Source: Clostridiales bacterium
GTDB taxonomy: Bacteria; Bacillota; Clostridia; Christensenellales; Pumilibacteraceae
Direction of reading: 5' to 3'
DNA length: 36,148 nt
NCBI GenBank assembly: GCA_015055705.1
Contig: SVHR01000004.1
Coordinates: forward strand, 1 to 36,148
Of the stretch, positions 1 to 36,148 are shown one piece after another; positions within the stretch are counted from its first letter, which is position 1; every line of letters starts with the position of its first letter. Both the position numbers and the translations under genes were made by a program. Under the pieces are notes generated by a model. The model did no database searches. It was not told where the DNA came from and saw only the letters and a program-made list of their open reading frames with translations.

Positions 1-2
1 TC

Positions 3-485
3 TCAAGCGAGGGTACGGTTTCCTGGAGCGCGGTTGAGGGCGCGGATGCTTACGAGTATGAAATCGACGGCTCCCCTGCAGTAATCGGAGAGACCTCAAT
101 GTCCCATATCGCTTACGGTCAAGCGCTCAGAGTGCGCGCTATATGCAGTGACGGTGAATACGAGTGGTACGGCGAGTGGTGTGAGGCGGTAGTCCGTGAG
201 GATACAAGAGAGCAACTTGCAACGCCTATTATCGCGTATGATCCCGAAATAGGACTTACTGTTGTGATAAATGATCCCAAGGTATCTTACTACGAGGTAA
301 TGTTCGGACAGGGCGGAATTAAAATGCGTTATTATCCTTCTTACGGTGCGTATGAAGTAGAGGTTATAACAAACTCGTTTACATTCCCCGATAACGATTA
401 CACCGTTTACGTCAAGGCAGTACCTGTGGATACATCGAATTATAGTGACAGTGAGTGGGCAACTGTCACAATAGTTTTTGGATAA
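3..485 (+). CDS. C-terminal end of a surface protein with fibronectin III-like repeats (5' partial)
   Basis: The frame is open from the first bases of the window, so the 5' end of this gene lies outside; the internal ATG at 99 is not the start. The visible 160 residues contain two Fn3-like beta-sandwich repeats. The first begins with the pattern V-S-W-S-A-V-x-G-A-x-x-Y and ends near the Trp-rich stretch before residue 65. The second runs to the C-terminus and ends in strands of the type YTVYVKAV...WATVTIVF. Such repeats are common spacers in secreted or wall-anchored proteins of Bacillota. No LPXTG motif or C-terminal membrane segment is present, so the anchor or catalytic module must be upstream. 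A strong terminator follows 33 bases after the stop. The Fn3 assignment is moderately sure; the function of the whole protein cannot be told. Confidence 0.7.
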   Translation, partial: SSEGTVSWSAVEGADAYEYEIDGSPAVIGETSMSHIAYGQALRVRAICSDGEYEWYGEWCEAVVREDTREQLATPIIAYDPEIGLTVVINDPKVSYYEVMFGQGGIKMRYYPSYGAYEVEVITNSFTFPDNDYTVYVKAVPVDTSNYSDSEWATVTIVFG

Positions 486-517
486 GCTGTAATATCAGCA
501 ACAGCACACAAAAAACT

Positions 518-549
518 AAGGCATCTACTCTTAGCAGTAGATGCCTTTT
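518..549. terminator. Bidirectional intrinsic terminator
   Basis: A 12-bp perfect stem (518-529 with 536-547) and a 6-base loop are followed by T's on the plus strand and preceded by an A-rich run, so it works on both strands. It lies between the convergent Fn3 gene and araC-type gene. Confidence 0.85.
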
Positions 550-564
550 GTGGTTATATGATAA

Positions 565-1386
565 CTACTTGTTTTCGCTTTGTTGATTGCGGTATTTAAG
601 TGGTGATACACCCTCGTTCTTTTTGAACACTCTGCAAAAGTATGCTGTGTCGGTATAGCCGCACCTTTGGGCTACCTCGCCGATGGTAAGACCCGTGGTG
701 GATAGGTACTGCTTTGCGCGCTCCATTCGCTTGTTAAGCAAATATTTGATGGGCGGAATGCCAAGGCGCTCCTTAAACAGATGGGTAAGGTAGAACTTGT
801 TAAGACCTAAAAGCTTGCATACGTCCTCGATATTTTCGATTGTAAGGTAGTTTTTGTCAAAGTATTCCTTGGCGTCGAGGTACGCCTTGTTGTGTGAGTA
901 TAGGCGCTCGAAGTCGGGTGCGGCAAGTCGTAGGGTGGATATAAGCAAAACCCTGACAAGGTCGTCCTGAATGATTTTGCTGCCCATGCCGCGCGTTTTT
1001 TCTTCCTTTACAAGAGCCTCAAAGTACGACTTGAACAGCTGCCAATCCTCGCCCGTATTAAGCATGCAGTACGGCTCGTTGATTACCACGTCCGGCTCCA
1101 AATCGCCCAGCACCACGCCCGAAAAGCCGAGGTGATACACCTGCACGTCGGGCGAGTCGAACACGTACTCCGAGTGCGCAACGTCCTTGCTGCAAATGAT
1201 TATCGTGTTCTCCTTTATGGGGTAGAGGTAGCCGTCAAGCTCAAACCTGCCGCCACCGCCGACGACAAAAATCAGCTCGGGATGAGGGTGCGAGTGCATT
1301 TCCTTATGCGCCCCGTCGTTGCGGATATACTCAAGAACGGGTCGCTGTTTTATAATATTCTTTTTGGAGTAATACTCGTTCACCAT
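565..1386 (-). CDS. AraC family transcriptional regulator with cupin sensor domain
   Basis: Predicted DNA-binding regulator of 273 aa. Residues about 27-90 form an AraC-type cupin with the His-rich H-S-H-P-H-P-E pattern and a G-G-x-G-x-F-x-L strand, a likely small-molecule or metal-binding pocket. Residues about 167-268 are the two-helix-turn-helix AraC domain, including the conserved second helix region IGEVAQRCGYTDTAYFCRVFKK and the P-L-K-Y-R ending. The ATG shares one base with the stop codon of the upstream parA-like gene (TAATG), so the two are probably translated together. The ligand is not evident; proteins of this shape often control sugar-utilisation genes, but no such gene is adjacent. 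Confidence 0.9.
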   Translation of the reverse strand: MVNEYYSKKNIIKQRPVLEYIRNDGAHKEMHSHPHPELIFVVGGGGRFELDGYLYPIKENTIIICSKDVAHSEYVFDSPDVQVYHLGFSGVVLGDLEPDVVINEPYCMLNTGEDWQLFKSYFEALVKEEKTRGMGSKIIQDDLVRVLLISTLRLAAPDFERLYSHNKAYLDAKEYFDKNYLTIENIEDVCKLLGLNKFYLTHLFKERLGIPPIKYLLNKRMERAKQYLSTTGLTIGEVAQRCGYTDTAYFCRVFKKNEGVSPLKYRNQQSENK

Positions 1387-2216
1387 TATTGTTGCGGTTT
1401 TACTGCCTTGCGTTTAAGGCTTGCCATGCTGGTGATTTTTGTGTAGTTGTAGTCCTTGTTGCGTTCGAGGAACTCTTCAGCTAGCGCCTTGTAGGCGATA
1501 GAGCCCGAGCAACGCGGCTCGAAGTGCATAATCGGTTTGCCGTAGCTGGGCGCCTCGCCAAGCTTGATGTTGCGCGGAATGCGGTGCGTATAAACGCTCT
1601 TACCAAAGAACTTGATAATTTCGGACGTTACGCTTGCCACAAGATTGCTTCTGCCGTCATACATAGTAAGCAGAACGCCCTCGACCTCGAGAGTGGGGTT
1701 AAGATGCTTCTTCGCAAGGCGAATGGTGTTCATCAGCTGGCTAAGACCCTCGAGGGCAAAGAACTCGCCCTGAATGGGGATAAGTATGCTGTCTGCCGCC
1801 GTAAGTGCGTTTACCGTAAGGAGCGCAAGCGAGGGCGGACAGTCGATAAATATGTAGTCGTAATTGTTTTTTAGCGGCTGTAGAATGGAGCGCAAAACCT
1901 TTTCGCGGTTAGGAACCTTGATAAGCTCGATTTCCGCGCCTGCAAGGTCGATGTTGGACGGAATCAGATCAAGTCCCTCGACACAGGTCTTTACGGTAGC
2001 GTCCTTTGCCGAGCATTCGCCGACAAGAACGTTGTAGATGGACGCGCGAAGCTCCTTTTTTTCAACGCCGATACCGCTGGTGCAGTTGCCTTGCGGGTCG
2101 ATATCAATCATAAGGGTGCGCTTGCCCATAGCCGCAACAAAGCTGCTAAGATTGATACAGGTTGTGGTTTTTCCTACGCCACCTTTTTGGTTGGCTACAG
2201 CAATGATTTTAGACAT
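1386..2216 (-). CDS. ParA/Soj-type partition ATPase, without a neighbouring parB
   Basis: 276 aa if translation begins at the ATG at 2216, where a GAGG Shine-Dalgarno sits 5-6 bases upstream; a longer in-frame start at 2276 would overlap the promoter -35. The protein opens with the deviant Walker A motif K-G-G-V-G-K-T-T (residues 11-18), then D-P-Q-G-N and D-C-P-P-S-L, all typical of ParA/Soj ATPases that form ATP-dependent dimers on DNA. Length and C-terminal region (the F-x-R-N...GEAPSYGKP stretch) match chromosomal Soj. The usual partner parB/spo0J is absent; instead the stop overlaps the start of an AraC-type gene. It could be the chromosomal Soj displaced from the origin region, or an orphan ParA that positions some other cargo. 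Confidence 0.92.
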   Translation of the reverse strand: MSKIIAVANQKGGVGKTTTCINLSSFVAAMGKRTLMIDIDPQGNCTSGIGVEKKELRASIYNVLVGECSAKDATVKTCVEGLDLIPSNIDLAGAEIELIKVPNREKVLRSILQPLKNNYDYIFIDCPPSLALLTVNALTAADSILIPIQGEFFALEGLSQLMNTIRLAKKHLNPTLEVEGVLLTMYDGRSNLVASVTSEIIKFFGKSVYTHRIPRNIKLGEAPSYGKPIMHFEPRCSGSIAYKALAEEFLERNKDYNYTKITSMASLKRKAVKPQQ

Positions 2217-2247
2217 AGTACCTCGCAGTATTACTTTATCACAAAAT

Positions 2248-2276
2248 AGTGTAACATACATATCAAAAAAATGCAA
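2248..2276 (-). promoter_or_regulatory. Promoter of parA-araC
   Basis: Read on the minus strand, TTGCAT (2271-2276), a 17-base spacer and TACACT (2248-2253) lie 31 bases upstream of the parA ATG, with a GAGG ribosome site between. Confidence 0.65.
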
Positions 2277-2344
2277 GAGGTATATGCAAAAAAATTAAAT
2301 TTTTTTATTTCTATCCAAAAACGTTGCGCCAAGGCGTGCGAGTG

Positions 2345-2359
2345 TGCTATTATATAGGA
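2345..2359 (+). promoter_or_regulatory. Extended -10 promoter abutting the ecfA1 start (leaderless candidate)
   Basis: TG-C-TATTAT (2345-2353) is an extended -10 element. Only six bases separate it from the ATG at 2360, so the predicted transcription start falls on or next to the A of the start codon. A poor -35 (TTGCGC, 2324-2329) lies 18 bases upstream. The AGGA at 2356-2359 touches the ATG and cannot act as a normal Shine-Dalgarno. Confidence 0.55.
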
Positions 2360-3187
2360 ATGAGCTTTATAAATTTTGACAACGTAAGCTTTACTTATTC
2401 CGCAGGCACTCAAAACGAGATTAGGGCGGTAAAGAACCTTTCACTTTCGATAGAGGAGGGCGAGTTTGTCGCGCTCGTAGGTCACAACGGAAGCGGCAAG
2501 AGTACGGTGGCAAAGCTTATGAACGGCTTGCTTACTCCGCGCACGGGCAAGGTTACGGTAAACGGGCTGGACACGGCGGACAAAAAGTCGCTGTTCGAAA
2601 TACGCAAAAACGTAGGAGTGGTATTCCAAAATCCCGACAACCAGATGGTGGCTACCATCATAGAGGACGACGTTGCCTTTGGACCCGAAAACCTTGGGCT
2701 TGACCCCAAGGAAATTCGTAGCCGCGTAGACTTTGCGCTTAAATGCGTGGATATGTACGACTACCGCGAGGGTGCGCCGTTTAGGCTTAGCGGTGGACAA
2801 AAGCAACGCATCGCCATTGCAGGCGTGCTTGCAATCAAGCCGCGCGTGATGGTGCTGGATGAGTCTACGTCCATGCTTGATCCGCAAGGCAAAAAGGAAA
2901 TTATGGACATCGTTTTGCGCCTTAACCGCGAGGAGAGGATGACCGTAATTATGATTACGCATTTTATGGACGAGGCGGCGCTTGCCGACAAAATCTTCGT
3001 TATGGAGGACGGCGAGCTTGTGCTTAGCGGCGGCAAGGAGGTTCTAAAAAGCCCCCGTCTTGCTCAAAACGGACTTGGATATCCGCCTGCCGTTAGCCTT
3101 GCAAAAAGGCTTCGCGAGGGTGGAATGGATATCGGCGAGGTTTACACCGACGACGAGCTTGTGGAGGAAATATGTCGATTGTTATAA
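2360..3187 (+). CDS. ecfA1: Energy-coupling factor transporter ATPase 1
   Basis: One of the two ATPases of the ECF module that powers uptake of vitamins or metal ions through exchangeable S components. From the ATG at 2360 it is 275 aa: Walker A G-H-N-G-S-G-K-S-T (41-49), signature L-S-G-G-Q-K-Q-R, and Walker B followed by LDESTSMLD, the Ser variant typical of EcfA1. An in-frame ATG at 2324 would start inside the promoter and adds residues not found in the family. The 3' end overlaps ecfA2 by 16 bases. In many Bacillota this operon follows rplQ; here it is preceded by its own promoter and a divergent parA. Confidence 0.95.
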   Translation: MSFINFDNVSFTYSAGTQNEIRAVKNLSLSIEEGEFVALVGHNGSGKSTVAKLMNGLLTPRTGKVTVNGLDTADKKSLFEIRKNVGVVFQNPDNQMVATIIEDDVAFGPENLGLDPKEIRSRVDFALKCVDMYDYREGAPFRLSGGQKQRIAIAGVLAIKPRVMVLDESTSMLDPQGKKEIMDIVLRLNREERMTVIMITHFMDEAALADKIFVMEDGELVLSGGKEVLKSPRLAQNGLGYPPAVSLAKRLREGGMDIGEVYTDDELVEEICRLL

Positions 3188-4020
3188 AGGAGCTAACGCA
3201 CGTATATTCGCCGCGCACGCCGTTCGAGAAAACTGCGCTTGACAGGGTGAGCTTTACCATCGAGGACGGCGATTACTTTGGTATCATCGGGCATACGGGT
3301 AGCGGCAAAAGCACGCTTATCAGTCACCTTAACGGACTTATCAAGCTCACCGATGGCTCTATCGTGGTAAACGGAATAGACCTAAGCAAAAAATACGACT
3401 ACAAAAAGCTCCGTAGCGAGGTAGGAATGGTTTTTCAGTACCCCGAGTATCAGCTTTTTGACGAAACGGTCGAGCGTGACGTAGCGTTCGGCCCCAAAAA
3501 TATGGGGCTTTCGGCGTCTGAGATTGCCGACAGAGTAGAGTACGCCATAAAATTGGTGGGGCTTGACTATGATAAAATAAAAAACCGTTCACCCTTTGAG
3601 CTTAGTGGCGGACAAATGCGCCGAGTTGCGCTTGCCGGCGTGCTTGCCATGCGCCCCAAAATTCTTGTTTTGGACGAGCCTACCGCAGGACTTGACCCGC
3701 GCGGCAAAAAGGAAATTCTTGATCTTACGCTTAAAATCAAGGAGCATTGCCCCACGGTGGTAATGATATCGCACAATATGGACGAGATTGCGGCTTATTG
3801 CAACCGTATAGCCGTGCTTGGCGGCGGCAAGCTTGAGGGCGTGTTTACGCCAAGGGAGCTTTTTGGCAGAGGCGATCTAATCGAGCGTATGGGGCTTAGT
3901 CTTCCCACGGCGGCTCTTATTGCCAAAAAACTGCGTGACCGTGGCGTGCAAATTTCGGCAAGCGACGAGGACGAGCTGGTTAGCGCTATCCTTAATGCAA
4001 GGAGGTCAAGCCATGCGTGA
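3172..4020 (+). CDS. ecfA2: Energy-coupling factor transporter ATPase 2
   Basis: 282 aa ABC ATPase, partner of EcfA1 in the heterodimer beneath EcfT. It has Walker A G-H-T-G-S-G-K-S-T, Q-loop region VFQYPEYQLF, signature L-S-G-G-Q-M-R-R and Walker B ILVLDEPTAGLDP. The start codon lies inside the last codons of ecfA1 and the stop overlaps ecfT by eight bases, so the three subunits are translationally coupled. No substrate-binding S component is encoded in the window, which fits a group II ECF module shared by S components encoded elsewhere. Confidence 0.95.
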   Translation: MSIVIKELTHVYSPRTPFEKTALDRVSFTIEDGDYFGIIGHTGSGKSTLISHLNGLIKLTDGSIVVNGIDLSKKYDYKKLRSEVGMVFQYPEYQLFDETVERDVAFGPKNMGLSASEIADRVEYAIKLVGLDYDKIKNRSPFELSGGQMRRVALAGVLAMRPKILVLDEPTAGLDPRGKKEILDLTLKIKEHCPTVVMISHNMDEIAAYCNRIAVLGGGKLEGVFTPRELFGRGDLIERMGLSLPTAALIAKKLRDRGVQISASDEDELVSAILNARRSSHA

Positions 4021-4918
4021 CGTATCGATGGGTCAGTACTATCCGACCAAATCCATAATCCATAGGCTGGACGCCCGAATAAAGCTTTTGCTCGTAATTG
4101 CGTATATCGTTATGCTGTTTTTTATACCAACGGTAGATAATTACCTTGCTAAGGGCGGCAATTTGTCCGATTACGTAATCAAGGCGTCGTGCGCGTTTAT
4201 AGTTGTTATTCTCTTTTTTATCGTGTCTGTTCTTTTAAGTAAGGTGCCGATGGGAAAGGTTCTAAAAAGCATAAAGGGCGTAATTTACCTCGTGATTATA
4301 ACAGCGGTAATTATGCTGCTGTTTTATAGCGGAAGCGCAAGTCACGTATATTTTCAGCGAGGCATTATTTCGGTTTCGCTCGAGGGTATTATAAGTGCGG
4401 CGGTAATGGCGCTAAGGCTGTTTTTACTGGTCATCGGACCATCGCTCCTTACACTCACCACCACGTCCGTAGAGCTTACCGACGGGCTGGAGCGCCTATT
4501 AAAGCCGCTTGCGCTTATCAAGGTGCCCGTGCACGATATTGCCATTATTATGAGCATCGCACTTCGCCTTATTCCCACACTTATTGAGGAAGCCGACAAG
4601 ATTACGGCGGCTCAAAAGGCACGACTTGCCGAGTTTGACGACGGCAATGTTTTCAAAAGGGTGAAGGCTATGCTTCCCGTTTTCGTGCCACTTCTCGTTT
4701 CCTCTTTTCGCCGTGCTGACGAGCTTGCTTATGCGATGGACTCAAGGTGCTACAGCGGGGCTAAGGGCAGAACTCGAATGAAGGTTATGAGGTTGAGCCT
4801 AAAGGATTTCGTTGCCATGCTCGTGATGGCGGCTGTGTTCTTTGCCGTGCTGATGTTCGTGTACGACTATTTTGGATTAGTACCGCTTCTTGTTAATCTT
4901 GTGGGGATTGCACTATGA
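4013..4918 (+). CDS. ecfT: Energy-coupling factor transporter transmembrane subunit
   Basis: Membrane scaffold linking the EcfA1/A2 ATPases to S components. The start at 4013 is chosen because AAGGAGG lies seven bases upstream (ending at 4005) and the product (301 aa) begins with the family pattern QYYPTKSIIHRLDAR-K. Hydrophobic segments follow at about 25-45, 60-80, 92-112 and 130-155, with a last one near the C-terminus. The two coupling-helix motifs with the conserved Ala-Arg/Ser-Arg pair are seen as AQKARLAEF and YAMDSRCY. The stop TGA overlaps the ATG of truA (ATGA). Confidence 0.94.
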   Translation: MRDVSMGQYYPTKSIIHRLDARIKLLLVIAYIVMLFFIPTVDNYLAKGGNLSDYVIKASCAFIVVILFFIVSVLLSKVPMGKVLKSIKGVIYLVIITAVIMLLFYSGSASHVYFQRGIISVSLEGIISAAVMALRLFLLVIGPSLLTLTTTSVELTDGLERLLKPLALIKVPVHDIAIIMSIALRLIPTLIEEADKITAAQKARLAEFDDGNVFKRVKAMLPVFVPLLVSSFRRADELAYAMDSRCYSGAKGRTRMKVMRLSLKDFVAMLVMAAVFFAVLMFVYDYFGLVPLLVNLVGIAL

Positions 4919-5631
4919 GAATAAAGCTCGTTGTGGAATATGATGGGTCGGATTTTAGCGGCTGGCAGCTTCAGCCCGGATTGCGTACCGTCCAAGGCGA
5001 GATCGAGGCGGCAATAAAAAGTGTTACGGGCGAGGATGTTAGGGTAACCGCAAGCGGCAGAACGGATACAGGCGTGCATGCCCTTAACCAGGTGGTTCAC
5101 TTTGACACGGGCAAGGATTTAGGTGCAAAATTCGCAGGGGCGTTAAATTATTATTTGGCTCCTGACGTCAGAATAAAAAGTGCCGAGGTCGTTTCGGACG
5201 ACTTTCACGCTCGCTTTGGCGCCACACAAAAGACATACGACTACGTTATGTACGAGGGGAATACAGACAGTGCGCTGTGGCGCAAGCGTGCCGCAAGAGT
5301 TCAGGGTAGCTTGGACGAGGTCGCAATGAACGAGGCGGCAAGCCTTTTTGTCGGTCAGCACGACTTTGCGGGCTTTATGAGCAGCGGCTCGGAGGTGTCC
5401 ACCACAGTGCGTACCGTGCTTGCGGCAAGCGTAGTTAGAAAGGACGGTTTTGTGATTTTCTCGGTAACGGCTGACGGTTTTTTGTACAACATGGTGCGAA
5501 AGATGGCGGCGGTGCTTATCGAGGTCGGCAAGGGGCAGACGGTAGATATTCCTGCTTTGCTTAGGCGCGAGGCGGCTACAACCAAGGTTGCGCCCCCTCA
5601 GGGACTGTATTTGCGAGAGGTGACTTACTAA
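4915..5631 (+). CDS. truA: tRNA pseudouridine(38-40) synthase
   Basis: Isomerises uridines 38-40 of the tRNA anticodon stem to pseudouridine. 238 aa with the catalytic motif G-R-T-D-T-G-V-H-A (Asp51), the Y-D-G-S-D-F-S-G-W entry motif at residues 9-17, and the F-L-Y-N-M-V-R signature near residue 195. The length is usual for the family. It is coupled to ecfT by a four-base overlap and to the next gene by TAATG. In many relatives truA is followed by rplM-rpsI, which are absent here. Confidence 0.96.
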   Translation: MRIKLVVEYDGSDFSGWQLQPGLRTVQGEIEAAIKSVTGEDVRVTASGRTDTGVHALNQVVHFDTGKDLGAKFAGALNYYLAPDVRIKSAEVVSDDFHARFGATQKTYDYVMYEGNTDSALWRKRAARVQGSLDEVAMNEAASLFVGQHDFAGFMSSGSEVSTTVRTVLAASVVRKDGFVIFSVTADGFLYNMVRKMAAVLIEVGKGQTVDIPALLRREAATTKVAPPQGLYLREVTY

Positions 5632-6098
5632 TGAAAATAGCAATTATATCGTGCGGAAGGCTGGGCGCGACGGCAAAGGCGGCAGGTCGGCTTAAGGAGT
5701 TTTTGGTCGGTCACGAGGTCGATATTTTTGACGGTAAGGATGCGGCGAGCGTGTGCGGCTACGATGTGTACGTGCTTGGCACCAATATTCGCTTTGGTAA
5801 GTTTAGCAAGTCGTTTCGCAAGGCGGCAAAAAGGTTGCGTGGGCAAGCTCTTTATGTATATATAAGCGGTGCGGATATTGAAAAGGCAAGAATGCATATC
5901 GAAAATATGAAGAGTGCCGTGCCCGAGGCTAGGTCGGTTCGCCACGTTTGGGGCGAGCTTAATGTGGAGGGGACAAGAGGCTTTACTAAGTTTGCTATTC
6001 AAAGCACTATAGAGGGCAGGCATAAGGACAAGCTACCCCCGGCTCGAATTTTGGACAAGGAGCTTCGAGCATTAGCGGCGGATATAGAGAAAAATTGA
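5631..6098 (+). CDS. Flavodoxin-domain protein (HemG/Flavodoxin_5-like)
   Basis: 155 aa, a small single-domain protein resembling flavodoxin-like proteins of the menaquinone-dependent protoporphyrinogen oxidase (HemG) type. It has an N-terminal beta strand KIAIISCGRLGATAKAA with a phosphate-binding-like loop for FMN, a central V-x-V-L-G-T-N-I-R-F-G segment typical of that family, and a hydrophobic strand ALYVYISG. The phosphate loop is not the classical S-x-T-G-N-T, so FMN binding is likely but not certain. It is the last gene of the ecf-truA operon (stop of truA and start overlap by one base). Substrate is unknown; no other heme genes are near. Confidence 0.7.
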   Translation: MKIAIISCGRLGATAKAAGRLKEFLVGHEVDIFDGKDAASVCGYDVYVLGTNIRFGKFSKSFRKAAKRLRGQALYVYISGADIEKARMHIENMKSAVPEARSVRHVWGELNVEGTRGFTKFAIQSTIEGRHKDKLPPARILDKELRALAADIEKN

Positions 6099-6112
6099 TT
6101 ATATGATGAACA

Positions 6113-6142
6113 AAAAAACGATGGGACGTACCATCGTTTTTT
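6113..6142. terminator. Bidirectional terminator with ACGT-containing loop
   Basis: A 12-bp stem (6113-6124 with 6131-6142) with A6 and T6 ends and loop GACGTA closes both the ecf operon and the convergent acyltransferase gene. It resembles the terminators at 28767 and 33254. Confidence 0.88.
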
Positions 6143-6146
6143 AACT

Positions 6147-6902
6147 TTACTTAGAATATGGATAATCTTTTTTAGAGATGTTTGCGTACGGAACAACACG
6201 GTGACGGGGAAGTAGCCTTGCGATGCGGGTTATTTCCTTTTTTAGGTGATTGCAAACTATTTTACATTGCTCGTCAATGTCGATATTGGGGTCGTACCTT
6301 ATGGGCTTGCCAAAGATTACTGCCTTAAGCTCGGGCGCGTTGTACATAGGTACGAATGTGGGGCACACCTTGTATCTGCTGTAATAAAGCTTGGCTACGG
6401 CTACAAACTTGTCTTGGAAGTCGTTGATAATTTCGTTGTAGCATTCTCGGTTTTCGGGGAAGAGCACTACCTTTTTCCCCTCGCTTAGCGCTTTTACCGA
6501 GCTTTTGAAGGTTGACATAAGTCGCGCGTCCTTATAAACCGCGATGGTGTCGGCATTGCTGAATATATATCCGCATAGCGGCGCCATTATATATGACAAA
6601 AGCTTGTAAAACCATCTTGTCCATTTTGGCTTAAGCGACCAAAAGTCCTGATATGCGTAAGCGGGAACCTCCTTTGCTTTGGTCATTTCGCCTATGCACC
6701 AAATTGCTTTTTTTGCGGGGAAGTACAGCTCGCTTGTTAGCGGTGCATGTGTTTGCGCATGATTTCCCACGACAATTACGGCTTCGCCTTCTATTCGGTG
6801 CTTGCCTATAAATCGCCTTTTTTTGTAAAAGACGGTAAATAACCAAAAAATGAACCTATATAGCAAAGGTTTTTTGTCTTTTTGCTTTTCTTTTTTTGCC
6901 AT
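6147..6902 (-). CDS. PlsC-like 1-acylglycerol-3-phosphate acyltransferase homologue, altered active site
   Basis: 251 aa, with a basic N-terminus and one hydrophobic segment (about 13-26), then the PlsC acyltransferase fold. Motif I is present only as N47-H48; the catalytic Asp expected five residues after the His (NHx4D) is Ala53. Motif II is AVYKDAR (121-127) and motif III is F-P-E-N (148-151) instead of F-P-E-G. Family members transfer acyl groups to lysophosphatidate or other lipids at the membrane. The missing Asp means activity is doubtful or the active site has been rebuilt. It starts 19 bases after the XRE-membrane gene, so both likely share one transcript; no Shine-Dalgarno is seen before the ATG. 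Confidence 0.78.
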   Translation of the reverse strand: MAKKEKQKDKKPLLYRFIFWLFTVFYKKRRFIGKHRIEGEAVIVVGNHAQTHAPLTSELYFPAKKAIWCIGEMTKAKEVPAYAYQDFWSLKPKWTRWFYKLLSYIMAPLCGYIFSNADTIAVYKDARLMSTFKSSVKALSEGKKVVLFPENRECYNEIINDFQDKFVAVAKLYYSRYKVCPTFVPMYNAPELKAVIFGKPIRYDPNIDIDEQCKIVCNHLKKEITRIARLLPRHRVVPYANISKKDYPYSK

Positions 6903-6921
6903 TGTTTTTATATGTAACCGC

Positions 6922-7548
6922 TTATTCTTGAGGTGGCTCGACTTTGTTGTTGCTTTTTACTCGCCTGCGGTTAAAGGTAAATTTTGCTTTGCCTTTATTT
7001 CGGTAGTCGTACCACAGCACGGCAAGAATCTGCAATGGAATAGGTAAGAAGAACACGAAAAATCCGTTAGGAATAGGCGGCATGGTAAGAAAGACGCAAG
7101 CGGCAATTGACCACATTATTATCGATTCGCCAACAAGCACCAGTAGCTTTTGCTTCCAAATCGCCATAAATACCAAAAAAACGATTGCGCACACGGGCAC
7201 GGCGTATATAAAGATAAGCCAAGTTTTTTCGAGATTCGGAGCTATCATATTAAGCAGCACGTAAGCGATGGTAGCTACAAGCCAAACAAGCCCGCACGAA
7301 AGAAGGCATACCAAGGGCTTGGCCTTTTTTGTTTTTTTTCGGTCTGCAATAAGCTCGTTTACGGTGACGCCAAACAGCTTTGCCATAGCGGCAAGCGTGG
7401 CGATATCGGGATACGATTCTGCTCGCTCCCATTTAGAAACCGCCTTGTCGGTATAGCTCAGCTTTTCTGCAAGCTCGGCTTGCGTAAGCCCTGCTTCCTT
7501 GCGATAAAACGAAATATTTTCGGCAATAATTTGTTTTAGGTCGTCCAT
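6922..7548 (-). CDS. XRE-type regulator with four membrane segments
   Basis: 208 aa from the ATG at 7548. Residues 5-62 are a Cro/CI-type helix-turn-helix (GLTQAELAEKLSYTDKAVSKWER), followed by a Lys-rich link and four hydrophobic segments (about 79-103, 112-133, 139-160 and 169-188), ending in a basic tail. This HTH-plus-membrane layout is common in Bacillota; such proteins may sense membrane or cell-surface stress. A strong promoter ends seven bases before the ATG and no Shine-Dalgarno is visible, so the mRNA is probably leaderless, as for lambda cI. A 21-bp palindrome upstream of the promoter may be its operator. An upstream in-frame start at 7752 is rejected because it would run through the promoter. 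Confidence 0.85.
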   Translation of the reverse strand: MDDLKQIIAENISFYRKEAGLTQAELAEKLSYTDKAVSKWERAESYPDIATLAAMAKLFGVTVNELIADRKKTKKAKPLVCLLSCGLVWLVATIAYVLLNMIAPNLEKTWLIFIYAVPVCAIVFLVFMAIWKQKLLVLVGESIIMWSIAACVFLTMPPIPNGFFVFFLPIPLQILAVLWYDYRNKGKAKFTFNRRRVKSNNKVEPPQE

Positions 7549-7555
7549 ACTGTGT

Positions 7556-7584
7556 ATTGTACCACAAAAAGCCCGGGAATGCAA
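7556..7584 (-). promoter_or_regulatory. Promoter of the XRE-membrane/PlsC-like operon (leaderless candidate)
   Basis: On the minus strand, TTGCAT (7579-7584), 17 bases, TACAAT (7556-7561). Seven bases separate the -10 from the ATG at 7548. Confidence 0.75.
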
Positions 7585-7594
7585 GTGTTTTTTG

Positions 7595-7658
7595 CACTCT
7601 ACTGTCGGTAGAGTGGGGTAAACAGTCACTCTACCGCGTGGAAACTGTCGATAGACAG
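7595..7658. promoter_or_regulatory. Operator-like palindromes between XRE-membrane and SGNH genes
   Basis: CACTCTAC-TGTCG-GTAGAGTG (7595-7615) is a perfect 8-bp inverted repeat ten bases upstream of the minus-strand -35. The half-site CACTCTAC recurs at 7627-7634, and CTGTC-GATA-GACAG follows at about 7645-7658. The placement suggests regulation of the XRE gene, the divergent SGNH gene, or both; the binding protein is inferred. Confidence 0.55.
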
Positions 7659-7697
7659 AGCAAATTAAACGATAGAGCGTATCTGTGCGCAATTCGG

Positions 7698-7726
7698 TTG
7701 ATTTTTTTTGGCTCAAGACATAATAT
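7698..7726 (+). promoter_or_regulatory. Likely promoter of the SGNH-degV operon
   Basis: TTGATT (7698-7703), 17 bases, TAATAT (7721-7726), 38 bases before the ATG at 7764. The -10 is imperfect; CATAAT at 7719 is an alternative with a short spacer. Confidence 0.45.
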
Positions 7727-7763
7727 AAGGGGGCAAAAGACAGAAGCATCACATGGAGGCAGT

Positions 7764-8447
7764 ATGAAGAATTTGGTAGTATTTGGTGATTCCATTCCCA
7801 AGGGAATAATATACGAGGATGGCAGAATTAAAAGGGCAAAAAGCTGTGCCGTGGATATTCTTCATAAATATTACGATTTTGATTGCGTTGTCAACAACTC
7901 GGTCTACGGACAAACCCTTGCCCGTCTTATGGCAAAAAGGACTGTAGACGACTATCTTGCCACGGTGGACGGCTCTAATCAAAATTATGCTGCTATTTGT
8001 ATAGGCGGCAACGACGCCGATTACGATTGGCGTACGGTGGCAAAAAGTCCCGCACAAAACCACACCTCGGTTACGGCTATCGAGGATTATGCGGCAATGC
8101 TTGATTGCGCCGTTAAAAAGCTGAAGCAGACAAACCACGAGGTGTTTTTGCTCACCCTGCCGCCCGTTTATTCACAGCTGTATTTTAGCAACGTAATCAG
8201 CAAAATTGCAGACGGTGACAGCGTTTTGCGTTTTTTGGACGGGGACGTAAGCAATATTTACAGACATCAGGAGCTGTTTAACTACGAGATAATAAAGTGC
8301 GCGTTCCGCAATTCGGTTAAGCTAATTGATGTTCGTGTAGCACTTCTTGGCGACTTAGAGTGCTCCAAAAAGTATTGTATAGACGGCGTTCATCCCAACG
8401 AGGTGGGGCAAAAATTTATGGCAAATACGATAATTAGCTATGTATAG
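7764..8447 (+). CDS. SGNH/GDSL-type esterase
   Basis: 227 aa from the ATG at 7764, preceded by GGAGG at 7755-7759. It has the SGNH hydrolase blocks: G-D-S-I (Ser10 nucleophile) near the N-terminus, the Gly/Asn block as I-G-G-N-D, and the terminal Asp-x-x-His pair in D-G-V-H-P-N-E-V-G. No signal peptide is visible, so it probably acts in the cytoplasm. Family members de-esterify lipids, acetylated sugars or lysophospholipids; the substrate cannot be told. DegV follows after nine bases in the same operon, hinting at fatty-acid metabolism. Confidence 0.85.
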   Translation: MKNLVVFGDSIPKGIIYEDGRIKRAKSCAVDILHKYYDFDCVVNNSVYGQTLARLMAKRTVDDYLATVDGSNQNYAAICIGGNDADYDWRTVAKSPAQNHTSVTAIEDYAAMLDCAVKKLKQTNHEVFLLTLPPVYSQLYFSNVISKIADGDSVLRFLDGDVSNIYRHQELFNYEIIKCAFRNSVKLIDVRVALLGDLECSKKYCIDGVHPNEVGQKFMANTIISYV

Positions 8448-8456
8448 GAGATTTGT

Positions 8457-9323
8457 ATGAGTAAGATAATTGTTTCTGTTGAGGCAACGGCAGATATTAC
8501 ACTTGAGATTCAGGCAAGGTACAGCATTGCCGTTGCGCCCATGGAATTTATAATTGATGGAAAAAGCTATTCTACGGTGCACGGCGTGGACGCACAAGAC
8601 TTTTATGCCTCGATGCGCAATGGGGCTGTCACCAAAACCTCACTTGTAAACGAGGCGGCTGCAAGAGAGCATCTCGAAGGATTGCTTTTGGGCGGCGCTG
8701 AGGTTTTGCATTTTTGCATTTCGTCAAAGCTTAGCGGAACGTATGCAAGCTTTGTTAGCGCGGCGGCAGAGCTTGACCGCACCTATCCCGGCAAGGTAAG
8801 AATCGTAGACGCACGCACCGCAAGCTGCGGTATTTTGCTTATGGCAGTGGCGTGCTGCATTAAGGCAGAGCAGGGCGCGACGCTTAACGAGCTTTTTGAC
8901 TACGCGCAAAAGCTTAGGGATAATACCAGCTCGCTTTTTACGGTCGACAGTCTTACATATTTGGCGCGTACGGGCAGAATAAGCAAGGGTGCGGCAATCT
9001 TTGGCAACGCCATTCAGCTAAAGGTGGCGATGCGTGTTACGGAGAGTGGCGAGCTTGTACCGTACAAAAAGATGCTTAGCCGCCGCCGTGCGCTTGCTGA
9101 GCTTATAACAAGGACCAAGGCAATGTATGTTCCCGATTTCGACCAAATCTTGCTTGCTCACGCAGACTGTGAGGCCGATGCAAAGCATGTCGCGGGCGAG
9201 GTGGAGAGCTTACTTGGTATAAAGGTTCAAATCCTGCCGCTTGGGCCGGTAATTGGCTGTCATTCAGGGCCGGGAACGCTTGCACTTTTCTTTACCTCGG
9301 ACGGAAAAGAAATAAAGGGATAG
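8457..9323 (+). CDS. DegV family fatty-acid-binding protein
   Basis: 288 aa two-domain DegV protein. The N-terminal domain has the T-A-D segment and the loop GAVTKTSLVNEAA. The middle carries the lipid-binding signature region FCISSKLSGTYASF, the D-A-R-T-A-S-C-G stretch, and VDSLTYLARTGRIS. The C-terminus has GPVIGCHSGPGTLALFF, characteristic of the family. Known members bind a single fatty acid and present it to fatty acid kinase FakA for phosphorylation before phospholipid synthesis. The ATG has AGGAG nine bases upstream, directly after the SGNH hydrolase stop. Confidence 0.95.
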   Translation: MSKIIVSVEATADITLEIQARYSIAVAPMEFIIDGKSYSTVHGVDAQDFYASMRNGAVTKTSLVNEAAAREHLEGLLLGGAEVLHFCISSKLSGTYASFVSAAAELDRTYPGKVRIVDARTASCGILLMAVACCIKAEQGATLNELFDYAQKLRDNTSSLFTVDSLTYLARTGRISKGAAIFGNAIQLKVAMRVTESGELVPYKKMLSRRRALAELITRTKAMYVPDFDQILLAHADCEADAKHVAGEVESLLGIKVQILPLGPVIGCHSGPGTLALFFTSDGKEIKG

Positions 9324-9331
9324 GCTTTTGC

Positions 9332-9360
9332 TTGACAATTTCGGGCATAGCGGATATAAT
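9332..9360 (+). promoter_or_regulatory. Consensus promoter of the HMA-ttcA-like operon
   Basis: TTGACA (9332-9337), 17 bases, TATAAT (9355-9360) matches the sigma-A consensus exactly; AAAGGAG lies before the ATG at 9389. Confidence 0.9.
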
Positions 9361-9388
9361 TTAGCCAAATAGCAAAGGAGAGCTTGTT

Positions 9389-9607
9389 ATGTTTGGACTT
9401 AAAAGAGTAAAAAAGGATATTCACGTCGAGGGTATGCATTGCGGTCATTGCGCCGCTTCGGTAGAGGAAGCAATCAAGGCGCTTGACGGCGTAAAGTCGG
9501 TTAAGGCAGACCCCAAAAGCGGTATCGTAAATATCGTTTCCGCAAAGGCGATTGACGAAGCGGCGGTAGCGCAGGCGGTAAGGAACGCAGGCTTCGAGGT
9601 TAAGTAG
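9389..9607 (+). CDS. Heavy-metal-associated (HMA) domain copper-chaperone-like protein
   Basis: 72 aa, a single ferredoxin-like HMA domain with the metal-binding loop G-M-H-C-G-H-C (Cys18 and Cys21) and a typical ending NAGFEV. Such proteins carry Cu(I) or other soft metals in the cytosol, usually next to a CopA ATPase. No CopA is in the window. Instead its stop TAG overlaps the GTG start of a TtcA-like tRNA thiolase by one base, so both are made together. The extra His in C-G-H-C is seen in several CopZ-like proteins. Confidence 0.92.
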   Translation: MFGLKRVKKDIHVEGMHCGHCAASVEEAIKALDGVKSVKADPKSGIVNIVSAKAIDEAAVAQAVRNAGFEVK

Positions 9608-10458
9608 TGCAAGACTGCAAGCAAAGCCAAGAGTTTTCGGCGGCGGTGGAGGAAAGTATTCGCAAGAGGTTCCACCGTCAGCTTTTTTCTAAGTTTGCAA
9701 AGGGAATAGTGCAGTACAATCTGCTTTCGCCCGGCGACAAGGTGGCAGTTTGCATTTCGGGCGGCAAGGACTCTATGGTTATGGCAAAGCTGTTTCAGGA
9801 GCTTCGTCGTCACAACAAATTCGAGTTCGAGCTCGTGTTTTTGGTGATGGATCCCGGCTATAACGAGGCCAACCGCAACAAGATTGTGCGCAACGCTCAG
9901 CTGCTTAACGTGCCTATTCAGATTTTTGATACCGATATTTTTTCTAACGTCGTGCATATCGAAAAGTCGCCTTGCTATATTTGCGCTCGTATGAGGCGCG
10001 GACACCTTTACAGCAAGGCAAAGGAGCTTGGCTGCAACAAAATCGCGCTTGGACACCATTACGACGACGTTATCGAAACCATCGTTATGGGTATGCTGTA
10101 CGGAGCGCAAATTCAGACCATGATGCCTAAGCTAAAAAGCACCAACTTCGAGGGGATGGAGCTTATTCGTCCCATGTACCTGGTGCGCGAAAAGGACATT
10201 ATGGCGTGGCGCGACTACAACAGCTTGGAGTTTTTGCAATGCGCGTGCAAGTTTACGCACGACAATGCGGTGGTCAACGACACCGAAAGCTCGTCCAAGC
10301 GCAAAAAGGTAAAGGAGCTTATTGCCATGCTGGCAAAATCCGACCCCGAAATCGAGCAAAACATCTTCAAAAGTGTGGAAAACGTAAATCTTTCTACCGT
10401 TATTGCTTACAAGGATAAGGGCGGAATAAGACACAATTTTGTGGAGGAATACGAATAA
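9607..10458 (+). CDS. TtcA-like tRNA 2-thiocytidine synthetase family protein
   Basis: 283 aa PP-loop ATPase of the TtcA/TtuA superfamily, which adenylates and thiolates a tRNA base. It has PP-loop S-G-G-K-D-S-M (51-57), C-Y-I-C (Cys123/126) and a later C-A-C (Cys212/214), the three or four cysteines expected to hold an Fe-S cluster, and G-H-H-Y-D-D-V-I-E-T (149-158). The start is a GTG at 9607 with GAGG seven bases upstream; no ATG is available in the N-terminal region. Likely product is s2C32 in tRNA, but assignment within the superfamily is inference. The coupling to an HMA metal chaperone is unusual. The next gene is tRNA-Thr. Confidence 0.85.
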   Translation: MQDCKQSQEFSAAVEESIRKRFHRQLFSKFAKGIVQYNLLSPGDKVAVCISGGKDSMVMAKLFQELRRHNKFEFELVFLVMDPGYNEANRNKIVRNAQLLNVPIQIFDTDIFSNVVHIEKSPCYICARMRRGHLYSKAKELGCNKIALGHHYDDVIETIVMGMLYGAQIQTMMPKLKSTNFEGMELIRPMYLVREKDIMAWRDYNSLEFLQCACKFTHDNAVVNDTESSSKRKKVKELIAMLAKSDPEIEQNIFKSVENVNLSTVIAYKDKGGIRHNFVEEYE

Positions 10459-10508
10459 GGCAGCAAAAAGAATTTTATAACAATTTTGTCATAACCTATC
10501 AAAAACAC

Positions 10509-10537
10509 TTGCTTTTTATTTTTGTTTGTTATATAAT
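10509..10537 (+). promoter_or_regulatory. Promoter of tRNA-Thr
   Basis: TTGCTT (10509-10514), 17 bases, TATAAT (10532-10537), 15 bases upstream of the mature tRNA 5' end. Confidence 0.75.
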
Positions 10538-10552
10538 GATTGCTGTTGACGC

Positions 10553-10628
10553 GCTGTTATGGCTCAGTAGGTAGAGCACGTCCTTGGTAAGGACGAGGTC
10601 CCGGGTTCAAATCCCGGTAACAGCTCCA
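10553..10628 (+). tRNA. tRNA-Thr (anticodon GGT)
   Basis: A 76-nt cloverleaf with acceptor GCTGTTA/TAACAGC (10553-10559 with 10618-10624), D stem GCTC/GAGC, anticodon stem CGTCC/GGACG with loop TTGGTAA (anticodon GGT reads ACC), and T arm CCGGG-TTCAAAT-CCCGG. Discriminator T is followed by an encoded CCA. All conserved positions are present. Its 3' end is mirrored by an inverted repeat immediately downstream. Confidence 0.97.
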
Positions 10629-10679
10629 AAAACAAGAAACCGACCTTACAGTCGGTTTTTTGTTTTTGGAGCTGTTACC
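10616..10679. repeat. 29-bp inverted repeat spanning the tRNA-Thr 3' end; also its terminator
   Basis: Bases 10616-10644 (from inside the tRNA T/acceptor arm through the CCA) pair with 10651-10679 with one G:T wobble around loop CTTACA. The inner part, AAACCGAC/GTCGGTTT followed by T6-G-T5, is an intrinsic terminator. The outer 12-13 bp duplicate the tRNA 3' terminus in reverse, so the precursor can form a helix that competes with the acceptor stem. Confidence 0.85.
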
Positions 10680-10764
10680 ACGCGCAAGCGTCTAACAGCG
10701 ACCGTAAAAAATGAAAAGCGAAGCGACTTTTTTAGGGAGTAACAAAGATTCTGCGTCTAACAGC
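10671..10764. repeat. Acceptor-stem-like repeats and GNRA hairpin downstream of tRNA-Thr
   Basis: GCTGTTA (10671-10677) pairs with TAACAGC (10693-10699) around ACGC-GCAA-GCGT, a GNRA tetraloop hairpin using the exact tRNA acceptor sequence. The 12-mer GCGTCTAACAGC occurs twice (10688-10699 and 10753-10764). Between them A- and T-runs flank GAAAAGCGAAGCGAC. No gene is seen here; the rest of the 358-base gap around the tRNA holds only the tRNA, its promoter and the terminators listed. Confidence 0.7.
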
Positions 10765-10769
10765 ATAAA

Positions 10770-10804
10770 TAAAAAGGGACTCAATTTTGAGTCCCTTGAT
10801 TTTT
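10770..10804 (-). terminator. Terminator, first copy of a 35-bp direct repeat
   Basis: GGGACTCAA-TT-TTGAGTCCC flanked by A5 and a T-rich tail. It ends the zinc-ribbon gene on the minus strand. The 35-bp sequence is identical to 11774-11808. Confidence 0.85.
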
Positions 10805-10816
10805 GTTTTATACAAG

Positions 10817-11392
10817 TTATGAATTTCTTAAAAGTTGTTTTTTCTTTTCGTCATATTCCTCTTGTGTAATGAGCCCATGATCCAACAGATTTTTGTATTG
10901 CTCTAAGACAAGGAAAATATTGTTTTCATTTTTAGGCTTTTTGGTTTGTTTATTGCTTTTTTTGCCGTCGTCACAAAGCATTAAAATTCCCGCAATCATA
11001 CTAACAAATAAAAGAGTACAAACCTTAAAGGTAATACTGATATGCTCGGCTTCAAAATAATGACGTGTCATCAACCAAGAAGCTATAAGCTGTAAGAGTG
11101 TTATTAACATCATTATTACAAGTACAGGAGAAGATATACCAATTTCTAATCCAGAAAGTCCTGCGCCTTTAGCGGTTATGAGAATAATAAACCAAAAGGC
11201 AAAGCAAACTAAAAAGGAAATTCCGTACGATACCGTGGAAATTACCATAAGAACTTTCGCGGCAATTCTTAGACCGCCTTGTTCTTTGTCTTGTTGGTCG
11301 CCAACTGGTAGCGCAGTAATTGGTTTGCCGCATTTGTCACAAAAAGACAAGACATCAAAATTCTCTGCGCCACAATTTTTACAAATTTTCAT
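10817..11392 (-). CDS. Zinc-ribbon membrane protein with C-terminal SHOCT domain
   Basis: 191 aa. Residues 1-25 hold a zinc ribbon (C-K-N-C ... C-D-K-C). Three hydrophobic stretches follow (about 44-74, 90-110 and 122-140), then a charged Lys/Asn linker and a C-terminal SHOCT helix pair (LLDHGLITQEEYDEKKKQLL). Such small proteins are frequent in Bacillota genomes; function is unknown. The ATG has GGAGG nearby. Its promoter carries an operator between -35 and -10 and is divergent from an XRE repressor. The gene is visibly AT-richer than its neighbours and lies between two identical terminator repeats, which suggests a transferred cassette. Confidence 0.85.
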   Translation of the reverse strand: MKICKNCGAENFDVLSFCDKCGKPITALPVGDQQDKEQGGLRIAAKVLMVISTVSYGISFLVCFAFWFIILITAKGAGLSGLEIGISSPVLVIMMLITLLQLIASWLMTRHYFEAEHISITFKVCTLLFVSMIAGILMLCDDGKKSNKQTKKPKNENNIFLVLEQYKNLLDHGLITQEEYDEKKKQLLRNS

Positions 11393-11423
11393 TTAAACCC
11401 TCCAGATATAAATCTATGCTTAT

Positions 11424-11452
11424 ATTATACGGAACAAATTGTTCCAAGTCAA
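11424..11452 (-). promoter_or_regulatory. Promoter of the zinc-ribbon gene with embedded operator
   Basis: On the minus strand, TTGACT (11447-11452), 17 bases, TATAAT (11424-11429). The spacer is filled by the perfect palindrome GGAACA-AAT-TGTTCC (11431-11445), the classical position for a repressor site. Confidence 0.88.
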
Positions 11453-11460
11453 GTTTTTTG

Positions 11461-11475
11461 TAGAAAATTATTCTA
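11461..11475. promoter_or_regulatory. Second GAA...TTC operator before the XRE gene
   Basis: TAGAA-AATTA-TTCTA lies 10 bases before the XRE ATG and shares the GAA...TTC arms of the palindrome at 11431, which suggests autoregulation. Confidence 0.5.
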
Positions 11476-11485
11476 AAACAATAGT

Positions 11486-11695
11486 ATGAAAAATAGATTT
11501 TCGGAACAATTAAATGGATTGAGAATAGAAAATAATTTTTCTCGAGTTCAACTTGCGGAAAAATTACAAGTTTCAGTTCGTCTTATCTCGTATTGGGAAA
11601 ATGGGCAACGCGAATGTGATTTTGATATGCTGATAAAAATAGCCGACCTTTTTTCGGTCAGTGTAGATTATTTATTAGGAAGAAAAGAATATTAA
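11486..11695 (+). CDS. Small XRE-family repressor
   Basis: 69 aa, almost wholly a Cro/CI helix-turn-helix: two helices and recognition region FSRVQLAEKLQVSVRLISYWENGQRE, ending with the SVDYLLGRK motif typical of phage-like repressors. It is divergent from the zinc-ribbon gene and shares with it a regulatory region holding two related palindromes, so it probably represses both. No Shine-Dalgarno precedes the ATG, hence leaderless or weak initiation is likely. AT-rich, as is its partner. Confidence 0.9.
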   Translation: MKNRFSEQLNGLRIENNFSRVQLAEKLQVSVRLISYWENGQRECDFDMLIKIADLFSVSVDYLLGRKEY

Positions 11696-11773
11696 ACAAC
11701 CAGATGACTGTCTATCGTTCATACCTATAGTGTGAGCTGTGGCGAGTCGCCTTACCGACTGAATGCAAGAGTT

Positions 11774-11808
11774 TAAAAAGGGACTCAATTTTGAGTCCCT
11801 TGATTTTT
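11774..11808 (-). terminator. Terminator, second copy of the 35-bp direct repeat
   Basis: Identical over 35 bases to 10770-10804; here it ends the DUF2828 gene. The two copies bound the AT-rich zinc-ribbon/XRE islet. Confidence 0.85.
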
Positions 11809-11839
11809 TTTACTTTGTACTAAATAAACTTCTTACGTT

Positions 11840-13372
11840 CTACACCAAGTCCTTGATGGCGTCTTCGATGGGCTGATAGCGCTCGGCGTTGATTGCTTCA
11901 AGCAAGATCTTGTACGGGTCAAGCTCGGTGGACAGTACCATTTTTACGACAGCGGGGCTGAAGCCGCTTACAAGCGCAACGCCCAGCTCGTTTTCGGTAA
12001 GGGGGATTGTCCCCGACCTGCTGTAAATATTCCAGAATATCAGGCGCGGCATCTTGTAGCCGTGCGCTTCGTACCTTTGAATAAGGTCGTCAAACAAACG
12101 TGAAAAGGTGTGCTTGTTTGTGAGAGGGTCGCCATAGTTATTGGAGCATGTTGCCATATTAAATTCCATATCCGAAAGAATAAGAATGTTTTGGGGCAGA
12201 TCCCTTTGCGACATATTGTTTTTGACGGCGGTCGTCAGCACAAGGTCGAATACAGCCTCGATGTTAGTTGAAGCACACTCGTTGTGCAGCTTTACGGTTG
12301 TTATTTTATTGCGCAGGCTTTTGCAATGACTGAGATCAACAAGACGGGGAGTGTCGCTGAATGTGATAAAGTTGTTCTTAAAATCTCCGCTGCTGCGCTC
12401 GGCAAAGTAAATGGTAAGGGCAATCGCAACCTCCTTGCAGGTAAGGTGAGTACGGCTTACTTGACATTCCATACTGTATGAGCCGTCGCATACGCAAAGC
12501 GTGTTTCCTTCGCCCTTAACGTAGTCGGGTAGGCTCTTCCACATTTCTTCCAGCGCCGTGTCGGGCTTTTTTGAGCTGTACTGATGAACAATATCGTGCG
12601 GAAAAAGCACGGACGAGTTGATTTTAGCTTCGCCCTTTTTCAGGCTTTCGAGATAGTCCCTGCGGCGAGCCTCGTCGTTACGCAAGAATGCATTGTTATA
12701 AATAAGGTTGGCGCGCGAGGGAACGGCCTCGTAATTTATGCTTTGCCAATCGCCGCGGCTCATAATAACCTCTATTACCTTCAAGTGCTTGCGAAGCGTA
12801 GCAAGAGTTTTGCGGTACTTGCCTTGTGTAAGCCCAAGCTCTTGGGCAAGTAGCTTGCCGTAGCGCACAGTCGTGGTGGACGTCGCATTTACGGACGGAA
12901 GCCATTTTGCAAGCAGGCTGATGGGCTGATTTTGCTCGTAGCCACGCAGGTCGCTGTCAAGCTGAGTCTTTACAAGCGCCACCACATCGCCGCGAAGCTG
13001 GGTGTCAAGTAAATGCCAAAGGTTGTCCCACCTTGTGTACTCAGCAACGAAAGGCAAAAGCCTTTTTGCAAAATGCGGCTCGCACTCTGCCAAAAACAAA
13101 AGACAAATTCTGAAAAGTCGCCTTTCGCCCACGCCGCCACGAACGTCACCTGCATAAAAAAGCCATTTGATGGCATTTAGCGTATCTGCATAAAAGGCCT
13201 TTGCAAACATAAATGCGGTGTTTTCTTCGCGCTGACCTCGCAATGAGCTAATCAAAAAATTAAGGTCAACAAGCTCCTTGCCCGTGGTGCGATATCCGAT
13301 TGCGCCGTTTTCGGTAATCGAAAAATTAAACTCTTTGTTAAGAGTTTCCTTGATTTTTTGCATAAAACTCAT
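11840..13372 (-). CDS. DUF2828 family protein with C-terminal vWA-like domain
   Basis: 510 aa, soluble. The N-terminal two thirds are alpha-helical and carry DUF2828 signatures: F-Y-A-G-D-V-R-G-G-V-G-E-R-R-L-F (72-87), ISLLAKWLPSVNA (151-163), L-R-K-H-L-K-V-I-E (193-201) and V-P-S-R-A-N (217-222). From about 290 a von Willebrand A-like domain follows, with MIDAS residues D296-G-S298-Y-S300, Thr369 in ASTNIEAVFD and Asp401 in ILSDMEF. Ro60/Rsr has the same overall plan: a helical RNA-binding half plus a MIDAS vWA domain. The start at 13372 has AGAGG seven bases upstream. A tRNA-like RNA lies 51 bases upstream on the same strand. Function is not established; an RNA-binding role is inferred from architecture and context. 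Confidence 0.85.
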   Translation of the reverse strand: MSFMQKIKETLNKEFNFSITENGAIGYRTTGKELVDLNFLISSLRGQREENTAFMFAKAFYADTLNAIKWLFYAGDVRGGVGERRLFRICLLFLAECEPHFAKRLLPFVAEYTRWDNLWHLLDTQLRGDVVALVKTQLDSDLRGYEQNQPISLLAKWLPSVNATSTTTVRYGKLLAQELGLTQGKYRKTLATLRKHLKVIEVIMSRGDWQSINYEAVPSRANLIYNNAFLRNDEARRRDYLESLKKGEAKINSSVLFPHDIVHQYSSKKPDTALEEMWKSLPDYVKGEGNTLCVCDGSYSMECQVSRTHLTCKEVAIALTIYFAERSSGDFKNNFITFSDTPRLVDLSHCKSLRNKITTVKLHNECASTNIEAVFDLVLTTAVKNNMSQRDLPQNILILSDMEFNMATCSNNYGDPLTNKHTFSRLFDDLIQRYEAHGYKMPRLIFWNIYSRSGTIPLTENELGVALVSGFSPAVVKMVLSTELDPYKILLEAINAERYQPIEDAIKDLV

Positions 13373-13423
13373 ATCCGTACCTCTATAATCGCCGCCGATA
13401 AAAGCGGATGTTAAACAAAAAGG

Positions 13424-13536
13424 TGAGGATGGCAGGAGTCGAACCTGCGACCTATGGCTTATCTAGCAAATAAAGTTGCGGTGAAAGGCTTTGTCAAGTC
13501 TCCGTTTCATTGCTCTACCAGCTGAGCTACATCCTC
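13424..13536 (-). ncRNA. tRNA-like RNA with expanded anticodon region (candidate Y RNA-like)
   Basis: On the minus strand a 113-nt RNA has acceptor stem GAGGATG/CATCCTC, canonical D arm GCTC-AGCTGGTA-GAGC, variable AGGTC and canonical T arm GCAGG-TTCGACT-CCTGC with discriminator A. Between the D arm and variable segment are 57 nt instead of 17. I find no anticodon stem-loop. Instead that segment can form an irregular hairpin (TGAAA..GG..CTT with AAGCCTTTCA around GACA) and a second GCAA/TTGC hairpin. The next bases read CCT, not CCA, and then T5. The promoter puts the 5' end at base 1. It may be a Y RNA-like partner of the DUF2828 protein; a tRNA with a short intron or a decayed tRNA are alternatives. 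Confidence 0.75.
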
Positions 13537-13543
13537 GTTTTTT

Positions 13544-13572
13544 ATTTTACCACTAAAATTTTCGCTTGTCAA
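13544..13572 (-). promoter_or_regulatory. Strong promoter of the tRNA-like RNA (and perhaps DUF2828)
   Basis: On the minus strand, TTGACA (13567-13572), 17 bases, TAAAAT (13544-13549). Seven bases separate the -10 from the first base of the acceptor stem, so the start site coincides with the RNA 5' end. Confidence 0.85.
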
Positions 13573-13603
13573 GAGGATAGAGAAAAATTATACCATATAT
13601 TAC

Positions 13604-13634
13604 AAAAGGCCGCTTCTTGCAGGAGCGGCCTTTT
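13604..13634 (-). terminator. Intrinsic terminator of nhaC-type gene
   Basis: AAAAGGCCGCT (13604-13614) pairs with AGCGGCCTTTT (13624-13634) around a 9-base loop, 31 bases after the stop of the antiporter gene. Confidence 0.88.
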
Positions 13635-13664
13635 GGATAATAAAATCGTTATACGTATGTGCGT

Positions 13665-15158
13665 TTAGTTGCTTTTTGTTGCGGCGGCTGCCTTTTTGTT
13701 CTTGCGTGCGGTAAAGATTAAAAGTGTAACGAACATTACTGCCGCAACTACCCAGCCAAGCCAGATAAGCTGCGATATGCCCGAGATAAGGAAGCTGGAA
13801 AAAGCGATTGCCGCTATCAAAAGCGCGCCCGGGAGCTGTGCCTTGATAAAGGTGATATGCTCGCACTCGCAAACGTTGGACGCAAGCAAGGTGGAGTCGG
13901 AGATGGGCGACACTTGGTTGCCGAACACCGAGCCCGAAAGAACGGCGGCGATAGAAAGTATCTGCAAGGTAGAGTATGCGTCAAACATAGGTACGGTAAG
14001 CGGTACGATAAGTCCAAACGTACCCCAAGCCGTTCCCGTAGCAAACGCTGTTCCCATGCTGACAACAAAAAGGATTGCAGGCAAAAGCGACTGCGCGCTG
14101 CCCATATCGGAGGTAAGTCCGCGAATAAAGCTGGCTACGTCCAATCTTTCGCAAACGCCTGTAAGCGTCCATGCAAAAACAAGTATTATCATTACGTCAA
14201 CCACGCTTTTGAAGCCGTCGGTAAAGCAGTCTGTAAAATTCTTTAGCGAAAGAACCTTGCGCGGCAAATAAAGAAGCAAGCAGAATATTATCGTAAACGC
14301 GCCGCTAAGCACAAGCGAGGTTTCGGAGCTGTACGGCGAAGCTAGCATAAGCACTATGGACAGCGCAATCAATACCACAATGGGAAGCAGCAGGTCAAAC
14401 GGCTTGCCTTTTTCGTTTACGTGCGTTGTGCAGGTCGGAGCTTCGTCGCTTGGAGTATAAGCAAACTTTCGCATTCCAAAGGGAACGAGGTCAAATGCAG
14501 AGCCGATAAACAAAAACAGTAGGGTAAGAATGGGATAAAAGTTGCACAGCAGGGTTCTTAGATACAGGCCGAACGCATCGTACCCCTCGCCAATGCCCTC
14601 GCTGATATTGCCCGTAATTGCACCCGCCCAGCTTGAAATAGGCACGAGAATGCAAATAGAAACCGACACGCTGCCGATTATGTATGCAAGTCTTGTGCGG
14701 CTGATGTTGTACTTGTCGGTGACGGGACGCATAACCGTGCCTACCGCCAAGCGATTGAAGTAGTCGTCCATAAATATAAAGCTGCCAAGGCTTGTGGTTG
14801 CAAGCAAGGCGCCCTTGCGCGACTTGATTTTGCTCATTACAAGCGAGCCAAAGGCCGTTGTTCCGCCCGACTTGTTCATAAGAGCAACAAGTATGCCAAG
14901 CTCTAATATAAATATAAGAATACCCGCGTTGCCAAGCCCAACAATTTTAGTGCTGTCGCCGTCCGCTATAATATCTGCGCCCATCTTGTCTGCCATTACA
15001 TTAAAGAGTGTGTCAAACGCTACGATGGGGTTGCCGTGAGCTATAAGCATTGCGCCCGTTACGATGCCCAAAAACAGCGACACAAACACTTCCTTTGTAA
15101 TCAGCGCAAATACCACTGCAATCAGCGTGGGAACTATCGCCCAAAACGTTCCTACCAT
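13665..15158 (-). CDS. NhaC family Na+/H+ antiporter (first of two)
   Basis: 497 aa polytopic membrane protein with about 11-12 hydrophobic segments and the family features LELGILVALMNKSGG, the F-M-D-D-Y-F-N-R-L-A-V-G-T-V-M-R-P core with acidic residues in a membrane-embedded position, S-S-W-A-G-A-I, FATGTAWGTFGLIVPL and SGSVFGNQVSPISDSTLLAS. NhaC proteins exchange protons for sodium or, in some members, tyrosine/tyramine, malate/lactate or cysteine-like solutes. The ATG has GAGAGGGA upstream and a consensus promoter. A paralogue of the same family lies at 28829-30505. Substrate is undetermined. Confidence 0.92.
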   Translation of the reverse strand: MVGTFWAIVPTLIAVVFALITKEVFVSLFLGIVTGAMLIAHGNPIVAFDTLFNVMADKMGADIIADGDSTKIVGLGNAGILIFILELGILVALMNKSGGTTAFGSLVMSKIKSRKGALLATTSLGSFIFMDDYFNRLAVGTVMRPVTDKYNISRTRLAYIIGSVSVSICILVPISSWAGAITGNISEGIGEGYDAFGLYLRTLLCNFYPILTLLFLFIGSAFDLVPFGMRKFAYTPSDEAPTCTTHVNEKGKPFDLLLPIVVLIALSIVLMLASPYSSETSLVLSGAFTIIFCLLLYLPRKVLSLKNFTDCFTDGFKSVVDVMIILVFAWTLTGVCERLDVASFIRGLTSDMGSAQSLLPAILFVVSMGTAFATGTAWGTFGLIVPLTVPMFDAYSTLQILSIAAVLSGSVFGNQVSPISDSTLLASNVCECEHITFIKAQLPGALLIAAIAFSSFLISGISQLIWLGWVVAAVMFVTLLIFTARKNKKAAAATKSN

Positions 15159-15202
15159 TTTTCTTCCCTCTCAAAATTGAATAAAATATTGTGTATGCAT
15201 AA

Positions 15203-15231
15203 ATTATACACAGTAGGGGTGCGGCTGTCAA
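15203..15231 (-). promoter_or_regulatory. Consensus promoter of the first nhaC-type gene
   Basis: On the minus strand, TTGACA (15226-15231), 17 bases, TATAAT (15203-15208); 44 bases to the ATG. Confidence 0.9.
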
Positions 15232-15261
15232 GCAAAAACGAGGTGATAAGCGGGCACAGTA

Positions 15262-15299
15262 AAAAAATAGAGCCTATACTTTTTTCGTATAAGCTCTTT
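15262..15299 (-). terminator. Terminator of the DUF2188 protein gene
   Basis: GAGC-C-TATAC (15270-15278) pairs with GTATA-A-GCTC (15287-15296) with one mismatch. T-runs on both strands; the long one on the minus strand serves the gene ending at 15321. Confidence 0.75.
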
Positions 15300-15320
15300 T
15301 TGCTTGTCTTGACTTGTGAA

Positions 15321-16169
15321 TTATCTGCGCTTTTGGAATTTGCCGTCCTTTTTGTGCACGACAAGGTTAAGCTCTTGATTTTGGCTAAGCTCTTGCGCGA
15401 TTTGAAGCGCTTCCTTTTTTGTATGAACTCTGCGGATTACACGCTTGGCGTTGTCCTTGCGAACCTCCCACGTTCTTGTTTCGCTGTCGTATACCACGCG
15501 GTAGCTTACCGGTCTGCTCTTTTGCGGCAAAATCTCATCACCGTCTTGCTGATTTTCGTCCGCTTGCTCCAAAGCGTCGGTGGTAGATTCGGGTTGTTCT
15601 TTTTGGTCGTCTGCTTTTTGAGTTTGCTCTGTACTAGGCTCAGTCTGCTGAGGTGCAGCTTGCTCGGCAATAGGCTCAGGCTGCTCAGGTGCAGCTTGCT
15701 CGGCAATAGGCTCAGTCTGCGCGGATGCAGCTTGCGCGGCAGTAGGCTCCTCGTCGGAAGGGCTTTCAATTTCCGTTATTGCTTGCTCTAAGGGCTGCTC
15801 CTTGGGCTCCACCTCGTTAGGCAGCGATTCGCACTCTGCTTTCTCCTGAGCTTGGTCAGGCTTGGCACCGTCGTCTTGTTGACACGCCTCATCATTCTTT
15901 TTGGTGGAAAGTGCAACACTTTGGGTAGAAGCTTTTTCTGCTTGGTCGTTTGAGGTTGCCTGTGCGCTAAGCGTCGCCTTTTGCTTTGCGGCTTGGTCAA
16001 CCGTGCGGTCAATTTCGTCCGAAACGTAGGTAAGCGGCTTTTTTGACCTTTTTACGGCAATGGCGATTATAATTGCTATAACAATTAGAACAAGGGCGGA
16101 AACGCCTATCACGATATAAGTAAGGTATTCTTGCAAAAAATTTAAAAAAGCATTAGATAATAAAAACAT
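15321..16169 (-). CDS. Membrane-anchored protein with Gln/Glu/Ala/Pro repeats and DUF2188 domain
   Basis: 282 aa. A single transmembrane segment (about 16-39) is followed by a basic stop-transfer R-S-K-K-P, a 175-residue low-complexity linker rich in Gln, Glu, Ala and Pro, and a folded C-terminal domain (about 222-282) of DUF2188 type (YRVVYDSETRTWEVRKDNAKRVIRRVHTK-EAL). The linker contains three 12-aa repeats of the pattern AAxxQxEPxxEQ, mirrored in the DNA. With its few positive charges ahead of the TM, the C-terminal domain probably faces the cytoplasm. AGGAG lies upstream of the ATG and the promoter is consensus. Role unknown; such linkers act as spacers from the membrane. Confidence 0.8.
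   Translation of the reverse strand: MFLLSNAFLNFLQEYLTYIVIGVSALVLIVIAIIIAIAVKRSKKPLTYVSDEIDRTVDQAAKQKATLSAQATSNDQAEKASTQSVALSTKKNDEACQQDDGAKPDQAQEKAECESLPNEVEPKEQPLEQAITEIESPSDEEPTAAQAASAQTEPIAEQAAPEQPEPIAEQAAPQQTEPSTEQTQKADDQKEQPESTTDALEQADENQQDGDEILPQKSRPVSYRVVYDSETRTWEVRKDNAKRVIRRVHTKKEALQIAQELSQNQELNLVVHKKDGKFQKRR
15637..15750 (-). repeat. Three tandem 36-bp coding repeats
   Basis: The start of each unit (GCAGCT on the plus strand) recurs at 15655, 15691 and 15727, exactly 36 bases apart. The first two units are nearly identical, the third diverged. They encode the 12-aa AAxxQxEPxxEQ repeats. Confidence 0.85.
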
Positions 16170-16202
16170 ATGTATACTCCTATTACCAATTTTGTATCTA
16201 AA

Positions 16203-16231
16203 ATTATACTACAACTATTTATAAATGTCAA
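16203..16231 (-). promoter_or_regulatory. Consensus promoter of the DUF2188 protein gene
   Basis: On the minus strand, TTGACA (16226-16231), 17 bases, TATAAT (16203-16208). Confidence 0.9.
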
Positions 16232-16298
16232 CATTAAAAAAGAAAAATTATACGGTAACGCATTCAAAAAGATAAACTAATTTTTATCCTCAATTTGT

Positions 16299-16327
16299 TT
16301 GATTTTTTTAACAATCTATGATATAAT
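16299..16327 (+). promoter_or_regulatory. Promoter of the rho-like-secA-prfB-tsaD-mnmA operon
   Basis: TTGATT (16299-16304), 17 bases, TATAAT (16322-16327). GGAGGAAGC precedes the ATG at 16358. Confidence 0.85.
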
Positions 16328-16357
16328 AAAAAAAATTCAATTTATTGTGGAGGAAGC

Positions 16358-17350
16358 ATGGCAAGGCGAAAGAATTTGCCCCAAAAGGTAGTCGATTATC
16401 ATAAACTTGACGAAAAGATGATGTCACTCTATGACGAAATTACCGCATCGTTCGAGAAAAAGAACATTATTGCGCTAAGAAAAGAAGCACTCGAAATGGG
16501 CGTGGAGTCCCCTACAACTCTTAATAAGAAGGATCTTATAAGGAGAATGGTGGATAGAGTAATAAGCGGTTATTTGCCACCGGAAAGTGAAGATAACGGA
16601 ATAATCATTCCGTCATACAAAAGAATGAGGGACGGCGGAGAGCGAATCAACGGACTCTTTCAGGACAACGATGGTGAGCTTCGTATAGGTAATTGCATTG
16701 TTCCGTCCACCGTGGCAAAGGGTTCGGCTCTTCGTGACGGCGATTTGGTAGAGGGTATTGTTACTTTGGTGGACGGTGCCGAAACGCTGGTTGTGGTCAA
16801 CAGCATTGACGGAGAAAGTGCACAGCAGCCGAGGCCGTGCTTTGCCGAGATGCGGATGAATAAAAGAGGCGAGTTTGGCAGTATGATTTTGGGCACGCCG
16901 TTCGAAAAATACTTCGAGGGACTTGAGTTTGGTGAGCGTGTTATTTTTGGCGATATGAAGCTGTCCACCGCTTGCGAAATGGTGCGCTCGTATGCAAACG
17001 CTATCGGCTTGTACGTGGGCGTATCGCCCGAATTTGAATGCAAGGAGCAAAGCGGGTTTGCTGTTTCCTTTGACTGCCCCAAGCGCGAGGCGATAAGCAT
17101 TGCACGTCTTGCCTTAGAGCGAGCAAAAAGACTGTGCGAGCGCGGCAAGGAGGTTATGCTTGTCGTGTACGGCTTGGAATTTATTGACGACCGCGACATT
17201 CAGCACGCAATTTTCGGTGCGGGTCGCAGTCTTGACAAGGGCAGTATAACCGTTATTGCAGATGTAAGAGAGGAAGCCGAAAGCGGCGCGTACCAAAGAG
17301 TGGCGACTCGTGTTGCAAGCGAGCTCGATGCGGATGAAATTAAATTTTAG
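16358..17350 (+). CDS. Rho-like protein lacking the ATPase motifs
   Basis: 330 aa, shaped like a shortened transcription terminator Rho (about 420 aa). Residues about 37-68 match the Rho N-terminal SAP-like domain (ALRKEALEMGV..LNKKDLIRRM). Residues about 92-150 look like the cold-shock RNA-binding domain (GLFQDNDGELRI, later ALRDGDLVEGIV). Residues 155-330 resemble the RecA-type core: EGLEFGERVIF (187-197), ARLALERAKRLCERGKEV (249-266) and FGAGRSLDKGSITVIAD (286-302). The Walker A loop expected as G-P-P-K-x-G-K-T is GDMKLSTA, the Walker B LLDSITR is VVYGLEF, and the stretch following it, which carries the RNA-threading elements, is deleted. It likely binds RNA but cannot hydrolyse ATP as Rho does. 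First gene of the secA operon. Confidence 0.78.
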   Translation: MARRKNLPQKVVDYHKLDEKMMSLYDEITASFEKKNIIALRKEALEMGVESPTTLNKKDLIRRMVDRVISGYLPPESEDNGIIIPSYKRMRDGGERINGLFQDNDGELRIGNCIVPSTVAKGSALRDGDLVEGIVTLVDGAETLVVVNSIDGESAQQPRPCFAEMRMNKRGEFGSMILGTPFEKYFEGLEFGERVIFGDMKLSTACEMVRSYANAIGLYVGVSPEFECKEQSGFAVSFDCPKREAISIARLALERAKRLCERGKEVMLVVYGLEFIDDRDIQHAIFGAGRSLDKGSITVIADVREEAESGAYQRVATRVASELDADEIKF

Positions 17351-17358
17351 AGGTTTAT

Positions 17359-20109
17359 ATGGGAGTTATATCTTTTATTAAGGGCGGCAACAACCGCAAG
17401 CAAATCAAAAAGCTGGAGGCGATTGCTTACAAAATTGACAGCTATGAGGAAGAATTCAAAAAGCTTACCGACGAGGAGCTTAAGGCTAAGACCGAAGTAT
17501 TCAAAAAAAGGCTAAAAGAAAATTACGAGACCACCGACGATATTTTGCCCGAGGCCTATGCGGTAGTGCGTGAGGCAAGCTGGCGTGTGCTTGGTATGCG
17601 TCACTTTGGTGTTCAGCTTCTTGGCGGTATTGCTCTCCATCAGGGCAGAATCGCCGAAATGCGTACCGGTGAAGGTAAAACCCTTGTGGCTACGCTTCCC
17701 GCATACCTCAACGCGCTTACGGGCAACGGCGTTCACGTAGTTACGGTAAACGACTATTTGGCAAAGCGTGACGCGGAGTGGATGGGTAAGGTTCACCGCT
17801 TTTTGGGACTTACCGTTGGCGTTGCGATTGCAGGCATGACCCCCGAGGAAAAGCGCGCGGCGTACGCATGCGACATAACGTACGCGACAAACAACGAGCT
17901 TGGCTTTGACTACCTTCGTGACAATATGGTTGTGTATAAGGACGCGCTTGTTCAGCGTGGACTCAGCTTTGCCATCATCGACGAGGTGGACAGTATTCTT
18001 ATAGACGAGGCGCGAACTCCGCTTATTATCAGCGGCGCGGGCGGCAAAAGCAGCGATATGTACGGGATTGCAAACAGATTTGTTCGTACCCTTAAGGCTT
18101 CGACCAACACCGACGACGAGGGTAAGGCGGAGGAAGGCGAGGAAAGTAACGGCGACTTCGAAATCGACCGCAAAAAGAAGGCAATCAACCTTACCGAGCG
18201 CGGTATTCGCAAGGCGGAAAAGTTCTTTAATATCGACGATATCACGGACGTTGACCACTCCGAGCTTAACCACTATATCAACAACGCGCTCCGCGCAGTG
18301 CACGTTATGAAGCGTGACGAGGATTATATCGTGCGTGACGGCGAGGTTTTGATTGTAGACGAGTTTACCGGACGTGTTATGGTGGGCAGACGTTACAGCG
18401 ACGGCTTGCACCAGGCAATCGAAGCAAAGGAAAACGTAAGAATTCAAAACGAAAACCGCACGAGAGCTACCATCACCTTCCAAAACTACTTTAAGCTTTA
18501 CAAAAAGCTTTGCGGTATGACAGGTACTGCAAAAACAGAGGAAACGGAGTTCCGCGGAATATACGGCCTTGACGTTGTGGTTATTCCGCCTAACAAAACG
18601 AGCCAACGTATAGACGAAAACGATGTCATTTTCCCCACAGTAAAGGGAAAAACCGACGCTATGATCGAGGATATCGAGGAGTGCTATAAGGCAGGTCAGC
18701 CTGTGCTTGTAGGTACTACCACGGTAGATAAGAGTGAGGCGCTTAGCAAAATTCTTACAGCACGCCGCATTCCGCACAACGTGCTTAACGCAAAGAATCA
18801 CCAACGCGAGGCGGAGATTATCGCGCAAGCCGGCAAAAAGCATCAGGTAACCATTGCAACCAACATGGCGGGCCGCGGTACCGACATTTTGCTTGGCGGT
18901 AACGCCGAGTATATGGCAAAGGAGCGCATGCGCAATCAGGGAATGAGCGAGGAAGCGATTTACAACGCAACCTCGTACTTCAATACCGAAGACCCCGAAA
19001 TTCTGGAAGCAAGAAGAATCTTCCGCGAATATTACGATTCCTTTAAGGAGGAAATCGAAAAGGAAAAGCAGGACGTTATTGCTGTCGGCGGCTTGCGTAT
19101 TATAGGTACCGAGCGCCACGAATCGCGCCGTATCGACAACCAGCTTCGCGGCCGTGCAGGTCGTCAGGGCGACGTGGGCAGCACCAAGTTCTACCTTTCT
19201 ATGGAAGACGATATGATAAGGCTTTTCGGTGGCGACAGAATGAAGCGTATCGCCGAAATCTTCAAGCTGGACGAGGACACCGCAATGGAGTTCAAGGTTC
19301 TTACCCGTGGCATCGAGAATGCTCAAAGCGAGCTTGAGGGCAGAAATTTCCGCATACGTAAGCAAGTTCTTGAGTACGATGACGTAATGAACGTTCAACG
19401 TACCACCGTTTATGCCGAGCGAAACCGTATTCTTATGGGCGAGTCGGTGCACGAAACCATCGTTAATATGATGAAGAGTCAGGTGGAGATTATCGTAGAC
19501 GCATACACCAATCCCAAGCTTGACTGGACGGAGTGGGAGTACGAGGAGCTTAACAAGGAAATTCGCCGCAAGCTTTTGCCCGAGGAAGAGGAGCTGCTCA
19601 CCGAGGAGATTCTTGGCAGATATGACGTAGAGGAGCTTAAGGAATTTATCTTTAACGAAATGCAAAGCGTTTACAACAAGAAGATTCAAGAGGCGGCGGC
19701 ACTTGGAGTGGACTTCGAGGAGGTTGAGCGCATAATCTTGCTTAAAATCGTAGACGGCAAGTGGACCGAGCATATCGACGTTATGGACACGCTTCGCCGT
19801 GAAATCGGCTTGCAGGCTTACGGTCAAAAGGACCCCGTCCTTATGTACAAGCAAGAGGGATTTGCTCTCTTTGAGGAAATGAACGACAGCATTCGTGAAA
19901 ACACCGTTGCGTACCTTATGCGCGTCAACGTTCAGCGCGCGCCCAAAAAGCGCGAGGAGCAAAACATGGACTTGCTTGTAAACAGCGACGGCACAAGACA
20001 GGTTAAAAGACCTACTGTCAACAAAACTAAGGTACGTGCAAACGATTTGTGCCCGTGCGGAAGCGGCAAGAAGTATAAAATGTGCTGCATGGGCAAAGAC
20101 GGCAAGTAA
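17359..20109 (+). CDS. secA: Preprotein translocase ATPase SecA
   Basis: 916 aa motor of the Sec pathway that pushes unfolded preproteins through SecYEG. It shows the N-terminal HFGVQLLGGIALHQG, Walker A T-G-E-G-K-T (103-108), the I-I-D-E-V-D-S-I-L-I-D-E-A-R motif, the C-G-M-T-G-T-A-K-T-E motif of NBD2, AGRGTDILLGGN, and R-I-D-N-Q-L-R-G-R-A-G-R-Q-G-D. It ends with a zinc-binding C-x-C-x8-C-C tail (C-P-C-G-S-G-K-K-Y-K-M-C-C), which contacts SecB or ribosomes and lipids in other bacteria. AGAGG precedes the ATG, eight bases after the Rho-like gene; prfB follows six bases after the stop. secA-prfB adjacency is typical of Bacillota. Confidence 0.98.
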   Translation: MGVISFIKGGNNRKQIKKLEAIAYKIDSYEEEFKKLTDEELKAKTEVFKKRLKENYETTDDILPEAYAVVREASWRVLGMRHFGVQLLGGIALHQGRIAEMRTGEGKTLVATLPAYLNALTGNGVHVVTVNDYLAKRDAEWMGKVHRFLGLTVGVAIAGMTPEEKRAAYACDITYATNNELGFDYLRDNMVVYKDALVQRGLSFAIIDEVDSILIDEARTPLIISGAGGKSSDMYGIANRFVRTLKASTNTDDEGKAEEGEESNGDFEIDRKKKAINLTERGIRKAEKFFNIDDITDVDHSELNHYINNALRAVHVMKRDEDYIVRDGEVLIVDEFTGRVMVGRRYSDGLHQAIEAKENVRIQNENRTRATITFQNYFKLYKKLCGMTGTAKTEETEFRGIYGLDVVVIPPNKTSQRIDENDVIFPTVKGKTDAMIEDIEECYKAGQPVLVGTTTVDKSEALSKILTARRIPHNVLNAKNHQREAEIIAQAGKKHQVTIATNMAGRGTDILLGGNAEYMAKERMRNQGMSEEAIYNATSYFNTEDPEILEARRIFREYYDSFKEEIEKEKQDVIAVGGLRIIGTERHESRRIDNQLRGRAGRQGDVGSTKFYLSMEDDMIRLFGGDRMKRIAEIFKLDEDTAMEFKVLTRGIENAQSELEGRNFRIRKQVLEYDDVMNVQRTTVYAERNRILMGESVHETIVNMMKSQVEIIVDAYTNPKLDWTEWEYEELNKEIRRKLLPEEEELLTEEILGRYDVEELKEFIFNEMQSVYNKKIQEAAALGVDFEEVERIILLKIVDGKWTEHIDVMDTLRREIGLQAYGQKDPVLMYKQEGFALFEEMNDSIRENTVAYLMRVNVQRAPKKREEQNMDLLVNSDGTRQVKRPTVNKTKVRANDLCPCGSGKKYKMCCMGKDGK

Positions 20110-20115
20110 ATATTT

Positions 20116-21213
20116 ATGATAGTTTTAGACGACGAAAAATCAAAAATAAAAGCCCTTAAGGCAAAGTTCGAGGGCTGCTGCGAGGCGTTTGATACCGATA
20201 AAATGGAAGAGCGTCTGCGCGAGCTTACCGCGTTGCAGGAGGACCCCGAGCTATTCAAGGACCTAAAGCGCGCGCAAGGCATCAACGCCGAGGCGAAGGC
20301 TGTGTCCGATAGACTTGACGACCTTAAGCAAAAGCGAGCCTCTCTTCGTGACGCCGAGGAGTACGTCGAGCTTATCGAGGCGGAGGACGACGAGGGACTG
20401 TATGCCGAGCTTACCGAGCTTCTTTCGGTATTAGAAGCAGAAATCGAAAAGCTTCACCTTGTTACTCTTCTTAAGGGCGAGTACGACGCTAACAACGCAA
20501 TCCTTACCTTGCATGCGGGCGCAGGCGGAACCGAGGCGCAGGACTGGACGCAAATGCTGTACCGCATGTACAGAATGTACGCCGAGAAAAGTGGCTTTAG
20601 TGTAGAGGTTATGGACGTGCTTGACGGTGACGAGGCAGGGCTTAAAAGCGTGACCTTTGCCGTAAAGGGGCTTAATGCTTACGGCTACCTTAAGGCGGAA
20701 AAGGGCGTGCATAGACTTGTGCGAATTTCGCCGTTTGACAGCAACGCGCGCAGACACACCTCGTTTGCAAGCTTAGAGGTTATGCCCGAAATCGAAAACG
20801 ACGTGGCAATCAAGGTTACGCCCGACGAGCTTAGGATAGACACCTACCGAAGCGGCGGTGCGGGCGGTCAGCACGTAAACAAGACGGACAGCGCGGTACG
20901 CATTACGCATATCCCCACGGGAATCGTGGTCGCTTGCCAAAACGAGCGCAGTCAAATTCAAAATAAAGAAACGGCAATGAAGATGCTTTATAGCAAGCTT
21001 GCCGAGCTTCGCGAGCGTCAAATCAGCGAAAAAGCCGCCGAAATCAAGGGTGAGCTTAAAAAAATCGAGTGGGGCAGTCAGATTCGCTCGTACGTTTTTC
21101 AGCCGTACACCATGGTCAAGGACCACCGAAGCGGCTACGAGGACACCGACGTGTTCTCGGTTATGGATGGCAATATTCAAGAGTTTATTTTCGAGTATTT
21201 ACGAAAGGCGTAA
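20116..21213 (+). CDS. prfB: Peptide chain release factor 2, no programmed frameshift
   Basis: 365 aa class I release factor recognising UAA and UGA. It has the S-P-F tripeptide (205-207) in RISPFDSNARRHTSF, which defines RF2, and the G-G-Q peptidyl-tRNA hydrolysis motif (250-252). Most bacterial prfB genes carry a +1 frameshift at an in-frame TGA near codon 26. Here the N-terminal helical region (DEKSKIKALKAKFEGCCEAFDTDKMEERL) reads through in a single frame from the ATG at 20116, so that autoregulatory switch is absent. The ribosome site is weak (GGCAAG), and coupling to secA, six bases upstream, is likely. Confidence 0.97.
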   Translation: MIVLDDEKSKIKALKAKFEGCCEAFDTDKMEERLRELTALQEDPELFKDLKRAQGINAEAKAVSDRLDDLKQKRASLRDAEEYVELIEAEDDEGLYAELTELLSVLEAEIEKLHLVTLLKGEYDANNAILTLHAGAGGTEAQDWTQMLYRMYRMYAEKSGFSVEVMDVLDGDEAGLKSVTFAVKGLNAYGYLKAEKGVHRLVRISPFDSNARRHTSFASLEVMPEIENDVAIKVTPDELRIDTYRSGGAGGQHVNKTDSAVRITHIPTGIVVACQNERSQIQNKETAMKMLYSKLAELRERQISEKAAEIKGELKKIEWGSQIRSYVFQPYTMVKDHRSGYEDTDVFSVMDGNIQEFIFEYLRKA

Positions 21214-21216
21214 TTT

Positions 21217-22260
21217 ATGTACACACAAAGAACAAAAGCAAAATTCGAAGCGCTTAAAGGCGGCGATCCCATCGTTATGGGTATCGAAAGCTCGTGTGAC
21301 GAAACGGCTGTTGCGATCGTTCGCGGCAGGCGTGTTTTGGCCAATATCGTTGCCTCGCAGATTGATATTCACCGCAAGTACGGCGGCGTCGTGCCCGAGG
21401 TGGCATCTCGCAGTCATACCGACGTGATTGTCTCGTGCATAGACGAGGCGCTATACAAGGCGGAACTTACGCTTGACCAAATCGACTGCATTGGCGTAAC
21501 GTACGGTGCGGGGCTTATCGGCGCGTTGCTCGTGGGCGTATCTGCGGCAAAGGCGATTTGCTTTGCCCGCGACATTCCGCTTGTCAAGGTTAATCATATC
21601 GAGGGGCACATTTGCGCCAACTATATAGATACCGACCTAAAGCCGCCGTTTATTTCGCTTGTTGCAAGCGGTGGACATACCGCCGTATACAAGGTGAACG
21701 GCTACAACGATTACGAGGTAGTGGGAGCAACTCGCGACGACGCTATCGGCGAGGCGTTTGACAAGGTTGCGCGCTTGCTTGGGCTTCCGTACCCCGGCGG
21801 CCCACAGATAGACAGGCTTGCAAAAGAGGGCAAGCCCACCATAAAATTTTATAAGCACGCTAAGGGCGTAAGCGCCGATTTGTCGCTTAGCTATTCGGGG
21901 CTTAAGACCGCCGTGGTCAATTTTTTGCATAACGCCCGTCAGAAAAATGAACAAATCAATGTTCCCGACGTGTGTGCCTCGTTTACTGCCGAGGCAGTTG
22001 ACCTGCTGGTGGACACCACCATTGTTGCCGCAAAGCGTGAGGGACTAAAGACCATCGTTTTGGCAGGCGGCGTGGCGGCAAACTCGTATCTTAGAGAAAA
22101 GCTTAAGGTCGAGGGCGAGAAAAACGGCTTTACCGTGCTGTATCCGCCGTTGTCGCTTTGCACCGACAACGCGGCAATGATTGCTATGCGTGCGTATTTG
22201 TCCGCAGTCGAGGGCAAGGACTATGCCGACCTATCACTTAATGCGAGGCCAAGCCTATGA
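21217..22260 (+). CDS. tsaD: tRNA N6-adenosine threonylcarbamoyltransferase
   Basis: 347 aa; transfers the threonylcarbamoyl group to A37 of tRNAs reading ANN codons, with TsaB and TsaE. It shows G-I-E-S-S-C-D-E-T (22-30), the metal-binding H-I-E-G-H (127-131), S-G-G-H-T, the nucleotide-binding G-x-T-R-D-D-A-I-G-E-A-F-D-K and a late D-N-A-A-M-I-A. About 17 residues precede the usual N-terminus. The stop overlaps the mnmA start by four bases. tsaB and tsaE are not in the window. Confidence 0.97.
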   Translation: MYTQRTKAKFEALKGGDPIVMGIESSCDETAVAIVRGRRVLANIVASQIDIHRKYGGVVPEVASRSHTDVIVSCIDEALYKAELTLDQIDCIGVTYGAGLIGALLVGVSAAKAICFARDIPLVKVNHIEGHICANYIDTDLKPPFISLVASGGHTAVYKVNGYNDYEVVGATRDDAIGEAFDKVARLLGLPYPGGPQIDRLAKEGKPTIKFYKHAKGVSADLSLSYSGLKTAVVNFLHNARQKNEQINVPDVCASFTAEAVDLLVDTTIVAAKREGLKTIVLAGGVAANSYLREKLKVEGEKNGFTVLYPPLSLCTDNAAMIAMRAYLSAVEGKDYADLSLNARPSL

Positions 22261-23342
22261 AGACGGTAGTAGTGGGAATGAGTGGCGGCGTGGATTCGTC
22301 GGTTGCGGCGCTTTTGCTTAAGCGTGCGGGCTATGACGTAATCGGGCTGTTTATGCATAATTGGGAGGAAGAGGACGGCGGAGCTTGTACTGCCGCCGAG
22401 GACTGGGCGGACGTGCGCGCAGTTTGCGGCAAAATCGGTATACCGCATTATTCTGTAAATTTCAGCAAGGAGTACGGCGAGAGGGTTTTTGCCCACTTCT
22501 TGCACGAGTACGAGGCGGGCAGAACGCCTAATCCCGACGTGCTGTGCAATCGTGAAATCAAGTTTGGCGTGTTCCGCGACTATGCGCTAAAGCTGGGTGC
22601 GGCGGTGGCTACCGGTCACTACTGCGATATAGGCGAGGTGGGCGGCGAGCCCGTTCTTTTGAAGGCGCACGACCAAAACAAGGACCAAACGTACTTTTTG
22701 TGCGACACCAAAACCGAGCAGCTACGTGACGTAATGTTTCCGCTTGGCAAGCTGGCAAAGGACGAGGTGCGAAAAATCGCAACCGAAAACGGACTTGCCA
22801 CCTCGGGCAAAAAGGACTCCACCGGCATATGCTTTATTGGCGAACGCAAATTCCGTGCGTTTTTATCCGAGTATCTACCTGCAAAAGAGGGCAAAATTGT
22901 GGACGTTTCGGGCAGAGAAATCGGCACTCATTACGGACTTATGTATTACACTCTCGGTCAGCGTAGGGGCTTGGGCATAGGCGGCGTAAGGGGTGAGGCG
23001 CAGGAGCGTTGGTACGTAGTGGAAAAAAACCTAAAGGACAATGTTTTGGTGGTGTCGTGCGGCGAGGGCGAGGAGCTTCTTAGCTATGGGCTAAAGACCG
23101 AGGGATTTAACTTTATCGGCAAGGTGAATTATCCAGATATGTTCCGTTGCACCGCAAAAATGCGCTACCGTCAAGGTGAGCAGGGCGTAACCGTCAAAAT
23201 GGTGGACGGCAACGCTGTTATCAAATTTGACGAGCGTCAGCGCGCGGTCACGCCCGGTCAGTACGCCGTTCTTTACGATGACGACCGCTGTCTTGGCGGC
23301 GGTGTAATAGGCGAGGTTTATGCGCAGCCGTTCGAGCTGTAA
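22257..23342 (+). CDS. mnmA: tRNA-specific 2-thiouridylase
   Basis: 361 aa; adenylates and thiolates U34 of tRNA-Lys, -Glu and -Gln. It has PP-loop S-G-G-V-D-S-S (9-15), catalytic Cys97 in N-P-D-V-L-C-N-R and Cys192 in G-I-C-F-I-G, the pair that relays sulfur, plus the F-L-x-x-Y-L and L-G-Q-R-R-G-L motifs. Length is normal. It is the last gene of the operon begun by the Rho-like gene, coupled to tsaD by ATGA. Sulfur donors (cysteine desulfurase) are not in the window. Confidence 0.97.
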   Translation: MKTVVVGMSGGVDSSVAALLLKRAGYDVIGLFMHNWEEEDGGACTAAEDWADVRAVCGKIGIPHYSVNFSKEYGERVFAHFLHEYEAGRTPNPDVLCNREIKFGVFRDYALKLGAAVATGHYCDIGEVGGEPVLLKAHDQNKDQTYFLCDTKTEQLRDVMFPLGKLAKDEVRKIATENGLATSGKKDSTGICFIGERKFRAFLSEYLPAKEGKIVDVSGREIGTHYGLMYYTLGQRRGLGIGGVRGEAQERWYVVEKNLKDNVLVVSCGEGEELLSYGLKTEGFNFIGKVNYPDMFRCTAKMRYRQGEQGVTVKMVDGNAVIKFDERQRAVTPGQYAVLYDDDRCLGGGVIGEVYAQPFEL

Positions 23343-23440
23343 AAAGCCTTGGCTTATGGCAAAGAGTAATAAAAACAAACAGGCGTAGTGGCGAAATATT
23401 GCCAAAATAATATCAAGCAAAAAACTTTTCGGAGGAAAAT

Positions 23441-24481
23441 ATGATAAATAAGATCGACAAGAATTACGTTTTTGAGGTAATAAAGGGACTTATGTCCATC
23501 GACAGCCCCAGCGGCTTTTGCGGCAAGGCTATCGAGTACGTAGGCGGCAAAGCAAAGGAGCTTGGCCACGAATTCGCGGTTACCAACAAGGGCTGTGGCG
23601 TGATTACCGTTAAGGGTAGAGAAAAGGGCAAGCGCGTAGGTCTTGCGGCTCACGTGGATACGCTTGGACTTATGGTTAGGTCGATTGGCGCGGACGGCTC
23701 GATTGCCTTTACCAAGGTGGGCGGACCTATTCTCCCCACGCTTGACGGCGAATACTGCAAGATTTATACCCGTGACGGCAGGGTTTATAGCGGCACGATC
23801 CTCAGCAAAAGTCCGTCCGTTCACGTTTATGCAGACAACGCAACCAAGCTGAGGGACGAGGGTAATATGTACGTTCGTCTTGACGAGGTAGTAAAAAAAG
23901 CTGATGACGTAAAGGCACTTGGCGTTGGAGTAGGCGACTATATTGCTTATGACCCCAAAACCGTTATTACCGAAAGCGGCTTTGTTAAGTCGAGATTTTT
24001 GGACGACAAGGCAAGCGTAGCTTGCATTTTGGGTGCACTTAAGGCAATGAAGGACGAGGGCGCTATGCCGAGGTTTGATACACAAATTTTCATTACCGTA
24101 TACGAGGAGGTCGGTCACGGCGGCGCTCCGATGGGCGAGGGACTTGACGAAATGCTTGCTGTCGATATGGGCTGCATCGGTCTTGACCTTGGCTGCACCG
24201 AGTACGACGTTTCGATTTGCGCAAAGGACGGCGGCGGACCGTACGACTACGAGATGGTTTCGCGCCTTAAGGGCTATGCGGACGAGAACGGCATAAGCTA
24301 CGCAATGGATATCTATCCGTTCTATGGCTCGGACGTTGGTGCGATGCTTCGGGCAGGTCACGATGTGCGTGGCGCACTCATTGGCCCCGGCATTCACGCT
24401 TCGCACGGTATGGAGCGTACGCACGTAAATGCGCTGATAGAAACAATCAAGCTTATCACCTTGTATTTGGAAGCAAAATAA
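23441..24481 (+). CDS. M42 family metallopeptidase (aminopeptidase)
   Basis: 346 aa, the length of tetrahedral M42 aminopeptidases. Metal ligands and catalytic residues are in place: A-A-H-V-D-T-L-G (His71, Asp73), D-D-K (Asp188/189), and E-E-V-G (Glu222/223). A late D-x-Y-P-F-Y-G-S-D and H-A-S-H-G-M-E-R-T supply the rest of the metal site. M42 enzymes trim peptides in the cytoplasm, usually with Co or Zn; a cellulase-like annotation (FrvX) is a historical misnomer. GGAGG lies upstream of the ATG. It stands alone between mnmA and aspS. Confidence 0.93.
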   Translation: MINKIDKNYVFEVIKGLMSIDSPSGFCGKAIEYVGGKAKELGHEFAVTNKGCGVITVKGREKGKRVGLAAHVDTLGLMVRSIGADGSIAFTKVGGPILPTLDGEYCKIYTRDGRVYSGTILSKSPSVHVYADNATKLRDEGNMYVRLDEVVKKADDVKALGVGVGDYIAYDPKTVITESGFVKSRFLDDKASVACILGALKAMKDEGAMPRFDTQIFITVYEEVGHGGAPMGEGLDEMLAVDMGCIGLDLGCTEYDVSICAKDGGGPYDYEMVSRLKGYADENGISYAMDIYPFYGSDVGAMLRAGHDVRGALIGPGIHASHGMERTHVNALIETIKLITLYLEAK

Positions 24482-24511
24482 TTGACTTTTTGGTAGATAT
24501 TACTATATAAT
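24482..24511 (+). promoter_or_regulatory. Promoter of aspS-DUF1292
   Basis: TTGACT (24482-24487), 18 bases, TATAAT (24506-24511); the leader is short and shows no T-box. AGAGG precedes the ATG at 24557. Confidence 0.85.
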
Positions 24512-24556
24512 AAAGGCGCGTAAGCTTAGGCGCAGATACATTTTAGAGGTATTATT

Positions 24557-26296
24557 ATGAGAACACATAACTGTAACGAATTACGAAAGGAAGACGTAGG
24601 TAAGGAGGTTGCGCTTTGCGGCTGGTTGCACAGCGTACGCGACCTTGGCGCCGTAGTGTTTTTTGTGTTGCGTGACTTTTACGGCGTAACGCAGGTTACC
24701 GTGTCCGACGAGGAAACTAAGGAATACGTGCGTAACATTTCGCGCGAGTCCACTTTAAGGGTAACGGGTAAGGTTATTTTACGTAGCAGTCCCAACCCGT
24801 CGCTTCCTACCGGTCTTATCGAAATCGAGCCTACGAGCATCGAAATCTTGGGCAAGTGCACCGAAGCATTGCCGTTTGAGGTAGCAAATTCGCTTTCGTC
24901 AAGAGAGGACGTGCGCCTTAAGTACCGCTTCCTTGATCTTCGTAATCCGCTTGTTAAGGACAAAATCGTGCTTCGAAGCAAAATCGTTTCGTCCATCAGG
25001 CGCAGAATGACCGACCTTGGCTTTATGGAAATTACCACCCCCATACTTACCAGCTCGTCGCCCGAGGGCGCACGTGACTTTATCGTGCCCAGCAGACTTT
25101 ATCCCGGTCAGTTCTACGCATTGCCGCAAGCACCCCAGCAGTACAAGCAGCTTCTTATGGCAAGCGGTATCGACAGATATTTCCAAATTGCACCCTGCTT
25201 CCGTGACGAGGACGCGCGTGCCGACCGTTCTCCCGGTGAGTTCTATCAGCTTGATATGGAAATGGCTTTTGCCACCCAAGAGGACGTATTCTCGGTGCTT
25301 GAGGAAATGCTTCCCGCACTCTTTAGAGAGTTTACCGACCGCAAGGTGGACGGAGCGCCGTTCAAGCGCATTCCGTACCTTGATGCGATTCGCGATTACG
25401 GAAGCGACAAGCCGGATCTTCGCAATCCGCTTATTATCAAGGACGTAACCGAGATTTTGCAAAAGGCGGTGCCTATGTTCGAGGGCAAAACCGTCAAGGC
25501 GATCAAGGTGGAAAGCTTCGACAAGCCGCGCAGCTTTATCGACAAGACCATTATCGAGCAGGCACGCCAGAACGAAATCGAAACGGTATACTGGGTAAAG
25601 ACGGACGAAAACAACAATTTTGTGGGTGGACTTGCAAAGTTCCTTGGCGAGGTAGGCGGCGAGCTTATCTCTGCGCTTGACCTTAAGCCAAATAGCTTTG
25701 TTGCAATGGTTTGCGGCGGCAAGGGCGTAAGCAAGCAGGCAGGTATCGTTCGTACAATCCTAGGCACCGAGCTTGATTTGCTCGAAAAGGACGTATACAG
25801 GTTCTGCTGGATTGTGGACTTCCCGATGTACGAAATCGGCGAGGAATCGGGCGAAATAGAGTTCTGCCACAACCCGTTCTCTATGCCGCAGGGCGGAATG
25901 GAAGCGCTTAAAACCAAGGATCCGCTTTCTATTCTTGCTTATCAGTACGACATCGTGTGCAACGGCGTAGAGCTTAGCAGCGGCGCTGTTCGTAACCACG
26001 ACCCCGAAATTATGGTTAAGGCGTTTGAGATTGCAGGCTACGGCATTGACGTAATCGAAAGCAAGTTCTCGGCACTTTACAATGCGTTCAAGTTTGGCGC
26101 ACCTCCGCACGCAGGTATTGCACCGGGCGTTGACCGTATGGTTATGCTTCTTTGCGACGAGCCGAGCATTCGCGAAATCATTGCATTCCCCATGAACAAA
26201 AACGCAAAGGATTTGCTTATGAATGCGCCCAACTTCGTTACCGAAAAGCAGCTTAAGGAAACGCACATTCAGGTCGTTATGCCGGAGGAAAAATAA
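24557..26296 (+). CDS. aspS: Aspartyl-tRNA synthetase
   Basis: 579 aa class IIb synthetase. It has the N-terminal OB-fold anticodon-binding domain (about 1-105, with V-A-L-C-G-W-L-H-S-V-R-D), motif 2 F-R-D-E-D-A-R-A-D-R (212-221) with E-F-Y-Q-L-D-x-E, a bacterial-type GAD insertion domain (about 290-410), and motif 3 G-I-A-P-G-V-D-R. Whether it is discriminating (tRNA-Asp only) or also charges tRNA-Asn cannot be decided here. Its TAA overlaps the ATG of the DUF1292 gene by one base. Confidence 0.97.
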   Translation: MRTHNCNELRKEDVGKEVALCGWLHSVRDLGAVVFFVLRDFYGVTQVTVSDEETKEYVRNISRESTLRVTGKVILRSSPNPSLPTGLIEIEPTSIEILGKCTEALPFEVANSLSSREDVRLKYRFLDLRNPLVKDKIVLRSKIVSSIRRRMTDLGFMEITTPILTSSSPEGARDFIVPSRLYPGQFYALPQAPQQYKQLLMASGIDRYFQIAPCFRDEDARADRSPGEFYQLDMEMAFATQEDVFSVLEEMLPALFREFTDRKVDGAPFKRIPYLDAIRDYGSDKPDLRNPLIIKDVTEILQKAVPMFEGKTVKAIKVESFDKPRSFIDKTIIEQARQNEIETVYWVKTDENNNFVGGLAKFLGEVGGELISALDLKPNSFVAMVCGGKGVSKQAGIVRTILGTELDLLEKDVYRFCWIVDFPMYEIGEESGEIEFCHNPFSMPQGGMEALKTKDPLSILAYQYDIVCNGVELSSGAVRNHDPEIMVKAFEIAGYGIDVIESKFSALYNAFKFGAPPHAGIAPGVDRMVMLLCDEPSIREIIAFPMNKNAKDLLMNAPNFVTEKQLKETHIQVVMPEEK

Positions 26297-26550
26297 TGGA
26301 CGAGAGAGTTACGCTTACCACCGACGAGGGTGAGGATATTGAATTCGAAATTGTTACCGAGCTTGCGCTTGGCGAGGACTTTTATGCAATAATGCAGCCC
26401 GTAAAGCCGCTTGACGGCGTAGCTGAGGACGAGGCACTTGTTTTTAGAATTATCGAAACGGACGATGGCGACGAGTACGAGCTGGTCATTGACGACGATA
26501 TTTTGGACGGAGTTTTCGAAAGCTACAACAATATGATAGAGGATTTGTAA
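26296..26550 (+). CDS. DUF1292 family acidic protein
   Basis: 84 aa, strongly acidic, with the DUF1292 pattern: an N-terminal VTLTTDEGEDIEFEIV, a central EDFYAIMQP, EDEALVFRI and E-Y-E-L-V-I-D-D. Members are small proteins of Bacillota, related to YrzB, often placed beside alaS/yqgF or other translation genes. Function is unknown. Translational coupling to aspS by TAATG is clear. Confidence 0.9.
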   Translation: MDERVTLTTDEGEDIEFEIVTELALGEDFYAIMQPVKPLDGVAEDEALVFRIIETDDGDEYELVIDDDILDGVFESYNNMIEDL

Positions 26551-26623
26551 AATACAAGGCTCAGCACTAAATCAAGGCAAAAAGAACTCTCTTCTGCCAA
26601 GCAGGTGCATACAATGAAAGCAG

Positions 26624-26670
26624 AAAGAGTAAGAATAATAGGAGATCCTGCTATTCTTACTCTTTTGTTT
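26624..26670 (+). terminator. Terminator of aspS-DUF1292
   Basis: AAAGAGTAAGAATA (26624-26637) pairs perfectly with TATTCTTACTCTTT (26652-26665), an apical loop holding AGGA/TCCT, then a T-rich tail. The 283-base gap to the next gene otherwise shows only a short unsupported ORF. Confidence 0.88.
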
Positions 26671-26833
26671 TTGGCGCTGTCACAACAAACGGTTGATATT
26701 ATAGACGTGAAATGCGGCGACATAGCGCGTTTAAGACAAAAGAACAAAAGACACTTCCGGCGCAACGTAGGCTTGTTTAGCGTACAACGCCCGTCGCGCC
26801 CACAGTCAAGCTTTGCTTGTAAAGGAGATTGAT

Positions 26834-28579
26834 ATGGATAAGAAAAAGAAAATTATTTTATACGCCGTGATGTATTCTATCGCGGCACTTGTGGCATTTA
26901 TCACTTATTATCTTGCGCTTCCGCCAATCAACGTGTACAGCGTTGGATTTTGGTTTTTCTTGGCTTGGGTGGCGCTTCTTGGCATTACGCCTTATTTTCT
27001 TATGAGGACGGAAGCACGCAGGCTTGGCGCGTTTATTAAAGAGCATTTAGTAAGGCGATACGTGCCTAACAATAGCAGAAAAAAGAAAAAGACAGATAAA
27101 AGCGATACTTTCGAGATAAAAATAGAGCCGCGCAGTAAAATAAAAAGGCCGTATCTTTTTTTGATTATACCGCTTGTACCGCTTGTGGTTTTGATGATTG
27201 GCGGAATATCGTCGGCTACGATTTTCAATGCAAGCGCGTATTCAAGCGTTATAAGCGTAACGGAAGCGGAATTTGCCACCGATATGCCTCAAACGGACAA
27301 GATTACGCACATTGCCTTAATGGATACGGACACGGCAAAAATTATCGGCAACCGTACGCTTGGCTCGCTTTCCCACGTGGTTTCGCAGTACGAGGTGTCC
27401 GAGGATTATTCGCAGATAAACTTTATGGGTACGCCCAAAAAGGTGTCTAATCTCGAATACGCGGGCTTTTTCAAGTGGATGGGCAACAGGGCAAACGGCG
27501 TACCCGGCTACGTTATGGTCGACCCCATTGACAACACGGCAAAATATGTGGAGCTAAGTGAGCCTATCAAGTACGTAAAAAGCGGCTTTTTCGGCGATGA
27601 CCTAAAAAGAAGGCTTAGATTTGATTATCCCACTAAGATTCTCGGCGAGCCCAGCTTCGAGCTTGACGACGAGGGCAGGGCTGTATTTATCGTGCCGTGC
27701 TATAAGCCGAGGGTTTCGCTTTTTGGGGCAAAGGATGTAAGCGAGGTTATAATCTTTCAGCCGTGCACGGGTGAGTCAGATATTTATTCTCTTGACCAAA
27801 CGCCTGCATGGATAGACGAGGTATACAACGGCGAGCTTGCTTGTAAAAAGTATGACTGGAAGGGAAAGCTTTCGGGCGGATTTATAAACAGCATTATTGG
27901 GCAAAAGGACTGCAAGGTTACTACTGACGACTTTGGATACGTTATTCTTGGTGATGACGTTTGGTACTATACGGGCGTAACCTCTGTTAACAGCGACGAA
28001 AGCAATATCGGCTTTATTATGACCAATGCACGTACGGGTGAGTATAAGTTCTACCCCGTTATCGGCGCCGAGGAGCATTCCGCTATGGCGGCAGCCGAGG
28101 GCGAGGTGCAGGAAAAGGGCTATATTGCTTCGTTCCCGGCTCTTATCAATGCTTCGGGTCAGCCCACTTACATTATGACCTTAAAGGATGAGGGCGGACT
28201 TGTAAAGCTGTACGCACTTGTAAACGTCCAAAAATACAGCATTGTTGCAACGGGTACAACGCAGGAAAAGACGATGGAGGCATACGAGAAGCTTTTGCTT
28301 GAGGAGGGAATTATCGACGCGCTTCCGGACGTATTGCCCGGTACGCCGTCAATGCTCATTACCGCCGTGGTGGAGGATATCAGAATAATCACAACGGGCG
28401 GCGAGAGCTATGTTTATATAAGCGCACCAGACGAAAGCGGAAGCAACCGATTGTTCCGCACAGCAATAGCAGTAGACGAATCGGTGCTTCTTATTCGCGT
28501 AGGCGACACGGTTACGCTTGAGGTTGTTAGGAGCCAAACCGGCGGAATATTCGACATTATAAATTGGCACTTTGAATAG
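26834..28579 (+). CDS. Large membrane-anchored protein of unknown function
   Basis: 581 aa from the ATG at 26834, which has AAAGGAG seven bases upstream. Two transmembrane segments (about 7-28 and 35-56) are followed by a Lys/Arg-rich cytoplasmic loop (57-105) with K-K-K-K. A third segment (about 106-130) exports the remaining 450 residues to the outside. The outer region shows alternating short strands (GYVMVDPIDNTAKYV, YVILGDDVWYYTGVTS, IASFPALINASGQPTYIMTLKDEGGLVKLYALVNVQ) and looks beta-rich; near the end SPDES-like and VGDTVTLEVV strands could be an OB-type fold. I do not recognise the family. It stands alone between two terminators. Confidence 0.8.
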   Translation: MDKKKKIILYAVMYSIAALVAFITYYLALPPINVYSVGFWFFLAWVALLGITPYFLMRTEARRLGAFIKEHLVRRYVPNNSRKKKKTDKSDTFEIKIEPRSKIKRPYLFLIIPLVPLVVLMIGGISSATIFNASAYSSVISVTEAEFATDMPQTDKITHIALMDTDTAKIIGNRTLGSLSHVVSQYEVSEDYSQINFMGTPKKVSNLEYAGFFKWMGNRANGVPGYVMVDPIDNTAKYVELSEPIKYVKSGFFGDDLKRRLRFDYPTKILGEPSFELDDEGRAVFIVPCYKPRVSLFGAKDVSEVIIFQPCTGESDIYSLDQTPAWIDEVYNGELACKKYDWKGKLSGGFINSIIGQKDCKVTTDDFGYVILGDDVWYYTGVTSVNSDESNIGFIMTNARTGEYKFYPVIGAEEHSAMAAAEGEVQEKGYIASFPALINASGQPTYIMTLKDEGGLVKLYALVNVQKYSIVATGTTQEKTMEAYEKLLLEEGIIDALPDVLPGTPSMLITAVVEDIRIITTGGESYVYISAPDESGSNRLFRTAIAVDESVLLIRVGDTVTLEVVRSQTGGIFDIINWHFE

Positions 28580-28605
28580 CCATAGTGTTAAGACAAATAA
28601 AAAGC

Positions 28606-28640
28606 AGTAAAGGCTTGGGCATACAGTCCAAGCCTTTACT
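28606..28640 (+). terminator. Intrinsic terminator of the large membrane protein gene
   Basis: AGTAAAGGCTTGG (28606-28618) pairs with CCAAGCCTTTACT (28628-28640), 13 bp perfect, loop of nine; the T-run after it is modest. Confidence 0.75.
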
Positions 28641-28766
28641 TTGGCTTTTGCATACAGTTTTATCATTTTAACGATACTTATAATTTTGGCGAAAAGCCTA
28701 TTGTCATTATGACATTTTAAGATGGGGACGCGTAATGATATTAGCCAAAATGAATAAAGGACAAAC

Positions 28767-28797
28767 AAAAAAACGACGGTACGTGCCGCCGTTTTTT
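28767..28797 (-). terminator. Terminator of the second nhaC-type gene, ACGT-loop type
   Basis: A-run, CGACGG (28774-28779), TACGTG, CCGCCG (28786-28791), T6. The single mismatch becomes G:U on the minus strand, so it is built for the minus-strand gene. Confidence 0.85.
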
Positions 28798-28828
28798 GTT
28801 TTGTAGTGATGTTATTTTGGTTATACGG

Positions 28829-30505
28829 TTATGCGTTTTCGGGTGCAACCTCTTGGCTTGCAGCTTCTTCGGTTGCTTCCTGTGCCTGCTCGCTTGCCAT
28901 AACCTGCTTGTAGAGGTCGTTTGTAAGAACGCTGTTCTTCTTTTGAAGCACGTATGCAACAACGATAAACGCCGCAAGGAGCACGACTGCAACAATCCAG
29001 CCAAGCCAGATAAGGCCGGTAAGGCCTGCCACGAGGAAGCTTGTAAAGGTGATTGCCGCAACCATAAGAGCGTTGGGAAGCTGCGCCTTTACGTAAGCAA
29101 GGTGGTTACTCTTTGTTGCCGAAGCGGAGAGAATAGTAGCGTCCGAGATGGGGGATACCTGATCGCCGAATACCGAGCCCGAAAGAACTGCCGCGATGGT
29201 AAGCACCATAAGGTCGTAGCCGATTGTGGTAATCATGGGAGCAACGATGGGTACCATAATTCCGAATGTTCCCCACGAGGTACCTGTTGCAAACGCCGTA
29301 CCCATAGACGCAATAAAGAAGATTGCGGGCAAAAGGTTCTTTGCGTTGCCCATCCAGGTTGCAAATGCCTGAACAAACAAGTCAAGGTTAAGTGCGCCGC
29401 AAACGCCGGTAAGCGCCCAAGCGAACACGAGAATAATAAATACGTCTGCAATGGACTTAAAGCCAGTGCCGAAGCAACCGGTGAATTCCTTAAGCGTCAT
29501 AAGTCTGCGCGGCAGATACAAAATTAAGCTGAATATAATCGCGATACAGCCACCCATAGCAAGAGCCGAGTTGGTGGGGTAAATAGGCTCGCCGTCCTTC
29601 TTTATAAGAAGCAATACACAGCAGCTTGCAATCAATACCAAAATGGGAAGAACAAGGTCAATCACTCTTCCCTTGGGACTGCCGCTGTCTACCTCTTCTC
29701 CGCTTGGAGCTTCGAAGCCGCACAAGAGGTCGCCCGTCTTGATTGCGTTATGCTCGTGCTTGCGCATTCCAAAAAGGTCGATTCCAAGGAAGGAGGTAAG
29801 AGCAAGGAAAGCAATAAGAAGAATGGGGTAGAAGTTGCGACTAATAGTATCGATATAAACGTTGAAGGAGTCGTAGCTTGCGCCCACCTTTTCGAGACCC
29901 TCGCCGACGTAGCCTGCGATTGCGCTCGCCCAGCTTGATACCGGGATAAGGATACAGATAGAAACCGAAATACTACCTACAAGGAATGCCGACTTTGCGC
30001 GCGAAATGCGATACTTGTCGTTGATGGGCTGCATAATTGTACCCACCGCCAAGCGGTTGAAGTAGTCGTCCATAAAGATAAGACAGCCAAGTCCTGTGGT
30101 TGCAAGCAGCGCACCCTTACGCGACTTAACGTTTTTATGTACCCAGTCGCCGAATGCTCTGCCGCCGCCCGCCTTATTCATAAGCGCAACGAGGATACCA
30201 AGCTCCAATATAAAGATAAGGATACCTGCGTTGCCTGCGCCTACTACCGCACCGGCTTCGTTAATTTCGGGACCCATGGATTCTGCCATAATCTCGAAAA
30301 TGGTTTGCAGTGCGTTGATGGGGTTCCAATTTGCGCTAATCAATCCGCCCACAAACACGCCGAGGAAGAGCGAAATATAAACTTCTTTGGTTATCATTGC
30401 TAAAACTATCGCAAGAACAGCCGGGACGAGGGCAATAACGTACTGACCCATAAGCGCAGCGGCGTTCTCGGAAGTTACGATAACTTCTGCCAAGAGGTTT
30501 GTCAT
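28829..30505 (-). CDS. NhaC family Na+/H+ antiporter (second paralogue)
   Basis: 558 aa, same family as the gene at 13665, with the same core blocks: LELGILVALMNKAGGG, F-M-D-D-Y-F-N-R-L-A-V-G-T-I-M-Q-P, S-S-W-A-S-A-I-A-G-Y, FATGTSWGTFGIMVP and SGSVFGDQVSPISDATILSA. It is longer by about 20 residues at the N-terminus and 40 at the C-terminus, which ends in a Gln/Glu/Ala-rich cytoplasmic tail. AAAGGAG precedes the ATG, and a consensus promoter plus a leader hairpin lie upstream. The two paralogues are clearly related but diverged, suggesting different substrates or conditions. Confidence 0.93.
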   Translation of the reverse strand: MTNLLAEVIVTSENAAALMGQYVIALVPAVLAIVLAMITKEVYISLFLGVFVGGLISANWNPINALQTIFEIMAESMGPEINEAGAVVGAGNAGILIFILELGILVALMNKAGGGRAFGDWVHKNVKSRKGALLATTGLGCLIFMDDYFNRLAVGTIMQPINDKYRISRAKSAFLVGSISVSICILIPVSSWASAIAGYVGEGLEKVGASYDSFNVYIDTISRNFYPILLIAFLALTSFLGIDLFGMRKHEHNAIKTGDLLCGFEAPSGEEVDSGSPKGRVIDLVLPILVLIASCCVLLLIKKDGEPIYPTNSALAMGGCIAIIFSLILYLPRRLMTLKEFTGCFGTGFKSIADVFIILVFAWALTGVCGALNLDLFVQAFATWMGNAKNLLPAIFFIASMGTAFATGTSWGTFGIMVPIVAPMITTIGYDLMVLTIAAVLSGSVFGDQVSPISDATILSASATKSNHLAYVKAQLPNALMVAAITFTSFLVAGLTGLIWLGWIVAVVLLAAFIVVAYVLQKKNSVLTNDLYKQVMASEQAQEATEEAASQEVAPENA

Positions 30506-30530
30506 AATTACTCCTTTGCATTTTTTATTC

Positions 30531-30558
30531 GGGGCGTATAAAGCTTATACTGCGCCCC
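30531..30558 (-). promoter_or_regulatory. Leader hairpin of the second nhaC-type gene
   Basis: Within the 5' untranslated region (minus strand) GGGGC and GTATA pair with TATAC and GCCCC around AGCTT, with a two- to three-base bulge. It lies between the start site and the ribosome site. Sensing function is unproven; known Li+/Na+ riboswitch consensus elements were not recognised. Confidence 0.45.
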
Positions 30559-30574
30559 AAGTGATAATGATACA

Positions 30575-30603
30575 ATTATAAGGATTTGCTACGCTTTTGT
30601 CAA
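30575..30603 (-). promoter_or_regulatory. Consensus promoter of the second nhaC-type gene
   Basis: On the minus strand, TTGACA (30598-30603), 17 bases, TATAAT (30575-30580). Confidence 0.9.
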
Positions 30604-30722
30604 CCTTATTGGCGCGGTATGCTAAAATAATGACAATATAATGTTGCTATTAGGGTATACGTTGTCATATCTAAGGTGCAACGCCAACGGTGGCTATATG
30701 TTGCATTATGCATTCATTGCTT

Positions 30723-30941
30723 TTAGCGTTGACTGTCAATGCAAAGAATGTCGTTGGCGTCAATATCCAAAATAGCGCAAAGATTTGCAAACGTATCCAA
30801 TGCAGGCATTGCTCTACCCGATAAATATTGTCCTATAGTAGGTTGTTTTATATTTAATCTTTTTGCAAGTTCGGTTTGAGTTATTCCGCTTTGTTTTATT
30901 GCTTCAGCTAATTTTGTATGTATTTGTTCAAGAGTTATCAT
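30723..30941 (-). CDS. Small XRE-family repressor, divergent from an unknown gene
   Basis: 72 aa, almost only a Cro/CI helix-turn-helix: SGITQTELAKRLNIKQPTIGQYLSGRAMPALDTFANLCAILDIDANDIL. It starts at 30941 with GGGGGAT upstream. The intergenic space to the divergent gene at 31085 carries three near-identical 15-bp palindromes overlapping the promoters on both sides, so it almost certainly represses itself and its neighbour. It is placed like a phage-type or toxin-antitoxin-type switch, but no phage genes are near. Confidence 0.9.
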   Translation of the reverse strand: MITLEQIHTKLAEAIKQSGITQTELAKRLNIKQPTIGQYLSGRAMPALDTFANLCAILDIDANDILCIDSQR

Positions 30942-30977
30942 TTTAATCCCCCATGGGGTTTAGATGTTATGATATAA

Positions 30978-31049
30978 ATTATATAGGAAATGCCTATAAC
31001 ATGCTTGACTTATAGGTGTTGCCTATGATATTTTATAGGCATTGTCTAT
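30978..31049. promoter_or_regulatory. Divergent promoters with three 15-bp operators
   Basis: Operators at 30983-30997, 31012-31026 and 31035-31049 follow ATAGG-nnnTG-cCTAT; the first two are perfect inverted repeats, the third has one change. The plus-strand promoter is TTGACT (31005-31010), 18 bases, TATTTT (31029-31034), so operator 2 fills its spacer and operator 3 follows its -10. The minus-strand -10 TATAAT (30978-30983) touches operator 1. Confidence 0.88.
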
Positions 31050-31084
31050 TTTGGCAATGAGCATATATCAAAAAGGAGAAAAAA

Positions 31085-31453
31085 ATGGAAGAAGATGAAT
31101 TCGAGGTTCAAAGGCGCTTGATGCTTGCAAAGCGTAAGGAGCAACAAAAAAAGGAGTATGCGTGGCTTCGTGAGCAAACAAAAATGCGAGAGATTGAGGT
31201 AAGGGAAGCAGAAGATAAGCACATTGATAATCAGCAGGGCAAATCACATTCATTTAGATTTCATATTATATGGTATCACGTTTTTTGTGTGCTGCAAACC
31301 TTTTTTGATTATCCCGTTGTAATGGCACATGCTAAGTTTAGACGTTTGCATAAGGAGCTTTGGGACTACGTAAACAAACAGATTGACGGTCCCGAGGCGC
31401 TAAACGACGAGCTTGAGCAAACTGACCGTTACGGAGTAGTCGAATATCAGTAG
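31085..31453 (+). CDS. Hypothetical protein controlled by the divergent XRE repressor
   Basis: 122 aa, not recognised. The N-terminal 45 residues are highly charged and helical (many Glu, Lys and Arg), like a short coiled coil. A hydrophobic/aromatic patch FRFHIIWYHVFCVLQTFFDY (about 57-77) follows and could be membrane-active or a core helix, then an acidic C-terminus. GGAG precedes the ATG. The triple operator suggests tight control and perhaps harm when overexpressed; a toxin role is only a guess. The next gene, an ABC exporter, has its own promoter. Confidence 0.75.
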   Translation: MEEDEFEVQRRLMLAKRKEQQKKEYAWLREQTKMREIEVREAEDKHIDNQQGKSHSFRFHIIWYHVFCVLQTFFDYPVVMAHAKFRRLHKELWDYVNKQIDGPEALNDELEQTDRYGVVEYQ

Positions 31454-31461
31454 CTTTTTGT

Positions 31462-31490
31462 TTGACAATCAATCTAAATAAAGGTATAAT
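31462..31490 (+). promoter_or_regulatory. Consensus promoter of the ABC exporter gene
   Basis: TTGACA (31462-31467), 17 bases, TATAAT (31485-31490). Confidence 0.92.
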
Positions 31491-31514
31491 TTACGCAAAC
31501 AGAGGTACTTGCTT

Positions 31515-33233
31515 ATGATAAAAAGATTTTTCTCGTATTACAAGCCGCACAAAAAGCTGTTTGCGCTTGATATAGCTTGCTCGTTTTTGATTGCTCTTTG
31601 CAATCTCGTGTATCCGTTCGTGACCAAACAGGTAATCAACAACTATGCGCCCAACAAGCTGCTCACCCTTATGCTGGTCTGGTGCGGGGCGTTGCTTGTA
31701 ATTTACATAGTAAAGGCAATTCTAAGCTTTATAGTTCAGTATTGGGGTCATATTTTGGGCGTAAGAATACAGGGCGATATGCGCGAGGACTTTTTCCGCC
31801 ATATCGAAACGCTTCCGTTTTCGTTCTTTGACGAGAACAAGACGGGTGCGCTTATGTCGAGAATAACAAGCGACCTTTTTGATATTTCCGAGCTTGCTCA
31901 CCACGGCCCTGAGGACAGCTTTATGTCACTTATTACGGTTATCGGGTCGGTAATACTGCTGTGCGTCACCGTAAATCCGTGGCTTGCACTTATCGTGCTG
32001 TGCATAATTCCCATTATGCTTGTCTTTGCAATCAAGACGAGAAAAAACATGCGCCTTGCCTTCAAGCGAAGCCGCGAGGGCATGGCGGAGGTTAATGCCG
32101 AGGTCGAGTCGTCCATTTCGGGCATAAGAGTGGCAAAGGCGTACAACGCATCGGAGAGCGAGTGCGAAAAGTTCCACCGCAGTAACGCCGTGTATATGAA
32201 GGCTCGCTCGTCCGCATACAGGGCGATGGGAACGTTCTTTAGCGGGATGGGATTCTTTAACGACTTTTTGTATCTTGCGGCAATCACGGCAGGCGGCTTG
32301 TTTATGTATTTCGACCTAATTGACGTGGGCGAGTTTGCGGCGTACATACTGTACACCACCATGATGATAAACCCCATTCGTACGCTTGTAAATATCTTTG
32401 AGCAGATCCAAAACGGCTTGACCGGCTTTGTGCGCTTTACCGAAATTATGGATATCCCCGGCGAAAGCGAGCCCGAAAGCCCTGTCGAGGTGGGCACGGT
32501 TAAGGGCGATATAAGGTATCAAAACGTAACCTTTGCTTACAAGGGCAAGGACGGCAATACGCAGGTGCTTAACGACCTTTCACTCGAAATTCCTGCCGGC
32601 AAAACGGTTGCACTTGTCGGCTCGTCGGGCGGCGGCAAGACCACGCTGTGTCATTTGCTTCCGCGCTTTTACGAAATCGACAGCGGCTCGATTAGCATTG
32701 ACGGTATAGATATCAGAGATATGCGTAGGTCCGATTTGCGCCGCAACGTGGGCATCGTAGCGCAGGACGTGTTTATTTTCGGCGGTACTATAAAAGAAAA
32801 TATCGAGTACGGTAAGCCGGGCGCAACAAAAGAGGAAATTATCGAGGCGGCTAAAAAGGCGAACATTCACGACTTTATTATGGAGCTTCCAAACGGCTAC
32901 GAAACGCACGTGGGCGAGCGTGGCGTAACGCTTAGCGGCGGTCAGAAGCAACGACTCAGTATTGCAAGAGCGTTCCTCAAAAATCCACCCATTCTCGTGC
33001 TTGACGAGGCAACCAGCGCGCTTGACAACGTAACCGAGCTGCAAATTCAGACTGCACTTAATACCCTAAGCCGTGGCAGAACGGTGCTTGTAGTTGCTCA
33101 TAGATTGTCCACCATAAAAAACGCCGACGAAATAATCGTTATCGGCAAAGAGGGAATTATCGAGCGCGGAACGCATCAGCAGCTTCTTGAAAGCAAGGGT
33201 GAGTATTACAAGCTTAGCTCTATCAATGTGTAA
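31515..33233 (+). CDS. ABC exporter, fused membrane and ATPase domains (MsbA/LmrA type)
   Basis: 572 aa half-transporter. The start at 31515 has AGAGG nine bases upstream; a TTG at 31509 is less likely. Six transmembrane helices occupy about 1-300, with the coupling-loop pattern TLPFSFFDENKTGALMSRITSD. The ATPase follows from about 330: Walker A G-S-S-G-G-G-K-T-T, Q-loop GIVAQDVFIFGGT, signature L-S-G-G-Q-K-Q-R, Walker B ILVLDEATSALD and the H-R-L-S-T switch. It works as a homodimer or, less likely as no partner is adjacent, a heterodimer. Substrate (lipid, drug or peptide) is unknown; no peptidase domain. Confidence 0.95.
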   Translation: MIKRFFSYYKPHKKLFALDIACSFLIALCNLVYPFVTKQVINNYAPNKLLTLMLVWCGALLVIYIVKAILSFIVQYWGHILGVRIQGDMREDFFRHIETLPFSFFDENKTGALMSRITSDLFDISELAHHGPEDSFMSLITVIGSVILLCVTVNPWLALIVLCIIPIMLVFAIKTRKNMRLAFKRSREGMAEVNAEVESSISGIRVAKAYNASESECEKFHRSNAVYMKARSSAYRAMGTFFSGMGFFNDFLYLAAITAGGLFMYFDLIDVGEFAAYILYTTMMINPIRTLVNIFEQIQNGLTGFVRFTEIMDIPGESEPESPVEVGTVKGDIRYQNVTFAYKGKDGNTQVLNDLSLEIPAGKTVALVGSSGGGKTTLCHLLPRFYEIDSGSISIDGIDIRDMRRSDLRRNVGIVAQDVFIFGGTIKENIEYGKPGATKEEIIEAAKKANIHDFIMELPNGYETHVGERGVTLSGGQKQRLSIARAFLKNPPILVLDEATSALDNVTELQIQTALNTLSRGRTVLVVAHRLSTIKNADEIIVIGKEGIIERGTHQQLLESKGEYYKLSSINV

Positions 33234-33253
33234 AAACAAAATCGAGAAAAACA

Positions 33254-33281
33254 AAAAACGGCGGTACGTACCGCCGTTTTT
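33254..33281. terminator. Perfectly palindromic terminator with TACGTA loop
   Basis: AAAAACGGCGG-TACGTA-CCGCCGTTTTT is a perfect 28-bp palindrome, 20 bases after the ABC exporter stop. Confidence 0.9.
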
Positions 33282-33282
33282 C

Positions 33283-33391
33283 AAGCATAGCTTGGTTTTG
33301 GGCGCGCAGGCACAGCCTGTTATGGGCGCGGCGCGCGTGAGAATGCTAAATATACAGCCGTTGCGCAAAAGCATAGCTTGACTTTGGGCGC
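33283..33391 (+). repeat. Pair of 23-bp direct repeats in an intergenic gap
   Basis: 33283-33305 and 33369-33391 share AAGCATAGCTTG..TTTGGGCGC with two mismatches; GC-rich sequence lies between them. No gene is seen in 33234-33436. Confidence 0.65.
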
Positions 33392-33436
33392 AACAAGTTT
33401 TGTATGCTAAACAAGCCTATTTTGCGTTTGGCAAGC

Positions 33437-34015
33437 TTACACAAGCTTACTAAGCAATGCCAAAAAGCTACCAACCTCGCTTTCGTCCAGCTTGCTGATA
33501 TATTCGTTCAGCTTAGTCAGTCCCGATTTAACGGTGCCGTCATTGATTTGCTTGGTGTACGGGTTGTAGTGCTTGATATTTTCCTTAGACAGCTCGTTCA
33601 TAATGGCGGTCACCTTGTTTTTGTGATGGGCAACCATACTGCGGTATTTGTTTTGCAGGCGCAGGGCTTCCTTTGAGTCCGCCGAAATAGAGTTTATCGT
33701 GCCGCGAACGCTTATACCGTTAGCCTTGCCAATCAAGATTTTTCGCATAAGCGAGTTAATTTGGTCCTCGGTGAATAGCTCAAACTGCTCACGAGCCGAC
33801 TTTATCACCGTTATACCGAGGTCGGCGGCAAGGCTGGGGACAAGGTCGAACATTTTCAGCTGACTGTAATAGTAGTTGCGAACGCTGTTAAGCGATCTGC
33901 CGCTTTTGTCAGCCATTTCACTAAAGGCGGATTTTAGTCCCTTACCGTTCTCTACCGCGTTGTTAACAAGCGCAAAAAGCTCCTTAGTTTGGTTTATTGT
34001 CCAGTTATTTTCCAT
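33437..34015 (-). CDS. Myb/SANT-like (RsfA-type) DNA-binding protein
   Basis: 192 aa from the ATG at 34015, where AAGGAGG lies nine bases upstream. The first 55 residues fit a Myb/SANT-like helical domain of the RsfA type (NNWTINQTKELFALVNNAVENGKGLKSAFSEMADKSGRSLNSVRNYYY), with the aromatic and Arg positions that contact DNA in that family. The rest is helical: a second segment LFTEDQINSLMRKILIGKANGISVRGTI looks like another small helix-turn-helix, and the last 100 residues may dimerise. RsfA-like proteins act as sporulation-associated regulators in bacilli; a similar role here is inference. Confidence 0.75.
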   Translation of the reverse strand: MENNWTINQTKELFALVNNAVENGKGLKSAFSEMADKSGRSLNSVRNYYYSQLKMFDLVPSLAADLGITVIKSAREQFELFTEDQINSLMRKILIGKANGISVRGTINSISADSKEALRLQNKYRSMVAHHKNKVTAIMNELSKENIKHYNPYTKQINDGTVKSGLTKLNEYISKLDESEVGSFLALLSKLV

Positions 34016-34104
34016 AATTTGTAACCTCCTTGGCTCTATCAATACTAACCACATTTATAAAGGTTTATACATATCGGCGGCATTAAACTCATAAAAATAT
34101 TGGT

Positions 34105-34629
34105 ATGGATATAAATATAACCTTATTGCCTCAATTCGAGAGCGTTTTTTTACTTAGTGGCAGTTTTTTTGAGGGCGGAACCTTTGTTACAAGTGAGGAC
34201 ACAGTGGTATATATCACCGTTTTGCCGCTTGACCCCTCTGCCTTGCCGTATACCGTAAAAATAGTGGGCGCAAGCGTGGAGCGCGGAATGCCGCTTGCCG
34301 TGCCGTGCAAGGTGGGCGAGAATGAGTATTTTATAAAGCTGGAGCGAAGAATGGACGTCTATTCGCCGACTCACCAAAACGTGCCCGAGGACTTGGTGGA
34401 GCGTTTCTTTTATTATGTTAAGGGCAAGCACCTTGGCTTTGCTATGGAAATGCTAAGCGGTGGCTTGCGTTCCACATTGGGCGAGCAGGATTTGTGGGCG
34501 TTTTTCGAGGGCTTTACGCACCTTGTTCGTACCCCAAACGGATATTATGCGGTGGACGGCAGCGGGAATGGGCATAGGTGCGAATTCAGCTTGGTAGATG
34601 GTAGCATTGACGATATTTCGGTAGAATAG
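34105..34629 (+). CDS. Hypothetical protein
   Basis: 174 aa, not recognised. The N-terminal half is rich in beta strands (VVYITVLPLDP, YTVKIVGASV, EYFIKLERR), and the C-terminal part (RFFYYVKGKHLGFAMEMLSGGLRSTLGEQDLWAFFEGF) is helical. No signal peptide or membrane segment. It is divergent from the Myb-like gene with 89 bases between. No Shine-Dalgarno is seen before the ATG. Conservation as an ORF of this length on the same strand as the neighbours supports it as real. Confidence 0.65.
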   Translation: MDINITLLPQFESVFLLSGSFFEGGTFVTSEDTVVYITVLPLDPSALPYTVKIVGASVERGMPLAVPCKVGENEYFIKLERRMDVYSPTHQNVPEDLVERFFYYVKGKHLGFAMEMLSGGLRSTLGEQDLWAFFEGFTHLVRTPNGYYAVDGSGNGHRCEFSLVDGSIDDISVE

Positions 34630-34669
34630 CATGCGCGTGATTTACGCATAATAAGCTTAGAGGTGAAGA

Positions 34670-34858
34670 ATGAAAAAACTAAATAAAGATGCGGCGAAGC
34701 GGCTTTGCACAAGGACAAGCCGTATTAGCCCCGAAACAGATTCCGAGTTTAGCGAGGATATTTACGAGGGCGTTACCGAAGATATTGAGGTGGAAAATAC
34801 CGCCGACTATCGCATGATTACAAGAAGTGACGATACGATAAACGGACAAAGCTCGTAA
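34670..34858 (+). CDS. Small hypothetical protein
   Basis: 62 aa with a basic N-terminus (KKLNKDAAKRLCTRTSR) and an acidic, Ser/Thr-rich remainder. AGAGGTG lies before the ATG at 34670. No domain is recognised, and it could be a spurious ORF, but the ribosome site and position, 40 bases after the previous stop, support it. Confidence 0.45.
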   Translation: MKKLNKDAAKRLCTRTSRISPETDSEFSEDIYEGVTEDIEVENTADYRMITRSDDTINGQSS

Positions 34859-34888
34859 TAATATGTAACACCAAATCGCCCATACGCA

Positions 34889-34900
34889 TATATAATTCTT
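34889..34900 (+). promoter_or_regulatory. -10 element abutting the dapL-like start (leaderless candidate)
   Basis: TATATAAT (34889-34896) lies four to six bases before the ATG at 34901, with no Shine-Dalgarno between. No good -35 is seen. Confidence 0.45.
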
Positions 34901-36010
34901 ATGATAAGCAGTAATTATTATAAGCTTAGCGAGCAATATCTTTTTTCTCGCATAGGGCGTATTATTTCCGAAAGGCATGGGGCAATCAACCTTAGCATTG
35001 GCGACGTCAGCCTGCCGCTTCCACGTGAGGTGAGCGAGGCGGGCGCAAGAGCGGCGATGGAGCTTGGGGACAAAAGCACATTTAGGGGATATCCGCCCGA
35101 GTGCGGCTATGACTTTTTGCGTAGGGCGGTGGCAGGCTACTATAATGATAGAGGCGTAACCGTAGACGAAAGCGAGGTTTTTATAAGCGACGGCATAAAA
35201 AGCGATATGGCGATGTTTTTTCACGTCTTTAATCGCGGCAAGGTTCTTCTGCCCACGCCGTGCTATCCTGCGTATATAGATGTTTGTGCAATTTTTGGCT
35301 TTGAGGTTAGCTTTTACGAGGACGTTCCAAGCGAAGAAAAGGCCGATATAATAGTAATTTGCTCGCCTGATAATCCTACAGGCAGGGCTAAGTCCAAGGC
35401 TGAGCTTGAGGCGTGGGTGCGCTATGCAAAAAGGACGGGCGCAATCATTTTGTATGATGCCGCCTACGAAGCCTTTGTGCAAAGAGGTGCGCCCCGAAGC
35501 ATTTACGAGGTCGATGGAGCAAGAGAGTGCGCCGTGGAGCTATGCTCGTTTAGTAAGACTGCGGGCTTTACGGGGCTACGGTGTGGTTATACCGTCGTAC
35601 CGAGTGAATGTGGGCTGGGTAAGGTGTGGGCAAGACTAAAAAGCTCGCTTAGCAACGGCGTTTCGTACGTTACTCAGCGTATGGCAGAGTGTGCTTTTAC
35701 CTCGGCGATGGACAAAATTCGGGGCAACGTAAAGCAGTATTTAGACAATGCGGCGTTGTTTAGGTCGGCGCTAAGCGGCGCAGATTTTGTTGGTGGTGAG
35801 GACAGTCCGTATATTTGGCTGTACGTAGGCGATGGCAAGGCGGAGTTTTATCGATTCCTTGACGAGTACAACTTGGGGGTGACCCCGGGGTACGGCTTTG
35901 GCAGAAGCGGCGAGGGGTACGTACGTATAAATTCCTTTTGCAGTAAGGAGAATGCGATTGTTGCTGCGCAGCGGTTAAGCGATTGGATGGGGGAAAGGAA
36001 AGCTTTTTGA
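34901..36010 (+). CDS. LL-diaminopimelate aminotransferase-like PLP enzyme
   Basis: 369 aa fold-type I aminotransferase most like DapL, which makes LL-diaminopimelate directly from tetrahydrodipicolinate for lysine and wall synthesis. The N-terminus (NYYKLSEQYLFSRIGR) and the G-D-V-x-x-P-L-P, F-x-G-Y-P-P-E-x-G-Y segments match DapL. PLP contacts are N-P-T-G (158-161), D-A-A-Y (186-189) and the Schiff-base Lys219 in S-F-S-K-T-A-G-F-T-G; the late PYIWLYV and G-F-G-x-S-G-E-G-Y-x-R-I-N-S-F also fit. It is about 40 residues shorter than typical DapL (about 408), with shorter loops, so it may be a divergent DapL or a related enzyme. No other lysine gene is adjacent. Confidence 0.82.
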   Translation: MISSNYYKLSEQYLFSRIGRIISERHGAINLSIGDVSLPLPREVSEAGARAAMELGDKSTFRGYPPECGYDFLRRAVAGYYNDRGVTVDESEVFISDGIKSDMAMFFHVFNRGKVLLPTPCYPAYIDVCAIFGFEVSFYEDVPSEEKADIIVICSPDNPTGRAKSKAELEAWVRYAKRTGAIILYDAAYEAFVQRGAPRSIYEVDGARECAVELCSFSKTAGFTGLRCGYTVVPSECGLGKVWARLKSSLSNGVSYVTQRMAECAFTSAMDKIRGNVKQYLDNAALFRSALSGADFVGGEDSPYIWLYVGDGKAEFYRFLDEYNLGVTPGYGFGRSGEGYVRINSFCSKENAIVAAQRLSDWMGERKAF

Positions 36011-36041
36011 TTAAAGCTTTTTAGCAAAGCAAGAGCAAAAT

Positions 36042-36145
36042 GTACTTTTTTTATGCGCTAAAAAAAGTACGCAAAAAAAGCGCTGGGGACACTTTCGCGG
36101 CTGTGTCCCCAGACCCCCGCAACGCGTTTTCGCCTATGGCGAAAA
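36042..36145. repeat. Cluster of three consecutive hairpins
   Basis: GTACTTTTTTTA (36042-36053) pairs with TAAAAAAAGTAC (36059-36070). CTGGGGACAC (36083-36092) pairs with GTGTCCCCAG (36103-36112). TTTTCGCC (36127-36134) pairs with GGCGAAAA (36138-36145). All arms are perfect. The first hairpin may terminate the dapL-like gene; the whole has the look of a dispersed intergenic repeat. Confidence 0.75.
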
Positions 36146-36148
36146 GAA

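What the first reader, a model, noticed from the sequence alone, without database searches (positions are those of the whole stretch)
13424..13536. tRNA-like RNA whose anticodon arm is replaced by ~57 nt: candidate Y RNA-type tRNA mimic
Seen: a complete acceptor stem, D arm and T arm with all usual conserved bases, but 57 nt where 17 are normal, folding into two hairpins and no recognisable anticodon loop. The encoded 3' end is A-CCT followed by T5, while the neighbouring tRNA-Thr encodes CCA. Known: YrlA-class bacterial Y RNAs carry tRNA-like D and T arms and sit next to rsr (Ro60 orthologue). Known bacterial tRNA introns are group I and far larger than 40 nt. Inference: this is a non-decoding tRNA mimic.
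Basis: partly seen in the sequence, partly recalled or inferred. Interest (0 to 1): 0.88.

Follow-up and report, generated by a model that had tools for sequence, protein, structure and literature searches.

The report
Split-anticodon tRNA mimic beside Ro60-like protein
A gut bacterium carries a small RNA shaped like a transfer RNA, with an extra 40-base piece inserted in its anticodon arm, next to a gene for a relative of the human lupus autoantigen Ro60; the same pairing of protein and tRNA-mimicking RNAs recurs in other gut bacteria and in many phages, so it looks like a widespread and differently wired version of the known Ro60-Y RNA particles.

Summary
The tRNA-like RNA at 13424-13536 (-) is real and conserved. 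The anticodon arm is not lost: a 5-bp stem and 7-nt loop are present, but the 5' stem strand is interrupted after nt 29 by a 40-nt module, a capped stem followed by ACCGCAA (consensus ACHGCAA). The neighbouring DUF2828 protein has a full-length Ro60 fold (TROVE plus vWA; Z 17 against about 10 for vWA-only chains), though the TROVE profile misses it. ACHGCAA lies within 400 nt upstream in 25 of 30 cellular DUF2828 loci (49 plus-strand, 0 minus-strand copies) and in tandem arrays in phages. Units pair the same module with a tRNA, a circularly permuted tRNA or an anticodon hairpin alone. Seven of 151 relatives carry the long form; all seven have DUF2828. Canonical YrlA RNAs near TROVE genes are circularly permuted tRNAs whose Ro stem attaches at the anticodon arm; the window RNA has the same parts with the ends at the acceptor stem. 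Best reading: a Y-RNA partner of a DUF2828 Ro60-like protein, not a decoding tRNA. Binding and effector are inferred. New variant of a known kind.

The parts
13424..13536 (-). Whole tRNA-like Y-RNA candidate, 113 nt
   Evidence: RF00005 53.5 bits; model R1 99.9 bits (high by construction, since the window RNA is in the model)
13544..13572 (-). Sigma-70-type promoter TTGACA-17-TAAAAT (11/12), ending 7 nt before the RNA 5' end
   Evidence: the homologue L006 has TTGACA...TACAAT and L007/L009 have TTGACA...TATAAT at the same place
13425..13431 (-). Acceptor stem 3' strand (5' strand at 13530-13536); discriminator A at 13424, no encoded CCA
   Evidence: acceptor pairs 99% standard over 28 homologues with double changes in all 7 pairs
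13512..13527 (-). D arm
13508..13510 (-). Anticodon stem nt 27-29 (AUG), pairing with 41-43 (CAU, 13454-13456)
13468..13507 (-). 40-nt inserted module between nt 29 and 30
   Evidence: removal lets ARAGORN call the rest a tRNA
13485..13502 (-). Capped stem of the module (GAGACUU-GACA-AAGCCUU, one A-C mismatch)
   Evidence: A2 columns 45-51 with 66-72: 91% paired, double changes in all 7 pairs
13476..13482 (-). Conserved motif ACCGCAA (family consensus ACHGCAA)
13454..13467 (-). Anticodon hairpin upper part: GC-(UAGAUAA)-GCCAU; loop 13459-13465, GAU-like but with A33
13432..13448 (-). T arm with UUCGACU loop
11840..13372 (-). DUF2828/DUF7788 gene, Ro60-like (TROVE fold plus vWA), starts 51 nt after the RNA
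   Evidence: Pfam PF11443 4.6e-31, PF25043 3.4e-44; PHROG 850 RNA-binding protein 8e-133; fold matches

Best explanation
The RNA is the Y-RNA-type partner of the adjacent DUF2828 protein, a Ro60-family ring protein too divergent for the TROVE profile. Its tRNA body (acceptor, D, T and anticodon arms) carries, within the 5' strand of the anticodon stem, a module (capped stem plus ACHGCAA) shared with the other RNAs of the family. Shown: anatomy, conservation, co-occurrence and the Ro60 fold. Inferred: the stem-ACHGCAA module is what the DUF2828 ring binds, and the tRNA-shaped part is the effector end that recruits tRNA-handling enzymes or a nuclease (as YrlA recruits PNPase) and/or gates the ring. 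It is probably transcribed from its own promoter, starting at or very near the mature 5' end. It does not decode: the anticodon stem is interrupted, U33 is A and no CCA is encoded. Relative to canonical YrlA it has the opposite connectivity: YrlA is a circularly permuted tRNA with its ends in the Ro stem, whereas here the ends are in the acceptor stem and the Ro stem is capped.
For: Full-length Ro60-family fold of the neighbour: 9kop Z 17.1 over 412 residues, phage phiLo Ro60 16.2, human Ro60 14.3, D. radiodurans Rsr 14.3; vWA-only chains start at about 10 (Foldseek E 1e-7). Of 151 relatives, 7 have the long RNA at 85 bits or more and all 7 have DUF2828; the next hits are 73-nt tRNAs at 65 bits or less. 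ACHGCAA within 400 nt upstream in 25 of 30 cellular DUF2828 loci, 49 plus versus 0 minus; 338 plus versus 31 minus in IMG/VR loci, counted over the whole loci; units beside the gene in most classified phages and both plasmids inspected, including mycobacteriophages called 'Ro-like'. Covariation: 93.7% of cells paired, 22 of 28 pairs with double changes, score 0.58 against 0.10-0.16 when slid. RNA has 112/113 identity and no substitution between sister genomes, while the RNA-gene spacer has 42/53. Canonical TROVE loci carry YrlA-like permuted tRNAs with a homologous layout, and YrlA model hits of 37-43 bits occur in DUF2828 phage loci with ACHGCAA units. Strong promoter 7 nt upstream.
Against: No expression or binding data for this organism. 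YrlA (RF02553) and TROVE (PF05731) models do not match. The window motif is ACCGCAA, a variant. The tRNA part is so well kept, including the anticodon arm in relatives, that an excised-module tRNA cannot be excluded outright. 5 of 30 cellular loci lack the motif, and two of them (L021, L022) carry a different, tmRNA-like RNA. The alignment used for counting was chosen by hand.
Confidence: 0.77

Rival explanations
1. The 40-nt module is an intron: it is excised and the exons joined, giving a working 73-nt tRNA, with the DUF2828 protein helping splicing or repair.
For: Removing the module restores a 5-bp anticodon stem and 7-nt loop; ARAGORN then of 28 as tRNAs. The insertion point is consistent (28/29 or 29/30). 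U33 is kept in 24 of 28.
Against: The same module also forms stand-alone hairpins with no tRNA exons around it, and in other phage RNAs it sits in the anticodon loop or the D loop, where excision leaves no usable anticodon. The window RNA has A33. Several homologues have A34 anticodons (AGA, AGG), 8-nt loops, or Ser anticodons without the long variable arm. CCA is encoded in 3 of 28 against 26 of 41 ordinary-length tRNA hits in the phage loci. Bacteria have no known tRNA splicing endonuclease (own knowledge).
Confidence: 0.08
2. A cis-acting leader: the tRNA-like element in the 5' region of the DUF2828 transcript autoregulates the gene by binding its own product.
For: Same strand, 51 nt before the start codon, and a promoter upstream of both.
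Against: Units also lie in arrays downstream of the gene or up to about 2 kb upstream, with ordinary tRNAs between some of them. A T5 run directly follows the window RNA.
Confidence: 0.08
3. Decoy or sensor: in phages and in bacteria that took up the locus, DUF2828 particles display anticodon loops (Lys UUU and Asn GUU most often) to titrate or sense anticodon nucleases or to assist tRNA repair. This is a version of the best explanation that names the effector side.
For: 27 of 110 short open units carry a 5-bp/7-nt hairpin with an anticodon-like loop, against 1.6 expected and at most 7 in 200 dinucleotide shuffles; UUU and GUU dominate. Bacterial Ro60 sits in RNA-repair operons responding to damaged tRNAs (PMC7790460 abstract; PMC8394870). 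Phage tRNAs are reported to evade defences (PMC11555353 abstract).
Against: The window loop lacks U33 and is a single copy. Canonical YrlA RNAs in cellular TROVE loci also carry the hairpin, so it need not be a phage weapon. Whether the loops are cut was not testable.
Confidence: 0.2
4. A decaying ordinary tRNA gene hit by a random insertion.
For: No CCA and A33.
Against: Conserved length, structure, motif and linkage in many genomes; compensatory changes; no substitutions while the spacer diverges.
Confidence: 0.01

Closest known systems
YrlA-class bacterial Y RNA (Rfam RF02553) with Rsr/TROVE protein
   Same: Encoded beside a Ro60-family gene; tRNA-like body with D and T arms; Ro-side stem attached at the anticodon-arm position of the tRNA body; anticodon-like hairpin next to the stem in several Bacillota YrlA
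   Different: Ends are at the acceptor stem and the Ro stem is capped (circular permutant); motif ACHGCAA instead of UACUUCG; partner is DUF2828, not TROVE by profile; no YrlA model match
Phage 'Ro-like RNA binding protein' genes (mycobacteriophages, Listeria P100-like CKA15_055) and putative phage Y RNAs
   Same: Same protein family and ACAGCAA units beside the gene; Y RNAs were proposed for mycobacteriophages and for a Listeria phage (PMC12282133)
   Different: In Listeria A511 and in mycobacteriophages the units are open hairpins, not tRNAs with a split anticodon stem; the abundant Listeria RNAs of that paper (CKA15_059-061) lie about 1 kb further upstream than the ACAGCAA units
Ordinary tRNA (RF00005)
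   Same: Acceptor, D, T and anticodon arms, conserved loop bases
   Different: 40-nt insertion in the anticodon stem, A33, no CCA
tmRNA tRNA-like domain
   Same: A tRNA mimic with non-decoding function
   Different: No mRNA-like domain or pseudoknots; normal D arm

Membership tests
YrlA / bacterial Y RNA | Gene next to a Ro60-family protein gene | tested here: met
   DUF2828 with full-length Ro60 fold 51 nt downstream
YrlA / bacterial Y RNA | tRNA-like domain with D and T arms | tested here: met
YrlA / bacterial Y RNA | Ro-binding stem formed by the RNA's own 5' and 3' ends | tested here: not met
   The ends form the acceptor stem; the module stem is internal and capped
YrlA / bacterial Y RNA | Match to RF02553 and the UACUUCG motif seen in Bacillota YrlA | tested here: not met
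   No match at E 5; ACCGCAA instead
YrlA / bacterial Y RNA | Physical binding to the Ro60-family protein | not testable with these tools
   needs pull-down or EMSA
Ro60 family (for DUF2828) | HEAT-repeat TROVE ring plus vWA domain fold | tested here: met
   Z 17.1 over model residues 29-503 against 9kop, 14.3 against 2nvo and 9nen
Ro60 family (for DUF2828) | Pfam TROVE (PF05731) match | tested here: not met
   No hit in the genome at E 10; control Deinobacterium positive
Ro60 family (for DUF2828) | MIDAS motif DxSxS in vWA | tested here: met
   CDGSYSM at 295-301; D296, S298, S300 invariant in 13 homologues
Decoding tRNA | Uninterrupted anticodon arm with U33 | tested here: not met
   Split after nt 29, A33; ARAGORN makes no call
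Decoding tRNA | Aminoacylated CCA end in vivo | not testable with these tools
   Gene lacks CCA, but CCA could be added after transcription
Group I intron-containing tRNA | Self-splicing intron of over 200 nt in the anticodon loop | tested here: not met
   40 nt, in the anticodon stem; no group I intron match in the Rfam scans

The most novel reading that the evidence does not exclude
DUF2828 particles are a second Ro60-Y RNA lineage, spread by phages, whose RNAs are interchangeable assemblies of one protein-binding module with different tRNA mimics (whole tRNAs, permuted tRNAs, bare anticodon hairpins). They act as decoys or sensors in the contest over tRNA cleavage, and the two wirings arose by circular permutation of one RNA.
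Probability: 0.22. Interest if true: 0.9.

Novelty: new variant of a known kind. Interest (0 to 1): 0.72.

Why it matters
It identifies a sequence signature (stem-ACHGCAA) and a protein family (DUF2828, 679 phage records) for Ro60-type particles that the TROVE and YrlA models miss in this genome. It shows that the same Y RNA layout exists in two circularly permuted forms. The recurring anticodon hairpins give a direct, testable hint of what these RNAs mimic tRNA for, a question still open for bacterial Ro60.

Tried and rejected
Decay of a tRNA gene: rejected by conservation and covariation. YrlA membership: no model match. A TROVE gene elsewhere in the genome: none, but the assembly is only 76% complete. 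Listeria phage transcript data as proof of expression: the abundant RNAs CKA15_059-061 are not the ACAGCAA units, so it was dropped. PDB sequence search with the DUF2828 profile found nothing useful. PADLOC found no match for DUF2828. The key primary papers on bacterial Y RNAs (Chen 2014, Wang 2018, Sim 2018 and 2020) are not in the library, so it could not be checked whether a capped-stem, open-acceptor Y RNA or ACAGCAA units were already described. An ACAGCAA upstream of one TROVE gene (L165) proved accidental; that locus has UACUUCG.

Full report
Observation. On the minus strand, 13536-13424, the window encodes a 113-nt RNA that Rfam's tRNA model matches with 53.5 bits (E 6e-9) and that ARAGORN does not call. 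Acceptor stem, D arm and T arm are complete. Between nt 26 and the variable loop lie 57 nt instead of 17. The gene encodes discriminator A, then CC and T5, not CCA. A TTGACA-17-TAAAAT promoter ends 7 nt before the RNA. The DUF2828/DUF7788 gene starts 51 nt after it on the same strand.

Correction. The anticodon arm is not lost. Nucleotides 27-29 (AUG) and 30-31 (GC) pair with 39-43 (GCCAU) around a 7-nt loop UAGAUAA; a 40-nt module separates nt 29 from nt 30. In 20 of 28 homologues the split stem pairs 5/5, most often split at 28/29. ARAGORN calls none of the 28 as they stand and all 28 once the module is left out. In the window the loop has A33, which ordinary decoding tRNAs do not (own knowledge).

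Relatives. DUF2828 homologues were found in 12 of 151 related genomes, 22 of 391 class members including weak matches, 679 phage records and at least 462 places in IMG/VR. The long tRNA-like RNA stands just upstream in L006/L018, L007, L009, L010, L011, L019 (two copies) and L020. A covariance model built from 28 such RNAs (R1) finds seven relatives at 85 bits or more, all with DUF2828, and below that only 73-nt tRNAs at 65 bits or less. The set covaries: 93.7% of cells paired, 22 of 28 pairs with changes on both sides, covariation score 0.58 against 0.10-0.16 with slid partners; the capped stem alone has double changes in all seven pairs. Between the window and its sister genome the RNA has no substitution in 113 nt, while the short spacer to the gene has 5 substitutions and 6 gap columns in 53.

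The shared module. Sequences upstream of more distant DUF2828 genes showed a constant ACAGCAA. In IMG/VR loci the motif is on the gene's strand 338 to 31, counted over the whole loci, and piles up right before and after the gene. In 30 cellular loci, 25 have it within 400 nt upstream, 49 plus and 0 minus. Two forms exist. In the open form the unit is a hairpin AAGRYGC-NN-ACAGCAA...GCRYCUUG whose ends are the stem. In the capped form the same two strands are joined the other way round by a short loop (CUUG-loop-AAG) and the module sits inside a tRNA. ACAGCAA units lie beside the gene in Listeria, mycobacterial, Felix-like, Campylobacter, Staphylococcus and Enterococcus phages and in two plasmids; the evidence in Vibrio phage phi-pp2 is weak.

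tRNA content. Of 110 short open units, 27 carry a 5-bp, 7-nt hairpin with an anticodon-like loop (NUNNNRA), against 1.6 expected (maximum 7) in dinucleotide shuffles; UUU (Lys) and GUU (Asn) are commonest. Other phage RNAs carry the module within the anticodon loop, and one in the D loop. Some DUF2828 phage units (L094, L111 twice) read as circularly permuted tRNAs, and YrlA (RF02553) hits of 37-43 bits occur in four such loci (L094, L111, L112, L113).

The protein. The AlphaFold2 model of the window protein (mean pLDDT 78, pTM 0.68) matches the Ro60 family over both domains: 9kop Z 17.1 (412 residues), Ro60 of Thermus phage phiLo 16.2, human Ro60 14.3, D. radiodurans Rsr 14.3; vWA-only chains begin at about 10. 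The MIDAS DxSxS is invariant. The TROVE profile itself does not match. PHROG 850 calls the family RNA-binding protein, and mycobacteriophage annotators call it Ro-like.

Comparison with YrlA. TROVE matches in Bacillota (9 of 398 genomes) are in most cases accompanied by YrlA-like RNAs (28-40 bits, below the gathering score) with a UACUUCG motif. Read in order these are motif, anticodon-like hairpin, T arm, acceptor stem closed by a loop, D arm, then the other stem strand; rotated, they read as tRNAs. The window RNA has the same parts with the cut in the acceptor stem and the Ro-side stem capped. It is therefore filed as Y-RNA-like and not as a YrlA member: two defining features, the end-formed stem and the family model and motif, were tested and not met.

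Mechanism. Shown: anatomy, conservation, linkage and fold. Inferred: the stem-ACHGCAA module binds the DUF2828 ring; the tRNA-shaped end presents a tRNA surface to an effector, as YrlA does for PNPase (PMC8394870). A decoding role is unlikely: A33 here, A34 anticodons and Ser anticodons without a long variable arm in relatives, and CCA in 3 of 28 against 26 of 41 ordinary-length tRNA hits in the phage loci. The intron reading is the main rival and needs RNA data.

Limits. No expression data were found for these units; the abundant Listeria phage RNAs in PMC12282133 map elsewhere, though that paper's HHpred result independently points to Rsr, and it found the protein in virions. The primary Y RNA papers were not readable, so priority for parts of this cannot be settled.

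Noticed in passing
L021:2651-2732 and L022:2615-2696: An 82-nt RNA upstream of two DUF2828 paralogues of one genome scores above the gathering threshold of the tmRNA model with no mRNA-like domain, has a CCA end and (by eye) a G3-U70-type pair; these two loci lack ACHGCAA but have a perfect AAGGRCAU-AUGYCUUG inverted repeat just after it.
   Followed up: partly
L090:2150-2267: A tRNA-like RNA with the stem-ACAGCAA module inserted in the D loop instead of the anticodon arm.
   Followed up: partly
L091:1343-1458, L085:1257-1370, L087:697-809, L078:1646-1761: A second class of insert-bearing tRNA-like RNAs with an intact 5-bp anticodon stem and the module in the loop, often followed by a UGGGGA-like element.
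   Followed up: partly
L011:1283-1354 (+) and 1369-1440 (-): Two Gut-1 RNA matches in inverted orientation between the tRNA-like RNA and the DUF2828 gene.
   Followed up: no
L157:2110-2420 (Listeria phage cka15): CKA15_059-061, reported as the most abundant phage transcripts and probably non-coding, lie about 1 kb upstream of the ACAGCAA units next to the DUF2828 gene; nature unknown.
   Followed up: partly
PMC12282133, CKA15_055: The Listeria phage DUF2828 protein was detected in purified virions (20 peptides, 57% coverage), so the Ro-like protein may be delivered into the host.
   Followed up: no
window 15321-16169 (-): Protein with C-terminal DUF2188 matching the PADLOC candidate defence family PDC-S16.
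   Followed up: no
window 13600-13632 (-): GC-rich inverted repeat AAAGGCCGCT...AGCGGCCTTT between the Na+/H+ antiporter gene and the RNA promoter, by eye a terminator that would isolate the RNA's transcription unit.
   Followed up: no
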